Below the pieces are notes generated by a model. The model saw only the letters and a program-made list of their open reading frames with translations. It was not told the origin of the DNA and did no database searches. The translations under genes and the position numbers were made by a program. DNA of 64,000 bases from Aggregatilinea lenta (GTDB lineage Bacteria > Chloroflexota > Anaerolineae > Aggregatilineales > Aggregatilineaceae): assembly GCF_003569045.1 (NCBI RefSeq), contig NZ_BFCB01000002.1:1779506-1843505 (forward strand). The letters are read 5' to 3'. This document shows positions 1-64,000 of the stretch, in pieces. Every line of letters begins with the position of its first letter. Position 1 is the first letter of the stretch.

Positions 1-2922
1 CGGCACGACCATCGCGGCGGTGAAACCCATCGAGCGCATGAACTCGTTTTCGGGCGTCGGATTCTTGAAGGCATCCTCTTCGAGCTGGATGCTGCGCGAG
101 CGAATCGCCTGTTCGGCGTCGGGACTCTCGCTGAGCGGCAGCGACAGGCCGATCATCTGCTCGCCGATCGTACCCTTCGCGGCCAGCATGTGCAGCATTT
201 CCTGTTCGGCGTCGTAGCGGAACAGGCTCATTTCGGGCACGTCGAGCAGATCGACCAGCCCGTCGATCGCGGCCTGCGCGATGTCCGCCGGTTCGAGCGA
301 CTCGGCCAGGTGCTGGCCCAGATCGTACAGGCGAGCACGGCGATCGGCCTCAAGCTCGACCTCGGCGAACAGGCGGGCGTTCGACAGCGCGACCGACAAC
401 TGGCTCGCGACGATACCCAGCGTCTGGACTTCGCTTTCGGTGAAGTACCCGGCGCGGTTCTGCTGCACGTCGAGCACACCGATGAGGTCATTACCCAGGA
501 ATAGTGGCACTGCCACCTCGGAGCGCGTCATCGGCAGCAGCGGGTTCGGCAGGTGGTCGGGATTCTCGCGCACGTCGTTCACGACGACGGCTTCCAGCGA
601 CCGGGCGGCGCGGGCCACGAGGCTTCGCGGCGCGGTGAGCAGAATTTGGTGACCGGCACGCTTCAGCTGCGCGCCCGCCGGGCCAAGTCCCTCGCGAACG
701 ACCAGCGCATTGCGGGCCGCGTCGTAGAGATAGACGTGCACGTGGTAGTACTCGAACGCGGACGCCAGCCGGTTGACCGTCTCGTTCAGCAGCGCGTCCG
801 GGTGCAGCAGCAATGCCAGCTGCTGGCCCAGCTCGAACGCGGCGCGCTGACGGCGGGTCGTGCGCTCGCGCTCGGTCACTTCTCGCGACACACCGAGGAC
901 GCCGATGGTCTGGCCTGTGTTGTCCTTCAAGGGGAGCTTCGTCGTATCGAAGATGTGCATAGAGCCATCGGCAAACGCCACCACGTCGTGCGAGTTGTGG
1001 ATGGTCTCGTTGCTTTCAATCACGGCGCGGTCGTCCGTGCGGAAGCCGGTGATGCCCTGCTCGGGGTCACCCTCGATCAGTTCGACCGGCGTGCCCAGGT
1101 CATAGTCCGTCTTCCCGATCATTTCTTCAGGGCGGCGGTTGCCATAGAACTCGGCGAAAGCCTCGTTGACCAGGACGTAACGGAACCGGCGGTCTTTCGC
1201 GAAGATCCAGTCGGGCGTGGTGTTAATCACCGTGCTCAGCAGGGTTTCACGCTCGATTCGCTCGGCGAGCGCGTTCTGCGTCTCGTCAAACGCGCGGAAC
1301 TGCTCCAGCGCCTGCGCGATACGCTCGGCGACGCCCTGCACCAGCTCCAGGTCATCTCCCTGCCATTCGCGCGGGCCGTTTTCGGCCACGACAATACGCC
1401 CGATCGACTCGCCCCGCAGCAGGATTGGCTGGGCCAACGCGCGGTCTTCTGCGGTGGGCACCAGTGCCGCTCCCTCGGCGACTTCTTGCAGGTTGTACTG
1501 CACCTGGACCTGGCCCTGTTCGCTCAGGCGGCCCAGGTAGCTCTCCCAGTTTTCCCGCGTCAGGCGGCGGTTGATCGCGTCGGCGCGGGCTACCGCGTCC
1601 TGCGCGGTTTCGTAGGCCTGGGCGCTTCGCAGCGACGCCGTCAACTGGCTGGCCATCGCCTCGAACACCGGCAGGTTTTCGTTGTTGAAAGTCCCCGCCA
1701 CGGATGCCTGCATGTCGAGCACACCCAGCACCGCACCACCGATCATCAGCGGCACGGCCAGCTCGGAGTGCGTATCGGGCAGCATGGGGTTGGGCAGGTG
1801 GATGTCGCTGGTCGCCGTGTCGGTCACCAGCACGGGGGCCTGGGTGCGGACGGCACGCGCCACAATGGAGCGGGCGTTCAGGTCCAGGCGGTGACGGCGG
1901 GAGAGCAGCTGCTGCCCCACCTCGCCCGTACCGGCGCGCAGGACCGCGTAGCGCGCGGCGTCGTCGACCAGATACACCTGTGCATAGTACAGGTGGAACT
2001 GCTCGCGGACATAGTCCGTGACGGTCACTAGCAGGTCGTCTTCACGCAGCGTCTGCGTCGCCAACTGGCCGACCTGCAGCGTACGGAAGAGGTCCTGCGT
2101 ACGTTCCGCCACCTGCGATTCCAGCGAACCGACCATCGACTGAAGCTGTGCGGCCATGTAATTGAACGTCGTCGCCAGCTCGCTGAACTCGCTGCGGCCC
2201 ACGACTTTCGCGCGCTGCGTCAGGTCACCGGCGCGGATGGCCTGCACAGCGCCGAGCAGCTCGGTCACCGGGCGGGTCACGCTGCGAATGATCGCGTATG
2301 AGGCGGGGAGACCGAACAGCAGCGACAGCGCCGCGATGACCGCCCAGAAGGTCTGGGTGACGCGCTGCGTGTCGAGCGTCTGATCGATCACCTGTTCGAC
2401 GTCGCCACTGATGACGACTTCGAGCTGTTCCAGGCGCTCGTCGAATTGGCGCTGGATCGAGGCCAGGTCCGTGTGGCGCGAGATCTGCGCGCGTGCCCAC
2501 TGGCCCTGTGCCACCTGGCCGGTCAGCGTGTCCACGATCGCGCTCAGGTCCGCGCCCAGCGCTTCCAGCTCGCTCACGATCCGCTCGCTTTCGGCGCGGT
2601 TACTTTCCTGGTCAGCCAGGGGCGACGCCTGGAGATCTGCGAGCAGCGTTTCAAACTGGCTCATTTCTTGAGACAGGCGCTGATCGATCAGGCTGGTTTG
2701 GCGTGTGAGCAGCATGTTGTCGATGGTCGCCACGACGGTCAACCAGCCCACCTGAACGTCGGATACGGCCCGCAGGTGATCGATACCGCTTTGCGACACG
2801 TCGACGGTGGTGCTCACCGAACGCGTGTAGACCAGACCGGTACCACCACCCACCAGCACCAGGATGATCAAGAATACGAAGCCAAGCGTGATACGCTGTC
2901 GAATGGATAAATGCAATCCCAT
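1..2922 (-). CDS. Membrane sensor protein with HAMP, GAF, PAS, GAF, GAF domains (C-terminus outside window)
   Basis: The frame opens at 2922 (MGLHLSIRQRITLGF) and stays open to base 1, giving 974 codons without a stop, so the gene is cut by the window edge. In order I see an N-terminal membrane segment (about residues 12-32), a roughly 170-residue extracytoplasmic region, a second membrane segment near 195-215 and a HAMP linker (ITRPVTELLGAVQAIRAGD-like). A GAF domain follows (about 310-440), then a PAS domain (about 570-680, with FAEFYGNRRPEEMIG), a second GAF (about 700-845, LIGVLDVQQNRAGYF) and the start of a third (from about 865). This is a multi-input signal transducer. The output module (histidine kinase, cyclase or other) would lie left of base 1 and cannot be named. 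It lies 37 bp downstream of a sugar-binding lipoprotein gene on the same strand, so co-transcription and a role in sensing are plausible. Confidence 0.85.
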   Translation of the reverse strand, partial: MGLHLSIRQRITLGFVFLIILVLVGGGTGLVYTRSVSTTVDVSQSGIDHLRAVSDVQVGWLTVVATIDNMLLTRQTSLIDQRLSQEMSQFETLLADLQASPLADQESNRAESERIVSELEALGADLSAIVDTLTGQVAQGQWARAQISRHTDLASIQRQFDERLEQLEVVISGDVEQVIDQTLDTQRVTQTFWAVIAALSLLFGLPASYAIIRSVTRPVTELLGAVQAIRAGDLTQRAKVVGRSEFSELATTFNYMAAQLQSMVGSLESQVAERTQDLFRTLQVGQLATQTLREDDLLVTVTDYVREQFHLYYAQVYLVDDAARYAVLRAGTGEVGQQLLSRRHRLDLNARSIVARAVRTQAPVLVTDTATSDIHLPNPMLPDTHSELAVPLMIGGAVLGVLDMQASVAGTFNNENLPVFEAMASQLTASLRSAQAYETAQDAVARADAINRRLTRENWESYLGRLSEQGQVQVQYNLQEVAEGAALVPTAEDRALAQPILLRGESIGRIVVAENGPREWQGDDLELVQGVAERIAQALEQFRAFDETQNALAERIERETLLSTVINTTPDWIFAKDRRFRYVLVNEAFAEFYGNRRPEEMIGKTDYDLGTPVELIEGDPEQGITGFRTDDRAVIESNETIHNSHDVVAFADGSMHIFDTTKLPLKDNTGQTIGVLGVSREVTERERTTRRQRAAFELGQQLALLLHPDALLNETVNRLASAFEYYHVHVYLYDAARNALVVREGLGPAGAQLKRAGHQILLTAPRSLVARAARSLEAVVVNDVRENPDHLPNPLLPMTRSEVAVPLFLGNDLIGVLDVQQNRAGYFTESEVQTLGIVASQLSVALSNARLFAEVELEADRRARLYDLGQHLAESLEPADIAQAAIDGLVDLLDVPEMSLFRYDAEQEMLHMLAAKGTIGEQMIGLSLPLSESPDAEQAIRSRSIQLEEDAFKNPTPENEFMRSMGFTAAMVVP

Positions 2923-2959
2923 CGCCGCCCTCCAACAGACCGCGAACGAGCAGAGTTGA

Positions 2960-3904
2960 CTACTGTGTGATGACTGAGAGATCGACCGGAATGGTGTCGG
3001 AAACGTCTTCGCCGTTCAGGTAGCTCACGGCGGACTCGACGCCGATGCGGCCCATTTCGGCGGGCTGCTGCGCGATGGTCGCCGACAGCTCACTGGCCTC
3101 GATCGCGTCGATTGCGGCGTCGATGGCATCAAAGCCCACAAAGACGATGTCGCCCGCGCGGCCCGCTTCTTTGGCGGCGTCCAGCGCACCGAGGATCATG
3201 TCGTCATTGTGCGCGAAGACCGCGTCGATTTCCGGGTTGTCCGCCAAGATCTGGGCGAAGACGGCTTGGCCCTCTTCGCGGTTGAACTCAGCCGGTTCCT
3301 GCGCGATGATCTCGATGTCCGGGTAATTGGCCATCGCCTCGTTGAAGCCCTGACCGCGACCTTGCGCCGCCGAAGTCGAGAGGATGCCCTGCAGCTCGAC
3401 GACCTTGCCCGCCTTGCCGATCGCTTCGGCCAGGTACTCGCCCGCCATGCGCCCACCCGCCACGTTGTCCGAGGCGATGTGCGACACCACGACGCCGCCC
3501 GATGCGCTGCGGTCGATGGTAAACACGGGGATGTCCGCTTCGTTGGCCGCTTCAATGACGCTGACGATGGCGTCACTGTCGGTCGGGTTGATCAGCAGCG
3601 CGTCCACGCCGTCGTCGATCCAGCCCTGGATCGTCTCGGCCTGGGCCTCAGGGTCGTTGTCAGCACTTTCCGCCAGCAGCGTCACACCCATCAGGTCGGC
3701 GGTGCTCTGTGCGCTTTCACGCAGAGTCGTGAAGAACGTGTTGTACTCTGCCAGCGACAGGCCCAGCGTCACTTCAGGCGCTTCGGGCGTCGGGGTCGCT
3801 TTGGGTTCCTCTTCGTCGTCCCCACACGCCGCCAGGGCGAGCACGGTTACCAGGGCCAGGACCAGCAGAACGGAAATCGGACGGAATTTTTTGTGAGAAG
3901 CCAT
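2960..3904 (-). CDS. Sugar ABC-type substrate-binding lipoprotein (ribose/LacI-like fold)
   Basis: The 314-residue protein has a lipoprotein signal peptide ending in LALAACGDDEEE (lipidation Cys at about residue 27), then an acidic, Thr/Pro-rich linker. The rest is a periplasmic-binding-protein type I domain: DALLINPTDSDAIVSVIEAA, DRSASGGVVVSHIASDN, VFAHNDDMILGALDAAKEAG and VGFDAIDAAIDAI are typical of the RbsB/sugar-binding family. It should bind a monosaccharide or similar solute at the cell surface. No permease or ATPase gene is adjacent. Instead it is flanked on both sides by membrane GAF sensors on the same strand (gaps of 61 and 37 bp). That context suggests a sensory solute-binding protein rather than a transport component. 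A GGAG lies about 10 nt before the ATG. Confidence 0.9.
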   Translation of the reverse strand: MASHKKFRPISVLLVLALVTVLALAACGDDEEEPKATPTPEAPEVTLGLSLAEYNTFFTTLRESAQSTADLMGVTLLAESADNDPEAQAETIQGWIDDGVDALLINPTDSDAIVSVIEAANEADIPVFTIDRSASGGVVVSHIASDNVAGGRMAGEYLAEAIGKAGKVVELQGILSTSAAQGRGQGFNEAMANYPDIEIIAQEPAEFNREEGQAVFAQILADNPEIDAVFAHNDDMILGALDAAKEAGRAGDIVFVGFDAIDAAIDAIEASELSATIAQQPAEMGRIGVESAVSYLNGEDVSDTIPVDLSVITQ

Positions 3905-3965
3905 GTTTAAAACGCTCCAATCCTAAGCACGAACGCATTGTTTAACGGATCGATCAGCGGAAATC

Positions 3966-5432
3966 CTAGCCCGGCACGCCCGGCTCAGGCTCCGGCGTCA
4001 GCTGCAGCTGAATTGTGGTATGCGGCACGCGCAGCGCCTTACCCAGCTCACGCGCGGCGACTTCCAGTACTTCGTCCATGCTCAGCGCCCCCTGGATCTG
4101 GTCGCTGATGACGCCCAACGCATGTTCGTGACGTCCGGTGCGCTCCACTTCGGTGAACAGCCGCGCGTTGCTCAGCGCGATTGCGATCTGCTGCGCCAGT
4201 GTGGTCAGTAGGGATTCCGTCGTCGTCGGATCAAAGTACCCGGCCTGATCGCTCTGGAGGTCCAGCACACCCAGCAGCTCGCCGCGCGCCACCAGCGCCA
4301 TAGCCGCTTCGGAGCGTGTTTCGGGCAGCAGCGGGTTCGGCAGGAAGTCCGGCGTCGAACGCACGTCGTTCTGAAGCATGATCTGCCGGGTTCGGGCCGC
4401 ACGCGCCACGATACTTTGTGCAGCCTTGAGCGGGATACGGTGGCCGCGCCGCACCATCTGCTGGCCGACTTCACCCGCGCCCGCCGCCAGGACCAGATTG
4501 TCGCCGTCCAGTAGGTAAATATGCGCGTGGTAAAGGCGGAAATTTTCCTTCGTCAGGTCAGACACGGCCTGCAGCAGGTCGGACATATTCAGCAGTGTGG
4601 AGATCTGCAGCGCCACATCGTTCACCGTGCGCAGCGCGACGGTACGTTCGTCCAGGCGTGATTCCAGCGTACGGCTGGCGGTTTCGGTTTCTTCGCGATA
4701 GCGCTTCAGGTCGTCGGCCATCTGGTTGAAGCGCACGCCGAGGTCGCGCAGCTCCAGGCCGCCTTCCGGCTCAATACGATAGTCGAAGTCACCGCGACTG
4801 AAGATACGCGCGCCCACGTCGAGGCGGTGGATCGGGATCGTCACGGCGGATTGCAGGAAGAAGAAGGTCAGCAAGGCCACGACCGCCGCCGCGATACCGG
4901 CAATCAACAGGCTGGACACGATACTCTGGCGCTGCTGCTGGTCAATGGAGGCCGCCGACACGCCGACGATCACGTTGTACTTGCCGGGCAGCGGCTCCAG
5001 CGGGCTGTCGAACTGCCGCGCGGTCAGATAGACCGAATCGAAGCCGCGAATGTCGGTGCGGACGGTGCCGCTCAGGTTGAGGTCCACCAGCTCGCCGTTC
5101 GTCTGGGCGATCGACTCGCGCTGCGAGTGTGCGTACACATAGCCCGTCGGCGACGTGACGGCGACGAATTCGAGATCGTCGTTGCTCTCGACCAGCATCC
5201 GCAAGCGGGGCAGCAGGTCGGGGATCGCGTTAAAGCTAAAAAGATGCGTGTCGGCCAGTTGAATGGCGAGATTAACGGTACTGATGATGGTCTCGCTGCG
5301 GTCTTGCTCAGCCTCGACCAACGATCTGCGCTCTTGGACCACACGCGCCGTCGTCAGGCTGGCGGTCACCAGCAGCACGGAGAAGAGCGTAATAAGAAGA
5401 AACTGGGTACGAATGCTTAGTCTACGTAACAT
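3966..5432 (-). CDS. Membrane HAMP-GAF sensor protein without output domain
   Basis: The start was set at MLRRLSIRTQ (5432) because a GGTGGAG lies about 12 nt upstream; an in-frame extension to 5501 has no support. The product is 488 residues. It has a membrane segment at about 10-30, an extracytoplasmic sensor region to about 170, and a second membrane segment at 171-193. HAMP follows (193-245, with FNQMADDLKRYREETE), then a coiled coil, and GAF at about 282-425 (ELLGVLDLQSDQAGYF). After the GAF, residues 433-475 resemble the first helices of another GAF-linked module (ALGVISDQIQGALSMDEVLE), and the protein ends at PEPEPGVPG. There is no histidine kinase, GGDEF or methyl-accepting domain. 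It probably acts through a partner, for example the larger sensor at 1-2922. It looks like the lead gene of a three-gene minus-strand unit. Confidence 0.85.
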   Translation of the reverse strand: MLRRLSIRTQFLLITLFSVLLVTASLTTARVVQERRSLVEAEQDRSETIISTVNLAIQLADTHLFSFNAIPDLLPRLRMLVESNDDLEFVAVTSPTGYVYAHSQRESIAQTNGELVDLNLSGTVRTDIRGFDSVYLTARQFDSPLEPLPGKYNVIVGVSAASIDQQQRQSIVSSLLIAGIAAAVVALLTFFFLQSAVTIPIHRLDVGARIFSRGDFDYRIEPEGGLELRDLGVRFNQMADDLKRYREETETASRTLESRLDERTVALRTVNDVALQISTLLNMSDLLQAVSDLTKENFRLYHAHIYLLDGDNLVLAAGAGEVGQQMVRRGHRIPLKAAQSIVARAARTRQIMLQNDVRSTPDFLPNPLLPETRSEAAMALVARGELLGVLDLQSDQAGYFDPTTTESLLTTLAQQIAIALSNARLFTEVERTGRHEHALGVISDQIQGALSMDEVLEVAARELGKALRVPHTTIQLQLTPEPEPGVPG

Positions 5433-5833
5433 AGTCGATCCATTGTCTCCACCTGGCCGGTCGAGTCCATCGCGCAGTGCGTTGCAGGCGCGGCATAACA
5501 AACCGCCGGGTGAGAATTAAGGATCACCCTGAGCCGTTTAACAAGGGAAAAGGTGATGGGGAGGCTGCTGCCTGCGAGGACCCCGCCTGGTTTTTTTCCC
5601 TCGCGATGAGTGTTATTAGCGCGCCTATGTGAGCACATCATCACTATCGCACAGCGTAAAGTTAAAGTCAAGCAAGGATTGAGGATAACTAGATTTCTTC
5701 ACAAATTTTTGGGATCGGACGATCGTCGCAGGCGACCCTGATGTGGTCCTTTTAAACAAATTTCGTTTACCTTATCGGGAGGATTGATATAATGAAGTCA
5801 GCTTCGCAATCCATCATTCCCTGAGTAGACAGC
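5433..5833. other. Divergent intergenic region between the sensor and glutamine synthetase genes
   Basis: This 401-bp stretch is noticeably more AT-rich than the genes around it and contains no convincing open frame. It must hold the promoters for the minus-strand sensor unit and the plus-strand glutamine synthetase. The clearest signal is the sigma70-like promoter at 5766-5793, listed separately. The poly-T run near 5590 and the AT-rich tract 5660-5760 show no motif I can assign. Confidence 0.6.
5766..5793 (+). promoter_or_regulatory. Sigma70-type promoter of glutamine synthetase gene
   Basis: A -35-like TTTACC (5766-5771) and a perfect TATAAT (5788-5793) are separated by 16 nt, about 40 bp before the ATG at 5834. 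Transcription should start near 5800. Confidence 0.6.
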
Positions 5834-7192
5834 ATGCCGGATACTTCATCTCAACAGGCGCACCACGCCGACGATGTGTTTAAGCGGATTTCGAATCAGA
5901 ACATTCGCTCCATTGATCTTCAATTCACTGACGTTGCGGGCATGGTCAAAACCGTAACGATCGACGCCGATCACCTCGCCGATGCGCTCACCGAGGGCGT
6001 CTGGTTCGACGGGTCAGCGGTCGAGGGCTTCGCGCGCATCGCGGAGTCGGACATGTATCTCATGCCCGATCTCTCGACTTTCGCCGTGATCCCGTGGGAG
6101 GGCCACCACCCGGAGATCGGGCGGACAGCGCGCATTCTGTGCGACGTGTACACGCCCAACGGCCAGCCCTTCGCGGGCGATCCGCGTGGCGCGCTGCGGC
6201 GCGCCATGGAACAGGCCGCAGAAATGGGGCTGAGCTACGTCGTCGCGCCCGAATTGGAGTTTTACCTGTTCTCCGCCCCGCCCGAACAGGGCGAACTGGA
6301 GCAGGACGATCACGCCAGCTACTTCGACGCCTCCGACGGCGTGGCGCGGGTGATCCGCAAGCGTATCACCGATGCGCTGCGCGAAATGGGTATCGTGGTC
6401 GAGTCAAGCCACCACGAGGTCGGTAGCGGCCAGCACGAGCTGGACTTCGCGCCGATGGACGCGCTGCGCATGGCGGACGCGATCCTCACCGCGCGCATGG
6501 CGGTACGGACCATCGCCCGGCAGGAAGGGCGCTTCGCCACCTTCATGCCCAAGCCCCTTTCCGACGCGCCGGGCAGCGGGATGCACGTCCACCAGTGGAT
6601 GCGCGATCTGGAATCGGACGAGAACCGGTTCGCCGACGCGCGCGAGGACTATGGCCTGTCGCGCGACGGGCAGGCGTTCCTCGCCGGGCAGCTTACGCAT
6701 GCTCGCGAAATCTGTGCTGTGCTGACGCCGCTGGTCAACAGCTACCGCCGCCTGATGTCCGGCCTGGAAGCGCCGATTTACGTCACCTGGGCGCAGCTCA
6801 ACCGGGGCGCGCTGCTGCGCGTGCCGCGCCTGTCCGACGACAACCGGCTGGGCACGCGTATCGAGAGCCGCTGCCCCGATCCCAGCTGCAATCCTTACCT
6901 GGCCTTCACCGTGCTGCTGCACGCCGGGCTGCGCGGCATCCGCGATACGCTGGCGCTGCCGCCCGCCGCCGAAGAGGAACTGTACGAAGTCTCGAACCGC
7001 CGCCGCCACCTGACCACGCTGCCGACCTCGCTGCAAGAAGCGCTCGACGAGTTCGAGGGCAGCGACGTCGCGCGCGAAGCGCTGGGGCTGCACCTGTTCG
7101 AGCGTTTTCTGGAAGCCAAGCGCCTGGAATGGCGGGATTATTTGCTCGTCGTCAGCCCGTGGGAACTTGAACGCTATTTGACGATTTATTAG
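5834..7192 (+). CDS. Type I glutamine synthetase (GlnA family)
   Basis: The 452-residue protein has the length and motif order of bacterial GSI. It has the N-terminal beta-grasp block VWFDGSAVEGFARIAESDM, the metal/glutamate site VAPELEFYLF, SSHHEVGSGQHELDF, the ATP-site block FMPKPLSDAPGSGMHVH, SYRRLMSGLEAP and the C-terminal RIESRCPDPSCNPYLAF. It would condense glutamate and ammonia using ATP in the cytoplasm. The adenylylation-loop region (NLYDLPPE-type Tyr motif) is not recognisable. This could be the main GlnA or one of the GS-like paralogues that act on other amines; the sequence alone does not decide. A PucR-type regulator follows 245 bp downstream on the same strand, suggesting a link to nitrogen release from purines. 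Confidence 0.92.
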   Translation: MPDTSSQQAHHADDVFKRISNQNIRSIDLQFTDVAGMVKTVTIDADHLADALTEGVWFDGSAVEGFARIAESDMYLMPDLSTFAVIPWEGHHPEIGRTARILCDVYTPNGQPFAGDPRGALRRAMEQAAEMGLSYVVAPELEFYLFSAPPEQGELEQDDHASYFDASDGVARVIRKRITDALREMGIVVESSHHEVGSGQHELDFAPMDALRMADAILTARMAVRTIARQEGRFATFMPKPLSDAPGSGMHVHQWMRDLESDENRFADAREDYGLSRDGQAFLAGQLTHAREICAVLTPLVNSYRRLMSGLEAPIYVTWAQLNRGALLRVPRLSDDNRLGTRIESRCPDPSCNPYLAFTVLLHAGLRGIRDTLALPPAAEEELYEVSNRRRHLTTLPTSLQEALDEFEGSDVAREALGLHLFERFLEAKRLEWRDYLLVVSPWELERYLTIY

Positions 7193-7437
7193 CCTATAAG
7201 AAGACGTTTAGAACGAACAGCCTGCTCTTCAGGCGACCGCCGCTGCGCGTGTCTCGCCGACTCTCCAGGCAAATGGGGACCCGAGATTGAGAGCTTCTAA
7301 ACACATTCTTCGGCCACTATCCGGCACCGGCCCCACAGCCCGCCCATCCTCTGCTGCTGTCCTGAAGCAGGGCATCGCCCCCTGCGCCACCGACGATCAC
7401 CGCACTCCATGCGCGCAAGTCATAATCGAGGTCTTCG

Positions 7438-9051
7438 GTGCCAGGCCACTCTAGCATTACCGTCACCGATCTTCTGCGCCTGGCGCTGCCGGTCGGCACA
7501 ACCATCGTCGCCGGTCACCGGGGCATGCATCGCCCCGTGGAGTGGGTCAGCGTGCTCAACACACGCCCGCCCGCCTTCCCCGATCTCGTCGGCGGCGAGA
7601 TCGCGCTGCTGTCCCTGGACGCCATGCACCTGTTGAGCGACAAGCTCACCCTGCCCACGCTGATACGCGACTTGTCGGAGATGGACGTATCCGGGATCGG
7701 CGTTGTGGGCGAGATCGGCGCACAGGCGCAGGCAATGGCCGAAGAAGCCGGAATTCCCCTGCTGCGCCTGCCCGAAACGACCATGCTGCGCAACGTCGAG
7801 CGCCAGATCGCCCAGACGCTGATGGGCAGCCCGGCCTCACCGGAAGAACGCGGGCAGGAAGTCCGCGAGCAGCTCTTGCAGCTTTCGACCGAAAATCGCG
7901 GACTGGCCGCGCTGACCTCGGCGCTGGCGGACGTGGTCGGCAAGACGGTCGTCGTGCAGGATAAGCGCCTGCACCCGCTCTCGGTCGCCGGGCCGCTGGC
8001 GCATACGCCCTCGTGGACCGCCATCGAAGACGCGCTCTACGACGCCAACCCGCTGCCCGCCCTGTTCCGTGACCGCATGGAGGTGGCCCAGGCCAGCCCG
8101 GACCCGGTCGCGATTCCACTGCCCGTGCCCGGCCTGCGGCGGCTGGTCGCGCCGATCGTCGCGGGCAAAATGGGGCGCGGCTTCCTGTCGCTGCTGTTCG
8201 ACGAAAGCCAGAATTACGACGCGCTCGACGTGACACTGGCTCGCCACGGCGCGGCGGTCTGCGCGCTGGAGATGGCGAAGGAAAAAGCCATTCGCGAGGC
8301 GCAAAAGCGCGTGCAGGGCAACGTGCTGGAGCAGTTCCTGGGCGGCATTATCAGCGAAAACGAGGCGCTGCTGCGCCTGACCCGCCTGGGCTACCAGCCG
8401 GAACAGGAATACACCACGCTCTACATCGGCGGCCTGCGCGAGAATATCCCCTCCGCGCGGCAGATCGAGGCGCTATGCAACGAGCAGGCCAGCGCGCTCG
8501 GCTTCGGGGCGCTGGTACAGCCCTATGGCAGCGAGGTGATCGTCTTCGTCGAGGGGGAGGAAAGCGTCGCGCGCGACCTGGCGCTGGCCGTGCAGGGCCG
8601 CGTCTCCGAGCGCTACCACGCCGAGATCGCGGTCGGCATGGGCCAGCCGTCCAGCGAGCTGCGCGCCTGGCGCGAGAGCTTCCAGCAGGCCGTCGCCGCC
8701 TATCGCACCGCGCAGCAGTGGCGGCTGACCGCGCCATTGGCCTTCTGGGAAATGGGCGTCTACCGGCTGCTGTCGCTGCTGGCCGGGTCGCCGGAACTGC
8801 GGAAATTCTATTATGAAACGCTCGGCGAGCTGGCCGAGAACACCGCGCACAACCAGGAATTTATCACCACACTCGAAGCCTTCTTCGAAGAACACGGCAA
8901 CCTGACGCGCACCGCCAAGCGTCTGCACGTGCACCGCAACACGCTACTCTACCGCATGGACCGCATCAAGGAGATCAGCGGGCTTGATCTCGACAACCCC
9001 GAAACACGACTGGCCGTGCACCTCGCCCTGCGCATCCGCCGAATATTGTAG
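7438..9051 (+). CDS. PucR-family transcriptional regulator
   Basis: The 537-residue protein probably starts at a GTG (7438) preceded by GAGG. The N-terminal roughly 125 residues match the PucR domain (TVTDLLRLALPVG, HRGMHRPVEWVSVLNTRPP, FPDLVGGEIALLS). The middle is a GGDEF-like/CdaR-type region (PEQEYTTLYIGGLRENIP, VAVGMGQ-like). The C-terminus is the HTH_30 domain: LEAFFEEHGNLTRTAKRLHV, then HRNTLLYRMDRIKEISGLDL. PucR proteins control purine catabolism and related nitrogen metabolism; the effector here is unknown. A close architectural paralogue lies at 18280-19944. Being 245 bp downstream of glutamine synthetase, it could regulate that gene or be co-expressed with it. Confidence 0.92.
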   Translation: MPGHSSITVTDLLRLALPVGTTIVAGHRGMHRPVEWVSVLNTRPPAFPDLVGGEIALLSLDAMHLLSDKLTLPTLIRDLSEMDVSGIGVVGEIGAQAQAMAEEAGIPLLRLPETTMLRNVERQIAQTLMGSPASPEERGQEVREQLLQLSTENRGLAALTSALADVVGKTVVVQDKRLHPLSVAGPLAHTPSWTAIEDALYDANPLPALFRDRMEVAQASPDPVAIPLPVPGLRRLVAPIVAGKMGRGFLSLLFDESQNYDALDVTLARHGAAVCALEMAKEKAIREAQKRVQGNVLEQFLGGIISENEALLRLTRLGYQPEQEYTTLYIGGLRENIPSARQIEALCNEQASALGFGALVQPYGSEVIVFVEGEESVARDLALAVQGRVSERYHAEIAVGMGQPSSELRAWRESFQQAVAAYRTAQQWRLTAPLAFWEMGVYRLLSLLAGSPELRKFYYETLGELAENTAHNQEFITTLEAFFEEHGNLTRTAKRLHVHRNTLLYRMDRIKEISGLDLDNPETRLAVHLALRIRRIL

Positions 9052-9078
9052 CGGCAGCGGTTAGCGTCATACGGCAAG

Positions 9079-9261
9079 GTGACGGGCATCCATCCGGCGC
9101 CGGTGCTGATCGCGCGCATCGCCGGCGCGCGGGCAGGCGGTGTGATCGGCGTGCTTGTAGCCGTCCCCTTGATGATCGTCGTCATCGTGCTGCTTGAGGA
9201 ATTTCAGGGTAGGTTCGTCGGGACTGGCGACAAGGCCAGCGCGGAAGCGAGCAGCCGGTAA
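9079..9261 (+). pseudogene. Remnant resembling the C-terminus of an AI-2E family transporter
   Basis: In this frame about 40 residues (HPAPVLIARIAGARAGG, then VIGVLVAVPLMIVVIVLLEE) look like the last transmembrane segment of AI-2E/PerM permeases, which ends in a G-G-I-x-G-x-x-x-A-V-P-L block. The family is normally over 300 residues and nothing else of it is present. The frame has no ribosome-binding site. I read it as a decayed fragment left by a deletion. A chance hydrophobic frame is the alternative. Confidence 0.4.
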
Positions 9262-9307
9262 CCGCTACGCCAAAAAGAGTGGGCAGAAAAGAACCTCGCC
9301 AACAAAA

Positions 9308-9336
9308 ACGTGCCCCGATCGACGATCGGGGCACGT
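9308..9336 (-). terminator. Intrinsic terminator of the histidine kinase gene
   Basis: A perfect 13-bp stem (ACGTGCCCCGATC with its complement) closes a 3-nt loop. On the minus strand it is followed by a run of five T. It lies about 55 bp beyond the stop codon of the minus-strand kinase gene that ends at 9390. The rest of the 9052-9389 gap holds only the AI-2E-like remnant. Confidence 0.85.
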
Positions 9337-9389
9337 CCGTTTACATCTGCTTTCGCTAAGCGCTACCGGCTAAGCGCTGCCCGCCGCGT

Positions 9390-10544
9390 TTAGGGCCTGA
9401 ACGGCATCTGCACTGTGAGCAGCGTGCCTTCGTCCTTCTCGCTCTCGATGACCAGATAGCCGCCCAGCCGCCGCGCACGCTGATCCATGTTGCGCAATCC
9501 AAAACTCTCCGGGCTTTCGAACGTGTCCGAATCGAAGCCGATGCCGTTGTCCTTGACGGTCAGCACCACGTAGCTGCCGACCTCGCGCACCTTGACCTGG
9601 ACCTCGCTGGCATGTGCATGCCGCGCCACGTTCGACAACGCCTCGCGCACGATCTGCGTCAGCGAGTGGCGCTGCTGCTCGTTGAGCGTGCGCAGCGACG
9701 AGGGTACGTCGAGCATCACGTCCACGCGGGCGAAGTCGCGGAAGTGGCGGGTCAGATTTTCCAGCCGCTGCCGGAAGGTGATCTGCTCTTCGCGCGCCTC
9801 GCGCAGGTTGCGGATATAGCCGCGAATGTCCTCGATGATCTGGTTCAGATCCTCGATCATGCTCTGGTATTGAACTTCCTGTTCGTGCGTCATGGGGAAC
9901 TGCCCGCGCAGGATCTCCAGCTTCATGCCGACTGCGTACACTGATTGGATCACGCCGTCGTGCAGCTCCATGCCGATGCGGTCGCGTTCGTGGCTGAGCG
10001 CGACGCGCTGCAGCTCCTCGGACAGCCGCGCGTTGTCGATTGCCACCGCCGCGTGCTTGGCCAGCAGCACGATCAGGCGTTCGTCGTCCTCGCTGAACGG
10101 CTCGCCGTCGATCGGATCGGTCAGGTACAGGTTGCCCACGCGCGCGCCGCGACTGATGATCGGCACGCCCAAAAACTGCGTCATTGGCGGGTGGTGGTCG
10201 CAAAAACCGGCTGAGCGTGGGTCAGTGTGCAGGTCGTCCAGGCGGATCGGCACGTCCGATTCGAGGATCGCGCCCAGCAGCCCCAGGCCCTTCGGCTCGT
10301 GCTCGATGCCGCGCGCTTGGCCCGCCTCCATGCCCGACGTCGTGAACGACTTGAGCATGCCGTCATCGCTGGGCACGCCCAGCGCCGCGTAGCGCGCCCC
10401 GGCCAGCTCTCGCGCGATATCGGTGATAGTCTGGAGCGTCTTGGGCAGGCTCAGTTCGCTCGTGACGGCGGCTGCCGCGCGGCTGAGTGCGTCCAGCGTA
10501 TCCATCTGTGGATTCTCCACGGGTTCAGAGGATGATGAATTCAT
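9390..10544 (-). CDS. GAF-domain sensor histidine kinase (NarX/LiaS-type HisKA_3)
   Basis: The 384-residue soluble kinase has an N-terminal GAF domain (about 33-175; FLGVPIISRGARVGNLYLTD). A dimerisation/phosphoacceptor helix follows, with His195 in RDRIGMELHDGVIQSVYAVG, the HisKA_3 signature. The C-terminus is an HATPase_c domain with the N box REALSNVARHAHA and the G1 box DNGIGFD. There is no membrane segment, so it reads a cytoplasmic or diffusible signal through its GAF domain; GAF domains of this type often bind haem or small ligands, but the ligand is not evident. It is transcribed divergently from a NarL-type response regulator (10738), its probable partner. No strong Shine-Dalgarno sequence precedes the ATG. 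Confidence 0.93.
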   Translation of the reverse strand: MNSSSSEPVENPQMDTLDALSRAAAAVTSELSLPKTLQTITDIARELAGARYAALGVPSDDGMLKSFTTSGMEAGQARGIEHEPKGLGLLGAILESDVPIRLDDLHTDPRSAGFCDHHPPMTQFLGVPIISRGARVGNLYLTDPIDGEPFSEDDERLIVLLAKHAAVAIDNARLSEELQRVALSHERDRIGMELHDGVIQSVYAVGMKLEILRGQFPMTHEQEVQYQSMIEDLNQIIEDIRGYIRNLREAREEQITFRQRLENLTRHFRDFARVDVMLDVPSSLRTLNEQQRHSLTQIVREALSNVARHAHASEVQVKVREVGSYVVLTVKDNGIGFDSDTFESPESFGLRNMDQRARRLGGYLVIESEKDEGTLLTVQMPFRP

Positions 10545-10700
10545 GGCAGCGAGTTGCCCTTTGTTCCATTCTGGATTAGCATTTCAGGGAATTTTTCAAT
10601 GAAAAACCACAGATATTCGTCGCTCAGTACCGAGCATATGGTTTTTCAACCGTCAGCGGGTATAATCGAGTCGCCGCTTTGTTGATCTGCGGCTTAGTGC

Positions 10701-10730
10701 GTGTCACCTTGTCTAGGATTCGGCTACAAT
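10701..10730 (+). promoter_or_regulatory. Promoter of response regulator gene, apparently giving a leaderless mRNA
   Basis: TACAAT (10725-10730) lies only 7 nt before the ATG at 10738, with GTGTCA 18 nt upstream as a possible -35. Transcription would start at or one base before the A of the ATG, and no Shine-Dalgarno sequence is visible. Confidence 0.45.
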
Positions 10731-10737
10731 CACGCCC

Positions 10738-11427
10738 ATGTCGGAAAAACTAGCTACCCCATTGCGTATTCTTATCGTCGATGATCATGCGGTTGTACGT
10801 GCCGGGCTGAAAGCGCTCCTCGAGCAGCAGCCCGACTTCGTCGTGGTCGGGGAAGCCGAAAGTGGCATCGATGCCGTGCGTCAAGCCGCGGCCCACCGGC
10901 CTGACATTGTCGTCATGGACATCCGCATGCCCGGCGGCCTGTCCGGGATAGAAGCCTGCGAGCAAATCGTCGATCAGTTCCCCTACATGAAGGTCATCAT
11001 GTTGACCTCCTATGCGGAGGACGAACTGGTGATGGATGCCGTACGGGCGGGCGCGGTTGGTTACGTGCTCAAGCGCGTCGGCAGCACCGACCTCATCGAT
11101 GCGATCCGCACCGTTGGTAAGGGCGACGCCCTGATCGATCCGGCGATGACCAAGGCCCTGCTCGAAGAAGTCCGGCAGGCGGCCCAGGTCAAAGAAGCGT
11201 CCGCCTTCTCTGAACTGACACCCCAGGAAATGCGCATCCTGGCGCTGATGGTCGAAGGTCTGACCAACCGCGAGATCGCTGCGCAGTTGTTCTTGGGCGA
11301 AGGCACCGTGCGCAACTACGTCGGCAACATCCTGAGCAAGCTCCAGGTATCCAACCGTGCCGAGGCGGCGGTGTTCGCCGTCAAGAATCACATCGAGCGG
11401 CACCTGCCCACCGAAGACGATAACTGA
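10738..11427 (+). CDS. NarL/FixJ-family response regulator
   Basis: The 229-residue protein has a CheY-like receiver (ILIVDDHAVVRAG; phosphoacceptor Asp61 in DIVVMDIRMPGG; Thr/Ser switch MLTSYAEDE; Lys in GYVLKRVGS). A LuxR-type HTH follows (ELTPQEMRILALMVEGLTNR, EIAAQLFLGEGTVRNYV). It is a DNA-binding transcription factor activated by phosphorylation, most likely by the divergent GAF histidine kinase whose start lies 193 bp away. The start codon directly follows a -10-like element, so the mRNA may be leaderless. Target genes cannot be read from the sequence. Confidence 0.95.
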   Translation: MSEKLATPLRILIVDDHAVVRAGLKALLEQQPDFVVVGEAESGIDAVRQAAAHRPDIVVMDIRMPGGLSGIEACEQIVDQFPYMKVIMLTSYAEDELVMDAVRAGAVGYVLKRVGSTDLIDAIRTVGKGDALIDPAMTKALLEEVRQAAQVKEASAFSELTPQEMRILALMVEGLTNREIAAQLFLGEGTVRNYVGNILSKLQVSNRAEAAVFAVKNHIERHLPTEDDN

Positions 11428-11435
11428 CGCGAGCG

Positions 11436-11891
11436 TCAGCGCCCATCCTGCCCCACACCGCCCGCTTCTTCGCCCGGCGGAATGTGGCGCTTGGTCACCG
11501 CACGCAGCAGGGTGAGCACCACCCACCCGATCAGCGTCGTACCTGCGGCCAACACATAGAGCTGCGCCCCGGCTGTGATCCCGATCATTGCCACAACCCA
11601 GATCGACGCAGCGGTCGTCAGTTCGTGCACGCGATCATGGCGTTGGACGATCACGCCCGCCCCCAGGAATCCGATGCCGGAAATGACGCCCGCGGCCAGC
11701 CGCGCGGCGGAATCGGCGTTGTATTGTAAATGTGCCATACTCACGATCAACGCTGAGCCGAGGCCGACCAACATATGCGTACGGATACCGGCTTGGCGGT
11801 GGCGCCACTCGCGGTCGAGCCCAATCACGCCCGCCAGCAGCGTGCCAACGGCGACGGATACCAGGGCGTGTAGTTGTGCTTCGACGCTCAT
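11436..11891 (-). CDS. MgtC/SapB-family membrane protein
   Basis: The 151-residue protein has four hydrophobic segments and the family's conserved blocks: LLAGVIGLDREWRHRQAGIR, THMLVGLGSAL and GVISGIGFLGAGVIV, followed by TTAASIWVVAMIGITAGA. MgtC-like proteins are inner-membrane proteins tied to Mg2+ limitation and ATP-synthase modulation. Short versions like this one are common outside pathogens and their role is not settled. It ends 8 bp from the convergent response regulator gene. GGAG lies about 8 nt before the ATG. Confidence 0.9.
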   Translation of the reverse strand: MSVEAQLHALVSVAVGTLLAGVIGLDREWRHRQAGIRTHMLVGLGSALIVSMAHLQYNADSAARLAAGVISGIGFLGAGVIVQRHDRVHELTTAASIWVVAMIGITAGAQLYVLAAGTTLIGWVVLTLLRAVTKRHIPPGEEAGGVGQDGR

Positions 11892-12092
11892 GCCCTCAAC
11901 TCCTGCGAGTGTCTTTCACTATAAACATCGTCCGGTTTTCCGCACAGTGCCAAAGGTCACGGGGCTTTTTACCAATCAGCACACGGTCCCGGCGGCCCCG
12001 GTGCGGCCTGCTGGCCGAGAAACAGTCGCCCATAGGCGTGGGCTTACGTCGCGGGCGGCGGTGACTGTCCGGCAAATGCGCGGCAGGAGGCG

Positions 12093-13493
12093 TCAGTCCA
12101 ACCCGTCCTCGGACGCGCTGCCCACCGGGAAGGATTCCTCCTCCTCCGGCACGTCATACGACCCCGATCCGTTATTGTCCGCCTCAAAGCCGATATTGCG
12201 GCGCGGCAACAGATTATCCCCGGTCCGCAACTGGTTAGAGAGGCTGTCCACCGACTGCTGGAGCGTGTTCAGATCGACGGCGCGCTGGTGGTTGTGCGCG
12301 GCCAGCATGCGCGCGTGCAGCGCGATCTCGCGCACGAACGCGCCCGTCTGCCCCACCAGGAACGGCACCACCGCCGCGTGCTCCTCGTGCCACTGCGCGC
12401 CCATATAGTGATGCAGCATCTCGAACGCCACGTCCTCGTCCTGAATCGTCGGAATGGTGATGATGCGGTCCATGCGTCCGGGACGCTTGGCGATGCGCTC
12501 GTCGATCACTTCGGGATAGTTGGTGGTCGCCAGCAGCAGCGCGCCGCGTCCGTTATTGGGCGATTCCAGCCCGTCGAGCACGTTCAAGATGCGCGCCTTG
12601 TCGTCTTTGCGCAGGTACACGTCGATCTCTTCCACGATCAGCAGCACGGGGTAGCCCGCCGTGGCGACCACATTCAGTGCGTGGTGAATTTTGTGGAAGG
12701 ACGCGCCATCGTCGTCCGCGCCGGAGACGTAGACGACCACGCGCTTCTTTTGCAGCGCGAGCTTTGCCATCGCGGAGCACAGCATGGTCTTGCCCGTGCC
12801 GGGCGGCCCCACCAGCAGCAGCTTGCGGAACGGCGCGAGGTTCAGCTCGCGGTAGATCTTCACGCCGTCCTTGAAGAACGCTTCCATGTCGGAGCGCAGA
12901 TCGTCTTTGATCGAATTGGGCAGAATCACCTCGTCCCAATCGACGGTGGGCTTGAAGTAGGCGTTGGTGCCGCCGACGATGTACACGTCCTGGCGGCGGG
13001 TGGGCCTCCGTACCGCCTCATTGCACAGCGCCTCGAAGTTTACCCACGCGTCGAGTCGGTCGGGCGGTATCAGCGCCACGGAGACGATATTCGGGTCGTC
13101 GTCGCGGTAGTACGAGCTGACGTAGAGCACGTCGAACGCGCCGGAAGTGTGGATAAAGCTGAAGCGAAACGCGCCGACTGTCTCCCCCAGTACGACCTTA
13201 CGACCGGGGATGACGTACTCGCTAATCGAGATCACTTCGCCGCACGGGATCTGCTCAACGCCGGTGTAGTACACGCTGCCCTTCAGGCGGCGGCGTGGCT
13301 TGATCCGGCTCTGGGCGAGTTGGTTGCCGCAGCTTTCCGACGTCCACAACAGCTTATACGCGCTGTCGCCATAACGCCGCTGCCATTCCGCCTGCGCCCA
13401 GACCGCCAGACGCTCATAGCGCATCATTTGCGCCTGATTCATACCATCCATCTTTCGTCCCACGTTCAATTCCGATTCATGCCGCTTTTGCAT
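12093..13493 (-). CDS. AAA-family ATPase with uncharacterised N-terminal domain
   Basis: The protein is up to 466 residues. Residues about 1-190 form a region I do not recognise (KLLWTSESCGNQLAQSRIKP, GVEQIPCGEVISISEYVIPG). From about 200 a classic AAA module follows: Walker A LLVGPPGTGKTMLC, Walker B PVLLIVEEIDVYL, sensor 1 LLATTNYPEVID and arginine-finger-like RPGRMDR. The tail is acidic and low in complexity (PEEEESFPVG). Single-AAA proteins of this kind act as hexameric remodelling or chaperone-like ATPases, but the substrate is unknown. No Shine-Dalgarno sequence supports the first ATG; starts at residue 15 or 18 are possible. It sits alone, divergent from a GNAT gene. Confidence 0.85.
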   Translation of the reverse strand: MQKRHESELNVGRKMDGMNQAQMMRYERLAVWAQAEWQRRYGDSAYKLLWTSESCGNQLAQSRIKPRRRLKGSVYYTGVEQIPCGEVISISEYVIPGRKVVLGETVGAFRFSFIHTSGAFDVLYVSSYYRDDDPNIVSVALIPPDRLDAWVNFEALCNEAVRRPTRRQDVYIVGGTNAYFKPTVDWDEVILPNSIKDDLRSDMEAFFKDGVKIYRELNLAPFRKLLLVGPPGTGKTMLCSAMAKLALQKKRVVVYVSGADDDGASFHKIHHALNVVATAGYPVLLIVEEIDVYLRKDDKARILNVLDGLESPNNGRGALLLATTNYPEVIDERIAKRPGRMDRIITIPTIQDEDVAFEMLHHYMGAQWHEEHAAVVPFLVGQTGAFVREIALHARMLAAHNHQRAVDLNTLQQSVDSLSNQLRTGDNLLPRRNIGFEADNNGSGSYDVPEEEESFPVGSASEDGLD

Positions 13494-13602
13494 ACGTTGC
13501 GATCGACCAGCACAGTCTACACCCTGCTCTGCGGATCGATTGTAACACGCAACGGCTCAATGCACAGAGGTGCGGGCCGCGCCGGGAACCGCGTTCAATA
13601 CG

Positions 13603-13632
13603 TTGACAAGCAATAGACGAGGCATTTATAGT
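13603..13632 (+). promoter_or_regulatory. Sigma70-type promoter upstream of the GNAT gene
   Basis: A perfect TTGACA (13603-13608) is followed after 18 nt by TATAGT (13627-13632), about 85 bp before the ATG at 13718. Confidence 0.6.
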
Positions 13633-13717
13633 GAGGAGGTCGGCGGCTTATGGCCATGCCGCCCGGCGCGCACCGACAATAATTTTTTGAATATTACTGA
13701 ATTAAACGAGGGCCGAA

Positions 13718-14668
13718 ATGATCGGTGAAATTACCATCCCGTTCTCTGATGCGCCACCTTATAGTATTCGCCCCATGTCGCCGCATGAGGCCGACAAACT
13801 GGAACAGCTCGATTGGGACGCCTTTGAGACATACCGCCAGCGTCACATCCGCGAAGGCCGCCCGCTGCGCCACCGTACGCGCGCCAATCTGGATGCCGCG
13901 CTCAACCGCCCCCATCCCGGCATCGTGCTCGAATGGCCGCCCGGCAAGCTCGCAGGATACTGCTTCACGCACGCCTGGGGATCGCTGGGTTGGCTAGGTA
14001 CGCTCGGCGTCGCGCCCAAGAGTCAGGGCGTTGGATTGGGCCGCGCCGTGACCGCCGCCGGGATCGAACTGCTGCGCGGTGCGGGCTGCACGACCATCGC
14101 GCTGGAGACTATGCCCGACAGCGGCAAGAATCTGGGCCTCTACACCAAGTTGGGCCTGCAAGGGCGCGAGCTGACCGTGCTGTGCCAGGGGATCCCCACC
14201 CCTTCGACCTCGGTGCGCTTCGATCTGTGGCGGGGCGGCGACATCCTGACGCTGATCGCGGATCAGGTGATGCCGGGCCTGAACCCCGTCCCGGCGGCGC
14301 AGTGGCTGCTGGCCGAAGAGGCGGGCCAGACGCTGGTCTGGTGGGAAGATGGGCATCCTGCCGCATTTGCATCGGTGCGTACGGGATCCCGGCGTGAAGG
14401 GGGCTATCACCTGTACCTCGTCGTCGAGGCGGCGGCCTGCACACCCCGCGCCGCCGAGCACTGGCCGCGCTACTTGAGCGAAATCCAGTGGTTCGCGCGC
14501 AGCCTGCGCAGGTCGGGCGTGGTGCTGCCGGTCAACATGCGGCAGCAGGCGCTGCTCCGCGCGACGCTGGACGCGGGCCTGCAAATCGTGCAGACGCGGG
14601 TGCGCATGGCGTCGGGCGGCGAGCTGGGATCGGCGGATGACATCCTGCTGATGACGCTGGCGATGTAA
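13718..14668 (+). CDS. GNAT-family N-acetyltransferase
   Basis: The 316-residue protein contains a GNAT core at about residues 15-160. The acetyl-CoA-binding motif A is GTLGVAPKSQGVGLGRAV, followed by LETMPDSGKNLGLYTKLGLQ, a motif B-like segment. The C-terminal half (about 175-316) has a similar predicted size and alternating pattern and may be a second, degenerate GNAT fold, which I infer from length only. It would transfer an acetyl group to an amine; the substrate is not apparent. GAGGG lies 6 nt before the ATG. It is a single gene with its own promoter. Confidence 0.85.
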   Translation: MIGEITIPFSDAPPYSIRPMSPHEADKLEQLDWDAFETYRQRHIREGRPLRHRTRANLDAALNRPHPGIVLEWPPGKLAGYCFTHAWGSLGWLGTLGVAPKSQGVGLGRAVTAAGIELLRGAGCTTIALETMPDSGKNLGLYTKLGLQGRELTVLCQGIPTPSTSVRFDLWRGGDILTLIADQVMPGLNPVPAAQWLLAEEAGQTLVWWEDGHPAAFASVRTGSRREGGYHLYLVVEAAACTPRAAEHWPRYLSEIQWFARSLRRSGVVLPVNMRQQALLRATLDAGLQIVQTRVRMASGGELGSADDILLMTLAM

Positions 14669-14814
14669 CCCCGCACACCATCACCCGGCGAGATCACCGC
14701 GCGCGTTGTGGACCCACGGCGGTTTAGTGTATCTTTGGGCTAGCCAGCGCACCCGCTGGTCGAGGCTCCGGCCCCGATGGACGACGATTCAGACGACCAT
14801 CCAGTGAGGACGCT

Positions 14815-16749
14815 ATGACCACCTTGATCCGCCGCCCCACTTCGCTCGCGCTCATGCTCGTCCTGCTGGCCGCCCTGGCGCTGCCGGCGGCGAGCACGTC
14901 CGCGCAGGGCTTGCAGCCGTTCGGCGCTGCCGGTCCGCAGACGATCACCGGCAGTTTTGTGACGACCAACCCGATCTATCCGACCATCGGCGCAACTATC
15001 GGGGTGGTGCTGTACGACTTCGCCGGGGAGATCCAACAAAATTACGCGTTCGTCTCCCCGCCCGACGCACAGAAACTGGCCGACGTCAGCGGCAGCATCG
15101 CGGCGGGCAGCTATACGCTGGCCCTGCCGGACGAGCCGCAGGGCACGTTGATGGACTTCGACGGCGACGCCAGCACGCCGCCGGGCGTGCAGATCTTCGT
15201 CACCGCCCTGTTCATCGACTTCCTGGGCGACGAGTACGTCAACCGGGGCGAATCGCTGCTGAATCCCTCGGTCAGCGTGCAGCCGATGACGTACGACATC
15301 ACCGGCGGCACGGTCCTGGCGTGGGCCGCGCAGGACGGCGAGCAGTTCCCCGCCGGGCTGGGTGCGGATGGGGCAGCGTTTACCGAGGACGATCCGCTGA
15401 TGGAACTGCCCGCCGGGTGGAGCGTGGTCGATCTCGACACGGCCCCCTTCACCCTGGTGCGCGAAAAGTCGGTGGATATCCCGCTGCTCGAAACGCTCGG
15501 CGCGCTGAACGACTACAGCAACCTCACTTACATCGAGGCGTGGCAGAATTTGCTGGCGCGCACGCGCGTCACGTACCCGTTCACCGAGGAAAAGGGCATC
15601 GACTGGGACGCGATCGAAGTCGAGGTCACGCCGCTGGTCGAGATAGCCACCACCGACCTGGAATTCCACCTTGCTATCGCGCGCTTCGGCGAGCTGATCC
15701 CCGACACGCACATCGGCTATGCGTCCGTGACGGTGATGCAGAACCTGCTGCTGGGTGGCGTTGGCGTCGAGCAGTTGGCGGTCACGGATGACGGCGAGGT
15801 CGTGGTGCTAAGCGTGCTGAAGAACCTGCCCGCCGCGAAGGCCGGGATTGAGGCGGGCGACGTGCTGACCAAGGTTGACGGCACGCCCGCGCTACAAGCC
15901 CTGGACGAGACGCCGATGCTGCTCACCAGCGCCTCGACCCTGCACGGGCGGCGCTTCATCCAGGCCGCGACCCTGCTGCAGGGCGCAATCGGCTCGGACG
16001 TGCAGCTCGCGTGGCGGCACGAGGACGGCACTACCGGCAGCGCCACGCTGACCCGCGTGCCGGACGCGTCCTCGCTGTTGAGCGCCTTTGGCGGCGGCCT
16101 CCTCGGGCCGGTGATCGATGCGCAGATGCTGCCGTCCGGCATCGGCTACATCAGCGTGAAGGGCTTCGCGGAGGAAGTCAGCGCGGCGAACAACTGGTTC
16201 GCGGACGAGCTTGAGGCGCTGGTGGACGAGGGCGCGCAGGGCATCATCCTCGACGTGCGCGATAACAGCGGCGGGCTGGTCAACCTGGCAATGGCCGAGG
16301 CGGGCCGCTTCTTCCCCGACTACGAGCGCATCTTCGACTTTTATTATGCAGACGGCGCGGGCGGCTTCGCTTACCGGGGCTTCATAGAGATCCTCATGGA
16401 GACGCCGACCTACGACGGGCCGGTAGCGGTGCTGGTCAACGAGATGACCGGCAGCGCGGGCGACATGTTCGCCTATGCCATGACGCAGCAGGACCGCGCG
16501 ATCATCGTGGGCCATACGCCGAGCGGCGGCTTCACCGGCGAGGTCAGCGACGGCCAGTACACGCTGCCGGGCGGTTTGCAGGTGCAGATCCCAACCGGGC
16601 GGCCCGTCGATCCCGTCACGGGCGAGACGCTGATCGAGGGTACGGGCGTCGCGCCGGACATCCGCGTGCCGATCACGCGCGAAGGACTGCTCTCCCCGGA
16701 GGACGAAGTGCTCCAGGCTGCCGAGGATGCAATTCTGGCGATGGAGTAG
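14815..16749 (+). CDS. Secreted S41-family peptidase with PDZ domain
   Basis: The 644-residue protein has a signal peptide (about 1-31, ending ASTSAQ). An N-terminal region of unknown fold (about 32-250) follows, then a PDZ-like domain (about 325-400; VVLSVLKNLPAAKAGIEAGD) and a C-terminal-processing-peptidase catalytic domain (GIILDVRDNSGGLVNLAMAE; VLVNEMTGSAGDMFAYAM). The nucleophile would be Ser547. The segment expected to hold the general-base Lys (usually FGKG) reads GHTPSGGFTGEV and has no Lys, so the classic Ser-Lys dyad is not evident. It may use another base, as tricorn-type members do, or be inactive. It acts outside the membrane. GAGGACGCT precedes the ATG. Confidence 0.88.
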   Translation: MTTLIRRPTSLALMLVLLAALALPAASTSAQGLQPFGAAGPQTITGSFVTTNPIYPTIGATIGVVLYDFAGEIQQNYAFVSPPDAQKLADVSGSIAAGSYTLALPDEPQGTLMDFDGDASTPPGVQIFVTALFIDFLGDEYVNRGESLLNPSVSVQPMTYDITGGTVLAWAAQDGEQFPAGLGADGAAFTEDDPLMELPAGWSVVDLDTAPFTLVREKSVDIPLLETLGALNDYSNLTYIEAWQNLLARTRVTYPFTEEKGIDWDAIEVEVTPLVEIATTDLEFHLAIARFGELIPDTHIGYASVTVMQNLLLGGVGVEQLAVTDDGEVVVLSVLKNLPAAKAGIEAGDVLTKVDGTPALQALDETPMLLTSASTLHGRRFIQAATLLQGAIGSDVQLAWRHEDGTTGSATLTRVPDASSLLSAFGGGLLGPVIDAQMLPSGIGYISVKGFAEEVSAANNWFADELEALVDEGAQGIILDVRDNSGGLVNLAMAEAGRFFPDYERIFDFYYADGAGGFAYRGFIEILMETPTYDGPVAVLVNEMTGSAGDMFAYAMTQQDRAIIVGHTPSGGFTGEVSDGQYTLPGGLQVQIPTGRPVDPVTGETLIEGTGVAPDIRVPITREGLLSPEDEVLQAAEDAILAME

Positions 16750-16793
16750 GTACGGGAAAATCGCCTTTGTAGGGGCGGTGACCTTGCCCCGTT

Positions 16794-17669
16794 TCAACGG
16801 ACGGGAAAAGTGTCGTAGAAACGACGTTCAAAAAGGGCGGGGCTGGTGTAGTCCAGCGACGAATGCAGCCGCTGGCGGTTATACCAGACCTCGATGTACT
16901 CGAAAATCGCCTGCCGCGCCAGGGCATGGGTCGCAAACGGGCCGGCAGCGCACTCGGTCTTCAAGGTGCCGATGAAGCTTTCCATCGGCGCATTGTCGTA
17001 GCAGCAGCCCGCGCCACTCATGCTGACCTGGATGTGATGGTCAGCCAGCAGGGTCTGGACGAGATGACTGGTGTACTGGCTGCCCCGGTCAGAGTGATGC
17101 AGCAGGGACGTCAGCGGCAGCCGCCAGCCCAACGCCATGCGCAGGGCTTGCTCGACCAACGTCGCACGCAGATGGGGTGCCATGGCCCAGCCCACAACCC
17201 TGCGACTGAACAGGTCCATCACCAGGGCGAGATACAGCCAGCCCTCGTATGTATCGAGGTAGGTGATGTCGCCCAGCCAGATCTCGTCCGGCTGGCTGGC
17301 CGTGAAGTGCTGGGCCAGCCGGTTCGGCGCAACCGGTGCGTCGACCTCGCGCTGCGTGGTGTGGGGCGGCCTGCGACGCGACCCTTTTCCGACAAGATCG
17401 TGCTGCTGCATCAGGCGCGCGACGCGCTTCCGGCTCACGCACAGCCCTTGCTGCTTCAACGCGGCGTGAATCCGCGGGCTGCCATACGTCTGGCGGCTCG
17501 TTTCATACGCGCGCTCAATCGCGCCCAGCAGACCGTCGTTCGCTTGCTGGCGTTGACTGCGTGGGCGCTTGCGCCAGTCGTAGTAGCCGCTCGGCGATAC
17601 CTTCAGCACCTGGCACATCCGCCGCACCGGGTACTCGCCACAGTGCGCGGCGATGAAGGCATACTTCAC
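16794..17669 (-). CDS. IS3-family transposase OrfB (DDE integrase domain)
   Basis: The 291-residue protein has an N-terminal HTH_21 region (YGSPRIHAALKQQGL) and an rve integrase core with the DDE triad: Asp in DEIWLGDITYL, Asp in LLHHSDRGSQYTS and Glu in NAPMESFIGTLKTE. It catalyses strand transfer of the element, normally as an OrfAB fusion. It starts at a GTG that overlaps the OrfA stop (GTGA) and lies in the -1 frame relative to OrfA. The C-terminal YNRQRLHSSLDYTSPALFE motif is typical. It is full length with no internal stop. Confidence 0.97.
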   Translation of the reverse strand: MKYAFIAAHCGEYPVRRMCQVLKVSPSGYYDWRKRPRSQRQQANDGLLGAIERAYETSRQTYGSPRIHAALKQQGLCVSRKRVARLMQQHDLVGKGSRRRPPHTTQREVDAPVAPNRLAQHFTASQPDEIWLGDITYLDTYEGWLYLALVMDLFSRRVVGWAMAPHLRATLVEQALRMALGWRLPLTSLLHHSDRGSQYTSHLVQTLLADHHIQVSMSGAGCCYDNAPMESFIGTLKTECAAGPFATHALARQAIFEYIEVWYNRQRLHSSLDYTSPALFERRFYDTFPVR

Positions 17670-17968
17670 CGCTCCAGCTTGCTGAAGATGCTCACCGCTT
17701 TTTTTAGGATGTCTCGTTCTTGCTCGGCGATGGCCAGCGCTCGCCGCAATCGTCGCACTTCCTGCTGTGATGCGGCCAGATCACTCGGCGCCAACTCGCT
17801 CTGGCCTGCTTGCCGTGTCACCTGATACCGGTCTCGCCACTTCAGCAGCAGTCCCTTGGTGATCCCTAGCTCGCGTTCCACTTGCGACGCACTCTTGCCG
17901 CTGCTTTCCCACAGCTCCAGTGCATCCCGCTTGAACTCCTTCGTGTAGGTTCGATATTGCCTGTCCAT
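17666..17968 (-). CDS. IS3-family transposase OrfA (HTH protein)
   Basis: The 100-residue protein has an HTH_Tnp_1 fold (YTKEFKRDALELWESSGKSA, LGITKGLLLKWRDRY) and a C-terminal leucine-zipper-like segment (EVRRLRRALAIAEQERDILK). It binds the terminal repeats. Near its end the codons CTA AAA AAA GCG contain A7 (17699-17705 as T on the plus strand), a classic -1 slippery heptamer that would join OrfA to OrfB. Confidence 0.96.
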   Translation of the reverse strand: MDRQYRTYTKEFKRDALELWESSGKSASQVERELGITKGLLLKWRDRYQVTRQAGQSELAPSDLAASQQEVRRLRRALAIAEQERDILKKAVSIFSKLER

Positions 17969-18034
17969 GCGCCTCTCCTGATTTCTCCAGTCTACGACAT
18001 TTCCACTGTCCGAGAAATCGGGGGAAGGTCACGG

Positions 18035-18205
18035 GGCTTGCTCCGCCCGGTTGCGCAGAGCACCTCACCCCCGGCCCCTCTCCAATCGGATTGGAGAGGG
18101 GAGACAAACAGCGCCCAACGAGGTTTTGTAGGGGCGTATGGCCATATACCCCGCCGCATCCAATCCCGAACACCCGCAGGGGCGATTCACGAATCGCCCC
18201 GCGCA
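18035..18205. repeat. Composite palindromic repeat (A and B hairpins) beside the IS
   Basis: It contains the remaining half of the hairpin split by the IS and an A-type hairpin (18075-18101: CCCCTCTCCAATC, one base, then its perfect complement). B-type hairpins follow at 18128-18152 (GTAGGGGCGTAT core) and 18179-18200 (GGGGCGATTC, AC, GAATCGCCCC). Flanks read CCTCACCCCCGG before A, as in other copies. Confidence 0.85.
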
Positions 18206-18211
18206 CCCGCC

Positions 18212-18254
18212 AAAACAAAAAACCGCCGGGAGGCAGTCACCGTCCCGGCGGTTT
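18212..18254 (-). terminator. Intrinsic terminator of the second pucR-like gene
   Basis: A perfect 12-bp stem (AAACCGCCGGGA with its complement, 18220-18231 and 18243-18254) is followed on the minus strand by TTTTTTGTTTT. It is 26 bp beyond the stop at 18280. Confidence 0.88.
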
Positions 18255-18279
18255 CGTGTGCGGTAGAAAAATCGGGCGC

Positions 18280-19944
18280 TTAGGCGCTGCGGACGTGGGT
18301 CGCGGGCGCGGCCAGCATCTTCTGGACCTTCAACGCCAGGTGCAGGTTGAGACGCACGTTCGGATCGTCCATGTCGAGCTGGATGATCTCGGTGATGCGG
18401 CCCAGCCGGTACACCAGCGTGTTACGGTGAATGCTCAGGATGTGCGCCGTGCGCGCCATGTTACCGTTATTGGCGAAGTAGGCGTGCAGCGTCGGCAGCA
18501 GATCGGTGTGGTGCTGGTCGTCATAGGACGACAGCGGGGCCAGCCAGTGATCGCAGAAGGTCGACAGCACGTTCGGATCGCTCACGTTGAGCAGCAGCTC
18601 GTACAGGCTGAGGTCGCCGAAGAACGCCACCTGCGACTCGTCCCAAAGCTGCTCGGAGAGCGTCAGCGCGCGCTCGGCTTCCTTGAACGACTCGCGCAGC
18701 GCGGTCAGGCCATAGACGGGCCGCCCGACGCCGACCGTTATCTCGCCGTCCGGCGCGGCTTTGGTCAGGTTGTCGTGCAGCAGCCCGACGATTTGCTTCA
18801 GGCGCTGCGTCTGCTGCGGCTCATCCAGCGGGAACAACAGCACGGCACGGTCCACGTACTGGCCGACGGGGGCCTGAATCCGGCGCTGGTGCATCTCCGC
18901 CTGGATCAGTTTGACCATGCGCTCCGGCGAGAACGCGCCGCCCGCCCGTTCGGCGGAGGGCAGCCAGTGGAACACGACCACCGCGTACCACACGCCGGAC
19001 TGGAAGCTGTCCTTTTCGGCGCGCAGAGCCAGCAGCGTATCGTCCACCACGGGGCTGTTCAGCCATTCCCCGATCCAGTCGTTCTGCACCGGGTTCGCTT
19101 CGACGGTGAGATCGACCGTCTGCTGGCGGACCAGCTCGCGGGCGAAGGTCGAGGCGCTGTATTCGAGCGCCATCAAGTCGAACTCGTCCGGCGATTCGCC
19201 CGCGCTCAGCACGGAGACGTAGCCGAGCAGGCGGCTTTCGCACACCAGGGGCGCGGTCAGCCCGGCGGGGCTGCGGATGATCTGCCAGTCGTCCTCGAAG
19301 AACGCGCGATCGTCCAGGTCGAAGCGGCGGATAAACTCCGCGCCGCCCGCCAGCGCCAGGTGCGAATCCCAGTCGTGGCCATGCGAAGCGGGTAGTCCCC
19401 GGCTGAGGACCGTGCCGCGCCGGTCGTGGATCACTACCGGGCGATCGAGCATACGCGCCAGGGCGTTGAGCATGGTCGTCAGGCCGCGATAGCTGGCCGC
19501 GTGGCGTTGGAGCGTTTGCTGCAACTCGAAGGCCCGCTGCGTGAGCTGCGCCTGCCGGTTGTTAAAATAGCGCTGGACAGCGCGCTCAACCTGCGGCAGA
19601 ATCGCGCGTTCCGGCAGGGCGATGACCGGGAAGTTGCAGCTCTTGGCGACCTGGTGCGCACGAGGCGTCAGCGTGCCACGCACACCGAGCGCGCTCGCGT
19701 TGGTTTCCTTCAAATCTTCGATAATCGTTTCAAGCGTTAAGGGCTTTTGGTAGTTTGCCAGCGTCGAAGTAGAGACGAGCACCAGCTCGCCACCCTCCAG
19801 GTCGGCGAAAATCGGAGGGCGAGTACGCAGATGGCAAACCCAGCTAACGGGCGTGGCGGGATCCCCTGTGACCAGGCGGCTGCTGATGGGCAGAGCCAGC
19901 TTGAGCAGGGACTTGAGTGAGGTGGTAGATGTGACGGTGCTCAT
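18280..19944 (-). CDS. PucR-family transcriptional regulator (second paralogue)
   Basis: The start at 19944 (MSTVTSTTSLKSLLKLALPI) is supported by GGGGGAG 8 nt upstream. The 554-residue protein has an N-terminal PucR domain (VSWVCHLRTRPPIFADLEGG), a central CdaR/GGDEF-like region (GEITVGVGRPVYGLTALRES) and a C-terminal HTH_30 domain (LHAYFANNGNMARTAHILSI, HRNTLVYRLGRITEI). It resembles the regulator at 7438-9051 in architecture but differs strongly in sequence. Genes for purine and nucleoside use lie within 40 kb, so a role in that regulon is plausible but unproven. It has its own terminator. Confidence 0.92.
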   Translation of the reverse strand: MSTVTSTTSLKSLLKLALPISSRLVTGDPATPVSWVCHLRTRPPIFADLEGGELVLVSTSTLANYQKPLTLETIIEDLKETNASALGVRGTLTPRAHQVAKSCNFPVIALPERAILPQVERAVQRYFNNRQAQLTQRAFELQQTLQRHAASYRGLTTMLNALARMLDRPVVIHDRRGTVLSRGLPASHGHDWDSHLALAGGAEFIRRFDLDDRAFFEDDWQIIRSPAGLTAPLVCESRLLGYVSVLSAGESPDEFDLMALEYSASTFARELVRQQTVDLTVEANPVQNDWIGEWLNSPVVDDTLLALRAEKDSFQSGVWYAVVVFHWLPSAERAGGAFSPERMVKLIQAEMHQRRIQAPVGQYVDRAVLLFPLDEPQQTQRLKQIVGLLHDNLTKAAPDGEITVGVGRPVYGLTALRESFKEAERALTLSEQLWDESQVAFFGDLSLYELLLNVSDPNVLSTFCDHWLAPLSSYDDQHHTDLLPTLHAYFANNGNMARTAHILSIHRNTLVYRLGRITEIIQLDMDDPNVRLNLHLALKVQKMLAAPATHVRSA

Positions 19945-20338
19945 GGTACTTCTCCCCCGAAGATACGCGGCATCGCTCCCGGCTTTGTCAGAATGCACAA
20001 AAGCCTTTGGAAGGATGTCTACGATTGTATGGTCGGAGGTGCGGGGTGTCTTCAGGCATGTTTTATGAGATTCAAACGAACTGACTTAGGCAAAGTGCAC
20101 AATTCAACCCGCCTTGGTTGGGCGAGTTAAGATTTCTTAAGCCAATTAATCTCATGCATACCGTCAGTTCGCCGTGTGGGAAGCGGCATGGAAAAGCGTT
20201 TTGCAAGCCGATATAATGCCAGACTTAACATTAAAACGCTATCCTCAATTCAGCAGCTTTTGAATAAATCGCACAATGCAGGCCAGAACAGCAGGGCCTG
20301 CCGCGCACCCGGCGGCGAAAGAAATTGCGGAGAATGTC
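19945..20338. other. AT-rich divergent promoter region
   Basis: This 394-bp region between the PucR gene and the acidic membrane protein gene has no credible reading frame. A TATAAT lies at about 20213 for the plus-strand gene. The motif TGCACAA occurs near 19995 and 20096, and a related CGCACAATG near 20270. These could be operator half-sites, but the evidence is only their recurrence. Confidence 0.4.
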
Positions 20339-21889
20339 ATGCCTGACGACTATCAGAATCGTCCCCAAACGCCCGGCCCTTTAGGTGAAACAGAGCCTGA
20401 ACTGCCGGACGAATCGACGCGCCCGGTGGCCGTGCCCGGTCCCGACGAGATCGCGGACGTCCCGGCCCAACCCACGCCGGAACAAGGCGCCGTCCCTGTC
20501 GCTGAGACGCGTGCCGACGCAAACGTCGATGCGAACGTCGATGCGCTGCCCGCCGAAGACGACGACCTATTGCGCAAGAATGCCGATCTCGACGACGCGG
20601 TAGACGATGTAGATGTAGATAATGATGGTGTGGACGGCGTAACCGTGGACGACGACGCGCTCGACGAGGCGTATCAGGAAGAGGCATATCTGGACGCGAT
20701 GACCGCCGACGACGAGGATGCCGCCGCGCCGGAGCCGGAGATCGCGGACGCAATCGCCAGCGAGGACGACGAAGACGACGCCGAGGAATCGACTCGCCCT
20801 AAGGCCCCGCCCGGCCTGCACGAAGCGATCCTGGCGCAGCAGGCCGCCGAACGAGAAGCCGCCGAGCAGCAAACGGCGGTCGAGGAGCCGCCGCAGCCGC
20901 CCCAACCGGCCAGTACGTTCGCCTTCCCCGATCTGCCGGGCAACGCCGCCAGCGCGCCAGCCATGCCTGAGCCGCCGGTCGATCCGGCGCACGACACCGC
21001 GCCCGTCGCGACAGTGCCGCCGCGCCCCGTGCCGCGCCTGCTGCTGGCCGTGGTCATGCTGGGCATGGTCTGCCTGTGCCTGACGCTGGTCGGTCTGGCC
21101 GGGTTTGCCGGGTACCGGGACGGGCTGGCGACCAACGACGTCAAGCTGACGCAGACGATGGCGACCGAGATCGCGGCACAGTACCAGGCCGCCGTCGAGG
21201 ACATCGAGGCGGAACGCTATGGGCTGGCGATGGAGCGGCTGGCCTGGATCATCGAGACGGTCCAGCCGGGGCCAGAGTATATGCGCGACAGCCGCGAGCA
21301 GTGGGCGCGCGCCGCAACCATGAACGCCATCACGCCCACGGCGCTCGCCACGGCGACGCTCGCCGTCACCCCCACGCTGGAGCCGCTGCCACTCGGCACC
21401 GAGGAACTCGTTACGACAGAGATGGCCCCAACCGCCGACCCGAACGACCCGGCCACCCTGTACGCGGAGGCCGAGCAGGCTGCGCGCCTGGGCGACTTCG
21501 AGACGGCGATTCAGTGGTTGGACTCCGTGCGCGCCATTGCGCCCGACTACCGTCCTGCCGACGTCAATGCGATGCTGATGGATGCGCTCACCAAGCAGGG
21601 TACGATCTACCTGCGCGGGGCCAACGCCGACGGCGAGGACAAGCTGCTGCGCGGCATCCTGCTGATCTACCGCGCTGACGATCTAGGCACCGTCCAACCA
21701 GATACGCTGCTCTACGAGGCGGATTTCGCCGAGCGCTATCTGAACGCGCGCAACTACCTGGACGGCGGCAACACGACGGCTGCCGTGCCGATCCTGGAAC
21801 GCCTGTGCGCCGAAAACTGCGACTGGTCCTATCGCGGCGTCAGCGTGCGCGACCTTGTGGAAGAAGCGACCGGCGTACGCCCCGAATAA
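20339..21889 (+). CDS. Membrane protein with acidic N-terminal tail and TPR-like C-terminal domain
   Basis: The start MPDDYQNRPQ at 20339 is preceded by GGAG at 6 nt; an upstream in-frame ATG (20276) has no such site. Of 516 residues, the first about 230 are cytoplasmic, disordered and rich in Asp, Glu, Ala and Pro. One membrane segment follows (about 231-258, LLLAVVMLGMVCLCLTLVGL). An outside domain contains helical repeat-like segments (AAVEDIEAERYGLAMERLAW; YAEAEQAARLGDFETAIQWL; LNARNYLDGGNTTAAVPILE) separated by a Thr/Pro-rich linker. I do not recognise a named family. Such single-pass proteins are seen as scaffolds in Chloroflexota; function is unknown. A strong hairpin follows at 21921. 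Confidence 0.75.
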   Translation: MPDDYQNRPQTPGPLGETEPELPDESTRPVAVPGPDEIADVPAQPTPEQGAVPVAETRADANVDANVDALPAEDDDLLRKNADLDDAVDDVDVDNDGVDGVTVDDDALDEAYQEEAYLDAMTADDEDAAAPEPEIADAIASEDDEDDAEESTRPKAPPGLHEAILAQQAAEREAAEQQTAVEEPPQPPQPASTFAFPDLPGNAASAPAMPEPPVDPAHDTAPVATVPPRPVPRLLLAVVMLGMVCLCLTLVGLAGFAGYRDGLATNDVKLTQTMATEIAAQYQAAVEDIEAERYGLAMERLAWIIETVQPGPEYMRDSREQWARAATMNAITPTALATATLAVTPTLEPLPLGTEELVTTEMAPTADPNDPATLYAEAEQAARLGDFETAIQWLDSVRAIAPDYRPADVNAMLMDALTKQGTIYLRGANADGEDKLLRGILLIYRADDLGTVQPDTLLYEADFAERYLNARNYLDGGNTTAAVPILERLCAENCDWSYRGVSVRDLVEEATGVRPE

Positions 21890-22211
21890 CCCGCGTCACA
21901 ACTCTGTGGCCGTTACCTCCACACGCCGCCGGATCGGTCGATCCGGCGGCGTGTCTGTTCCCCTGTGCAGACCGTCCAGTCAAAATGCTGCGCTTGTATT
22001 CTGCACGCACGAGTCGCCTCCGGCTTTCTGTGCAAACCTGATCCCCCGGCCACGCGCCGCAGCCATCAACGCGACCATAAAAGTATCATATTGGTGATAA
22101 CTACCAACTTTATATTGGTTAGTTGCGGTGTGAATGCATTATGATATGAACGATGTGTTCGTCACACGACCCGTGTGGTTCGACACCTATCACACTCAAG
22201 GAGCGAAGAAG
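21890..22211. other. Intergenic region with terminator and AT-rich promoter zone
   Basis: The first half carries the hairpin listed separately. The second half (22075-22150) is AT-rich, with two TATTGGT copies and a possible promoter TTGGTT (22115-22120)/TATGAT (22140-22145) at a long 19-nt spacing before the lipoprotein gene. Confidence 0.45.
21921..21954 (+). terminator. Strong hairpin, probable terminator
   Basis: A perfect 15-bp stem (ACACGCCGCCGGATC and its complement) closes a 4-nt loop, 31 bp after the stop codon at 21889. The T-run is weak (CTGTTCCCC), so termination may be partial. Confidence 0.55.
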
Positions 22212-22523
22212 ATGCGCAAAAACAAACGAATGCTGGTTCTCCTATTTGTCCTGGCCCTGGTCGCCATGCTGGCACTGGCCGCGTGCGATGGCGACGATGA
22301 CGACGAGTCGCCGACGGCAGTTCCGACCACCGCCCCAGTCGTCACCGAGGCCGCGCCGGAGCCACTCGTGACGGTTGAGGCCACCGAAGAGATGATGGCT
22401 ACCGAAGAAATGATGATGACTGAGGAGCCGATGGGCGAAGCCACCATGGAAATGACCATGGAGCCGCTGCCACTGGCGACCGAAATGATGGACGCCACCC
22501 TGGAAGCGACCGAAGCACCGTAA
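22212..22523 (+). CDS. Small lipoprotein with Met/Glu/Thr-rich tail
   Basis: The start MRKNKRMLVLLF at 22212 has AAGGAG 8 nt upstream. The 103-residue product has a lipoprotein signal (LVAMLALAACDGDDDDE; lipidation Cys at about 24), then an acidic patch. The remaining roughly 70 residues are built from repeated TEEMM, TMEMT and ATEAP-like units with no folded domain apparent. It would be a lipid-anchored extended polypeptide on the outer face of the membrane. Similar Met/Glu/Thr-rich runs occur in the linker of the fasciclin protein at 46316. I cannot assign a function. Confidence 0.75.
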   Translation: MRKNKRMLVLLFVLALVAMLALAACDGDDDDESPTAVPTTAPVVTEAAPEPLVTVEATEEMMATEEMMMTEEPMGEATMEMTMEPLPLATEMMDATLEATEAP

Positions 22524-22992
22524 GTCAGCCAAAATCCGACCGGCTGGTGCGCCGACACCGGGACTTATCGACGTGAACTAAGAGGAGCGAGCTGGTGCTC
22601 GCTCTTCGCGTTTCTGGAGCCGGTTCGCCAGGCGCGTGTGGCAGTCCATGAGGCCCCATGAAGGAATTACATTTTTCGTGATCCCGCGTTATAGTGTGCC
22701 TCGCCGTTTGCGCGCGATCCGAACTCACCCAGGCCACCATCGCGCAGACTGGCTCAAGCGGCAGAACCAGTACCGGTCGATTGACCAACAGCAGGCCCCA
22801 CCCGTGTTAAACAGTGCTGGCGAACAGGCTGGGCGCGGCAGCCATCCAGAAGGCAGGCGCGAGCCGCACCGCGCCGGCGCCGGCGGCGGCGGACGTGCGG
22901 ACGTGCGGACGGGGCTTCTGGTTCAAGGTGAAGAACTGGCGCTGCCCTGCAGGTAACCGGCAGGGCGGCAGACACACCCAAAGGGGATTCGC
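22524..22992. other. Intergenic region upstream of psuG
   Basis: It begins with a hairpin at 22585-22604 (GAGCGAGC, TGGT, GCTCGCTC), a likely terminator of the lipoprotein gene. A TATAGT near 22692 may be a promoter. Around 22870-22920 lies a low-complexity GC tract with GGACGTGC repeats, and just before psuG an inverted repeat (GCCCTGC...GCAGGGC, about 22940-22970). No credible gene is seen. Confidence 0.5.
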
Positions 22993-23910
22993 GTGGCAAA
23001 CTCACATCTGGTTATTTCGGACGAAGTCGGCGCGGCGCTGCTGGCCGGGTCGCCGGTCGTAGCGCTCGAATCGACGCTGATCACGCACGGCTTCCCGTTC
23101 CCGGCTAACATCGAGACGGCGACGGCGATGGAAGATGCGATCCGCGCGGAGGGCGCGGTCCCGGCCACGATTGCCGTCATCAACGGGCAGATCCGCGTGG
23201 GCCTCAGCCGTGACGAGATCGAGATGCTCGGCGGGCTGGGCAGCGCAGGCGTGCGTAAGTGCTCCCGGCGCGACCTGCCGATCGTCGTCGGGCTGAAGCA
23301 GCACGGCGCGACAACCGTCGCGGGCACAATGATCGTGGCGCACATGGCGGGCATTTCCGTCTTCGCCACGGGCGGGATCGGCGGCGTACATCGCGGTCAC
23401 CCGCAGGACATCTCGGCGGACCTGATCGAGTTGGGGCGCACGCCGATCACGGTCGTGTGCGCCGGGGCGAAGTCGATCCTCGACCTGCCGCTGACGCTCG
23501 AAGTGCTGGAGACGCAGGGCGTGCCGGTGATCGGTTATGGCACGGAAACGCTGCCCGCGTTTTACAGCCGGTCGAGCGGGCTGCCGGTCGATCAGCGCGT
23601 GGACACGCCCGAAGATGTGGCGCGTATCGCCCGCGCACGCGACGCGCTGCGGTTGGCGCACGGCATCCTGGTCACGGTCCCCGTGCCCGAAGCCGACGCG
23701 CTGCCCGAAGACGTGGCGGAAGCGGCCATCGCGGAAGCGACGCGTCAGGCCGACGCCCTGGGCATCCACGGCAAGGACGTGACGCCGTTCGTGCTGGGTA
23801 ATGTGTTGGAACTGACGGAGGGCCGCTCGCAGCAGGCGAATATCGCGGCGCTGGTCAATAACGCCCGCACCGGCGCGCAGATCGCGGCAGCGCTGGCCAT
23901 CTTGCCGTAA
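22993..23910 (+). CDS. psuG: Pseudouridine-5'-phosphate glycosidase
   Basis: The 305-residue protein starts at a GTG (22993) and matches the PsuG/IndA family throughout. VVALESTLITHGFP holds the conserved Glu (residue 26), VGLKQHGATTVAGTM and FATGGIGGVHRG follow, and VVCAGAKSILDLPLT contains the Schiff-base Lys (residue 160). The active-site Asn lies in VLGNVLELTEG. The enzyme cleaves pseudouridine 5'-phosphate to uracil and ribose 5-phosphate in the cytoplasm. Its usual partner, pseudouridine kinase, is a PfkB protein; two PfkB-like genes lie 5-7 kb downstream but both carry an altered catalytic motif. A nucleoside hydrolase gene is nearby. Confidence 0.96.
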   Translation: MANSHLVISDEVGAALLAGSPVVALESTLITHGFPFPANIETATAMEDAIRAEGAVPATIAVINGQIRVGLSRDEIEMLGGLGSAGVRKCSRRDLPIVVGLKQHGATTVAGTMIVAHMAGISVFATGGIGGVHRGHPQDISADLIELGRTPITVVCAGAKSILDLPLTLEVLETQGVPVIGYGTETLPAFYSRSSGLPVDQRVDTPEDVARIARARDALRLAHGILVTVPVPEADALPEDVAEAAIAEATRQADALGIHGKDVTPFVLGNVLELTEGRSQQANIAALVNNARTGAQIAAALAILP

Positions 23911-23917
23911 AAGGCAG

Positions 23918-24178
23918 TTGTTAGTCGATAGTTTTTGGTTGTCAGTCAGGGGAGTGTAGGGACAATTCATGAACTGCCCCAGCCCCTATGAATCGGTTTT
24001 GGTAGGGGCGTATTGCGATACGTCCCTACAGATCGCGCGTGATCGTATTAGTCCCCTCTCCGATCGTGACCGGAGAAGGGGCCGGGGATGAGGTCTTCCC
24101 GCAGTCGCATCGTACCCCACCCCGCTCCGGCGCACACCTGCTTTTGCTGATCACAGTTCACTGTTTGCTGATCACTCT
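23918..24178. repeat. Composite palindromic repeat cluster (A, B and C modules)
   Basis: This gene-free stretch is filled with repeats: a C module (GTTGTTAGTCGATAG-like), a B-like hairpin with ATTCATGAA core (23959-23980), a B hairpin at 24002-24029 (GTAGGGGCGTAT, TGCG, ATACGTCCCTAC), an A hairpin (24053-24081), and a second C module (24135-24178) with TGCTGATCAC repeated. Confidence 0.8.
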
Positions 24179-24195
24179 ATGAGGAGGCGCGTTTT

Positions 24196-24705
24196 ATGGC
24201 ACACCCGCTTGTGATGCAGCTCCGGTTCACCCGCAGCGAGTTCGCGCGCTGCATGGAAGGCGTCAGCGCCGAGGACGCCGTCAAACGCCTCGGCCCGATG
24301 AACTGCTTGAGCTGGATGGTCGGGCATCTCGCCAGCCAGGAGCAGGCGTACTGGGTCCTGATGGCCCAGGACAAAACCGTCGTGCGTGACCTGCATAAGC
24401 TGGTTGGCTCCGGCAAGCCCGCCAGCACGCCGCCCCTGGACGAGATGTGGGACGCGTGGCGCACCATCACGGCGGCGGCAGACGAGTTCCTCGACACGGT
24501 GACAACCGCCCACCTGTCGGAGCGCCTCTTCTGGATGGGTGAGCCGCGCACCGAGACCATCGGCACGATGCTGTTGCGCAACATCTACCATTACTGGTTC
24601 CATACCGGCGAATCGCACGCGATCCGCCAGCAGCTCGGTCACACCGATCTGCCGGAGTTCGTCGGCTCGTTCCCGCCGGAAATGGTTTATCACCCGGAGG
24701 CGTAA
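24196..24705 (+). CDS. DinB-family protein
   Basis: The 169-residue protein is a four-helix-bundle DinB/DUF664-type protein. The metal-binding His positions fit VGHLASQEQAYW (first His) and NIYHYWFHTGESHAIRQQLG (second and third). GAGGAGG lies 8 nt before the ATG. Members bind a divalent metal and include thiol-dependent transferases (bacillithiol, mycothiol, glutathione types), but the activity of this one cannot be predicted. It is followed 34 bp later by the nucleoside hydrolase gene, so the two may share a transcript. Confidence 0.85.
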   Translation: MAHPLVMQLRFTRSEFARCMEGVSAEDAVKRLGPMNCLSWMVGHLASQEQAYWVLMAQDKTVVRDLHKLVGSGKPASTPPLDEMWDAWRTITAAADEFLDTVTTAHLSERLFWMGEPRTETIGTMLLRNIYHYWFHTGESHAIRQQLGHTDLPEFVGSFPPEMVYHPEA

Positions 24706-24739
24706 TGCACGCCGCCGTTCCCCAAACCGAGGCATTCTT

Positions 24740-25684
24740 ATGGCGCGCAAACTCATTATCGACACCGATCCCGGTATTGATGACGCGATGGCGATCTTCC
24801 TCGCGCTGACGTCGCCAGAGCTGGACGTGATCGGCCTGACGACGGTTTTTGGTAATGTGGATGTGGGTACAGCGACGACCAACGCGCTGCGCCTGCTTGA
24901 AATTGCGGGACGCAGTGATATCCCCGTGGCACGCGGCGCGGCGCACCCACTGGCGGGGCCGGTGCGGAGCTATGCGTTCGACGTGCACGGCGAGGACGGG
25001 CAGGGCAACGTCTTTTTGCCGCCGTCCGACGCCCAGCCGGTCGATCAGGCCGCCGCGGCGTTTATCATCGAGCAGGTGATGGCCGCGCCCGGCGAGGTGA
25101 CGCTGGTCCCCGTTGGCCCGTTGACCAACATCGCGCTGGCGCTGCGGCTGGAACCGCGCCTCGTGCACGCCGTGCGCGAGGTGGTGCTGATGGGCGGCAG
25201 CGCGCTCGCGCTGGGCAACGTCAATCCCGCCGCCGAGGCGAACATCCTGGGCGATCCCGAAGCGGCGGACGTGGTGTTCGGCGCGGGCTGGCCGCTGGTG
25301 ATGGTCGGGCTGGACGTGACGCACAAGGTCGTCATGTCGCCGGAGCACCTCGACGCCTACGGGCACGCGCAGAATCCGCTGGCGCAGCACATCGCGCGCA
25401 TCGTGCCGTTCTACCACGCGTTTTACCAGCAGTATTATCCCGGTCTGCGCGGGATCTACGTGCACGACTCGTCGGCGGTCGCTTACGCCATCGATCCGAC
25501 GCTGTTCACGGTCGAGCAGTGGCCGGTGCGCGTCGAGACGCAGGGCATCAGCCGGGGCAAGACGTGGCCGTATACGGGCAACGGCGAAACGCCCGCCGGG
25601 TGGCGCGAGCGTCCGCGTGTGGGCGTGTGCGTGGACGTGGATGCGGAGCGGCTGCTGGCGCTCGAACGCAGCCGCCTGATGTAA
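24740..25684 (+). CDS. Inosine-uridine-preferring nucleoside hydrolase family protein
   Basis: The 314-residue protein begins MARKLIIDTDPGIDDAMAIF, which contains the family's Ca2+-binding DTDPGxDD motif (Asp10, Asp14, Asp15). Other conserved segments are VTLVPVGPLTNIALAL, VVLMGGSALALGNVNPAAEA, FNIxxDPEAA-like NILGDPEAADVVF, VGLDVTHKV and HDSSAVAYAIDP. It hydrolyses the N-glycosidic bond of nucleosides to base and ribose; exact base preference is unknown. An earlier in-frame extension belongs to the DinB gene in another frame. It fits the nucleoside-use theme of the window (PsuG upstream, nucleoside ABC transporter farther right). Confidence 0.95.
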   Translation: MARKLIIDTDPGIDDAMAIFLALTSPELDVIGLTTVFGNVDVGTATTNALRLLEIAGRSDIPVARGAAHPLAGPVRSYAFDVHGEDGQGNVFLPPSDAQPVDQAAAAFIIEQVMAAPGEVTLVPVGPLTNIALALRLEPRLVHAVREVVLMGGSALALGNVNPAAEANILGDPEAADVVFGAGWPLVMVGLDVTHKVVMSPEHLDAYGHAQNPLAQHIARIVPFYHAFYQQYYPGLRGIYVHDSSAVAYAIDPTLFTVEQWPVRVETQGISRGKTWPYTGNGETPAGWRERPRVGVCVDVDAERLLALERSRLM

Positions 25685-25697
25685 GGCAGGAGTGCGT

Positions 25698-27266
25698 ATG
25701 AACCGCAACAGGCTGATCCGGTGGGGGCTGGCGCTGGGCGTGATCCTGATCCCGCTGGTGGTGACGGGCGCGTTCGTGTACGGGTACGCCGGGGCGACCG
25801 TGCGCGACTTCGTGCCGCACTACTTCCCGCTGGACGACCTGTACTATTACCGCATGGTGGATACCTTCCGCGCGGCGGGCTTCAACGGCGGCTACTACGC
25901 CACCGACGAGCTGATCGCGCCCGCCGCGTGGTCGCACTTCGACGCGCACGGCCCGCTGTTCCCGGCGATCTACGGCACGCTGGCGCGTATCTTCGGCTGG
26001 CAGCCGTATAAATTCCTGCTGTTCAACCTGAGCTTCGTCACCGCCGGGCTGATCCTGTTCATTGTGCTGGTCCGGCCCGACGCGCGCCGCCTGCTGCTGA
26101 TGGGCGCGCTGATCGGGACGAGCTGGCCGGTGTTGTTTTACATCCCGTCGGGCATGCAGGAGAGCTTTCACCAGGCGATCGCCATGCTGCTGGCGGCGGC
26201 GCTGGCGGGGTTGGTCGCGCGCGGACCGGACGTGCCGCGCAAGTGGATCGCGGCGCTGCTGGCGGCGATCGTGGTTGTGTCGCTGATCCGCATGACGTGG
26301 ATCTTCGTCGCGTTCCCGGTGATCGTGCTGGCCGCGCGGCAGCGCACCTGGAAGACCGCGATCGCGGCGGCGTTGGGCACGGGCGCGCTGATGGCGGTGG
26401 TGATCGCCATCACCAGCGGCTATCTCTATTCGCCCTACCGCACCAACTTCCTGTCGGATACGACGCGCAAGACCGCCGACGCGCTGAAGGACGACGGCCC
26501 GGTGGAGGCCGTCCAAACGCTGGCGGATCAGCTTGCGCGCAACATCGAGGATAACATCGACTTCTTCGGGCGCGGCGTCAGTTTGGAGATCGCGCAGCGC
26601 GTGCAGATCGTGGCGCTGACGGCGATCTTCGCGGCGGCGGCGATCTGGCTGTGGCGGCGCAGGCGGGGCGACACGACCGGGCTTACGCTGGCGTGGCTCA
26701 ACGCCTATAACCTGGGCGTGATCCTGCTGATCAACTTTGTGCTGTACCTGATGGCGGGCTGGCGCGATTACCGCGTGCTGGCCCCGCATCTGCTGCTGAC
26801 CGGGCTGGTGCTGGTCGCGCTGGGGCGCTGGCGCTGGATCGCGCTGATCGTCGTCAGCAACCTGCTGATGGTGATCCCGTTCAAAAATTACTATCTCGCC
26901 TACGGCAAAGCGTATCTGGACGCCGATCAGTCCGGTATCGAGCGCTTCCGCGACGCGACGGCGGACGTGCTGGTCTACCACGCGGACGAGGACGACGCGT
27001 GGTGCAATACGCTGCTGATCGACTATCACGAGTCCTATTCGCCCGCGCTGATCGGCATCCCCGGCGGCATCGGCCTGTCGTATTACGCCGTCGCGGACCA
27101 GCTCGATCTGCCCGCCAAATCGCGCTATGTGCTGGTGGACGCGGACGATTACGCGATCCTCAGCCAGGGCACTCAGTTGGAGCCAATCGCCACGACCGAA
27201 GTGGGTGATCTGTACCTCAATCTGGACACCTCCTGCAAGCATACGCCGGAAAGCGGTGCGCCGTAG
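25698..27266 (+). CDS. Polytopic membrane protein, possible glycosyltransferase-39-like
   Basis: The start ATG at 25698 follows GGCAGGAG. The 522-residue protein has about 10 hydrophobic segments. After the first membrane helix the outer loop carries DDLYYYRMVDTFRAAGFNGG, where an Asp-rich motif follows TM1 as in ArnT/PMT-type glycosyltransferases. The N-terminal half then has alternating helices (LLLMGALIGTSWPVLFYIPS), and the C-terminal roughly 100 residues are soluble. This layout is like GT-C transferases, which use lipid-linked sugars. It is 13 bp downstream of the nucleoside hydrolase gene, probably only by co-transcription. I am confident that it is a membrane protein and unsure of the enzyme class. 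Confidence 0.7.
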   Translation: MNRNRLIRWGLALGVILIPLVVTGAFVYGYAGATVRDFVPHYFPLDDLYYYRMVDTFRAAGFNGGYYATDELIAPAAWSHFDAHGPLFPAIYGTLARIFGWQPYKFLLFNLSFVTAGLILFIVLVRPDARRLLLMGALIGTSWPVLFYIPSGMQESFHQAIAMLLAAALAGLVARGPDVPRKWIAALLAAIVVVSLIRMTWIFVAFPVIVLAARQRTWKTAIAAALGTGALMAVVIAITSGYLYSPYRTNFLSDTTRKTADALKDDGPVEAVQTLADQLARNIEDNIDFFGRGVSLEIAQRVQIVALTAIFAAAAIWLWRRRRGDTTGLTLAWLNAYNLGVILLINFVLYLMAGWRDYRVLAPHLLLTGLVLVALGRWRWIALIVVSNLLMVIPFKNYYLAYGKAYLDADQSGIERFRDATADVLVYHADEDDAWCNTLLIDYHESYSPALIGIPGGIGLSYYAVADQLDLPAKSRYVLVDADDYAILSQGTQLEPIATTEVGDLYLNLDTSCKHTPESGAP

Positions 27267-27350
27267 GGGGAGCACCGACCGGGCGCACAGGAGCGCTATA
27301 CAGACGTGATAGAGTCGATGATTGTGTTTGTTCTGAAACGAAAGGTGACT

Positions 27351-28610
27351 ATGATGCGCACTCGCTTTGTGATTCTTCTGGCAGCGCTCGCGCTGCTGGT
27401 TCCGTTCGCAACCGCTTCCGCCCAGGGCGGCCCCAGCTATCCGCTGGCGGCGATTTCGGGCGGCAACGTGTATCTGTTCGGCTTTGGGGATGCCCCCATC
27501 CAGGTGACCGGGACACCCGCGCAGAATACACTCTCGATGGCGTGGAGCCCCAGCGGGCAGTATCTTGCGTTCACGCGCTGGGACGAAAACTACGCGCTCG
27601 TGCTGTGGTTGTACGACCAGCAGGCGGGCGGCGCACCGGTGCAGGTCGCGTCCGGGCTAACATCCGGGCTGCCGGTGACGTTCAGCGCCGACAACCAGCT
27701 CGTCTATGCGGTCGATACCGGCCAGTTCGAGCAGTCCGAAGTCGGTCCTGGAGGCTCCATCACGGATGTGTATACGTTCGATCCGGCGACGGGCACGCCG
27801 CAGCAGATCGGCACGTTCACATTTGGCGTCGGCTGCGGCGGCGGATCGTCCAGCCCGGCGGACTGGCGCTATTGGGCCGAGGCGGGCACGGGGCCGGGCA
27901 TCGCGCACGCCGTTTTCGCACTGACTCCGGAGGGGCTGGTCTATTCGATGCGCTGCACGGGGAGCGGCGTCGCGCTGTTGAACATGCAGAGCGGCGCGAG
28001 CACCGTGCTCAGCGACACGATGGGCAACGCGGTCGTCTCGCCGGATGGGATGCGCGTCGCGGGCGTGGCCGACGGCCAGCTTGCGGTGATCGATCTTGCC
28101 ACTGGCCAGAGCACGCCGGTTGCCTCGCAGCCCGGCACGGATCAGGTCGCGTGGGGCGCGGACGGCACGAGCCTGTTCTACAGCACCCGCCAGGAGACGG
28201 GCCGCACGCTGCCCGCGACTCCCGACGAGCAGCAGCAGCTCGCCCAGGCGCTGGGCGCGTCCGATCCGTCGATGCTGGAATTCCCGGTGATGACCGTGGG
28301 GTTGTATCAGGTCGCGCTGGCGGATGGGACCGAATCGACGCTGTACATCTCTGAGGCATACGCGATCGGGCGCATTTTGCCTACGCCGGACGGCGCGGCG
28401 GTGTTGTTCAGCGAGATCCCGAACCTGGATCTGTGGGTCCAGCAGGTGATCAGCGGCCAGATCAACCCGACGGCTGACGTGGGCCAGCAGCAGCTTGATA
28501 CCGTCCCGGTGACGCTGTTCGCGCTGTCACTGGTCGATGGCAGCGTGACCGCCGTGGGCACGGATCTGAACCAGGCCGTGCTGAATACGGCGGCGTACGG
28601 CGGGGCGTAG
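27351..28610 (+). CDS. Secreted beta-propeller (TolB/WD40-like) protein
   Basis: The start is one of two adjacent ATGs (27351 or 27354) after AAAGGTG. The roughly 419-residue product has a signal peptide (MRTRFVILLAALALLVPFATASAQ). Repeated blade-like segments follow: TLSMAWSPSGQYLAFTRWDE, LPVTFSADNQLVYAVDTGQF, NAVVSPDGMRVAGVADGQLA, TDQVAWGADGTSLFYSTRQE and GRILPTPDGAAVLFSEIPNL. The S-x-DG-x-x-(L/V) pattern fits PD40/TolB-type propellers. It is exported and probably binds another protein or a wall polymer; no catalytic site is apparent. Function is unknown. Confidence 0.78.
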   Translation: MMRTRFVILLAALALLVPFATASAQGGPSYPLAAISGGNVYLFGFGDAPIQVTGTPAQNTLSMAWSPSGQYLAFTRWDENYALVLWLYDQQAGGAPVQVASGLTSGLPVTFSADNQLVYAVDTGQFEQSEVGPGGSITDVYTFDPATGTPQQIGTFTFGVGCGGGSSSPADWRYWAEAGTGPGIAHAVFALTPEGLVYSMRCTGSGVALLNMQSGASTVLSDTMGNAVVSPDGMRVAGVADGQLAVIDLATGQSTPVASQPGTDQVAWGADGTSLFYSTRQETGRTLPATPDEQQQLAQALGASDPSMLEFPVMTVGLYQVALADGTESTLYISEAYAIGRILPTPDGAAVLFSEIPNLDLWVQQVISGQINPTADVGQQQLDTVPVTLFALSLVDGSVTAVGTDLNQAVLNTAAYGGA

Positions 28611-28801
28611 ACGCCTGAAGCGGGAACGAGGTGGGGCGTATCGTCTGCGCCTTACCTCACCCCTTAACCCCTGGCCCCTCTCCAATCGGATTGGAGAGGG
28701 GCCAGGGGTGAGGTGCTTTTTTAGCTTTTAGCTGATCCCTGAAACCTGACCACTGACCGCTATTTTTTGGCTTTTGAGCTAACCGCTATTTGCTACTCAC
28801 C
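28611..28801. repeat. Composite palindromic repeat with long A hairpin
   Basis: The A module here forms a perfect 20-bp stem (CCCCTGGCCCCTCTCCAATC at 28668-28687, one unpaired base, complement at 28689-28708), flanked by CCTCACC and GGTGAGG. It is followed by a C module (28725-28795) rich in TTAGCT, CTGACCACTGACC and GCTATTT. It fills the gap before a PfkB gene that has no visible Shine-Dalgarno sequence. Confidence 0.85.
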
Positions 28802-29734
28802 ATGATCGACTACGTTGCATTCGGCATCATTCTGGACGATATCGTGTTCCCGCGGGGCGTTACGCAGATGGGCGTGCTCGGCGGGGGCGGGCCGCAGACC
28901 GCGTGGGGCATGGCCGCTGCGCTCGGATCGGGCGCGGAAGTCGGGCTGGTAACGGGCGTCGGCACGGATCTGGATGTGGATGCGCTCGCGCCGATGCAGG
29001 CCGCAGGCGTCAACCTGGACGGCGTGCGCCGCACGGATCAACCCACGCCGCGCGCGTGGCAGGTGCTCGAATTCAACGGGCGGCGCACGCAGCTCTGGCG
29101 CGTGCCGGGCCCGTCGCTGGGCGTGCAGTTGGCGCGGAACTGGGACGTACTGCCGCCTGCGTACCGCGCGGCGCGCCATTTTCATTGGGGCATCCATCCC
29201 GACGACGTGGCGCGGGATCTCGCGTTTGCGCGGCATCTGCGCAGCCTGGGCAAGCACGTGAGCCTGGAACCGTTCCGGTCTCCCGATGCGCCCCTGAGTG
29301 ACGACGATCTGCGCGCGCTGCTCGACGCGTGCGACGTTTTTTCGCCCAATCTGTTCGAGGCGGCCCGCATCACCGGTCGTCCCGCCCGGTCCGGTATCGT
29401 GCGGCGCTGCCGCGAGATGGGCGGGCGGGTACTCGCGCTGCGCTGTGGCGCGGACGGCGCGGACGTGTGGGATCTGCCGCGCGGTGAGGGTGTACGCGTC
29501 CCGGCGGCGGCTCCGGCGGCGGTCGTGGATGAGGTTGGCGCGGGGAATGCGTTCTGCGGCGCGCTGCTGGCCCGGCTGGACGACGGGATCGCAGAGGCGG
29601 CCTGTCACGCCAGCGCGGCGGCGTCCTACCTCGTCGAGCAGGTGGGCATTCCGGCGGCGCTGCCCGATCCGGCGGACTATGCGCGGCGCGTGATGGAAGT
29701 CCGCGCGGGGATGGAATTTTTGCGCCTGGAGTGA
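28802..29734 (+). CDS. PfkB-family carbohydrate-kinase-like protein (Mak32-like), copy 1
   Basis: The 310-residue protein has a PfkB fold: MIDYVAFGIILDDIVFPRGV, the glycine-rich substrate block VLGGGGPQTAWGMAAALGSG, CDVFSPNLFEAARITGRP, and the C-terminal signature VDEVGAGNAFCGALLARLDD. In active PfkB kinases that last motif is GAGD, whose Asp is the catalytic base; here it is Asn249. The IILDDIVF start and GAGN are features I associate with the Mak32-like subgroup. It is the first of two tandem paralogues (24 bp gap). It could be a sugar or nucleoside kinase of unusual mechanism or a non-catalytic homologue. Its association with PsuG makes pseudouridine kinase a candidate role, with low confidence. 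Confidence 0.82.
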   Translation: MIDYVAFGIILDDIVFPRGVTQMGVLGGGGPQTAWGMAAALGSGAEVGLVTGVGTDLDVDALAPMQAAGVNLDGVRRTDQPTPRAWQVLEFNGRRTQLWRVPGPSLGVQLARNWDVLPPAYRAARHFHWGIHPDDVARDLAFARHLRSLGKHVSLEPFRSPDAPLSDDDLRALLDACDVFSPNLFEAARITGRPARSGIVRRCREMGGRVLALRCGADGADVWDLPRGEGVRVPAAAPAAVVDEVGAGNAFCGALLARLDDGIAEAACHASAAASYLVEQVGIPAALPDPADYARRVMEVRAGMEFLRLE

Positions 29735-29758
29735 GGCGCGCACACGGAGCGGCAAGCA

Positions 29759-30700
29759 GTGAGTGAGCACGCATTCGTTCCGCCCGACTTCGTCGGCGTG
29801 GGCGGGATCTTCGTGGACGACATCGTGTATGCGGACGGCACAACGCGTATGGCCGTGCTGGGCGGCGGCGTCAGCCACGCAGCGGCGGGCATGCGGATCT
29901 GGGGACAGCGCGCGGGCATCGTCGCGTGCGCCGGGCGCGATTTGCCGGACGCGGCCCGGCAGCGATTGGAACGCGACTTCGACACGCGCGGGCTGATCTG
30001 GCTGGACATCCCGCAGGCGCGGGCGTGGCAGTTGTTCGAGTGGGACGGGCAGCGGCGCGAGATCTACCGCGTGGACGAGCTGGCTCCGTTTGTGTACCGT
30101 CCCGCGCCGGGCGAGGTTCCGCCGGTTTTTCACGCCGCCCGCGCGGTCTACCTGCTGCGCGACATCGACTCGCTGGCGGACTGGCGCGCGCTGTATCCCC
30201 ACGCCACGCTGCTGTGGGAGCCGCTGCAGCAGGTCATGCTGGCGGAGAACACCGCCGCATTCCGCGCCGCGCTGCCCCATACGGACATCGTTTCGCCCAA
30301 CTGGATCGAGGCGGAAGCGATCTACGGCACGGACGACCCGGCGGCGCTGGTGTATGCGATGCTGGCGGACGGCGCGCGGATCGCGGCGCTGCGCATGGGC
30401 GAAGCGGGATCGCTGGTGGGGATGCAGGGCGATCCGGCGGTGCTGCGCGTGCCCGCCGTGCCCGTGCCGGACGTGATCGACCAAACGGGCGCGGGCAATA
30501 CCTACTGCGGCGCGTTCCTGGCCGGGTGGCAGATCGCGCACGATCTGCGGCAGGCGGCGGCTTATGGCGCGGTCGCGGCGTCGTTTTGCCTGGAAGGCGT
30601 CGGGGTCGCCGATCCGCTGCCGGGCTTCGAGGCCGAACGCGACCAGCGGCTGGCCTGGGCGCTGGCGCGCATGGAGCCGGTCCCCGTCACGGATCAGTGA
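29759..30700 (+). CDS. PfkB-family carbohydrate-kinase-like protein (Mak32-like), copy 2
   Basis: The 313-residue protein starts at a GTG with GGAG about 10 nt upstream. It parallels its neighbour: VGGIFVDDIVYADGTTRMAV, LGGGVSHAAAGMRIWGQRAG, TDIVSPNWIEAEAIYG and IDQTGAGNTYCGAFLAGWQI. Again the catalytic GAGD Asp is Asn (residue 247). The two proteins are clearly related but diverged, so duplication is old. Its stop overlaps by 7 bp the end of the convergent DHFR-like gene. Substrate unknown. Confidence 0.82.
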   Translation: MSEHAFVPPDFVGVGGIFVDDIVYADGTTRMAVLGGGVSHAAAGMRIWGQRAGIVACAGRDLPDAARQRLERDFDTRGLIWLDIPQARAWQLFEWDGQRREIYRVDELAPFVYRPAPGEVPPVFHAARAVYLLRDIDSLADWRALYPHATLLWEPLQQVMLAENTAAFRAALPHTDIVSPNWIEAEAIYGTDDPAALVYAMLADGARIAALRMGEAGSLVGMQGDPAVLRVPAVPVPDVIDQTGAGNTYCGAFLAGWQIAHDLRQAAAYGAVAASFCLEGVGVADPLPGFEAERDQRLAWALARMEPVPVTDQ

Positions 30701-31248
30701 ACGATCCGGTACCAGAGATCGGTTCGCTCGCCTGCCTCGAAGATCCTGATTTTTTCGAGCGTAATGTGATCCGGCATTTGAAGATGCTCGAACAGGCGCG
30801 GCCCGATGCCGAACAGCACGGGCATGATGCCGATGTGCAACTCGTCGCACAGCCCGGCGTTGAGGCACTGCTGATTCATGCTCGCGCCGATCAGGAGCAC
30901 GTTGCGGTCTCCGGCGGCGGCTTTGGCCTGCGCGATTGCGCTCTCGATGCCTTCCGTCACGAAGGTCACCGTCAGCGCATCGTTTTCCTTCGGCTTCTTC
31001 TCCGGGACGTGGTGCGTCAACACGAAGATCGGCACCTGGTACTCGTAGTCATCCGCGAACCAATCCGGGTCGGCCATGTCGTAGGAATGCCGCCCCATGA
31101 CGATCGCCCCCGTCGTGCGGATTTCCTCCTGGAGCACCTCCGACGCGTGCAATGCGTCCATGTCGGGATACAAACGATCGATGTTCCCGTCAGGCTCGGC
31201 CACAAAGCCGTCCAGGGACAGCGTCATACCGCCAATCACTTTCGCCAT
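30694..31248 (-). CDS. Dihydrofolate reductase/RibD C-terminal-like protein
   Basis: The start at 31248 (MAKVIGGMTLSLDGFVAEPD) has GGAGGT 6 nt upstream. The 184-residue protein has the RibD_C/DHFR-like fold: the LSLDGFVA opening, GAIVMGRHSYDMADP (NADPH-binding loop), IFVLTHHVPEKKP, and DRNVLLIGASMNQQCLNAGL followed by CDELHIGIMPVLFGIGPRLF. Such stand-alone proteins are predicted NADPH-dependent reductases of unknown substrate, often called dihydrofolate reductase family proteins. It overlaps the convergent PfkB gene end by 7 bp. Confidence 0.9.
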   Translation of the reverse strand: MAKVIGGMTLSLDGFVAEPDGNIDRLYPDMDALHASEVLQEEIRTTGAIVMGRHSYDMADPDWFADDYEYQVPIFVLTHHVPEKKPKENDALTVTFVTEGIESAIAQAKAAAGDRNVLLIGASMNQQCLNAGLCDELHIGIMPVLFGIGPRLFEHLQMPDHITLEKIRIFEAGERTDLWYRIVH

Positions 31249-31335
31249 GTGAGTACCTCCGCTGCTCGACAATACGTCCAATTTAGCACATAAGTTCTAC
31301 CAAAATCAAGCATATTCGCTCCTGACTAACGCAAA

Positions 31336-31359
31336 AGGGGCGATTTGTGAATCGCCCCT
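31336..31359. repeat. B-type palindromic hairpin (ATT core)
   Basis: AGGGGCGATT, TGTG, AATCGCCCCT form a perfect 10-bp stem, followed by AC as in other B copies (CGCCCCTAC). It sits between the convergent-side 3' end of the Moco oxidoreductase gene and the DHFR-like gene start. Confidence 0.8.
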
Positions 31360-31387
31360 ACGGAATGCCCCGAATGTGTGTGGTGTG

Positions 31388-33031
31388 CTACACCGTGCGC
31401 GTGACGGTGTGGATGCCGGTCGCCCCGGCGGGCATGGTCGAGTGGCGTTCCTCGACCTGCGGCGTGCCGTCGCCCTCGTAGCAGCGCACGGCGAAGGTGT
31501 GCTCGCCCGCCTGGAACGGCCAGTCGTAGCGCCAGAGGACCCACGTCGTTTCGCTGAGCGGCTGCCGCAGCTCCGCCTCGACCCATTCGCCGTCGTCCAC
31601 ACTCACTTCGACCTTCGAGATGCCGCGCGCCCCGGCGTGCGCGATGCCGCCCACGGGCACGAACGTCTGGCCGTCCTGCTCGTAGCTCATGTCGGCGGCC
31701 ACCACGTCGATGACCGAGGTTGCGCGCATACGGGCTTCCTTGTCCCAGCCGCGCGTCACCCAATAGCCGTCCTCGTCGTGGTCCATCACCTCGATCTCGG
31801 TGATCCACTTCGGCTGCTTCATGCCGTAGTGATCGGGGATGTAGACGCGCAGCGGGAAGCCGTGCTGGGTCAGCAGCGGGATGTGATCCCAGTCGTAGGC
31901 CAGCATCACGCGCTCGTCGTTGTTGACCACGTCCAGCGCGACCGTCTCGTAGAAGCCGTCCTCGGCGCTGATGCGCAGGTGCGTCGCGCCGTCCTGGAGA
32001 CCCGCGTCGGCCAGCACATCGCGCAGGCTCGGCCCGGTCCACAGCGTCGTGCTGGTCAGGTCGCCCGCGACGGGGTTGGAGATGCAGGCCAGCGTCACGT
32101 ACTGGTCACGCGCGTTGTAAGTGCTGCGCAAGTCGTCGATGCCGATCTCCATCGGATTATCGACCAGACCGTCGATCTTCAGCCGCCATGAGGCGCCGTC
32201 GATTTCGGGCGGACGCACGTTGATATCGATGCGATAGTGATCTTCAAGCGGCGTATATTCGGGCCGCGTCCCGGCGACCGGCTGCACACCCGCCCCGGCG
32301 TTGGGCAGATCGTCGGGCATGGCGGCGGCGCGGTTGCGCTCGATGCGCTGCTGGTATTCGCGGCTGTCCTGCCACTCCAGCGCGTACGCGACGCCCGCGC
32401 CGAGTACGGTCAGTGTGGCGGTCGCCGCGCCAACACGCACCAGGAACTGGCGGCGGCTGAGCGACACCACCTCGACGCCGGACATACCCGCTTCCTCCGC
32501 CGGGGAAGACAGGCGCTTCAGGCGCAGGTAGGCCCACGTGATCGCCCCGCCCCACACCAGGAATGCCACCGCCAGCCACAGCACCCGGACCTGATCCGGC
32601 GCGTCGGCGGTCGTGTTGACGTGCAGGCTGATGACGATCATCGGCAGGCCCAAGATCGCTCCGCCAATCAGGCCGACGAAGTACAGCATGTCCGCGCGCC
32701 CTTCGCGGTCCAGCCAGCGCAGCACCGCGAACAAAATCGTGCCCGCGACCACGCCGCCCACGAAGAACTGCACCAGGGCGATCAGCGTTTCTATCGTCTT
32801 GGCCGTGCTCGACGTTTCGCCCAGGTTGAGCGCCGTGATCACGTCCACGATGGTGTGAATAGCCCGGATGACAATATCGCCGGGCAGCACGCGCCCGATC
32901 CAATCGAAGAAGTCATATGGCACAAACGCGAGACCCGCAATCTGGTCGGCGAGATACAGCACGGCCATGAGCGGAGCGGTAATAGTGACGGCGACGAGTG
33001 CGCCGGTGATTAATCCGGGCTTGCGCTGCAT
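31388..33031 (-). CDS. Membrane-anchored molybdopterin-dependent (sulfite-oxidase-type) oxidoreductase
   Basis: The start was set at MQRKPGLITGALVA (33031); a GGAAAGGA lies upstream. The 547-residue protein has four N-terminal membrane segments (about 7-28, 88-112, 124-148, 157-180). Next comes a twin-arginine motif, SLSRRQFLVRVGAATATLTV, leading into a fifth hydrophobic segment. The rest is an oxidoreductase molybdopterin-binding domain: INVRPPEIDGASWRLKIDGL, the Moco Cys (about residue 316) in YVTLACISNPVAGD, LRVYIPDHYGMKQPKWI and a C-terminal dimerisation domain (VGGIAHAGARGISKVEVSVD). It would sit outside the membrane, loaded with Moco and exported by Tat. The membrane helices carry no evident haem ligands. 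The substrate is unknown. Confidence 0.9.
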   Translation of the reverse strand: MQRKPGLITGALVAVTITAPLMAVLYLADQIAGLAFVPYDFFDWIGRVLPGDIVIRAIHTIVDVITALNLGETSSTAKTIETLIALVQFFVGGVVAGTILFAVLRWLDREGRADMLYFVGLIGGAILGLPMIVISLHVNTTADAPDQVRVLWLAVAFLVWGGAITWAYLRLKRLSSPAEEAGMSGVEVVSLSRRQFLVRVGAATATLTVLGAGVAYALEWQDSREYQQRIERNRAAAMPDDLPNAGAGVQPVAGTRPEYTPLEDHYRIDINVRPPEIDGASWRLKIDGLVDNPMEIGIDDLRSTYNARDQYVTLACISNPVAGDLTSTTLWTGPSLRDVLADAGLQDGATHLRISAEDGFYETVALDVVNNDERVMLAYDWDHIPLLTQHGFPLRVYIPDHYGMKQPKWITEIEVMDHDEDGYWVTRGWDKEARMRATSVIDVVAADMSYEQDGQTFVPVGGIAHAGARGISKVEVSVDDGEWVEAELRQPLSETTWVLWRYDWPFQAGEHTFAVRCYEGDGTPQVEERHSTMPAGATGIHTVTRTV

Positions 33032-33166
33032 AGGGGTCCATCCTTTCCGGCGATACATAACGCGGCGAATATCTATCATAGATATAACCACTATCGCGCA
33101 AATTTCTTAAGAAATCCTTTCGGCGGCCTGAATCACAGGTTAGAATTTGCGCGTAAGGGAGGCGTA

Positions 33167-33679
33167 ATGATCGACGATTGGGATCTGGACGCCGCGCTGG
33201 ACGGCGACGCATGGCAGGACGTCACCATGCAGGCGATTGTCACGGTGCGCGACGACGCGCCTTTGCTGGCCGATCCGAGGTTGGCGCGGCGGCTGGCGGC
33301 GCTGATCGATGCCTGCCGGACGGATGTGCCCGGCGTGTTATGGGGCTATTTGATTCTGCCGGACGCGGTACGGCTGATCGTCGGACCAACGGACGAGGAC
33401 CGGCTCGACACGTTCGTGGAGGCGTTCAAGGACGCGAGCAAGCAGCATCTGCTCGACGCGATCCGCCGCGCGGACGACGACACGCTCGACCATGTGCTGT
33501 TCTATAACCCGGTGTGGGGCGGCGCGATCTACCACGTGTGGCAGGCGGGCTATCATCGCCAGATCCTGCGCAGCGAATACCGCCTGAGCAACGCATTATT
33601 CGAGCTGGGCCAGATTCCCGTGCAGCGCGGACTGGTCGACTCGCCCGACCGTTGGCCGTACCTGCGCATCGGCGGCTAA
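33167..33679 (+). CDS. RAYT-like (REP-associated tyrosine transposase/Y1-type) protein, HUH motif degenerate
   Basis: The 170-residue protein resembles TnpA-REP/Y1 transposase-like proteins. GVLWGYLILPDAVRLIVGPT aligns with the usual W-x-Y-x-x-M-P-(D/N)-H-x-H-x-L segment. WQAGYHRQILRSEYRLSNAL corresponds to the W-Q-x-x-Y-x-D-x-x-x-R-x catalytic-Tyr helix, and GQIPVQRGLVDSPDRWPYLR to the N-P-V-x-A-G-L-V-x-x-P-x-x-Y/W-P-x-S end. Both histidines of HUH are missing (PDAVRL), while the Tyr is present (Tyr in AGYHRQI). It is therefore probably a non-transposing or domesticated member. It sits alone between divergent and convergent neighbours, in a window full of REP-like palindromes. Confidence 0.75.
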   Translation: MIDDWDLDAALDGDAWQDVTMQAIVTVRDDAPLLADPRLARRLAALIDACRTDVPGVLWGYLILPDAVRLIVGPTDEDRLDTFVEAFKDASKQHLLDAIRRADDDTLDHVLFYNPVWGGAIYHVWQAGYHRQILRSEYRLSNALFELGQIPVQRGLVDSPDRWPYLRIGG

Positions 33680-33689
33680 ACAGGATGGC

Positions 33690-34745
33690 TCAGTCGTCGT
33701 CCTCTTCTGGCAGGCTGTCGATGATCTTCTGCGCCTCGGTGATCAGCGTCTCGTCGGGTCCTAACTGCTCGCGCACGTGGTCCACGGTGACATAGCCATC
33801 GTCAATCGCGATCAGCACCAGCCACAACCGCTGCGCTTCTTCGACATTACCCAGGGCGTGATGCGCCACTGCCAACCCCATCAGCGCATACTCAAAGCCG
33901 GGCTTCAGCGCATTGGAGTCACGGAAGTCCTCCAACGCCCCGGCGTAATCCCCCTGCACAAACCGGATCTCGCCGCGATTGTAGTAGTAGTCCCCATCAT
34001 CGGGACTGAGCCGGATCGCTTCGCTGTAATCGGCCAGCGCACCGTCCAGGTCGCCCGCCGTGCCGCGATTTACGCCCCGGTTGTTGAACGCGTGCGCCAG
34101 CGCCGGATTTAACGCGATTGCGCGAGTATAGTAGTCATTGGCGAGCACGTAGTTGGCTTCCAGGTCGGCGGCATAGCCCAGGCTGAAATACTCCTCGGCG
34201 GCCAGATCCTCACCGGAAGGAGCCGCCTGCTGCGCGACCTGCTCGATTTTGCGCTGCACGTGCGGCGCGTCCTGGGAAGGTGCGGCGACGATGGATCCGG
34301 CCATTGGCTGTTTGAGGAAACGCGTCCGCAGCTTGTCCATCGCCGCGTCGAAGTAATCGTGTGGGGCGTTGAGTGCGTTGTAGCGTGGCAGCCCGGCCAG
34401 CTTGCCGGTCAGGTAGGTGGTCGAAGCTGCGTCGAAGCGGAAGTCGTTGACCAGCACCGGCACGATGTTGCGTTCCAAATCCATCGCCGTCTCGATCTCG
34501 CGCCGCAGCCAGTCACCTGGCTCCGCGCAGCGCTCCACCGTGCCGGGCGTCAGGATCAGCACGAAGTGCGCCCGCGCCGCGATCTGGTTGAGGATAATCG
34601 TGTCGAACGCGCCGCTGTCGATGCTCTCCACGTCCATGAACACGTCATATCCGTGCGTGCGCAGATCCATGAAGATCGCGCGCGCGATGAACGAGGCGAC
34701 CGCGCGGCGGTAGCTGATGAACACGGTGTTGTCGGCATCGGGCAT
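33690..34745 (-). CDS. TIR-domain protein with C-terminal TPR repeats
   Basis: The 351-residue protein has an N-terminal TIR domain (about 5-145): VFISYRRAVASFIARAIFMD, GYDVFMDVESIDSGAFDTII, ARAHFVLILTPGTVERC and DWLRREIETAMDLERNIVPV. The order and wording are close to the SARM1-type TIR, and Glu83 in DWLRREI sits where NADase TIRs have their catalytic Glu. After a linker, residues about 185-310 hold three to four TPR units (ALAHAFNNRGVNRGTAGDLD; DGDYYYNRGEIRFVQGDYAG). It is predicted to be cytoplasmic and may cleave NAD+ on activation. A defence or stress role is possible, but no other defence gene is adjacent. Confidence 0.9.
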   Translation of the reverse strand: MPDADNTVFISYRRAVASFIARAIFMDLRTHGYDVFMDVESIDSGAFDTIILNQIAARAHFVLILTPGTVERCAEPGDWLRREIETAMDLERNIVPVLVNDFRFDAASTTYLTGKLAGLPRYNALNAPHDYFDAAMDKLRTRFLKQPMAGSIVAAPSQDAPHVQRKIEQVAQQAAPSGEDLAAEEYFSLGYAADLEANYVLANDYYTRAIALNPALAHAFNNRGVNRGTAGDLDGALADYSEAIRLSPDDGDYYYNRGEIRFVQGDYAGALEDFRDSNALKPGFEYALMGLAVAHHALGNVEEAQRLWLVLIAIDDGYVTVDHVREQLGPDETLITEAQKIIDSLPEEDDD

Positions 34746-34847
34746 GGCGTCGTTCTCCCTCTACGGAGCAGGCACGCGCTTATTATTGGCCGAAGCCTGC
34801 CTCGCGCGCCAGCGGACGCGCAACGCGCCACACGCGGCTTATCCCCA

Positions 34848-36047
34848 CTACGTCACGAATACGCGGCCCTGCGCGTGCTGCTGCCAGCTTCCGTCCGCGA
34901 GAATGGCGGCAATGGCGTCCATCACCTGCGCGATCTCGTCGTCGGTGGTGTAGAAGTGCGGCGCGATACGAATGCCCGCGCCCTCGCGGTAGTCGATGAC
35001 GATATTCCGCGCCAGCAGCTCGCGCGAGACTTCATAGGCGTGCTCGCCGGGACGCAGCGTCACCGTGCCCGCGCGGTCCTTGACGGCGCGCGGCGAGTTG
35101 ACCTCGTACCCGGCGCGGTCGGCCAGATCGATCAACTGCGCGGTTTGACGCATCGACTTCTCGCGGATCGCGTCCACGCCCACTTGCGCGATGATCTCGA
35201 CTCCGGGTTGGATCGCGTACAGCGACGCGATGCCCGGCGTGCCGTTCGCCAGCCGGTAGGCGTCCTCACGCAGCTCGACGTGTTCCAGGTCGAACGCGAA
35301 GGGCGTCTTCTGCGCGAACCAGCCGGTGATCTTCGGGTGGAGCGTGGGGAGCAGGTCGGGCCGCACATACATAAACACGCCGCCCGGCCCGCCGCACAGC
35401 CACTTCAGCGTGCCGCCGATGTAATAATCCACGTCCCAGCCGGTCACATCCACCGGGATCACGCCGACGCTGTGGTAGCCGTTGAACAGCACCTGCGCGC
35501 CGACCGCATGCGCTTTGGCCGTGATCGCGGCGGCGGGCAGGATGTACGCGCTGCGAAACAGCACATGGCTCAGCGACACCAGACGCGTGCGCTCGTCGAT
35601 GGCCGCCAGCAGCTCGTCGGCGTCGATGGTCATGCCGTCATGGCTGCGCACGGTGACGATTTCCATGTGATCGGGCAACATGGCGCGCAGCGTATAAATA
35701 TCCGAGGGGAAGTCCTGGTCGCACACGACGACCTTGTTGCGGCGCGTGTCGCTGAAGTCGAGTGCGCTGAACAGGATGCTGTTGGCGATGCTGGCATTTT
35801 CGTGGACCAGCACGCTGCCCACCGGAGCGCCGATCAACGGTGCGATCGTGTCGCCCACCGCGCGCTTCAGGTCCCACCAGCCCGCGCCCCACACGCGCAC
35901 GCCAAGCGTCGCCCACTGGTCCGCGAATTCGTGCAGACGGTCGTAGACCCCGCGCGGCATCGCGCCCAGCGAATTGCTGATCAGGTAGGTGCAGGTCGAA
36001 AGGATCGGGAACTCGTCACGCCATTTCAAAAGGGGATCGCCAGCCAT
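34848..36047 (-). CDS. Aminotransferase class V / kynureninase-like PLP enzyme
   Basis: The start at 36047 (MAGDPLLKWRDEFPILSTCT) is preferred because GTGAGG lies about 9 nt upstream. The 399-residue protein has the fold-type I PLP motifs of the kynureninase/class V group: YLISNSLGAMPRG, VLVHENASIANSILFSALDF, SLSHVLFRSAYILPAAAITA, LFNGYHSVGVIPVDV, and the PLP Lys in YYIGGTLKWLCGGPGGVFMY (about residue 215). Kynureninase cleaves kynurenine to anthranilate and alanine. The divergent neighbour looks like kynurenine formamidase, which makes this assignment more likely. A cysteine-desulfurase-like activity is the alternative. Confidence 0.85.
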   Translation of the reverse strand: MAGDPLLKWRDEFPILSTCTYLISNSLGAMPRGVYDRLHEFADQWATLGVRVWGAGWWDLKRAVGDTIAPLIGAPVGSVLVHENASIANSILFSALDFSDTRRNKVVVCDQDFPSDIYTLRAMLPDHMEIVTVRSHDGMTIDADELLAAIDERTRLVSLSHVLFRSAYILPAAAITAKAHAVGAQVLFNGYHSVGVIPVDVTGWDVDYYIGGTLKWLCGGPGGVFMYVRPDLLPTLHPKITGWFAQKTPFAFDLEHVELREDAYRLANGTPGIASLYAIQPGVEIIAQVGVDAIREKSMRQTAQLIDLADRAGYEVNSPRAVKDRAGTVTLRPGEHAYEVSRELLARNIVIDYREGAGIRIAPHFYTTDDEIAQVMDAIAAILADGSWQQHAQGRVFVT

Positions 36048-36425
36048 CACTGCTTGCCTCACAGGGGAAAGTAACCATCTGCGCGTGCCCGCTGCCAGTC
36101 TGCGAGCGCCCTAGTTGTAGCGAATGCGCGCGGTCCTGGCAATCTTTCCGCCGTGGCCTTGCACGCGCCGGGATCAATCACAGGTCAGGTCCGGCACATC
36201 GGCACTTTCTCCCGATTCAGCGCTGTGCTATGCTAGTGTTTTCTTCAAAATTACAATACTCGTTTAGACGCCGCACTCTGGGCACCGGCGAATGACATTG
36301 ACCCTTCGTTCTGCCGTCACCTGCGCAGCCACGCCAGAGAACCGTCAGGCAGTCGTCCGGGCACAGTCAGCCGGTTGGCACCGAAGCGTTGTATACTCAA
36401 TGCGGAACAAAGGATTCACCCTCAA
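36048..36425. other. Divergent intergenic region of the kyn-like gene pair
   Basis: This 378-bp gap separates the divergent kynureninase-like and kynurenine-formamidase-like genes. TATGCT near 36230 and TATACT at 36392-36397 are possible -10 elements, but neither has a good -35. I see no clear operator palindrome and no gene. Confidence 0.45.
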
Positions 36426-37082
36426 ATGAGCGGTCACGCGCTGCACGCCGCGCCAATCTATGACATCACACGGCTGCTGTCGCCCCAAACGGCCCCCTGG
36501 CCCGGCGACGAGCCGTTCAGCTTCGAGCATACCGGGCAAATCAGCAGCGGCTACGCCGTCAACCTGACGCGCATCACGTCCAGCCCGCACGTGGGCACAC
36601 ACGCCGACGCGCCGTATCACGTCGTCGAGGGCGGCGCGCATCCCGCCGATCTGCCCCTGGACAAGTATCTCGGCCCAGCGCACGTCGTCAGCGTGGCGCG
36701 GCAGCACGGCGGCATCGTGCCCGCCGACCTGGACGGCCACAATCTGAACGGCGTCCAGCGGCTGTTGATCCATACCTGGGTCAGCGAGCTGCCGGGCGGC
36801 CAGTGGCCAGACGACTTCCCGTACCCGACGGTGATGCTGGCCGACTGGCTGGCGGCGCAGGGTGGGGTACTGCTGGGCCTCGACAGCCCGTCGATGGACG
36901 CCTTCGACAGCAAAACGCTGCCGTGCCATCACCGGCTGGTCGAGCACGGAATCGTGAATCTTGAGAATTTGTGCCTGGCCGGAGTGCCGGATGGGCGCTA
37001 CGAGTTGATCGCGCTGCCGTTGAAGCTGGCCGGGGTCTGTGGTAGTCCTGTGCGGGCTGTTTTGCGCCCGTTGAACCAGTAA
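36426..37082 (+). CDS. Cyclase-family protein, probable kynurenine formamidase
   Basis: The start at 36426 (MSGHALHAAPIYDITRLLSP) is supported by AAAGGA about 12 nt upstream. The 218-residue protein shows the metal-binding HxGTHxDxPxH motif of the cyclase/KynB family in SPHVGTHADAPYHVVEGG. Further typical blocks are PLDKYLGPAHVVSV, LLIHTWVSEL, GVLLGLDSPSMDAFDSKTLP and NLENLCLAGVPDGRYELIALP. KynB hydrolyses N-formylkynurenine to kynurenine and formate in tryptophan breakdown. It is divergent from a kynureninase-like gene, which together give two consecutive steps. No tryptophan dioxygenase gene is present in the window. Confidence 0.9.
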   Translation: MSGHALHAAPIYDITRLLSPQTAPWPGDEPFSFEHTGQISSGYAVNLTRITSSPHVGTHADAPYHVVEGGAHPADLPLDKYLGPAHVVSVARQHGGIVPADLDGHNLNGVQRLLIHTWVSELPGGQWPDDFPYPTVMLADWLAAQGGVLLGLDSPSMDAFDSKTLPCHHRLVEHGIVNLENLCLAGVPDGRYELIALPLKLAGVCGSPVRAVLRPLNQ

Positions 37083-37170
37083 TCGTGTTTATTCCAACTT
37101 CGCAATAGGCGAAGCGCGGCGAACGGGGTATGATGATGCCGTTTAGCTCTCACCAAAAGTGGTGCGTTTT

Positions 37171-37539
37171 ATGCCATCTGTATTAGTCGTTGACGACGAG
37201 CCGGGACTGCTTAGGCTCTTCTCGGAACTGGTTGCTCGCCTTGGCGTGACGACCCTTCAGGCGTCCGGCGGCATTAGAGCGATCGAGCTGCTTCGCAAAG
37301 ACACCCCGGACCTGATGATCCTGGACCTCGCCATGCCTGAAGTATCGGGCCAGGACGTGCTCGAATACGTGCGCACCCAGCCCCGCCTCGACAGCATGAA
37401 GATCATGATCCTGACCGCGCGCCCCTATATGGTCCCCGAAGTGGAGGCGCTCGGCATCGACCGCTGGGTTTCCAAGCCGGTCATGCCGCTGGACTTTCTC
37501 GACCACGTGCGCGACCTGCTGGCCGAGCACACCGACTGA
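37171..37539 (+). CDS. Single-domain response regulator
   Basis: The 122-residue protein is a stand-alone receiver: SVLVVDDEPGLLRLFSELVA, phosphoacceptor Asp52 in DLMILDLAMPEVSGQD, Thr switch in IMILTARPYM and Lys in DRWVSKPVMPLDF. It has no output domain and so would act by protein-protein contact or as a phosphate relay. The nearby soluble histidine kinase (38524-39951) is a possible partner, though the genes are on opposite strands. The start at 37171 was chosen over an in-frame GTG at 37159, since the receiver fold begins directly. Confidence 0.92.
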   Translation: MPSVLVVDDEPGLLRLFSELVARLGVTTLQASGGIRAIELLRKDTPDLMILDLAMPEVSGQDVLEYVRTQPRLDSMKIMILTARPYMVPEVEALGIDRWVSKPVMPLDFLDHVRDLLAEHTD

Positions 37540-37543
37540 GCCG

Positions 37544-38491
37544 CTACCGCGCGTCGATCAGTACTGCCTCCGCCCACCAGTACGGGAACAAAGATCGCGT
37601 CTCGACCCTAGCAAAGCCTGCCGACTGCAGCGCCGCAACCCACGCCTCGATTGGTTCCTCGTAATTTATGCGCGCCGCGCTACGGTCGAAGTAGCCGAAC
37701 ATCACTGGCATCAGGAAGCCCTGCGCCACCAGCCTGCCGTCGTCTGGATATTCCGCCAGTCCGTCCACGTAGTGCGAGAGGATATACTGCACCCGCTCCG
37801 GCGCGTAGAGATCCTCGAAGTTCGGCACGTCGAATTCCGCGATCAGCACGCGGTCGCCGTGGGCACGCATCCACTCGAACACCGTCGGGCGCTCGGGCGG
37901 CGCAAGCGACTGTAAGCTCCACGTCGCCTGGATCACGGACCAGTGCGCGTCCCCCGACACCTGCATAAACTCCTGCACAGGCAGTGCATAGGCGCGGTAA
38001 GGCATGCGCCAGTCGTCCAGCGCCGCCGTGGTCCGGCCCAGCATCGCCTCGGATGGCTCGACCAGCGTCAGGCGTGTGATGTTCCGCGTGAGCGCGGGCA
38101 GCAGCGCCAGCCCGTCCCCCACGCCGATATCGAGCACGCTGAGCGTCTCGTAGTCCTGGTAGATCAGGCGCAGCGCGTCGCTCACCGCCGCATACAGGCC
38201 GATGTTGCCGCCGCCCCGGATGAACGCCGCGAACGCCTCGCCGTCCACGTACACGCCGCCCTTGCCCTGCGCCCGGACGCGTTCCAGGTACGTCACCGCC
38301 TGCCGGAAGATCGGATTCTCCGGTTCCAACGCGTCGGCCACGTGCGCCGACATCAGCGCCTGTTCGATGTCATCCTTGCCCCACGCCAGCAGCGCGACGT
38401 AAAAATGCCCCATCGCGGTATGCACGTCCGCCGCCAACACGCCTGCATAGCCCTGCGTGCGGTAAATCTGCCAGACGTTGTCAACCGTCAT
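37544..38491 (-). CDS. SAM-dependent methyltransferase with helical N-terminal domain
   Basis: The 315-residue protein has a helical, TPR-like N-terminus (about 15-75; MGHFYVALLAWGKDDIEQAL, ALEPENPIFRQAVTYLE). A class I methyltransferase domain follows: motif I LSVLDIGVGDGLALLPAL, acidic motif II LTLVEPSEAML, and IQATWSLQSLAPPERPTVFE. The C-terminal part (GYFDRSAARINYEEPIEAWV) resembles small-molecule methyltransferases. It should bind S-adenosylmethionine; the acceptor is unknown. It ends 4 bp from the convergent receiver gene and lies just downstream of the histidine kinase gene on the same strand (32 bp gap). Confidence 0.85.
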   Translation of the reverse strand: MTVDNVWQIYRTQGYAGVLAADVHTAMGHFYVALLAWGKDDIEQALMSAHVADALEPENPIFRQAVTYLERVRAQGKGGVYVDGEAFAAFIRGGGNIGLYAAVSDALRLIYQDYETLSVLDIGVGDGLALLPALTRNITRLTLVEPSEAMLGRTTAALDDWRMPYRAYALPVQEFMQVSGDAHWSVIQATWSLQSLAPPERPTVFEWMRAHGDRVLIAEFDVPNFEDLYAPERVQYILSHYVDGLAEYPDDGRLVAQGFLMPVMFGYFDRSAARINYEEPIEAWVAALQSAGFARVETRSLFPYWWAEAVLIDAR

Positions 38492-38523
38492 GCGATCCGC
38501 CTTTCAAAAAAGCGCGACGCCGG

Positions 38524-39951
38524 TCAGGCCGCTTTGCGTGGCAGCGTAAACCAGAAGATCGCCCCGCCGCCGGACAGGGACTCGACGTCGATCGTGCCGT
38601 TGTGCTGCTCCACGAGGCGCCGCGTGATCGCCAGCCCCAGCCCCGTGCTGCGCTCGCCGCCAGTCGGGCGGGCGGAGAGCCGCGCGAAGTTCTGGAACAG
38701 CCGCTTGCGGTCTTCCTCGCTGACGCCGGGGCCTTCGTCCTGCACGTTGATGCGCCACGCGTCCGGCTGCGGCTCGGCCCAGACACGCACCGTCGCGCCC
38801 GGCGGCGAAAACTTCACCGCGTTCGACAGCAGGTTGTCGATCACCTGTCGCAGCCGGAACGGATCGCCCTCGATCGTGCCGGTCGGCAGATCGTCCAGCA
38901 CCACGTACGATCCCTTGGAGGCCGCCATGCGGTTGTGATCGGCCACCGCTTCGACCAGAAAGTCTGCGAGGTCGATGGTGCCCTTCACCAACTCCATCTC
39001 GCCCGCCTCGATCTGCGTGATGTCCAGCAGCTCGTCGATCATATTGAGCATGCTCAGCACCTGCGCCTCGGCATCCTGCAAAATGGTGTCGCGCTCGGAC
39101 ACGGACAGACTGTCGTGGAAGTCCATCAGGAAGTTGAGCGCCATCTGGATCACACCCAGCGGGCTGCGCAGGTCGTGCGCGGCGATGCCCAGGAACGTGT
39201 TTTTCAGCTCGTTGAGCCGCGTCAACTCCTGGTTCTGGCGCTCGACGGCCCGGTTCTGCGCGGCAAGTTCGGACGCCAGCCGCCCTTTCTCGACTATGAT
39301 CGACAAGCGGGCCGCAATACGTTGGAACACGTCGACGTGGATCTGATCGTAGGTGTAAGGCTGGCGACTCGAAAAGAAGATGAACCCGACCGCCGTGCCG
39401 TCCGCCACCAGCGGACACGTCAGCGACGACTGGATGCCTTCCTCCACGATCAATCGCGTCGATTCTGACGAAGGTTTCGCATCCAGGTAGGCGCGCAGAT
39501 CGTTGAGGATGCGCGGCTCGCGCGTTTCCAGAATGGCCGCCAGAGTGCTGCCCGCCAGTGGCGCGGAAAAGCCGCGCCGTAGCTCGAGCGGATGGTAACT
39601 GCTCTTGGCCCACCGCGCCGTGACCGTCTGGCCGCCGTCATCGATCAGCGCGAAGCCGATGCGGTCGTAGGGAATCAGCTCCCGAAAGTCATCGTACACG
39701 TTTTCCAGCACGTCGTCCAGCAGCAGCCCCTCGTTGATCCGGGTCGTGATCTGGTCGATACGCTGAAATTCCTCGTCGCGGGTTTTGAGCGACTGGCTCA
39801 GGTCCCGCAGCGCCGAGGCCAGTTGTCCCAGCTCGTCGTTTCCGGCGCTGATGGGCAGATCGATCTCGTACTCACCCTGCTGCAGGTGCCGTGCCGCCTC
39901 AATCAATAGCGCGGCGCGCTCGTCACTGCTATGTGCCTGGCCGTTGCTCAT
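38524..39951 (-). CDS. Soluble GAF-domain sensor histidine kinase
   Basis: The start at 39951 (MSNGQAHSSDERAALLIEAA) has GGGAG 6 nt upstream; longer in-frame versions lack one. The 475-residue protein has a HAMP-like helical region (about 15-60, GNDELGQLASALRDLSQSLK), then a GAF domain (about 75-220, AVGFIFFSSRQPYTY). HisKA follows with His259 in GIAAHDLRSPLGVIQMALNF, then HATPase_c (N box RQVIDNLLSNAVKFSPPG; G1 DEGPGVSEEDRKRLF; G2 STGLGLAITRRLVEQHNG). There is no membrane segment. Adjacent signalling partners could be the single receiver at 37171. Methyltransferase gene directly downstream. Confidence 0.93.
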   Translation of the reverse strand: MSNGQAHSSDERAALLIEAARHLQQGEYEIDLPISAGNDELGQLASALRDLSQSLKTRDEEFQRIDQITTRINEGLLLDDVLENVYDDFRELIPYDRIGFALIDDGGQTVTARWAKSSYHPLELRRGFSAPLAGSTLAAILETREPRILNDLRAYLDAKPSSESTRLIVEEGIQSSLTCPLVADGTAVGFIFFSSRQPYTYDQIHVDVFQRIAARLSIIVEKGRLASELAAQNRAVERQNQELTRLNELKNTFLGIAAHDLRSPLGVIQMALNFLMDFHDSLSVSERDTILQDAEAQVLSMLNMIDELLDITQIEAGEMELVKGTIDLADFLVEAVADHNRMAASKGSYVVLDDLPTGTIEGDPFRLRQVIDNLLSNAVKFSPPGATVRVWAEPQPDAWRINVQDEGPGVSEEDRKRLFQNFARLSARPTGGERSTGLGLAITRRLVEQHNGTIDVESLSGGGAIFWFTLPRKAA

Positions 39952-40120
39952 GTGCTTCTCCCTGGCATCCATGGAGCAGTTCCACGCAAGCGCCCGCTCG
40001 CAGGCGTGGTTCCATCGTTCCAAAATTTGTTTCCAAACCGCGTTCATTATATTAGCTCAGTCCGCAGACGCAATTATTTCAACCGGCAGTGAACGATTGA
40101 TCGCCGCCTGACAGCCTTGC

Positions 40121-40148
40121 TTGACACGCGGCAGCCCGCTGGTATACT
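40121..40148 (+). promoter_or_regulatory. Sigma70 promoter of the ArsR-family regulator gene
   Basis: A consensus TTGACA (40121-40126) and TATACT (40143-40148) with 16-nt spacing lie just upstream of the operator at 40149-40172. Confidence 0.8.
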
Positions 40149-40172
40149 ATATATGAATGAGTGCTCATGTAT
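40149..40172. promoter_or_regulatory. ArsR/SmtB-type operator 1
   Basis: ATATATGA, spacer ATGAGTGC, TCATGTAT form an inverted repeat with one mismatch. It begins directly after the -10 box and covers the expected transcription start, as expected for a repressor site. The same spacer and half-sites recur before the P-type ATPase gene. Confidence 0.75.
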
Positions 40173-40182
40173 TGGAGTAATC

Positions 40183-40545
40183 ATGACGATCATTAACGCG
40201 CCATCCCGGTGCGACGGCGAAGTCTCCAGCGAACAGATGGAAGCGCTCGACGCGCACCTGCTCGACCTGGACACGGCCAACCGGCTCGCGGAGATCTTCA
40301 AGGCGCTCAGCGACCCCACGCGGCTGCGGCTGATCGGGCTACTGATGGAGCACGAGGTCTGCGTACATACGTTGGAAGCCGCGCTGGGTATGAGCCAGTC
40401 GGCCATCTCGCACCAGTTGCGCGTGCTGCGCCAGTTGAATCTGGTCCGGTTCCGCAAAGAGGGGCGGCATGTTTATTACGCGCTCGACGACGAGCACGTG
40501 GAGCTGCTGTTTGCGCAGGGCCTGCTGCACGTCGAACATGGATAA
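40183..40545 (+). CDS. ArsR/SmtB-family metal-sensing repressor, CzrA-like zinc site
   Basis: The start at 40183 (MTIINAPSRC) has GGAG 5 nt upstream. The 120-residue protein is a winged-helix ArsR regulator (ALSDPTRLRLIGLLMEHEVC; recognition helix MSQSAISHQLRVLRQLNLV). The C-terminal helix contains Asp103, His105, His116 and His119, i.e. D-x-H-x10-H-x2-H, exactly the spacing of the alpha5 zinc site of CzrA/SmtB. This predicts zinc (or cobalt) sensing: DNA binding without metal, release with it. It is followed by a metal-exporting P-type ATPase with a matching operator. A Cys pair at the alpha3 site as in CadC is not complete (VCVH). Confidence 0.93.
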   Translation: MTIINAPSRCDGEVSSEQMEALDAHLLDLDTANRLAEIFKALSDPTRLRLIGLLMEHEVCVHTLEAALGMSQSAISHQLRVLRQLNLVRFRKEGRHVYYALDDEHVELLFAQGLLHVEHG

Positions 40546-40569
40546 GCCGTGTAAGCGGCCTTCTTTTTT
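40546..40569 (+). terminator. Weak terminator after the ArsR-family gene
   Basis: A short GCCG...CGGC hairpin directly after the stop codon is followed by CTTCTTTTTT. The stem is only 4-5 bp, so termination may be partial. Confidence 0.35.
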
Positions 40570-40571
40570 AC

Positions 40572-40603
40572 CTGAATACATGAATGAGTGCTCATGTATT
40601 CAG
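40572..40603. promoter_or_regulatory. ArsR/SmtB-type operator 2 upstream of metal ATPase gene
   Basis: A perfect 12-bp inverted repeat, CTGAATACATGA and TCATGTATTCAG, surrounds the 8-nt spacer ATGAGTGC. It is 37 bp before the ATG at 40641 and shares the spacer and inner half-sites with operator 1. Confidence 0.85.
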
Positions 40604-40640
40604 TCTAATTCTCTACCACTCAAACGCCAGGAGAAGCGTT

Positions 40641-42863
40641 ATGTCTGAGTCTGCTAATCAATCTGCAACCACCAAAAGCTACCGCGTCGAGGGCATGGAC
40701 TGCGCCCACTGCGCCGTCGAGGTCGAAACCGGCGTCGCCAAACTCAACGGCGTGCGCACCGTCGAGGTAAACTTCGCCACCGGCCTGATGCGGCTGGACG
40801 GCGACGTGGCCTTCGACGTGCTGCAAACGCGCGTCCAGGCGCTGGGCAAATCGCTCGTGCCGCCGCACGAGCCGGATGCGCCTGCGCCTGAGCCGGAGGT
40901 CCGGCGCGGCGGGGTGCTCGGCTTTTGGGATTACCTGCTGGCGCGGCGCGAAACGCAGCTTGCCGTAGGCGGCGGGGCGCTGGTGCTGTTCGCGTTCGTC
41001 CTGTCGTTGGTCGGCCTGCCGGACACGCCGACGCGCGTGCTGTACGTGATCGGGATGCTGATCACCATGCAGCCGATCCTCAAGAGCGGGATCAACACGC
41101 TGCGCATCAATCATGAATTTGGTATCAACCTGCTGATGAGCATCGCCGCCGTGGGCGCGATCCTGATCGGGGAATACCTCGAAGGCGCAACGGTGATCTT
41201 CCTGTTCGCCATCGGCGAGGCGCTGGAAGGCTACACCGCCGACCGCGCGCGTGACAGCATCCGGGGTCTGATGGCGCTCAAGCCGACGCAGGCGGTCCGG
41301 CTGCGCGGCGAACGCGAGGAAATGGTGCCGGTCGCGCAGTTGGCCGTGGACGACGTGCTGCTGGTCAAGCCGGGCGAGAACATCCCGATGGACGGCACGG
41401 TCATCGACGGCGCGAGCGGCGTGAATCAGGCCCCCATCACGGGCGAGAGCCTGCCCGTGGCGAAGGTCGCCGGGGACGACGTGTTTGCTGGGGCGATCAA
41501 TGGCGAGGGCGCGCTGACGATGCGCGTCACGCGGCTGGCCGCCGATAACACGCTGAGCCGCATCATCCAAATGGTGGAGGAAGCGCAGAGCGTGCGCGCG
41601 CCCAGCCAGCGCTTCATCGACCGCTTCGCGCACTATTACACGCCCGCCGTGGTGGTCATGGCGCTGGCCGTCGCCGCCCTCCCGCCGCTGGTGTTCGGCG
41701 CGCCGTTTCTGGACGCGCCGGATGAGCGCGGCTGGCTCTACCGCGCGCTGTCGATGCTGGTCATCGCCTGCCCGTGCGCGCTGGTCATCAGCACCCCGGT
41801 CACGGTGATCAGCGCGATCACCCGCGCGGCGCGACGCGGCGTGCTGATCAAGGGCGGCGCGTTTTTGGAGCAGTTGGGCACGATCAAAGCCTTCGCGTTC
41901 GACAAGACCGGCACGCTGACGCGCGGCAAGCCCGCCGTGACCGAAGTCCACGCCGCCGACTGCACCGGCGAGGCAGGCTGCCCGCGCTGCGATGACGTGC
42001 TGGCGCTGGCCTCCGCCGTGGAGCGGCGCGCGTCGCATCCGCTGGCGGCGGCGGTGGTCCGGGCCGCCGAGTCGCGCCACCTGGACACGGTGTACGCGCC
42101 TGCCGAGGCGGTCGAGACGCTGGCCGGGCGTGGCGTGCGCGGTACGGTGGACGGTAAGCTGGTCACGGTCGGCAGCCACAGCCTGTTCGACGCGGAGTTT
42201 CCCCACCCCGACGTGCTGTGCGCGCAGGTGAGCGCGTCCGAGGCACAGGGTCGCACGACAATGCTGCTCTCCGAAGGGGCGCAGGTGCGCGGCTTCGTGG
42301 CGCTGGCGGATGAGGCGCGGGCCAGCAGCCGGGCGGTCATCGCCGAGCTGAACGCGATGGACCTGCCCACCGTCATGCTGACCGGCGACAATGCGGCGGT
42401 CGCGCAGGCGGTGGGCGCAGCGGTCGGCGTGACGGAAGTGCGCGCGGGCCTGCTGCCGCAGGACAAGGTCGAGGCGATCAAGGCGCTGCGCGCTGCATAC
42501 GGCGGCGTGGCGATGGTTGGCGACGGCGTGAACGATACCCCGGCGCTGGCCGCCGCGACGATCGGCATCGCAATGGGCGGCGCGGGCAGTCCGCAGGCGC
42601 TCGAAACCGCCGACGTCGCGCTGATGGCCGATGACCTATCGCAGCTTCCGTTCGCGGTACGGCTGTCGCACTTCGCGCGGCGGCTGATCACGCAGAACGT
42701 CGTGCTCAGCTTCGGCATGAAGGCCGTGTTCCTGGTCCTGGCGCTGTTCGGCCTGACGACACTGTGGCTGGCGATCTTCGCTGACGTGGGCATGGCGCTG
42801 ATCGTGACGCTGAACGGCATGCGTCCGCTGCGCTTCGAGCGCGATCCCGATCCCGCCGCCTGA
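40641..42863 (+). CDS. Heavy-metal-translocating P1B-type ATPase (Zn/Cd/Pb type)
   Basis: The start at 40641 has AGGAG about 8 nt upstream. The 740-residue protein has an N-terminal HMA domain (GMDCAHC, Cys21 and Cys24) and then paired membrane helices. The actuator has PITGES, the transmembrane metal motif is CPC (Cys377-Cys379, in ACPCALVISTP), the phosphorylation site is DKTGTLTRG (Asp421), then SHPLAAAVV and the hinge VGDGVNDTPALAAA. CPCALVISTPV is typical of the ZntA/CadA branch. The protein pumps divalent soft metals out of the cytoplasm. The adjacent CzrA-like regulator and shared operators point to zinc as the inducer. Confidence 0.95.
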   Translation: MSESANQSATTKSYRVEGMDCAHCAVEVETGVAKLNGVRTVEVNFATGLMRLDGDVAFDVLQTRVQALGKSLVPPHEPDAPAPEPEVRRGGVLGFWDYLLARRETQLAVGGGALVLFAFVLSLVGLPDTPTRVLYVIGMLITMQPILKSGINTLRINHEFGINLLMSIAAVGAILIGEYLEGATVIFLFAIGEALEGYTADRARDSIRGLMALKPTQAVRLRGEREEMVPVAQLAVDDVLLVKPGENIPMDGTVIDGASGVNQAPITGESLPVAKVAGDDVFAGAINGEGALTMRVTRLAADNTLSRIIQMVEEAQSVRAPSQRFIDRFAHYYTPAVVVMALAVAALPPLVFGAPFLDAPDERGWLYRALSMLVIACPCALVISTPVTVISAITRAARRGVLIKGGAFLEQLGTIKAFAFDKTGTLTRGKPAVTEVHAADCTGEAGCPRCDDVLALASAVERRASHPLAAAVVRAAESRHLDTVYAPAEAVETLAGRGVRGTVDGKLVTVGSHSLFDAEFPHPDVLCAQVSASEAQGRTTMLLSEGAQVRGFVALADEARASSRAVIAELNAMDLPTVMLTGDNAAVAQAVGAAVGVTEVRAGLLPQDKVEAIKALRAAYGGVAMVGDGVNDTPALAAATIGIAMGGAGSPQALETADVALMADDLSQLPFAVRLSHFARRLITQNVVLSFGMKAVFLVLALFGLTTLWLAIFADVGMALIVTLNGMRPLRFERDPDPAA

Positions 42864-43383
42864 TCTCGTGATCCCCCATCCCCTGGCCCCTTGCCCCACA
42901 CAAGTGGAGGGAAGGGGAAAAGCAGGCGGAATGGCGTTGTGTGCAGGGGCGTATAGCTATACGCCCCTGCGGATTGCGCTTGATTTGCTCGTCTCCCCTC
43001 TCCAGCGACGACTGGGGAGGGGCCGGGGTGAGGTCTCTCCGCCGCCCCGATCAAATCGTTATTTTGCGCCCCTCCGCTGCGTCACAACCTCGACAGTCCT
43101 CGTGCTAACAGGCGTTCCTACCGCCTGGAAGCGTGCCAAACGAACCTTGTGCGCCGCGCCGGACGGCGCTACAGTGGAACGTGTAACCCTTTCGCCTTCC
43201 GGCTGATGCTGCTCCGCCAACGCCCCTAATCGCCGCCCAACTCCAACAGTCGTGAACGTGCCGCGCCGCGTCTCTGCTCGGCACCCGGCGTCCTGTGTGG
43301 AGGTGAGATGCACCATCTGGTAAGCGCCGTTAGAGTCCGGCTCATTGGCAGATCCGTTTGATGTAAGGAGAGCACCCGTAGCG
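42864..43383. other. Intergenic region between metal ATPase and YeiH-type operon
   Basis: The first part (42867-43030) is repeat DNA, listed separately. The remaining 43060-43383 contains no clear gene. Inverted repeats AGGCG...CGCCT near 43110 and GCCGCGCC...GGCGC near 43160 could shape a leader RNA. AAGGAG at about 43366 precedes the first gene of the next operon. I do not match it to a known riboswitch. Confidence 0.45.
42867..43030. repeat. Composite palindromic repeat: degenerate A, perfect B palindrome, A
   Basis: The B module at 42943-42970 is a perfect 28-bp palindrome (arm GCAGGGGCGTATAG). It is followed after 24 nt by an A hairpin (42995-43022) with flank GGCCGGGGTGAGGTC. A degenerate A copy lies at 42880-42920 (CCCCTGGCCCCTTGCC, GTGGAGGGAAGGGG). 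Confidence 0.85.
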
Positions 43384-43851
43384 ATGACTACCACCACACC
43401 GCGCGCGACCGCCCCCGAAGCGCGCTCGCGGACGTTCAAGCTTTCGGAAGATTGGCTGGCAACCGGTATCGGGCTGGCGATCGTGCTGCTGCTCGGCGTC
43501 GGGGCGCTCGGCCCCGGTCCGCAGTCGGTCAGCGTTGAAGCCGTGCCGGGCGAGACGGCGAGTGTCCAGGCTCCGGCGGCGCATGGCTGGACTGCCAGCG
43601 CCACGCTAGGCGGCACTGTCGCCCCGATCCAGGGCGCGATCACCGATCTGGGCGACGGCGACGCAGTCCTGATCACCTGCGAGGACGGCGCGTTGCGCGC
43701 GCAGATCGCCGGGACGCTGCCCGCTGACGCGCAAGGACCGGATGGCGACAACGCGGTGATCGTCGTGAGCAACACCTGCGACGCGCCCGTAACGGTGACG
43801 TACAAAAAGTCCGCCGCGATCCCCTGGCCCATCTTTAACCTGTTCGACTAA
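43384..43851 (+). CDS. Small single-pass membrane protein in YeiH-type exporter operon
   Basis: The 155-residue protein (start MTTTTPRATA) has a short cytoplasmic N-terminus and one membrane segment (about 25-42, LATGIGLAIVLLLGVGALGP). The outside domain of about 110 residues is probably beta-rich and contains two Cys (VLITCEDGAL and VVSNTCDAPV) that could form a disulfide. The gene lies 16 bp upstream of the YeiH-type exporter gene, so the two are probably co-transcribed. I do not recognise the family; an accessory or assembly role for the exporter is inferred from position only. Confidence 0.7.
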   Translation: MTTTTPRATAPEARSRTFKLSEDWLATGIGLAIVLLLGVGALGPGPQSVSVEAVPGETASVQAPAAHGWTASATLGGTVAPIQGAITDLGDGDAVLITCEDGALRAQIAGTLPADAQGPDGDNAVIVVSNTCDAPVTVTYKKSAAIPWPIFNLFD

Positions 43852-43867
43852 CGCCGGAGAGCCGACA

Positions 43868-44962
43868 ATGTCTGCTGCTGTAGGAACGTCCCCCGTCCCG
43901 GCTGCGTCTGCCGCGCGCCGCCAACTACCGGGCTTCGTGGTGGGATTGGCGCTGCTGGCCGCGCTGACGCTGCTCGTGGCGGAGCTGGACCAGGGCATCG
44001 CCGCCTTTTTCAAGGATCACGACGTCTCGAAGAACCCGTTCGAATACCCGTTGACCGCGGCGCTGATCGGCCTGACCGCCAACGCCCTGCTGAAGCTGAC
44101 CGGGACGTACACCTTCGTGCGTCCGGCGGTTCGCACCGAGATGTATTTGAAGATCGGCATTGTGCTGCTCGGCGCGAAGATTAGTTTTGGCGACCTCGTG
44201 ACCAAAGGCACGGGCGGCATGATCCAGGCCGTAATCATGGTAATTTCGGTCTTCTCCTTTACCTGGTGGCTGGGCGGCAAAGCCAAACTGCCGGATACGC
44301 TGCGCGCGGTGATGTCCTCCGCCGTGTCGATCTGCGGCGTCTCGGCGGCCATCGCTGCGGCGGGATCGGTCCAGGCGAAAAAAGAGGAGATCACCTACGT
44401 TACGGCGCTGGTCATCGTCACCGCGCTGCCGCTGATGGTGATCATGCCCGCCATCGGCAACGTCATCGGCCTGCCCTCGGACGTGGCCGGGGCGTGGTTC
44501 GGCGGCAACATCGACACCACGGCGGCGGTCGTCGGCGCAGGCACGATCTACGGCGAGGAAGCGCAGCGCGTGGCAACTATCGTCAAGTCATCGCAGAACG
44601 TGATGATCGGCTTTGCGGCGTTCGCGCTGGCATTGTACTTCGTGACGGTAATCAAGGGCGGCGAGGGCGAGCGCCCCTCCGCCAAAATGATCTGGCAGCG
44701 CTTCCCCAAGTTCGTCCTGGGCTTCGTGTTCGTGTCGATCCTGGCGTCGCTCGAGGCGTTCACGCCCGCGATCACGAGCGAGATCAGCACGGCGTACCAG
44801 TGGCTGTTCACGCTGGCGTTCGTGTCAATCGGGCTGGACTTTGCGCCGAGCGCGCTGCGGGAGGCGGGCCTCAAGCCGACGCTGGTGTACCTCGCGGCGA
44901 CGGTGTTCAATACGGTGCTGGCGCTGGTCGTCGCGTCGATCATCTTCGGGGTGGTGTTTTAA
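43868..44962 (+). CDS. YeiH-family putative sulfate exporter (UPF0324)
   Basis: The 364-residue protein has about 10 membrane segments and the family's conserved blocks: LTANALLKLTG, RTEMYLKIGIVLLGAKISFG, MSSAVSICGVSAAIAAAGSV, WFGGNIDTTAAVVGAG and FVSIGLDFAPSALREAGLKP. The family is annotated as putative sulfate exporters; transport substrate has rarely been tested. A Cys in the SICGVSAA turn is conserved in the family. It is preceded by the small membrane protein gene, 16 bp upstream. Repeats follow the stop codon. Confidence 0.92.
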   Translation: MSAAVGTSPVPAASAARRQLPGFVVGLALLAALTLLVAELDQGIAAFFKDHDVSKNPFEYPLTAALIGLTANALLKLTGTYTFVRPAVRTEMYLKIGIVLLGAKISFGDLVTKGTGGMIQAVIMVISVFSFTWWLGGKAKLPDTLRAVMSSAVSICGVSAAIAAAGSVQAKKEEITYVTALVIVTALPLMVIMPAIGNVIGLPSDVAGAWFGGNIDTTAAVVGAGTIYGEEAQRVATIVKSSQNVMIGFAAFALALYFVTVIKGGEGERPSAKMIWQRFPKFVLGFVFVSILASLEAFTPAITSEISTAYQWLFTLAFVSIGLDFAPSALREAGLKPTLVYLAATVFNTVLALVVASIIFGVVF

Positions 44963-44984
44963 AGAGACGCGGGGCGGTTCGTGG

Positions 44985-45165
44985 CCAGCGGGGGAGCAAG
45001 TCCCGCCGCTACAAATCCGCGTTTTTGGTGAGGGGTGTAGCAGTACGCCCCACCCACCAGGAAAACGAAAAGGGCCGGTTTTCAGACCGGCCCTCATTAC
45101 GCCTGCAATGTTCGCTGTTGCTCTTGCTTTTGCTGACCACTGAAAACTAACGACTGATCACTGCT
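44985..45165. repeat. Degenerate B hairpins, bidirectional hairpin and C module
   Basis: 44989-45015 and 45028-45056 contain weak B-like inverted repeats (GGGGTGTAGCAGTACGCCCC). A C module (45122-45165: TGCTGACCACTG, CTAACGACTGATCACTG) lies just before the tRNA gene. Confidence 0.6.
45071..45094 (-). terminator. Intrinsic terminator downstream of the tRNA genes
   Basis: AGGGCCGGT, a 6-nt loop and ACCGGCCCT form a 9-bp stem. On the minus strand it is followed by TTTCGTTTTCC, suiting the minus-strand tRNA genes. It may also stop plus-strand readthrough from the exporter gene. Confidence 0.7.
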
Positions 45166-45169
45166 TTTG

Positions 45170-45242
45170 TGGGCCCAGCAGGATTCGAACCTGCGACCGA
45201 CCGGTTATGAGCCGGCTGCTCTAACCGCTGAGCTATAGGCCC
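45170..45242 (-). tRNA. tRNA-Ile2 (anticodon CAU, probable lysidine-modified) or tRNA-Met
   Basis: A 73-nt cloverleaf: acceptor GGGCCTA with TGGGCCC, D arm GCTC...GAGC, anticodon loop CTCATAA on a GCCGG/CCGGT stem, T arm CGCAGGTTCGAATCCTGCT-like. The CAT anticodon fits Met or Ile2; the loop CTCATAA and the 5' GGGCCTATAGCTC are typical of tRNA-Ile2, whereas elongator Met usually has TTCATAC. CCA is not encoded. Confidence 0.9.
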
Positions 45243-45277
45243 GATAGACAAGCACCCAGGCGTCGCTGGGTGCGTAG

Positions 45278-45348
45278 AGCGGGCAACGGGATTCGAACCC
45301 GTGACAACAGCTTGGAAGGCTGATGTGTTACCACTACACCATGCCCGC
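45278..45348 (-). tRNA. tRNA-Gly (anticodon UCC)
   Basis: A 71-nt cloverleaf: acceptor GCGGGCA with TGCCCGC, discriminator T, anticodon loop CTTCCAA with anticodon TCC, T loop GGTTCGAATCC. It lies 36 bp upstream of the tRNA with CAT anticodon on the same strand, so both probably share a transcript. CCA is not encoded. Confidence 0.95.
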
Positions 45349-45498
45349 GAACGTCATTGAACGCTTGTTATGATACCTGAACGGGCGATGCTTGACAATA
45401 GGCGCGTCGTCTATCATGCCACGAGTCCACCGCCGGATGCCGCTCCCGATGCGCTATAATTCGCGCAGACCCGACCGTTACTCGGATAGGACCCGTCC

Positions 45499-46173
45499 AT
45501 GAAGCTCTCGTCCCGTGCCTACGACCTGTTCAACGCTTTCGAGCAGCCCGGCTGCCCGGTCTGCCGCCTGACGATGGCCAGCGTGCACCAGTACCTCGAC
45601 AGCCTGATTTACGAATACGTCAACAAACCGGCCACGCACATGATGGTGCGCGCCGCACGTGGCTTCTGCCCGCGCCACGGGTGGCACATCCAGAACGAGA
45701 TCAACGCCAGCGCGGTCGGCATCGCCGTGCTGTACGAAGGATTGGTGCGCAACCTGCTCAAGGACATGGGCAATCCCGATCCCAAGGGCGGCAAACGTCA
45801 TGTGGCCCAGATCGCGGACGCGCTCGCGCCACAAGCGCCGTGCCCGGCCTGCGAGCACCAGCGCACCGTCGAGGAGCACCTGCTGCGCAACCTGCTGGAG
45901 CACATCGGGCAGGACGAGTTCGCCGCCGGATTCGAGCGCTCCGCCGGGCTGTGCCTGCCGCATCTGCGCCAGATGATCGACGCGGACGGCAGCGCCCGCG
46001 CCAAGGCGCACGTGCTGGCGCTCCAACAGGCGGTATGGTCGCGGCTGCAAAAGGATCTGGAGCTGTTCTACGACAAGCAGGACTACCACCACCTGCGCGA
46101 GGACATGGGCGCAGAAGGCGACAGCCCGCGCCGCGCGATCGAGAGCTTTTCCGGCGCGGACGGCGTGCGCTGA
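45499..46173 (+). CDS. Conserved Cys/His-rich protein (DUF6062-like)
   Basis: The 224-residue protein carries paired metal-ligand-like motifs: CPVC (Cys19, Cys22), GFCPRHGWH (about 57-62), CPACEH (about 115-119) and GLCLPHLRQM (about 152-157). Two C-x-x-C plus two C-x-x-H pairs could hold two zinc ions or a cluster. The remainder is helical. I recognise the pattern from uncharacterised DUF6062-like proteins of Chloroflexota and Firmicutes. No catalytic motif is visible. AGGA precedes the ATG and a TATAAT lies at 45455-45460. Confidence 0.7.
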   Translation: MKLSSRAYDLFNAFEQPGCPVCRLTMASVHQYLDSLIYEYVNKPATHMMVRAARGFCPRHGWHIQNEINASAVGIAVLYEGLVRNLLKDMGNPDPKGGKRHVAQIADALAPQAPCPACEHQRTVEEHLLRNLLEHIGQDEFAAGFERSAGLCLPHLRQMIDADGSARAKAHVLALQQAVWSRLQKDLELFYDKQDYHHLREDMGAEGDSPRRAIESFSGADGVR

Positions 46174-46315
46174 GGCAGAGCGCCCAGTCGGTCCATGTTC
46201 TAACAGGCCAATCGACCCACTCAAAAACCCCCAGGCTCCCCCATGCAGATCCCGTGCCCCATCCCTTATCCTTGGTACGCACTCATGTACTGGAAAAGAC
46301 CAAGGAGGAACCTGT

Positions 46316-47614
46316 ATGCGTAAACTTTCCGCGATTTTGTTGATTTTGGCGACGGCCTTATTGTTGGTCATCGCGCCGACCATCGGCGCGCAGACGGACG
46401 AGCCAACTGAAGAACCGGTGGCCCCGGAAGCCACCCCGACCGTCGAGGGCATGGACGCCACGGCGGAAGCGACGCTGCCCGTGATGACGCAGGACGCGAT
46501 GGATATGGGCACAGCGGAAGCAGGGGTCGAAGCCACCGAGATGATTATGGGTACGGCAGAAGCTGAAGCGACCGAAGAAATGCTGGGCACCGCCGAGGCG
46601 CAGCCGCAGGGCACCGACGCATATGTACGCTTTGCGCACTTTTCGCCGGATGCGGGCGCGGTTGACGTGATGCTGGACGGCGAGAGCGCCGCGACGGGCG
46701 TGGAATACCAGACCGTGAGCGAATTTATGGCCGTGCCGGTCGGCGCCCATACCGCGACCGTCGGTGGCGGCGAGCCGGTCAACCTGAACCTGACCGCCGG
46801 AACGTGGACCACGGTTGTTGTGTCCGGCTCGGCGGAAGATGGCACGCTGACGATCAGCCCCGTACAGGAGCAGATCGAGCAGATGCAGCCCGGCGTGGCG
46901 ACCATGACGTTCGTCAATGCCCTGACCGGGACCGATTCGGAAGTGAATTTTATCCGCGACGGTGAAATCTTTATCAGCCAGCTCGCGCCGCTGAGCGCGG
47001 ATACGGGCGTGATCGGTGCCTCGACCATCCCGGTGGACTACGGTACCTATACACTGGCCGCATCTGAGACGGCCACCGGCAACATGATCTGGGAAATCGC
47101 CGATGCAACTATCACCGAGACCAGCGTTTACCTGCTGGCGCTGACCGGCACGCTCGATGATCCGCAGTTGGTGTGGCACGAGGCCCCGCGCGCCGAAATC
47201 GACATGGCGCTGGGCGACCTGCCGGAACCAGGCACGATCGTCGAGGCGCTGCAGAATGACGAGCGCTTGGCTCCGTTCGCCGACGCGGTCGAGGCCGCTG
47301 GCCTGACCGAGCAGCTGAGCGGCGAGGGGCCGTACACGGTCTTCGCGCCGATCGACTACGCGATGGACGAGATCCGCGCGCAGTACGACAACCCAGACGA
47401 TCTGGCCGCGTTCCTGAACAGCTTGATCGTGGAGGGTGACGTCAAGTTCAACCCGCTGATCGAGCAGGGGTCGGTGACGGCGCTCGACGGCTCGACGTCG
47501 GAAGTCGCGCTGTCCGGTAACACCGCCACGGTGGGCGGCGCGGAAATCCTGGCGCCGAACATCCCGGCGACCAACGGCACGATCCACATCATCGGCCAGT
47601 CGCCGAGCAACTGA
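46316..47614 (+). CDS. Secreted DUF4397 and fasciclin-domain protein
   Basis: The 432-residue protein has a signal peptide (MRKLSAILLILATALLLVIA...IGAQ) and a Thr/Glu/Met/Ala-rich linker to about residue 97. A DUF4397 beta-sandwich follows (about 100-290; AYVRFAHFSPDAGAVDVMLD, PVGAHTATVGGG, TMTFVNALTGTDSEVNFI). The C-terminus is a fasciclin (FAS1) domain (about 305-428): GTIVEALQNDERLAPFADAV, GPYTVFAPIDYAMDEIRAQY, and the end block ATNGTIHIIG. These domains mediate adhesion and matrix contacts outside the cell. AAGGAGG lies just before the ATG. Confidence 0.9.
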   Translation: MRKLSAILLILATALLLVIAPTIGAQTDEPTEEPVAPEATPTVEGMDATAEATLPVMTQDAMDMGTAEAGVEATEMIMGTAEAEATEEMLGTAEAQPQGTDAYVRFAHFSPDAGAVDVMLDGESAATGVEYQTVSEFMAVPVGAHTATVGGGEPVNLNLTAGTWTTVVVSGSAEDGTLTISPVQEQIEQMQPGVATMTFVNALTGTDSEVNFIRDGEIFISQLAPLSADTGVIGASTIPVDYGTYTLAASETATGNMIWEIADATITETSVYLLALTGTLDDPQLVWHEAPRAEIDMALGDLPEPGTIVEALQNDERLAPFADAVEAAGLTEQLSGEGPYTVFAPIDYAMDEIRAQYDNPDDLAAFLNSLIVEGDVKFNPLIEQGSVTALDGSTSEVALSGNTATVGGAEILAPNIPATNGTIHIIGQSPSN

Positions 47615-47629
47615 CGTTCAGCCAGGAGC

Positions 47630-47800
47630 CGCTAGCGGTTAGCGGTTAGCCAGGAGCAAATATACGGGGGCAGCTTGCAAGCTGCCCCCGTGTCGCTATA
47701 AGGGGTTCGGATAGCTATACCTGCGAAGAACAGGTCTGCACAGGACCGCGCGCGATCTGCCTGTCTCCCCTCTCCAACCTGGATTGGAGAGGGGCCGGGG
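47630..47800. repeat. Composite palindromic repeat (C, B, A modules)
   Basis: A C module (GCTAGCGGTTAGCGGTTAGCC, 47630-47652) is followed by a perfect 26-bp B-type palindrome (47665-47690, arm CGGGGGCAGCTTG). An A hairpin follows at 47766-47793 (CCCCTCTCCAA...TTGGAGAGGGG) with flank GGCCGGGGGTGAGG. It fills the gap between fasciclin gene and guaA. Confidence 0.85.
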
Positions 47801-47854
47801 GTGAGGTCGCGGTGCGCTGCCGCCGAATACGTTAAATCCGCGAAACGCTCCGCC

Positions 47855-49405
47855 TCACTCCCACTCGATCGTGGCGGGCGGCTTGGTCGAAATGTCGTAC
47901 AGCACGCGGTTGACACCTTTGACCTCGTTCACGATGCGACTGCTGGCGTGCGCCAGCACGTCGTCGGGGATGCGCGCCCAATCCGCCGTCATGAAGTCGG
48001 TGGTGGTCACGGCCCGCAGCGCGATCACCTCGTCGTAGGTGCGGTTGTCGCCCATCACGCCCACACTGCGCACCGGCAGCAGGATCGCGAACGCCTGTCC
48101 GATGCCGTCCATCAGCCCCGCCGCGCGCAGCTCAGTCAGGAAAATATCGTCCGCCGCACGCAGCGTTTCCAGGCGCTCCCAGGTGATCTCGCCCACGCAG
48201 CGCACGCCGAGTCCCGGCCCGGGGAACGGCTGCCGCCACACGATCTCGTCCGGCAGACCCAACAGCGAGCCGACCGCGCGCACCTCGTCCTTGAACAGCT
48301 CGCGCAGCGGCTCCACCAGCTTGCTTTTCAGGTGATCCGGCAGCCCGCCGACGTTGTGGTGCGACTTGATCCGGTCCGCGCCGGGCCGTCCCGTGCCCGC
48401 GCTCTCGATCACGTCGGGATAAATCGTGCCCTGCGCCAGCCAATCGAGCTGGCCCACGCGCGACGCCTCACGCTCGAACACATCCGCGAAGGTCTTGCCG
48501 ATGATCATACGCTTGCGTTCCGGATCTTCCACGCCGCGCAGCGGATCGAGGAACTCCTCAGTAGCATCCACCGCGACGAGATTCCAGCCGAGGTTTTGCG
48601 TCACCTCGACGACCAACTCCGGCTCACCTTTGCGCAGCATACCGTGATTGACGAACACCGCCACGAGCTGATCGCCCACGGCACGGTGAATCAGCGCCCC
48701 GGCTACCGCCGAATCGACGCCGCCGCTCATGCCGAGCAGCACGCGCCCCGCGCCGACCTGCGCGCGGATCGCCTCCACGCTGGCGTCGATGACGTTCTGC
48801 GCCGTCCAACCGGGCTGCGCGCCGCACACCTCGATCACGAAGTTGCGCAGCATCTCCGTGCCGTGCGCGGTGTGCATCACTTCCGGGTGAAACTGCACGC
48901 CATACAGGCCGCGCGCCACGTTGCCCACTGCCGCGAACGGCGCGTTGTCCGACGAGGCCAGCGGCGCGAAGCCCTCGGCGGGGCGCTCCAGGCGGTCGCC
49001 GTGGCTCATCCACACCGTTTGCGCCGCGTCCAGCCCGGCCAGCAGCCCTTCCGCGCAGTCGATCCGGATCTCGGTCTTGCCATACTCGCGGCTGGCGGAC
49101 GGTGCGACCGTGCCACCCAACGCCTGCGTGAGCAGTTGCATGCCGTAGCAGATGCCGAGCACCGGCACGCCCGCGTCCAGCACCCAGCCCGGCAGGCGCG
49201 GCGCGCCGGGATCGTAGACGCTGGCCGCCCCGCCCGACAGGATCACGCCGCGAAAGTCGGGAACCGCCGCCTGCGCCTGCTCCAGTGTCGCGACGTACGG
49301 CAGCAGCGCCGCGTAGACCTGGGCCTCACGCACGCGCCGGGCGATAAGCTGCGTCGTCTGCGAGCCGTAGTCGAGGATAACAATCCCGCCCGACTCAAGC
49401 GCCAT
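47855..49405 (-). CDS. guaA: GMP synthase (glutamine-hydrolysing)
   Basis: The start at 49405 ([20 protein letters not shown]) has GGAGG about 6 nt upstream. The 516-residue protein has a class I glutamine amidotransferase domain (nucleophile in [16 protein letters not shown]; His/Glu in [11 protein letters not shown]) and an ATP-pyrophosphatase domain ([17 protein letters not shown]). The C-terminal dimerisation domain ([15 protein letters not shown]; ends in IEWE) follows. It converts XMP to GMP with ATP and glutamine. Its start overlaps the end of xpt by 11 bp, so the two are translationally coupled: Xpt makes XMP from xanthine and GuaA completes the route to GMP. Confidence 0.97.
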
Positions 49406-50006
49406 CCCCAACCTCCACCACGGGCATTTCCTCGCCCTCGAAAACGATGTGATGCTCGTCCAGGTAGGTGATCGTCGCCAATGCCTCGACCGGCACGCCG
49501 TATTTGGCCTGAAGCTCGCCGCGCCCCACCTCGAACGCCTTTTCCACAACTACTGCCACGCCGACCAATTCGCACTTCGCCTCGCGCACCATGCGCGCCA
49601 GCGCCAGCAGCGTCTTGCCGGACGCCAGGAAGTCGTCCACGATCAGGATGCGCTCGCCGCTCGGCAGGTACTCCGCAGCGACCATCAGGTTCGTCTCGCC
49701 GCCCTTGGTGTGGCTCGGCGCGTTCTCCATGAAGATCGGGCCATACATGGTCACCGGCTTGTGCTTGCGCGCGTAGACCACGGGCACGTTCAGCGCCAGC
49801 GCCGCCATCAGCGCCGGGGCGATGCCGGACACTTCGGCGGTCAGGATGCGGGTAGGGGCCATGTGGCGGAAGCGATCGGCGACCTCTTCGCCCATCGCCT
49901 TGATCAGGTTCGGGTCCATCTGGTGGTTGAGGATGCCATCGATCTTGAGGATGCCATCCCCCAGGTAAACCCCTTCGGCGCGAATACGGTCTTTCAGTGC
50001 TTGCAC
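49395..50006 (-). CDS. xpt: Xanthine phosphoribosyltransferase
   Basis: The 203-residue protein follows the Bacillus-type Xpt in length and motifs: [60 protein letters not shown], and the PRPP-binding loop [19 protein letters not shown]. It converts xanthine and PRPP to XMP. In Bacillus the gene is controlled by a purine riboswitch; none is recognisable here. The transporter operon ends 157 bp upstream and guaA overlaps downstream. Together with the nucleoside transporter and adenine deaminase it forms a purine salvage cluster. Confidence 0.95.
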
Positions 50007-50078
50007 GATTGTGTCTCCTTCTCTCGGTCAAACCCGGCGGGTCAGACGTTATACGCTGCACCAATCGATCACGGTGAC

Positions 50079-50149
50079 GGACGGGCATGCCCGTCCATCG
50101 TTTATAAAGCGAGTCCCCCACATGGCTAGTAGAGGACTCGCAAACTCAT
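50079..50149. repeat. Perfect palindrome and hairpin between permease gene and xpt
   Basis: GGACGGGCATGCCCGTCC (50079-50096) is a perfect 18-bp palindrome. A second hairpin (stem GCGAGTCC/GGACTCGC, about 50109-50142) follows toward the permease gene and may terminate the transporter transcript; on the minus strand it is followed by TTTATAA. Confidence 0.6.
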
Positions 50150-50163
50150 CCTTTAACGCTCCC

Positions 50164-51132
50164 TTAGTGCTTCTCGAACGCGGTGCCGAGCGCGCGAGGT
50201 GGAGCCGCCCGTACAAAGCGCCGCACCGCCGGTTGGAAGCGCGCCGGCGTATACCGCACCAGCCGGTTCAGCACACCGCTCGTGGCGAAAAGAAGCGTCA
50301 GGATCATCAGGAACCACGGCAGCATATTGATTACCTGTGTCGGCAGATCGATCACGTTCGAGTCTTGCAGGTCGATGGCAATCGAACGCAGGCCGACGAT
50401 GAGATACGCACCCATCGCCACACGCCACGGAATCCACAACCCGAAAATCACGATCGCCAGCGCGATCCAGCCCTCGCCACCAAGGTCCTCTTTCCAGCCC
50501 AGCTTGACCGAGAGCGAATAGGTTGCGCCCGCTAACCCGACCAGCGAGCCGCCAACGACAACGTAAAAGTAGCGCAGGCGGTTCACGGGCTTGCCACGCA
50601 CGAACGCCGCTTCGGGCTGCTCCCCGATGCTGCGCAGTGTCAGCCCGGCGCGCGTGCGATAAAGATACCACCACATCAGGCCGATCAGGATCAGGCTGAA
50701 GTAAATCAGCACGTTATGGCTGAACAGCACCGGTCCCAACACCGGGATATCCTTGAGGATCGGGATCGGCACGACAGGAATTTCCTTGCCCGGCTGGTTA
50801 AAGTGCGGCTTACCCAGGAAGATCGCCAGATCCGCGCCGAGGATGGTCAGCACGAAGCCGACCGCGACTTGATTCAGCCGCAGCGCGATACTCGAAAAGA
50901 CGACGACGAACGCCATAAGCGCGCCCACGGCCATTGCCGCCAGGATCGCATAGATCAGGCTGCCGGTCGTGCGCGCGACGACGTGCGCCGTCATCGCGGA
51001 GAGCATGATCGAGCCATCGAGCGACAGGTTAATCACGCCGGCGCGCTCCGTAATCAGCTCGCCCTGCCCGGCGATTACTATCGGCGCGGCAGCGCGGACG
51101 ATGCCGCGCAGCGTGCTGGATAATCCGTCCAT
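50164..51132 (-). CDS. BMP-type nucleoside ABC transporter permease 2
   Basis: The 322-residue polytopic protein opens with LRGIVRAAAPIVIAGQGELI, TERAGVINLSLDGSIM, the typical block of the second permease of Bmp/YufQ/NupQ systems. Other family blocks are LRLNQVAVGFVLTILGADLA and TRAGLTLRSIGEQPEAAFVRG (coupling loop to the ATPase). It has about 8-9 membrane segments. With permease 1 it would form the channel for nucleoside import. GAGG lies 5 nt before the ATG. It is separated from permease 1 by 205 bp of repeat DNA, unusual within such an operon. Confidence 0.93.
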   Translation of the reverse strand: MDGLSSTLRGIVRAAAPIVIAGQGELITERAGVINLSLDGSIMLSAMTAHVVARTTGSLIYAILAAMAVGALMAFVVVFSSIALRLNQVAVGFVLTILGADLAIFLGKPHFNQPGKEIPVVPIPILKDIPVLGPVLFSHNVLIYFSLILIGLMWWYLYRTRAGLTLRSIGEQPEAAFVRGKPVNRLRYFYVVVGGSLVGLAGATYSLSVKLGWKEDLGGEGWIALAIVIFGLWIPWRVAMGAYLIVGLRSIAIDLQDSNVIDLPTQVINMLPWFLMILTLLFATSGVLNRLVRYTPARFQPAVRRFVRAAPPRALGTAFEKH

Positions 51133-51139
51133 AGATCCT

Positions 51140-51335
51140 CGTTGATAGTTGTTAGTCGTTAGTGATTAGTTGTTAGTCAGGCATCAAACGCGTGCGCGCT
51201 TCAGCGCAACACCATTCCCGAAACCTGTTCTTGTAGGGGGCAATTCATGAATTACCCCCTACAAACCCCATCTGGTCGCGTACCCCGGGCGAGGTTTGAA
51301 CTAACAACTAAAAACTATCCACTGATCAATGCTCT
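51140..51335. repeat. Repeat elements inside the nucleoside transporter operon
   Basis: Two C modules (51142-51178 with GTTGTTAGTCGTTAGTGATT; 51298-51332 with CTAACAACTAAAAACTATCC) flank a B hairpin at 51233-51262 (GTAGGGGGCAATTCATG and near-complement, one mismatch). The two C modules are roughly inverted with respect to one another, giving the cluster an element-like outline. Confidence 0.75.
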
Positions 51336-51337
51336 TC

Positions 51338-52537
51338 TCACGTGCGATCCGTATCGTCAGGCTGGACCTGGCGCGGCGGGAAGAAACGGTTACGTACGCC
51401 AAACGCCAGCACGACCATCAGCACGACCGTGCTTTGCAGCACGCGCACCAGCGAGCGGTCGAGCGACAGATCGTGATCCCACATGAAGCCGTTTTCGATG
51501 CTCTGGCCGCCCTTCGATAGCACGGCGAACACGAACGAGACAAACGGCGTCAGGATGATCGACAGTCCCGCCAGCAGTACGACCAGGATCGCCAGGAATC
51601 CCAGGCCGCCCGAAGGTGACGCGGTGAGCTTGTTCACGTCCGGAGCCATCACGCGGAACGCTCCCGCGATGCCCGCCATCGCTCCGCACAGCGCCATCGA
51701 CAGGTAGATGTTGCGCTCCGTGCGCACGCCCAGCAGGAACGCCGAGCGCATATTTTTGCCCATCGCACGAAGCTGCAAGCCCCAGCGCGAGACGTACATG
51801 ATCACCGCCACCAGTACGAACACGCCGATCGCCACGTAGATCGGGATTGGGCTGAGCCGCCGGAAGTCCGCGAAGGTGGGCAGCTGCGCGTTGGCCGGGA
51901 AGCGCGCGGTTTCGGTCGCGCGGCTGCCGATCGGCTGCCACGGACCGCCGTTTGAGATCAGGAACATATTGAAGGTCTGCGCGATGAAGTTCAGCGCCAC
52001 GCCGCCAAAAATCTCATTGACGCCGCCGCGTGTCTTCAGCACCGCGCACACCAGCGCCCACGCCGCGCCAAAGATCGAGGCGAACACGACGCACAGGATC
52101 AGGATCGGCGCGCGACCCAGGCCGAGATCGATCGGGAAGTGCCCTTCGGCGAACAGCCGGATCGCCCACGTCGCGCCGATCGCGCCCGTGACCATCTGGC
52201 CCTCGACGCCGATGTTCCACAGTCCCGCCGTGTAGACCAGCACCAGCCCGAACGACGTGATCGCCAGCGGCATCCAGTACGACACGAGATCGGCCCGCTT
52301 GGCGGCGCTGGCCAACGTGCCTTGATACAGGTAGTCCCACGCGACCGTGGGGCTGGCCCCCTGCCACTGCAAAATCAGGATGATGATCGCCAGCGCCGCC
52401 GCAATGCCAAAAAACGGCATGAGCACAGCAGGCAGCAGGTCGCGCAGGTAGCCCCACCACACCGACACGGGCGGCGTCTGCGGCGCGAGCTTCTCCGGCT
52501 GGGAGCGCGTCGGCGTTTCCTGCGTAATGCCGCTCAT
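51338..52537 (-). CDS. BMP-type nucleoside ABC transporter permease 1
   Basis: The ATG at 52537 overlaps the ATPase stop codon (ATGA) and has GGGGAGGACC upstream. The 399-residue protein has an N-terminal tail, then about 9-10 membrane segments with YLYQGTLASAAKRADLVSYW, MPLAITSFGLVLVYTAGLWN, IGVEGQMVTGAIGATW and FGGVALNFIAQTFNMFLIS. The coupling block is WGLQLRAMGKNMRSAFLLGV. It belongs to the BPD_transp_2 family and pairs with the permease at 50164. The IGVEGQM motif is characteristic of nucleoside (NupP/BmpB) importers. Confidence 0.94.
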   Translation of the reverse strand: MSGITQETPTRSQPEKLAPQTPPVSVWWGYLRDLLPAVLMPFFGIAAALAIIILILQWQGASPTVAWDYLYQGTLASAAKRADLVSYWMPLAITSFGLVLVYTAGLWNIGVEGQMVTGAIGATWAIRLFAEGHFPIDLGLGRAPILILCVVFASIFGAAWALVCAVLKTRGGVNEIFGGVALNFIAQTFNMFLISNGGPWQPIGSRATETARFPANAQLPTFADFRRLSPIPIYVAIGVFVLVAVIMYVSRWGLQLRAMGKNMRSAFLLGVRTERNIYLSMALCGAMAGIAGAFRVMAPDVNKLTASPSGGLGFLAILVVLLAGLSIILTPFVSFVFAVLSKGGQSIENGFMWDHDLSLDRSLVRVLQSTVVLMVVLAFGVRNRFFPPRQVQPDDTDRT

Positions 52538-54003
52538 GCGCCGGTCCTCCCCCCGATGAGTTCGCCCAGGTGACTGGCCGTCATGTGCGCCGGATCGTCC
52601 ACCAGCGTCGCCTGACCGCCGAAGAAGACCAGGATGCGGTCGCTGTAGGCCACAATCTCGTCCAGCTCGGCGGAGATGAACAGAATCGCCGTGCCGTCCT
52701 CGCGGCGCGCCAGCAGCTGCTCCCAGATGGTGTTCGCGCTTTCCACGTCTAGGCCGCGCGTCGGATGTTCCAGCAGCAGCAGCTTCAGTTTGTGGCGCAG
52801 CAGTGACAGCGCGAAACGCTGCTGGTTGCCGCCGGACAGCGTCTGGATCGGGCTGCCGGGCCGCCCCTTCACATTGAAGTGGCTGATGCGTTCCTGCGTC
52901 GCGCGGCGCGCCTGGAACCAGTTCACCCAGGGCGCCGCATTGGGCAGCGTCAGCGCGAAGTGCTCGGTGAGCGTCATACCGGCGATCAGCCCTTCTTCCA
53001 GGCGACCGGCGGGCAAAAACGCGATGCTCGACTGCACGAACTGGTGGTACGGTCTGCCTGCCATCGAGCGCCCCGCGATGTGGATCGTGCCGCTCTGTGG
53101 CGCGAGCAGGCCGGTGCACGCGCGGACGAACTCTCCCTGGCCGCTGCCGTCCAGCCCGGCGAGGCCGATCACCTCACCCGCGCGCACGTCCAGCGACACG
53201 TGATCGACCGTCAGGCGGCGTGTCACCAGCGATACGTCTTTCACGGCCAGCACCGGCGGTCCCACCTCGACGGGCGGGCGCGCCTGCCGGTCCACCACCT
53301 TGCCGAACATCAGCTCGACCAGGGTGCTGATCGCGCAGGGAATGGCCGTGCGGCCCACAAAACGGCCCCGGCGCAACACGACGGCTTCGTCGCACAGCTC
53401 GATCACGTCTTCCAGCTTGTGCGATACCAACACGACCGTCAGCCCGTCCTCTTTCGCCAGCGCCTTGAGCACGTCGAACAACTGCGACTTTTGCTCGGCG
53501 GAGATACCCGTCGTCGGCTCGTCGAGGATCAGCGCGTGCACGTTCAGCGAGAGCAGTCGGATGATCTCCAGTTGCTGCCGCTCGCCGATGGTCATCATGT
53601 CGATATAGGCGTCGGGGTCCAGGTCGAAGTTGAAGCGCTCGGCCAGCGTCACCAGTGCTTCGCGCGCCGCGTGGCGGTCGGGGAAGAAGCCGCCGGGTCG
53701 CCCGGCGATGAAGTTTTCGAGCACGGTAAAGGGGGGAAAGTCGAGCGGGTCCTGGTACAGCATGCCGATCCCATGCTCGATGGCACTGGTCGGGCTTTCC
53801 AAAATAACCGGCGTCCCGTCTACCACGATCTCGCCACTGTCGGCGGACTGGTAGCCGGACATGATCTTCATTAAGGTACTTTTGCCCGCGCCGTTTTCCC
53901 CCAGGATGGCGTAAATGTGGCCGCCCTCGAACGTCAGCGAGATGTCCTGATTGGCCCGCACGCGTCCGAAGGATTTCGAGATATGGTTGAGTTCGACGCG
54001 CAT
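52534..54003 (-). CDS. BMP-type nucleoside ABC transporter ATP-binding protein
   Basis: The start at 54003 (MRVELNHISKSFGRVRANQD) is preceded by AAGAAGC. The 489-residue protein has two tandem ABC domains, as in RbsA/NupO-type importers. The first has Walker A AILGENGAGKSTLMKIMSGY, signature-like TIGERQQLEIIRLLS and Walker B ALILDEPTTG. The second has a degenerate Walker A (GLDGSGQGEFVRA), signature LSGGNQQRFALSLLR and LLLLEHPTRGLD. The degenerate second P-loop is normal for the family. It energises import of nucleosides with the two permeases and the BMP binding protein. Confidence 0.95.
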   Translation of the reverse strand: MRVELNHISKSFGRVRANQDISLTFEGGHIYAILGENGAGKSTLMKIMSGYQSADSGEIVVDGTPVILESPTSAIEHGIGMLYQDPLDFPPFTVLENFIAGRPGGFFPDRHAAREALVTLAERFNFDLDPDAYIDMMTIGERQQLEIIRLLSLNVHALILDEPTTGISAEQKSQLFDVLKALAKEDGLTVVLVSHKLEDVIELCDEAVVLRRGRFVGRTAIPCAISTLVELMFGKVVDRQARPPVEVGPPVLAVKDVSLVTRRLTVDHVSLDVRAGEVIGLAGLDGSGQGEFVRACTGLLAPQSGTIHIAGRSMAGRPYHQFVQSSIAFLPAGRLEEGLIAGMTLTEHFALTLPNAAPWVNWFQARRATQERISHFNVKGRPGSPIQTLSGGNQQRFALSLLRHKLKLLLLEHPTRGLDVESANTIWEQLLARREDGTAILFISAELDEIVAYSDRILVFFGGQATLVDDPAHMTASHLGELIGGRTGA

Positions 54004-54185
54004 AAGCTTCTTTCGAATACAGCCGGATGACGACGCCAAAACGCCAGTGGTTCCGCCATGCCCGGAAGTATACCGGATCGGGCGCGGTCAAGGCTACACA
54101 ACACCACGATCCGCGCTCAAACAGCGGGAAAATAAGAGGAGAGGAGGACAATCCCCCTCTCCCCGTGTATCCACACAGCAGAGCG

Positions 54186-55424
54186 TTATTCGCTCGTGCC
54201 CACGATGCCTTCGAACAGCTGCGGCGGCGTGATTTCGTCCGAGGTCGCTGCCTCGTCGGCATTCGCCGCCTGGTACCAGATCTGCTTTTCGGACGCGACC
54301 TGGCCGTCCTCCAGGAAGACGGAGCCATCCTGGAAGCTCAGCGGGCCGGTCCACAGGTTCAGGCCGCCCTCTTCGCCCTGCGCGCCCGCCGCCAGACCGG
54401 CGATGAACTCATCCAGCGTAGCCTTTTCCTCGTCGGTCAGGCCGTTGCCGTATTCATAGCCCACAGCCGTCGTATCGGGATTGTTGATGTCGGACCAGTC
54501 CGGCGCGTTCCACGCCCAGCCCGGCGCCCAGGTGCCGTCCATCACTGCTTGCACGGTTTCGAGATAGGCGGGGCCCCAGTTAAAGTACGGGACGCCCAGG
54601 CAGATATCCGGCGCTTCAGCGCAGCCGTCCTTGTAGTCGTAGGAAACGGCCCACACGTCGTCGCCTTCCGCCGCGCGCTGGTTCGCAACGACGATCGCCT
54701 CGGTGGTGTCGATACCGGAGATCAGCACGTCCGCGCCGTCATCCAGGAACGCATTCGCCACTTCGGTCGGGTCGAGCGTCACGCCGGGGATGTTGAACCA
54801 GAAGCCGATCCAGGTCACACTGAACTGGAGTTCGGCGGGGTCCATACCACGGTAATTCTCGTAGCAGTATTGCGCGCCCAGGTACACGGAGTTGACCAGG
54901 CGGGTGGTTTCGGGATCGATCAATGGCCCGATGTAACCGATCTGGCCGGTTTGGGTCTTCAGGGCCGCCGCACATCCGGCGATCATCTTGCCATATTCCA
55001 TCTGGCCCATAAAGTTGCCCAGGTTCGCCGGGGCGCCTTCCCAGGCCGCGTCGTCGCCGGACGCATTGATGAAGGTAACGTCCGGGTACAGGTCGGCCAC
55101 GACCGTTGTGTCAACTTCAAAATCTGCCGAGGTCGTCAAAATGAGTTGTGCGCCCTGGTCCACCATGTCCTGGACCGCAGAGTCCAGCGTGGTTTCGGGG
55201 CGATCTGCCGAGTTCAGGCTTTCGAGCACGATCATCTTGGCGCCGGGCACGTTTTCCTCCACGTACAGCCCGGCTTCATAATGCGCTTGGCTCCAACCGT
55301 GGTCGTCCTTCGGGCCGACCAAAATTACGCCGAAGATGAACTCGTCATCCTGCGCCATCGCCGGCACGATACCGCCGAGTACGACTGCCGTCAAGATGAG
55401 TAAAACGGTCAATTTCCTCAACAT
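54186..55424 (-). CDS. BMP-family (nucleoside-binding) ABC transporter substrate-binding protein
   Basis: The start at 55424 (MLRKLTVLLILTAVVLGGIV) has GAGGAG 7 nt upstream. The 412-residue protein has a signal peptide ending at PAMAQ, with no lipobox Cys. The BMP domain has GVILVGPKDDHGWSQAHYEA, ILTTSADFEVDTTVVADLYP, NASGDDAAW, IGYIGPLIDPETTRLVNSVY and VLISGIDTTEAIVVANQRAA. BMP (PnrA-like) proteins bind purine nucleosides in the relatives that have been studied. It is the first gene of the transporter operon. A binding protein without a lipid anchor is somewhat unusual in a cell that may lack an outer membrane. Confidence 0.93.
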   Translation of the reverse strand: MLRKLTVLLILTAVVLGGIVPAMAQDDEFIFGVILVGPKDDHGWSQAHYEAGLYVEENVPGAKMIVLESLNSADRPETTLDSAVQDMVDQGAQLILTTSADFEVDTTVVADLYPDVTFINASGDDAAWEGAPANLGNFMGQMEYGKMIAGCAAALKTQTGQIGYIGPLIDPETTRLVNSVYLGAQYCYENYRGMDPAELQFSVTWIGFWFNIPGVTLDPTEVANAFLDDGADVLISGIDTTEAIVVANQRAAEGDDVWAVSYDYKDGCAEAPDICLGVPYFNWGPAYLETVQAVMDGTWAPGWAWNAPDWSDINNPDTTAVGYEYGNGLTDEEKATLDEFIAGLAAGAQGEEGGLNLWTGPLSFQDGSVFLEDGQVASEKQIWYQAANADEAATSDEITPPQLFEGIVGTSE

Positions 55425-55831
55425 GTACGCTCTCCTCGAACTGTGTATCATGGGCACGCCGGGTCTTTTTAACCCCGCTTTAAAACTCAGTGTATTAGAA
55501 ATTGGGCCAAAAGGCTACTACAAAAGACACAAATTAGAGCGGTTTTTACGCAGCATTGAACGAACCGCCGTCTGGATAGGCGGTAGGTAAACACCGGCGA
55601 TTGTCAGTTGCCTGAGGCGGGACTCCGCGTCCGGGCAATTGCTGAATTGTCCCGGCTGCGTGCAGGTTTGGGAGGCGAAATGCAAGGGCGGGTTTGTGCG
55701 GATTAACGACTGTGCCCGGTGGCGGGCAGACCTTACCCCGGCCCTTTGCCAATCAAGCTGGAGAGGGGAGAAAGACGCGATCACGCGCTTCGTAGGGGCG
55801 TATAGCGATACGCCCCTACGTTTTCCGTGCC
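55425..55831. other. Region between adenine deaminase gene and transporter operon
   Basis: The part next to the transporter (55425-55600) is AT-rich and should hold its promoter, with TAATAC near 55490 on the minus strand and an inverted repeat CCGCC...GGCGG near 55563-55585. The part next to the deaminase gene is repeat DNA (55600-55822). No purine riboswitch consensus is seen. Confidence 0.45.
55730..55822. repeat. Composite palindromic repeat (A then B)
   Basis: A degenerate A module (CTTACCCCGGCCCTTTGCCA...GGAGAGGGG) is followed after about 25 nt by a perfect 12-bp-stem B hairpin at 55792-55819 (GTAGGGGCGTAT, AGCG, ATACGCCCCTAC). Confidence 0.85.
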
Positions 55832-57544
55832 CTACACGAACAGATCCACCAGCTCGAATGTGTCGCCGTCCACGAGGCCCAGGTCGGTCAGCTTGAGCGC
55901 GGGGATCACTTCAAGCGCCATGAAGCTCATCGCCATGAACGGGTCGTGCAAGCCGGAACCGAGCGTGTTGCGCGCGGCGTCGAGCAGCGCATCCAGCGCC
56001 GCACGGACGTCCGTCACCGGGGCGTCGCACATCAGCCCACCGACCGGCAGCGGCAGCATCGCCAGCACGTTCTCGCCGTCCACGGCTACCAGCCCACCGC
56101 CCATCTTGGCGACGGCGCGCGCCGCCGTCATCATGCTTGTGTCGTCCACGCCGATCACGACCAGATTGTGATGATCGTGCGCGACGGTCCCGGCGATCGC
56201 GCCGCGCTTGAGGCCAAAACCGTGGATGAACCCCTTGCCTATGCCGCCCTGGCCGGTGTGCCGCTCGATGACGGCCATCTTCAGGATGTCGCGCGCCGGG
56301 TCCGCGACGGCGCTCCCGTCCAGGGTGGTGGCCGGCTCGATGCAGTGCTGCGTCACGAGTTGATCGACGATGCTGCCGATTACGCGCACGCGCTCGCCCT
56401 GCGCGGGGATGGTGAAATCGACCGTGTCCCAGTCGATGCGCAGCTCGCCGGACAGCTCCGCGCCGCTGTGCGGGGCGAAGTCCACCACCAGCTCACCGTC
56501 CCGCGCGACGATCTGCCCGCCGCAGACGACCAACTCGGCGTGCGGCGCGCTCAGGTCGGAGAACACGATCAGGTCCGCGCGGCGGCCCGGCGCGATCGCG
56601 CCCCGGTCGCGCAGGCCGAAGTATTCGGCGGTATTGAGCGTGCCCATGCGGATCGCGGTGATCGGATCGATCGTGCCCTCGGCAATCGCCACGCGGATCA
56701 TATAGTCGATCGAGCCATCGTCGAGCAGGTCGGCGGGCTGGCGGTCGTCGGTGCACCAGCAGATGCGGCGGCTGTTATCGGGCGTGATCAGCTTCAGCAG
56801 CGGGCGCAGGTTGCGCGCGTTGGTGGCTTCACGGATGAAGATCGTCAGGCCCTTGCGCAGCTTCTCCTGCGCTTCCTCGACCGTGGTGCACTCGTGATCG
56901 CTCTGGATGCCCGCTGCAATATAGGCATTGAGATCCTTCCCGCGCACGTTCGGGCAGTGGCCGTCGATGGGATGGCCCTCAAACGCGTCGATTTTGTCCA
57001 GCACGCCCGGATCGCCTGCCAGCACGCCGGGATAGTTCATCATTTCCGCCAGCCCGATCACCTCTGGCGCATCAAGCAGCGAGGCCAGATCCGCCGCGTC
57101 GAGAGCCGCCCCGCTGGTTTCCAGGTGGGTCGCCGGGACGCAGCTCGACGCCATGACGAAGATGCCCAGCGGCGTGCGACGCGCCTCGTCCAGCATGTAC
57201 TGGACGCCGTCCAGACCGTGCACGTTGGCGATCTCGTGCGGATCGGTGATGACGGTGGTGATGCCGTGGGCCAGCACGGCGCGGCTGAATTCAGGGGGGG
57301 TGCACAGGCTGCTTTCGATGTGCACGTGCGCGTCGATGAGGCCCGGCGCGACGAAGCGACCGCCCAGATCGAGCGTCTCCGCACCAGTATATCCGTCGCC
57401 TACCCCGACGATCACGCCGTCTTTGATCGCAATCTCGGTGGGATAAACCTCACCGCTTAACACGTTGACGAGCCGCATGTTCGTCAGTATCAGATCGGCG
57501 GGCGTTTCCCCACGCGCCGCCGCGATCCGCTCTGCCCGTTCCAT
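55832..57544 (-). CDS. ade: Adenine deaminase
   Basis: The 570-residue amidohydrolase matches microbial AdeC/Ade in length and motifs. GRFVAPGLIDAHVHIESSLC carries the HxH metal ligands, and ITTVITDPHEIANVHGLDGV, DGHCPNVRGKDLNAYIAAGI and the SDHECTT segment follow. The C-terminal domain contains VAHDHHNLVVIGVDD and GGLVAVDGENVLAMLPLPVGG. It deaminates adenine to hypoxanthine and ammonia in the cytoplasm. Upstream of the nucleoside transporter on the same strand, it fits a role in processing imported purines. AGGAGAGG lies before the ATG. Confidence 0.96.
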   Translation of the reverse strand: MERAERIAAARGETPADLILTNMRLVNVLSGEVYPTEIAIKDGVIVGVGDGYTGAETLDLGGRFVAPGLIDAHVHIESSLCTPPEFSRAVLAHGITTVITDPHEIANVHGLDGVQYMLDEARRTPLGIFVMASSCVPATHLETSGAALDAADLASLLDAPEVIGLAEMMNYPGVLAGDPGVLDKIDAFEGHPIDGHCPNVRGKDLNAYIAAGIQSDHECTTVEEAQEKLRKGLTIFIREATNARNLRPLLKLITPDNSRRICWCTDDRQPADLLDDGSIDYMIRVAIAEGTIDPITAIRMGTLNTAEYFGLRDRGAIAPGRRADLIVFSDLSAPHAELVVCGGQIVARDGELVVDFAPHSGAELSGELRIDWDTVDFTIPAQGERVRVIGSIVDQLVTQHCIEPATTLDGSAVADPARDILKMAVIERHTGQGGIGKGFIHGFGLKRGAIAGTVAHDHHNLVVIGVDDTSMMTAARAVAKMGGGLVAVDGENVLAMLPLPVGGLMCDAPVTDVRAALDALLDAARNTLGSGLHDPFMAMSFMALEVIPALKLTDLGLVDGDTFELVDLFV

Positions 57545-57880
57545 CAGAACCTCTCCTGTTGACTGGTTCCGGCAATAGGTAATTCCCTTGATTATAGGAC
57601 CAAACTGCGTTTCGACGTTAGCTATTTAGGGGAATGTTAACCTGAGGAGAGGATGCAGCAGGGACAACGACGATCTGTGAGAAAAAGCAAGATTGCGCGC
57701 GATGGGTAGGGACAGTTCAGTACTGCCCCTACGGTGTTCGGGATTGCGGGGGAAAAACCAAGGGCGGGCTGCAAACCCGCCCCTGCAGATGGCCAGAGAC
57801 TGTGCGTGTCTCCCCTCTCCAATCGGATTGGAGAGGGGCCGGGGGTGAGGTTTCTTAGCTACCCACTCCCGGCCATCCCA
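57545..57880. repeat. Intergenic repeat cluster between ABC exporter and ade genes
   Basis: 57545-57700 should hold the ade promoter and shows nothing else. 57706-57732 is a B hairpin with CAGT/ACTG arms, 57762-57783 a B-like hairpin (GGGCGGG...CCCGCCC), and 57812-57838 an A hairpin (CCCCTCTCCAATC, one base, complement) with flank GGCCGGGGGTGAGG. Confidence 0.8.
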
Positions 57881-60800
57881 CTACTCGTACCGCAGCACGT
57901 TGAGCGGCCTCTCGCCGGACGCGCCCCAGGCCGTCAGGATCGCAGCCACCAGCGCGATGGCGACGCACAGACCCATCAACAGGAAGGCCGTGCCGTATGG
58001 AATGACCTCGCCCAACTGCCCGCCGAACGTCTGGACCAGCACATACAGCAGCGACACGCCGCCGATCAGGATGCCGATCAGACCGCCGATGAAGCCCATC
58101 AGGCCATATTCCAGCAGCAGCATGCCCAGCACGCGCTCGCGCTGCAGGCCGACCGCCTTCATGATGCCGATCTCGCGCCGCCGTTCGAGCGTGGTCAGCG
58201 CGACCGAGTTGGCGATTACCACGCCGCCGGTGAACAGCGCCAGCGCAGCGACCAGGATCGGCAGTGACGTGAACTGGTCGATCAGGCTGTTGATCAGATC
58301 GTTGATCAGCGACGTTTCCAGCACGAACACGCCCGGCACCTCGGTCAGGGAGCGGCGCAGCGCGCCCATCTGGGCCTCGTCCACGTCCACGATGGCGAAG
58401 ACCTCGCTCGGCGATAGGTCGCCAAAGGCAGCAATCGGCGCATAGCTGGACGCGCCAAACGACACCTCGACCTGCCCGCTGGTCCGGTCCGTCATGCCCA
58501 CCACCTCGAACGTGATCTCGCGCGCCTGCGACGACCCGCCTGTCAGCGGATTGCCCTCGGTCCCACCCACGCGGAAGGTCAGTTTGTCGCCCACGTCCAT
58601 GCCCGCCGCCAGCGTCGCGCTGTTGGCCGGGATCACTATCACCGGCTGGCCCGCATCCGTGGTGGGATCGAGCTGGCGCCCCTTATAGAACGCCACATCC
58701 GGCAGGTTAGAATCAAGCTCGCGTCCGCTGATCGTCGCCATCGCATAGTCGAAGTATTCGGCATCCTGATCACTCAGGGCAGCGTCGGCACGCGACCGGA
58801 GTTGGCTTGGCGAGATCGTCTGGCCCGTACTTGCGTCTTCCATCGAGATCAGCTCAGTGTGGTAGTTGCCCACCACCGCGTAGCTGTTGACTCCGTCCAG
58901 GCTGGCCAACCGCGTATCGATCTGGTCCACCACGCCGCTGCCCGCCGCGATCACGATGACGTTGCCGCCGATCTCCTGTTCCAGAATGTTGTTGAAGAAC
59001 TTCGTCACCGTCCCGGCCAGCATCGTGACCAGGCTCAGCGTAAAGACGCCGACCACCAGCGCCAGCAGCGTGGAGGCTTCGCGCCCCTTGGCGGCCAGCA
59101 TCGAGCGCATCGCCAGCTTCAGGTCCACGAACGGCCCCGTCGGCAGGAAGCGCCCCACGACCCAGATGATCACCCACAGCACCACGTAGAGCATGCCCAC
59201 CAGGATGAACGTCACAAACAAGAGCAGCATCGCGGGCACCATGTACCCGAAGATGAAGCCCAATATCGGGAACAGAACCGGGAACAACAGCCATCGGAAG
59301 ATGCGCAGCAGCAGGTGTCTCCTGGCCCAGCCGCTCAACAGCCCGCCGGACAACAGCGTCAGCGCGAAGACTTCGCCCAGAAACACACCCAACAGCCCCG
59401 TAGTGAGGTTGAAGATCCGCACGTCGCGGATGCTGTCCGGGATCTCGGTCTCCGGCGGGTTGTCCAGTTCTTCGACCGCCGTGTCGTACGCCTCGCCCAC
59501 CGTCGAGCCAACGTCGAGCAGGTCGCGCACGAGCACCTGCGCGACGAGACTCAGCGCCAGCATGACCAGCAGGATCGCGGCGAAAGTCCGCGCGCGGCCC
59601 GCCGTCGGCACGACCGAATCGGTCGGGCGCAGCACGAGATTGGGGCGCACCTGTCCGGCGGATAGCGTCGGCAGCAGGCCGAAGATCGCCGTCACGAGGA
59701 TGCCCACCACCAGCCCGGTCACCGGCGGCGTCAGCGTAAAGCGGAAGGCCAGTTCCTGGCCGAGCAGCGTCTCACCGCCGCTCTTCAGGACCAGCGCCGC
59801 GATCCAGCCCAGCACGATGCCGATCAGGCTGCCCGCGATGCCCATCAGGATCGCCTCGACCAGGAACAACATCGTGACCTGCTCGCCTTCCAGGCCGATG
59901 GTCTTCAGCACGGCGATCTCGGTCGTGCGGCGGCGCACGATCACCAGCATGGTGTTCACGATCCCGATGCCGCCGATCAGCAGCGAGATCAGGCCCATGA
60001 TGATCACCGTCTGGCCCAGGATGTCCGAGATCTGCGAGTTCAGTTCTTCCAGGTCGCCGGTCGTAGTGGTGTCCAGATACGGGAAGCGCTTCTCGAACGC
60101 GGCGTTGATCTCCTCCACGCGCGACGGATCTTGCAGGTGGATATAGAGAATATCCCCGCCCGGATCGATGTCGCTGAACAGATCGATCGCGTCCATGTTC
60201 AGGTAGTAATAGCCGAACAGCGCGTTCAGCGGGTTTTCCATCGCGCTCTCGCCGGATGTCGGCACGATGCCGCGCACGGTGAAGTCCTGGCTGGCCCCCG
60301 CCACGCGCACCACGTCGCCCACCTGCACGTCCAGCTCATCCGCGAGATTGCGGCTCAGGACGATATCGGTGGGGGCCAGGATCGCTTCGGACAGCGATTC
60401 GCCGCCTTCGGTTTCGACGTGCCCATAGAACGGGTACACCTGCACATCGACGAGGTAGGGCATAACGATCGGCTGGTTGGTGTCTTGAGCGGGCGCGCTG
60501 ATCGAGATCCCGGTTGTCAGGCTGGTCATAGCCTGCCGGTAGGTCAGGTCAACCTGGCCCGGATAGGTCGTGTCGAGCCAGTCGCGAATCTGCGCGATGC
60601 CGGACGGCGGGAAAAGGTGCTGGCCGAACGAGCCGGACGATGCGATGACGCCTTCCTGCTCGCCGCGATCCGAACTCGTGCCCTCCGGCCCCCCGCCTTC
60701 AGGGAGGTAGACACGGATGTCGCCCTTGTTGCTCTCTTGCAGGCTGCCGGTCAGCGTGTCTTCGATCATCACGCCCAACACCTGCAAGCTGACAATGGCC

Positions 60801-60901
60801 GCTACGCCTGCCGCGATGCACAGCAGCGCGAAGACCGTGCGCTGGCCGTTGACGCGCAGGTCGTTCAGCGAGTGGCGCAGATAGAATTGCAGTTTTTCCA
60901 T
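57881..60901 (-). CDS. MacB/FtsX-like ABC transporter permease (duplicated)
   Basis: The 1006-residue protein has two FtsX units. The N-terminal helix (VFALLCIAAGVAAIVSLQVL) leads to a large outside MacB-PCD-like domain (about 45-285) and then three helices (about 295-425, VIIMGLISLLIGGIGIVNTM; TEIAVLKTIGLEGEQVTMLF). A central membrane region (440-600) follows, then a second outside domain and a C-terminal FtsX module (about 880-1000; RREIGIMKAVGLQRERVLGM). This is the layout of LolE/MacB-related exporters that handle lipoproteins, peptides or lipids. The ATPase gene lies 9 bp upstream, so they form one operon. Substrate unknown. Confidence 0.93.
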   Translation of the reverse strand: MEKLQFYLRHSLNDLRVNGQRTVFALLCIAAGVAAIVSLQVLGVMIEDTLTGSLQESNKGDIRVYLPEGGGPEGTSSDRGEQEGVIASSGSFGQHLFPPSGIAQIRDWLDTTYPGQVDLTYRQAMTSLTTGISISAPAQDTNQPIVMPYLVDVQVYPFYGHVETEGGESLSEAILAPTDIVLSRNLADELDVQVGDVVRVAGASQDFTVRGIVPTSGESAMENPLNALFGYYYLNMDAIDLFSDIDPGGDILYIHLQDPSRVEEINAAFEKRFPYLDTTTTGDLEELNSQISDILGQTVIIMGLISLLIGGIGIVNTMLVIVRRRTTEIAVLKTIGLEGEQVTMLFLVEAILMGIAGSLIGIVLGWIAALVLKSGGETLLGQELAFRFTLTPPVTGLVVGILVTAIFGLLPTLSAGQVRPNLVLRPTDSVVPTAGRARTFAAILLVMLALSLVAQVLVRDLLDVGSTVGEAYDTAVEELDNPPETEIPDSIRDVRIFNLTTGLLGVFLGEVFALTLLSGGLLSGWARRHLLLRIFRWLLFPVLFPILGFIFGYMVPAMLLLFVTFILVGMLYVVLWVIIWVVGRFLPTGPFVDLKLAMRSMLAAKGREASTLLALVVGVFTLSLVTMLAGTVTKFFNNILEQEIGGNVIVIAAGSGVVDQIDTRLASLDGVNSYAVVGNYHTELISMEDASTGQTISPSQLRSRADAALSDQDAEYFDYAMATISGRELDSNLPDVAFYKGRQLDPTTDAGQPVIVIPANSATLAAGMDVGDKLTFRVGGTEGNPLTGGSSQAREITFEVVGMTDRTSGQVEVSFGASSYAPIAAFGDLSPSEVFAIVDVDEAQMGALRRSLTEVPGVFVLETSLINDLINSLIDQFTSLPILVAALALFTGGVVIANSVALTTLERRREIGIMKAVGLQRERVLGMLLLEYGLMGFIGGLIGILIGGVSLLYVLVQTFGGQLGEVIPYGTAFLLMGLCVAIALVAAILTAWGASGERPLNVLRYE

Positions 60902-60910
60902 CGTCGCGCC

Positions 60911-61702
60911 CTACCGTGCTTCCGCGGGGGCGACCCGCACCATCTCGCCGGTCGAGCGCTTGTCGCGCAGCATCTTCACCGCCGCCATCTGTGCGCTGGA
61001 ACGCGGATCGATGTCTTTCGCAATGGCCCCGTCCACCAGCATCACCACGCGGTCTACCTGGGAGGCCACGTCCATGTCGTGCGTGACGATCACGACCGTC
61101 GTGCCGGTTTTGCTCTGCACGTCGCGCAGCGCCCCCAGCACCACTTCGCTCGACGCCGTGTCGAGGTTGCCGGTCGGCTCGTCGCACAGCACCAGCGGCG
61201 GGTTATTCGCCAGGGCACGCGCCAGCGCGACGCGCTGCTGCTGCCCACCGGAAAGCTGCGTCGGGCGATGATTCATGCGATCTTCCAGGCCCAGCAGTAC
61301 CAGCAGTTCCTTGGCTCGCTTGGTTGGATTGAACTTGCGGTGGTGCGCGAACTGGATCGGCAGGGCGACGTTTTCCAGCGCGGTCAGCGTCGGGATCAGG
61401 TTAAAGAACTGGAAGACAAACCCGATCTTTTCGTTGCGGACGCGCGTCAGCTCGCGCTCGTTCAGGTCGGTGATGTCCTCGCCGTCGATGTAGATGCGGC
61501 CATCGGTGGGGGTATCCAGGCCGCCAATCAGACCCAGCAGGGTCGATTTACCGCTGCCCGACGGGCCGATGATGCCCAAAAATTCGCCCGCCCTCACGCT
61601 CATCGAGACGCCGCGCACGGCATGCACCACCACTTCGCCCATGTTCAAATCTTTGCGCAAGTCCTGCGTGCGCACGACATCGTGATTCAGATTCTGGTCC
61701 AT
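60911..61702 (-). CDS. MacB/LolD-like ABC transporter ATP-binding protein
   Basis: The start at 61702 (MDQNLNHDVVRTQDLRKDLN) has AGGA about 8 nt upstream. The 263-residue protein has Walker A GPSGSGKST (about 46-54), Q-loop FVFQFFNLIPTLTALENV, signature LSGGQQQRVALARALA, Walker B PLVLCDEPTGNLD and the switch His in VIVTHDMD. The spacing and FNLIPTLTA wording are those of the MacB/LolD/YknY group. It powers the adjacent FtsX-type permease. Confidence 0.95.
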   Translation of the reverse strand: MDQNLNHDVVRTQDLRKDLNMGEVVVHAVRGVSMSVRAGEFLGIIGPSGSGKSTLLGLIGGLDTPTDGRIYIDGEDITDLNERELTRVRNEKIGFVFQFFNLIPTLTALENVALPIQFAHHRKFNPTKRAKELLVLLGLEDRMNHRPTQLSGGQQQRVALARALANNPPLVLCDEPTGNLDTASSEVVLGALRDVQSKTGTTVVIVTHDMDVASQVDRVVMLVDGAIAKDIDPRSSAQMAAVKMLRDKRSTGEMVRVAPAEAR

Positions 61703-61978
61703 ACCTCTTATCCTATCCTTAGTTCTGCTCAACGACGAGCGACTGCGGCAGTCGAACGGTTGGGACGGCGCTCGGTTTACGGTGGGGGCTATGCTGGTGG
61801 CATCCCATCCTCTAATACGCACAAATGCGGCCAAAGGGTGCAAAACACCTGCATAGACCGGTTCGGGGTCCCCGCCCAGGTACGATGGTAATCTGCGGCA
61901 GGCCGGGTGATAATACGTTCACACGTCGGGCAAACCAATCCCGATTTGAGCAACCTTTCATATTATAGAGGAGTCTGT

Positions 61979-62902
61979 ATGAAATTCCGTCAGCTTGGGA
62001 AGTCTGGACCGCGCGTCTCGGTGATCGGCATCGGTACATGGCAGTTCGGCGGCGAGTGGGGCAAGGACTTCACCCAGCCCGAAGCGGACCGCATCCTGGG
62101 CCGCGCGCACGATCTGGGCATCAACCTGATCGACACGGCGGAATGCTACGGCGATCACCTCTCGGAAGAGATGGTCGGGCGTGCCGTCCGCCACAACCGG
62201 CAGGACTGGATCATCGCCACCAAGTTCGGCCACCGCTTCAATGGGCGTTTCGAGCGCGATCAGGTCTGGTCGCCGGACGAGGTGCGCCAACAACTTGAGG
62301 ACTCGCTGCGCGCGCTGGGCACGGACACCATCGACCTGTACCAGTTCCATTCCGGCAGCGATGAAGACTTCGACCAGCCAGAGCTGTGGGCGATGCTGGC
62401 CGAGCAGGTCCAGGCAGGCAAGATCCGCGCGCTGGGCCTGTCGATCAGCCCTAACACCAACATCTACCAGACCGCGCGGGCAGATTCGGTCGGCGCAAGC
62501 GCGATCCAGGTGGTCTACAACCGGCTGGACCGTGTGCCCGAAGATGAAGTGCTGCCCGCCTGCATCGAGCACGACCTGGGTGTGCTGGCCCGCGTTCCGC
62601 TCGCCAGCGGCCTGCTGAGCGGCAAATACCAGCCCGGCACGCGCTTCACCGACTCGACCGACGTGCGCTCCCTGCGCGACGACGCGAAGGTTCAGGCGCA
62701 GCTGGACGAGGTCGCGGCGATCAAGGCGGAGGAAGTGCCCGACGGCGTCGATATGGCGACCTGGGCGCTGGCGTGGTGCCTCGCGCACCCCGCCGTGACA
62801 TGCGTGATCCCCGGCTGCAAGTCGCCGGAACAGGTCGAAGCCAACGCCCGCGCCGCCGACCTGAATATGGTCAGCCCGGAACATCCGCAGGCGGTGGAGT
62901 AG
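61979..62902 (+). CDS. Aldo/keto reductase
   Basis: The start at 61979 (MKFRQLGKSGPRVSVIGIGT) has GAGGAG 6 nt upstream. The 307-residue protein has the AKR catalytic tetrad: Asp52 and Tyr57 in IDTAECYGDHLSEEM, Lys82 in IIATKFGHRF and His124 in LYQFHSG. The NADPH site is formed by the C-terminal IPGCKSPEQVEANARAADL. It reduces aldehydes or ketones with NADPH. The YqkF/Tas-like N-terminus suggests the bacterial AKR11/12-like groups; the natural substrate is unknown. It is divergent from the ABC exporter operon. Confidence 0.95.
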   Translation: MKFRQLGKSGPRVSVIGIGTWQFGGEWGKDFTQPEADRILGRAHDLGINLIDTAECYGDHLSEEMVGRAVRHNRQDWIIATKFGHRFNGRFERDQVWSPDEVRQQLEDSLRALGTDTIDLYQFHSGSDEDFDQPELWAMLAEQVQAGKIRALGLSISPNTNIYQTARADSVGASAIQVVYNRLDRVPEDEVLPACIEHDLGVLARVPLASGLLSGKYQPGTRFTDSTDVRSLRDDAKVQAQLDEVAAIKAEEVPDGVDMATWALAWCLAHPAVTCVIPGCKSPEQVEANARAADLNMVSPEHPQAVE

Positions 62903-62932
62903 ATCCGTATTCCGCGCGAGCCGACGGTCTCC

Positions 62933-62960
62933 GTAGGCGCGTATCGTAATACGCCCCAGG
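62933..62960. repeat. B-type hairpin copy, partly degenerate
   Basis: GTAGGCGCGTAT, CGTA, ATACGCCCCAGG: the inner 7-8 bp pair, the outer ends have drifted. Confidence 0.65.
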
Positions 62961-63041
62961 ATCGGCCATCACCATCCCGAAACCGCACCCCGTCCGCGCC
63001 CGGTGCTATACTCCCGCCGTCAACGGGTACAGGAAGGCCAG

Positions 63042-63641
63042 ATGTCGGACTTTATCACGCTCACCTGCCCCAACTGCGGCGGGCGGCTGGAAATCACCAA
63101 CGACGTGGATCGCTTCGCGTGTGCCTACTGTGGCGCGGAACATCTCGTGCGGCGCGGCGGCGGCATCGTCACCCTCGCGCCGGTGCTGGACGGCCTGCGG
63201 GACGTGCAAGTGGGCGTCAACCGCGCCGCGTCAGAACTGGCGATCCACCGCCTGGAGACGGAGATCAACCGCCTCGCGGATCACTACCGCGTGGTGGCGA
63301 GCCAGCTTGCCGCCCTGCCCAAACGCCCGGCCCGGCGATCGCTGTGGCGCGCGGCAATCCGAGCGGTCTTTGCAGCGGCGCTGGTCGCGTTGGGTGTGTT
63401 CGTGGCCGGAGCGCTGCTGTTTGGCGGACGCGGCGCGGCGCTCGCCTTCGGCTTGACCCCTGTCGCGGCGATCTTCGTCATCGTCGGGCGGGTATGGCTG
63501 CACTGGCGTGTTCTGCAACGCGATACACAGCAACTCATCGCCAGCCGCGCGCAGATGGAATCGACCCTGATGACGCTCACCCGCGAAATCCAGGACCGGC
63601 AGCGCCAGCTTGCCCACCACCGGCGTGTCGTTTCCGGTTAG
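63042..63641 (+). CDS. Zinc-ribbon membrane protein
   Basis: The start at 63042 (MSDFITLTCPNCGGRLEITN) has GGAAGG 6 nt upstream. The 199-residue protein begins with a zinc ribbon (Cys9, Cys12, Cys27, Cys30), has a helical region (about 55-95), two membrane segments (about 103-125 and 130-150; AAIRAVFAAALVALGVFVAG) and a C-terminal coiled coil (QQLIASRAQMESTLMTLTRE). It would be anchored with the ribbon in the cytoplasm. I do not know its function; no partner genes are adjacent. Confidence 0.8.
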   Translation: MSDFITLTCPNCGGRLEITNDVDRFACAYCGAEHLVRRGGGIVTLAPVLDGLRDVQVGVNRAASELAIHRLETEINRLADHYRVVASQLAALPKRPARRSLWRAAIRAVFAAALVALGVFVAGALLFGGRGAALAFGLTPVAAIFVIVGRVWLHWRVLQRDTQQLIASRAQMESTLMTLTREIQDRQRQLAHHRRVVSG

Positions 63642-63840
63642 GCCCCGCCTTTCTGGCTGAGGTTCGCCCCCTCTTTGTGCAACAGGTCGAACGTATCTTC
63701 CGTCACCCAGTGAAGTTCAGCTCGGTCGTGTCGAAGTGCTGGCGGTAGACGTCGAGAAAATCGGTCTTCTTCGTCCCGTCCGGGTAAAACGGCCCAACCC
63801 AATCGTCATACGAGTAGCCGCTGGTTCCCACGTGAATCAT
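63638..63840 (-). pseudogene. Truncated DUF72 (YecE-like) gene
   Basis: From the ATG at 63840 the frame reads MIHVGTSGYSYDDWVGPFYP and continues through FLDVYRQHFDTTELNFT to a stop at 63703, 45 residues in all. This is the exact N-terminus of DUF72 proteins, normally about 240-300 residues. From 63709 another frame reads WVTEDTFDLLHKEG to a stop at 63638. The gene has lost nearly all of its barrel and appears to join out of frame to other sequence. It is a remnant, not a functional small gene. Confidence 0.75.
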
Positions 63841-64000
63841 GTCGAAAGCGCTCCATGACTCGCTCGATGGTAGGCAGATTATAGGATTCGCGGCGTGGGG
63901 GTGTCACGCAAGGCGGGCGGCGATGCCCAAAATTTTGGGGCACACGCGCGGGGTGCGGCGTGATATCTTCAGATCATCAGATTGGCACACAGCAGAGGTC

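Follow-up and report, generated by a model that had tools for sequence, protein, structure and literature searches.

In Aggregatilinea lenta, two unrelated intergenic hairpins, here called A and B, form one unit with a fixed order, orientation and spacing. The unit consists of the conserved outer flank of A, the A hairpin, a linker and the B hairpin, and measures roughly 80-95 bp. Judged from sequence, A is similar to the intrastrand-triplex motif known as BoxC/PIT/TM in E. coli, and B fits a GTAG-tagged REP, matched by the description of that group rather than by its 24 family consensuses. In the reading that we consider probable, A+B belongs to the REP/BIME type of short, non-autonomous intergenic repeats; whole units would be copied into the 3' ends of genes, and some copies perhaps act as terminators. 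As far as the searched literature shows, the combination of two known repeat kinds with an exchangeable partner slot is new: no paper joining BoxC, triplex and Chloroflexi was found, and a text search for the literal repeat words gave apparently unrelated papers only.

BoxC/TM motifs and GTAG REPs have so far been regarded as distinct intergenic repeats, for the most part unexplained, and we know of no function assigned to the BoxC-type motifs since the 1990s. The joined unit with its fixed spacing implies that a BoxC-like motif can be carried along within an element. The same unit stands at hundreds of gene ends in A. lenta (92 units in 2.06 Mb, extrapolated to about 280 per genome) and extends the range of high-copy, E. 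coli-like triplex motifs to the Chloroflexota.

Architecture and copies of the unit

The window, the whole 64,000-nt stretch of DNA that was analysed, is located in contig 2 of a 6.2-Mb genome. Hairpin A has the layout CCTCACCCCCGG-CCCCTCTCC-loop-GGAGAGGGG, and hairpin B, which lies 3' of A on the same strand, the layout GTAG-GGGCG...CGCCC. In the window CCCCTCTCC occurs 12 times and GTAGGGGCG six times, where dinucleotide shuffles expect 0.46 and 0.57, respectively, and Rfam returned two tRNAs only. An A-type hairpin was found at all seven sites for which the first-pass annotation had listed one; these and the associated features are the following.

42943-43033, minus strand: A+B unit that prompted the analysis, comprising outer flank, A hairpin, linker and B hairpin
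42995-43022, minus strand: A hairpin, with BoxC-like Y-R arms
43023-43033, minus strand: conserved flank on the outer side of A (minus-strand sequence CCTCACCCCGG); third-strand arm of the putative triplex motif
42971-42994, minus strand: A-B linker, 24 nt
42943-42970, minus strand: B hairpin (GCAGGGGCGTATAGCTATACGCCCCTGC)
42874-42917, plus strand: third hairpin at the edge (CCCCATCCCC-TGG-CCCCTTGCC..GGGAAGGGG), triplex-type as read from the sequence, outside the A+B unit
18063-18152, plus strand: A+B unit
24002-24093, minus strand: A+B unit, plus an extra B at 23956-23980, both within the 285-nt gap 23911-24195
28655-28713, unstranded: palindromic A flanked on either side by a third-strand arm, without B
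47767-47806, minus strand: A downstream of the gene for GMP synthase (47855-49405, minus strand), with a degenerate hairpin in the B slot
55731-55819, plus strand: decayed A and intact B
57760-57850, minus strand: A+B unit, with a further B-like hairpin at 57706-57732

The annotation that most of these sites carry a B about 25 nt away holds for five of the seven (23-26 nt), the exceptions being 28655-28713, which is without B, and 47767-47806 with its degenerate hairpin. The repeat that had been assigned to 42867-43030 is present, but that range covers three hairpins (42874-42917, 42943-42970 and 42995-43022) and the unit extends to 43033. What had been described as a B on either side depending on orientation is a single A-then-B order read from two strands.

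Relatives of the triplex-type hairpin at 42874-42917 recur in the genome, and lone near-perfect hairpins of B type or similar are present at 51231-51264 and 47664-47691 (TTGTAGGGGGCAATTCATGAATTACCCCCTACAA; ACGGGGGCAGCTTGCAAGCTGCCCCCGT). An IS3-type element at 16779-18031 (rve integrase, inverted ends TGACCTT) interrupts a B hairpin; it has a 3-bp duplication, CGG, and its rejoined flanks read GTAGGGGCGGGGCTTGCTCCGCCC, a typical B. A second IS3-type copy, at about 706-707 kb of contig 1, also lies within a GC-rich hairpin.

For the pairing of the hairpins we sampled about 1.26 Mb of the genome including the window, later 2.06 Mb in total; A hairpins were oriented by their outer flank and B was scored as GTAGGGGC with at most one mismatch. 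In 73 of the 117 flank-oriented A copies, against about 0.9 expected, a same-strand B begins 15-29 nt downstream of A; the opposite strand and other distances give 0-6 per 5-nt bin. The linkers fall into the classes AGAAAACCACGATCC (15 nt) and AGACAAGC...CGGGTTTT (24-27 nt), with a pairwise identity of 50-66% as compared to 26-30% after shuffling, and their last bases are associated with the core type of B (12, 4, 5, 24; p = 2.6e-4; all p-values given are nominal, several tests having been made). Moreover, pairs of units that are 90-96% identical over about 80 nt lose their identity within 2-14 nt beyond the unit ends, and column information is at background level just outside A(-1) and B(+30). 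The fixed spacing and orientation, the conserved linkers and the abrupt loss of identity thus make A+B one unit with sharp ends, copied or inherited whole. This agrees with the earlier proposal of a single mobile or maintained unit; A and B mostly alone and with no preferred spacing, the situation that was to speak for separate repeats, is not what was found, as both spacing and orientation are preferred. Genome-wide, there are 177 exact A hairpins (reversed pattern: 1) and 88 exact A+B units (control: 0).

The pairing had been called constant. Spacing and orientation are indeed strongly preferred, but the association is one-sided: most A have a B, whereas 48 of the 246 B hairpins in about 1.26 Mb (about 20%) have an A 10-40 nt upstream. 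Since 139 of the same 246 have another B within 200 nt, B is also an independent and larger family, with A mostly partnered. The additional edge module C of the first-pass annotation (GTTAGC / CTGATCACTG words) proved real but occasional, being present upstream of A in 18 of 149 copies, against 1.4% of random intergenic windows. An element-wide terminal inverted repeat was also considered, as a GATGCGGATTAAC..TCCGGTCA flank seemed mirrored; it was rejected, for these words occur in a minority of copies (15 and 19 of 149) and conservation ends at the unit ends.

Sequence features of the two hairpins

In 68 aligned units the outer flank of A, CCTCACCCC(C)GG, is conserved as strongly as the stem and has no Watson-Crick partner within the unit. 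On the other strand, this flank reads as the third arm of a putative class II intrastrand triplex motif, defined as a Y-R hairpin plus a third purine arm with C.G.G, T.A.A or T.A.T triads and at most one mismatch. All nine triads fit in 83 of the 149 host A copies, and allowing up to one mismatch the motif is found in 125 of 149 copies of the host and in 73 of 83 of G006, a genome from a second genus of the host's family. At more than 6 nt, loop 1 exceeds the limit of the published motif finder, and the second loop is CCG in 99 of 149 copies, as in E. coli type B. Class II motifs number 167 in 2.06 Mb (162 intergenic) against none in a Markov-3 control, and in seven A copies one position is changed in each of the three arms. 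A does not match the literal E. coli consensus CCCTCNCCCN3-6GGGNGAGGGN3GGGNGAGGG, as it deviates in one stem base and has additional pairing in its loop; it is therefore filed as TM_ECO-like only, not as TM_ECO.

The helix of B displays two-sided changes in seven of nine pairs of the 68 aligned units. Its structure has a covariation score of 0.234, as compared to 0.150 (sd 0.007) for shuffles, a level that related sequences may exceed without structure, and to 0.03-0.10 with partners slid by 1-3 columns. The GTAG at the 5' foot carries 1.5-1.8 bits per base; its GTA is mostly unpaired, a complement on the 3' side being present in a minority only. Within about 1.26 Mb, 234 of the 246 B hairpins are intergenic, and solitary B occurs in a divergent context twice only. 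B thus shares with the GTAG REPs the unpaired GTAG foot, the short palindrome, the high copy number, the extragenic position and the location mostly 3' of genes; the association with a RAYT gene was not found. Because that link is an association of the group and not a sequence definition, B is filed as REP-like.

Distribution, turnover and mode of spread

The mapping of copies against gene ends that had been proposed as a check placed nearly every unit on the 3' side of one or more genes. In 2.06 Mb, with genes predicted by a simple hexamer caller rather than a standard annotator, the neighbours relative to A->B are antisense-antisense in 66 cases, convergent in 41, sense-sense in 34 and divergent in three, and five units lie inside a predicted gene. 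Divergent gaps are avoided (3/144 units versus 224/978, or 23%, of the background; p = 1e-11), and about 12% of the gene ends have an A. The orientation of the units is clustered along the contigs (52 runs versus 70.3 expected, p = 0.0007), and a link between orientation and the direction of replication is suggested; the flip at dnaA (C1:302706) on contig 1 is weak (p = 0.06), and a change-point scan of contig 2 gave p = 0.07.

A search of the genome and its relatives with a model of the unit, likewise proposed earlier, yielded at least 150 matches in the host at E <= 1e-6, 135 in G006, 34 in G004 and 0-9 in each of 15 further members of the family. The expansion is patchy: within one Chloroflexota family, at least two genera have the unit in high copy number, and it is nearly absent from others. 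G006 has the same A+B unit, with B 20-24 nt after A and 75% identical linkers, many of which end in GGGTTTT-GTAG. The second slot is taken by B in 102 of 158 host and 57 of 83 G006 copies, and by an inverted A in 13 of 83 G006 copies and in 18 of 24 copies of G004 (17-31 nt away); G010 has both B and inverted A, the loci of G004 and G010 having been picked by the unit model and not being random samples. Taken together, A is followed at a similar spacing by B or an inverted A in four genera of the host's family. Some G006 copies (L252-L291) have a third hairpin type, CTTCTCC...CTTTCTCTGCGCAGCGGGGAAAGGGG, after A and the linker.

In the wider phylum, A-like matches were found in 135 of 301 genomes. 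The exact A+B pattern occurs in 16 of 400 genomes, several cases looking like chance neighbours or other arrangements. Among the matches listed, L119 (Omnitrophota) and L172 (Anaerolineae) have an A-like hairpin by GTAGGGGC with the A flank facing B, the opposite arrangement, and L119 has three such copies within 500 nt.

A comparison of orthologous gene pairs of the host and G006 (reciprocal best hits kept as neighbours; median protein identity 52%) shows that whole blocks turn over, by gain or loss. The gap with the unit at 24002-24093, between Indigoidine_A-type and DinB/MST-type genes, measures 285 nt in the host as compared to 19 nt in G006; conversely, a G006 gap with A+B is 207 nt and the host gap 0 nt. 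Moreover, 13 of 20 A-bearing gene ends of G006 are without A in the host. The empty sites that were to be looked for in close strains are thus represented by two gene pairs with the whole block present or absent, but between distant genomes, and at about 52% median identity these sites show the turnover of whole blocks rather than its direction or the exact insertion junction. Gene ends share units across species above chance (7/20 versus 4/43, p = 0.03), an excess that a purely neutral inserter would not require and that counts against the REP/BIME-type reading.

In the REP/BIME-type reading that we favour, A would be the constant head and the second slot would hold either a GTAG-REP hairpin (B) or an inverted A. 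As the second hairpin is exchangeable at a similar spacing, we infer an enzyme that would recognise two hairpins at a set distance, about 15-30 nt apart on one strand, and the unit would be copied into gene 3' ends, where insertion is presumably least harmful. The nearest model is given by the hairpin-binding, single-strand Y1 HUH transposases that act on REPs elsewhere. RAYT (TnpA-REP), a single-strand transposase of the Y1 type that recognises GTAG plus hairpin, is believed to mobilise REPs (PMC8266576). Secondarily, copies on the transcribed strand might act as terminators or 3'-end stabilisers, considering the T tract that often follows B.

What counts against this reading is that the host genome (98% complete) yielded no RAYT in searches with PF01797 and NCBIfam, where REP_Tyr_transpos reached 37.6 bits at a cut-off of 80, and no Y1 match was found in G004 (77% complete). 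The Y1 matches of the host are an IS605 TnpA beside TnpB and a weak match in a large ORF without visible HUH motif, and RAYT was therefore dropped as the host mobiliser; IS605 was rejected as the source, its ends, read by eye, being unlike A or B. The mobiliser would thus have been lost, act in trans or be of another kind. A new type of mobile element, with a triplex-forming head, an exchangeable second hairpin and a non-RAYT machinery that uses the triplex head as recognition signal, is a tentative and rather doubtful extension. If the triplex-head reading were true, the BoxC-type motifs would gain a role as mobile-element ends. The same family with a different partner, together with a host in which no RAYT was found, offers a natural system for finding the mover.

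An RNA-level function, in which a double-hairpin 3' untranslated element serves as terminator or mRNA-end protector and was spread by recombination instead of transposition, seems unlikely to us as the main explanation. It would account for the location 3' of genes, for the sharing of units by orthologous gene ends and for the TTTT after B, which in the host is found in 19 of 26 copies sense to the upstream gene versus 12 of 32 antisense (p = 0.009). It is also in line with RNA folds that are more stable than shuffles in four of the five window copies (z -3.0 to -6.9; the 18 kb copy has z -1.6). Yet there is no sense bias (in tandem contexts, 66 units are antisense and 34 sense), G006 does not show the T-tract difference and A is without a strong U tract. 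Furthermore, A is found at about 12% of the gene ends only, most family members have almost none, and E. coli BoxC/PIT had no terminator activity in earlier work, as relayed by PMC4666352. Reuse of some copies as terminators is possible.

It is less plausible still that A alone is active, as a triplex-forming motif at which replication stalls and to which rearrangements or insertions are drawn, B having been added next to it in a secondary step. The fit of the triads and the excess of class II motifs over the Markov-3 control agree with this scenario, as do the position of both IS3-type copies within such GC-rich hairpins and the proneness to rearrangement of the E. coli TM loci (PMC4666352), but it leaves the conserved linker and the replacement of B by an inverted A in G004 unexplained. 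Finally, independent accumulation of A and B in the same permissive intergenic spaces, suggested by the 198 of 246 B without A and by the avoidance of coding DNA and divergent promoters by both, is refuted as the general case and highly improbable otherwise, given the single strand, side and 15-29 nt spacing, the conserved linkers with their linker-core association, and the same unit in G006, at a spacing of 20-24 nt and with its 75% identical linkers.

Relation to known repeats

Similar repeats from other phyla had been mentioned in the first-pass annotation, and both halves of the unit do resemble described families, that of A having been left unnamed. The other strand of A has the order of BoxC/PIT/TM_ECO of E. 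coli (PMC4666352), that is, a pyrimidine arm, a loop, a purine arm, a 3-nt loop and a second purine arm, the last with T opposite A; the motifs are likewise intergenic, of high copy number and also found in pairs. In contrast to TM_ECO, of which the consensus is listed in 262 proteobacterial genomes (PMC4666352), the core of A is CCCCTCTCC, which has an adenine in place of the innermost C of the E. coli consensus, and the Watson-Crick stem extends into the loop. Moreover, the usual partner here is a GTAG hairpin and the copy number is much higher. Inverted A pairs have their third-strand arms outside, whereas those of the E. coli pairs are mostly inside (PMC4666352, Table 1).

B has the mostly unpaired GTAG foot, the GC-rich hairpin and the intergenic location 3' of genes of the GTAG REPs, a group of 24 families that was reported in Chloroflexi too (PMC3733652). 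The GTAG REPs are mostly found with like REPs, in dimers and clusters, and are linked to RAYT, which was not found in the host genome, whereas B here stands at a fixed spacing from a different repeat.

As a composite hairpin pair with a short linker that is dispersed between genes as one unit, A+B is comparable to the RAYT-linked BIMEs and REPINs, to the extent that these are outlined in PMC2817692 and PMC8049555. Inverted A pairs are found in G004, G006 and G010, not as the A+B unit of the host. Within the same outline, BIMEs and REPINs join like REPs in inverted orientation and are tied to RAYT, of which none was found in the host, whereas A and B are unrelated hairpins in one fixed strand order, with an exchangeable partner in the second slot.
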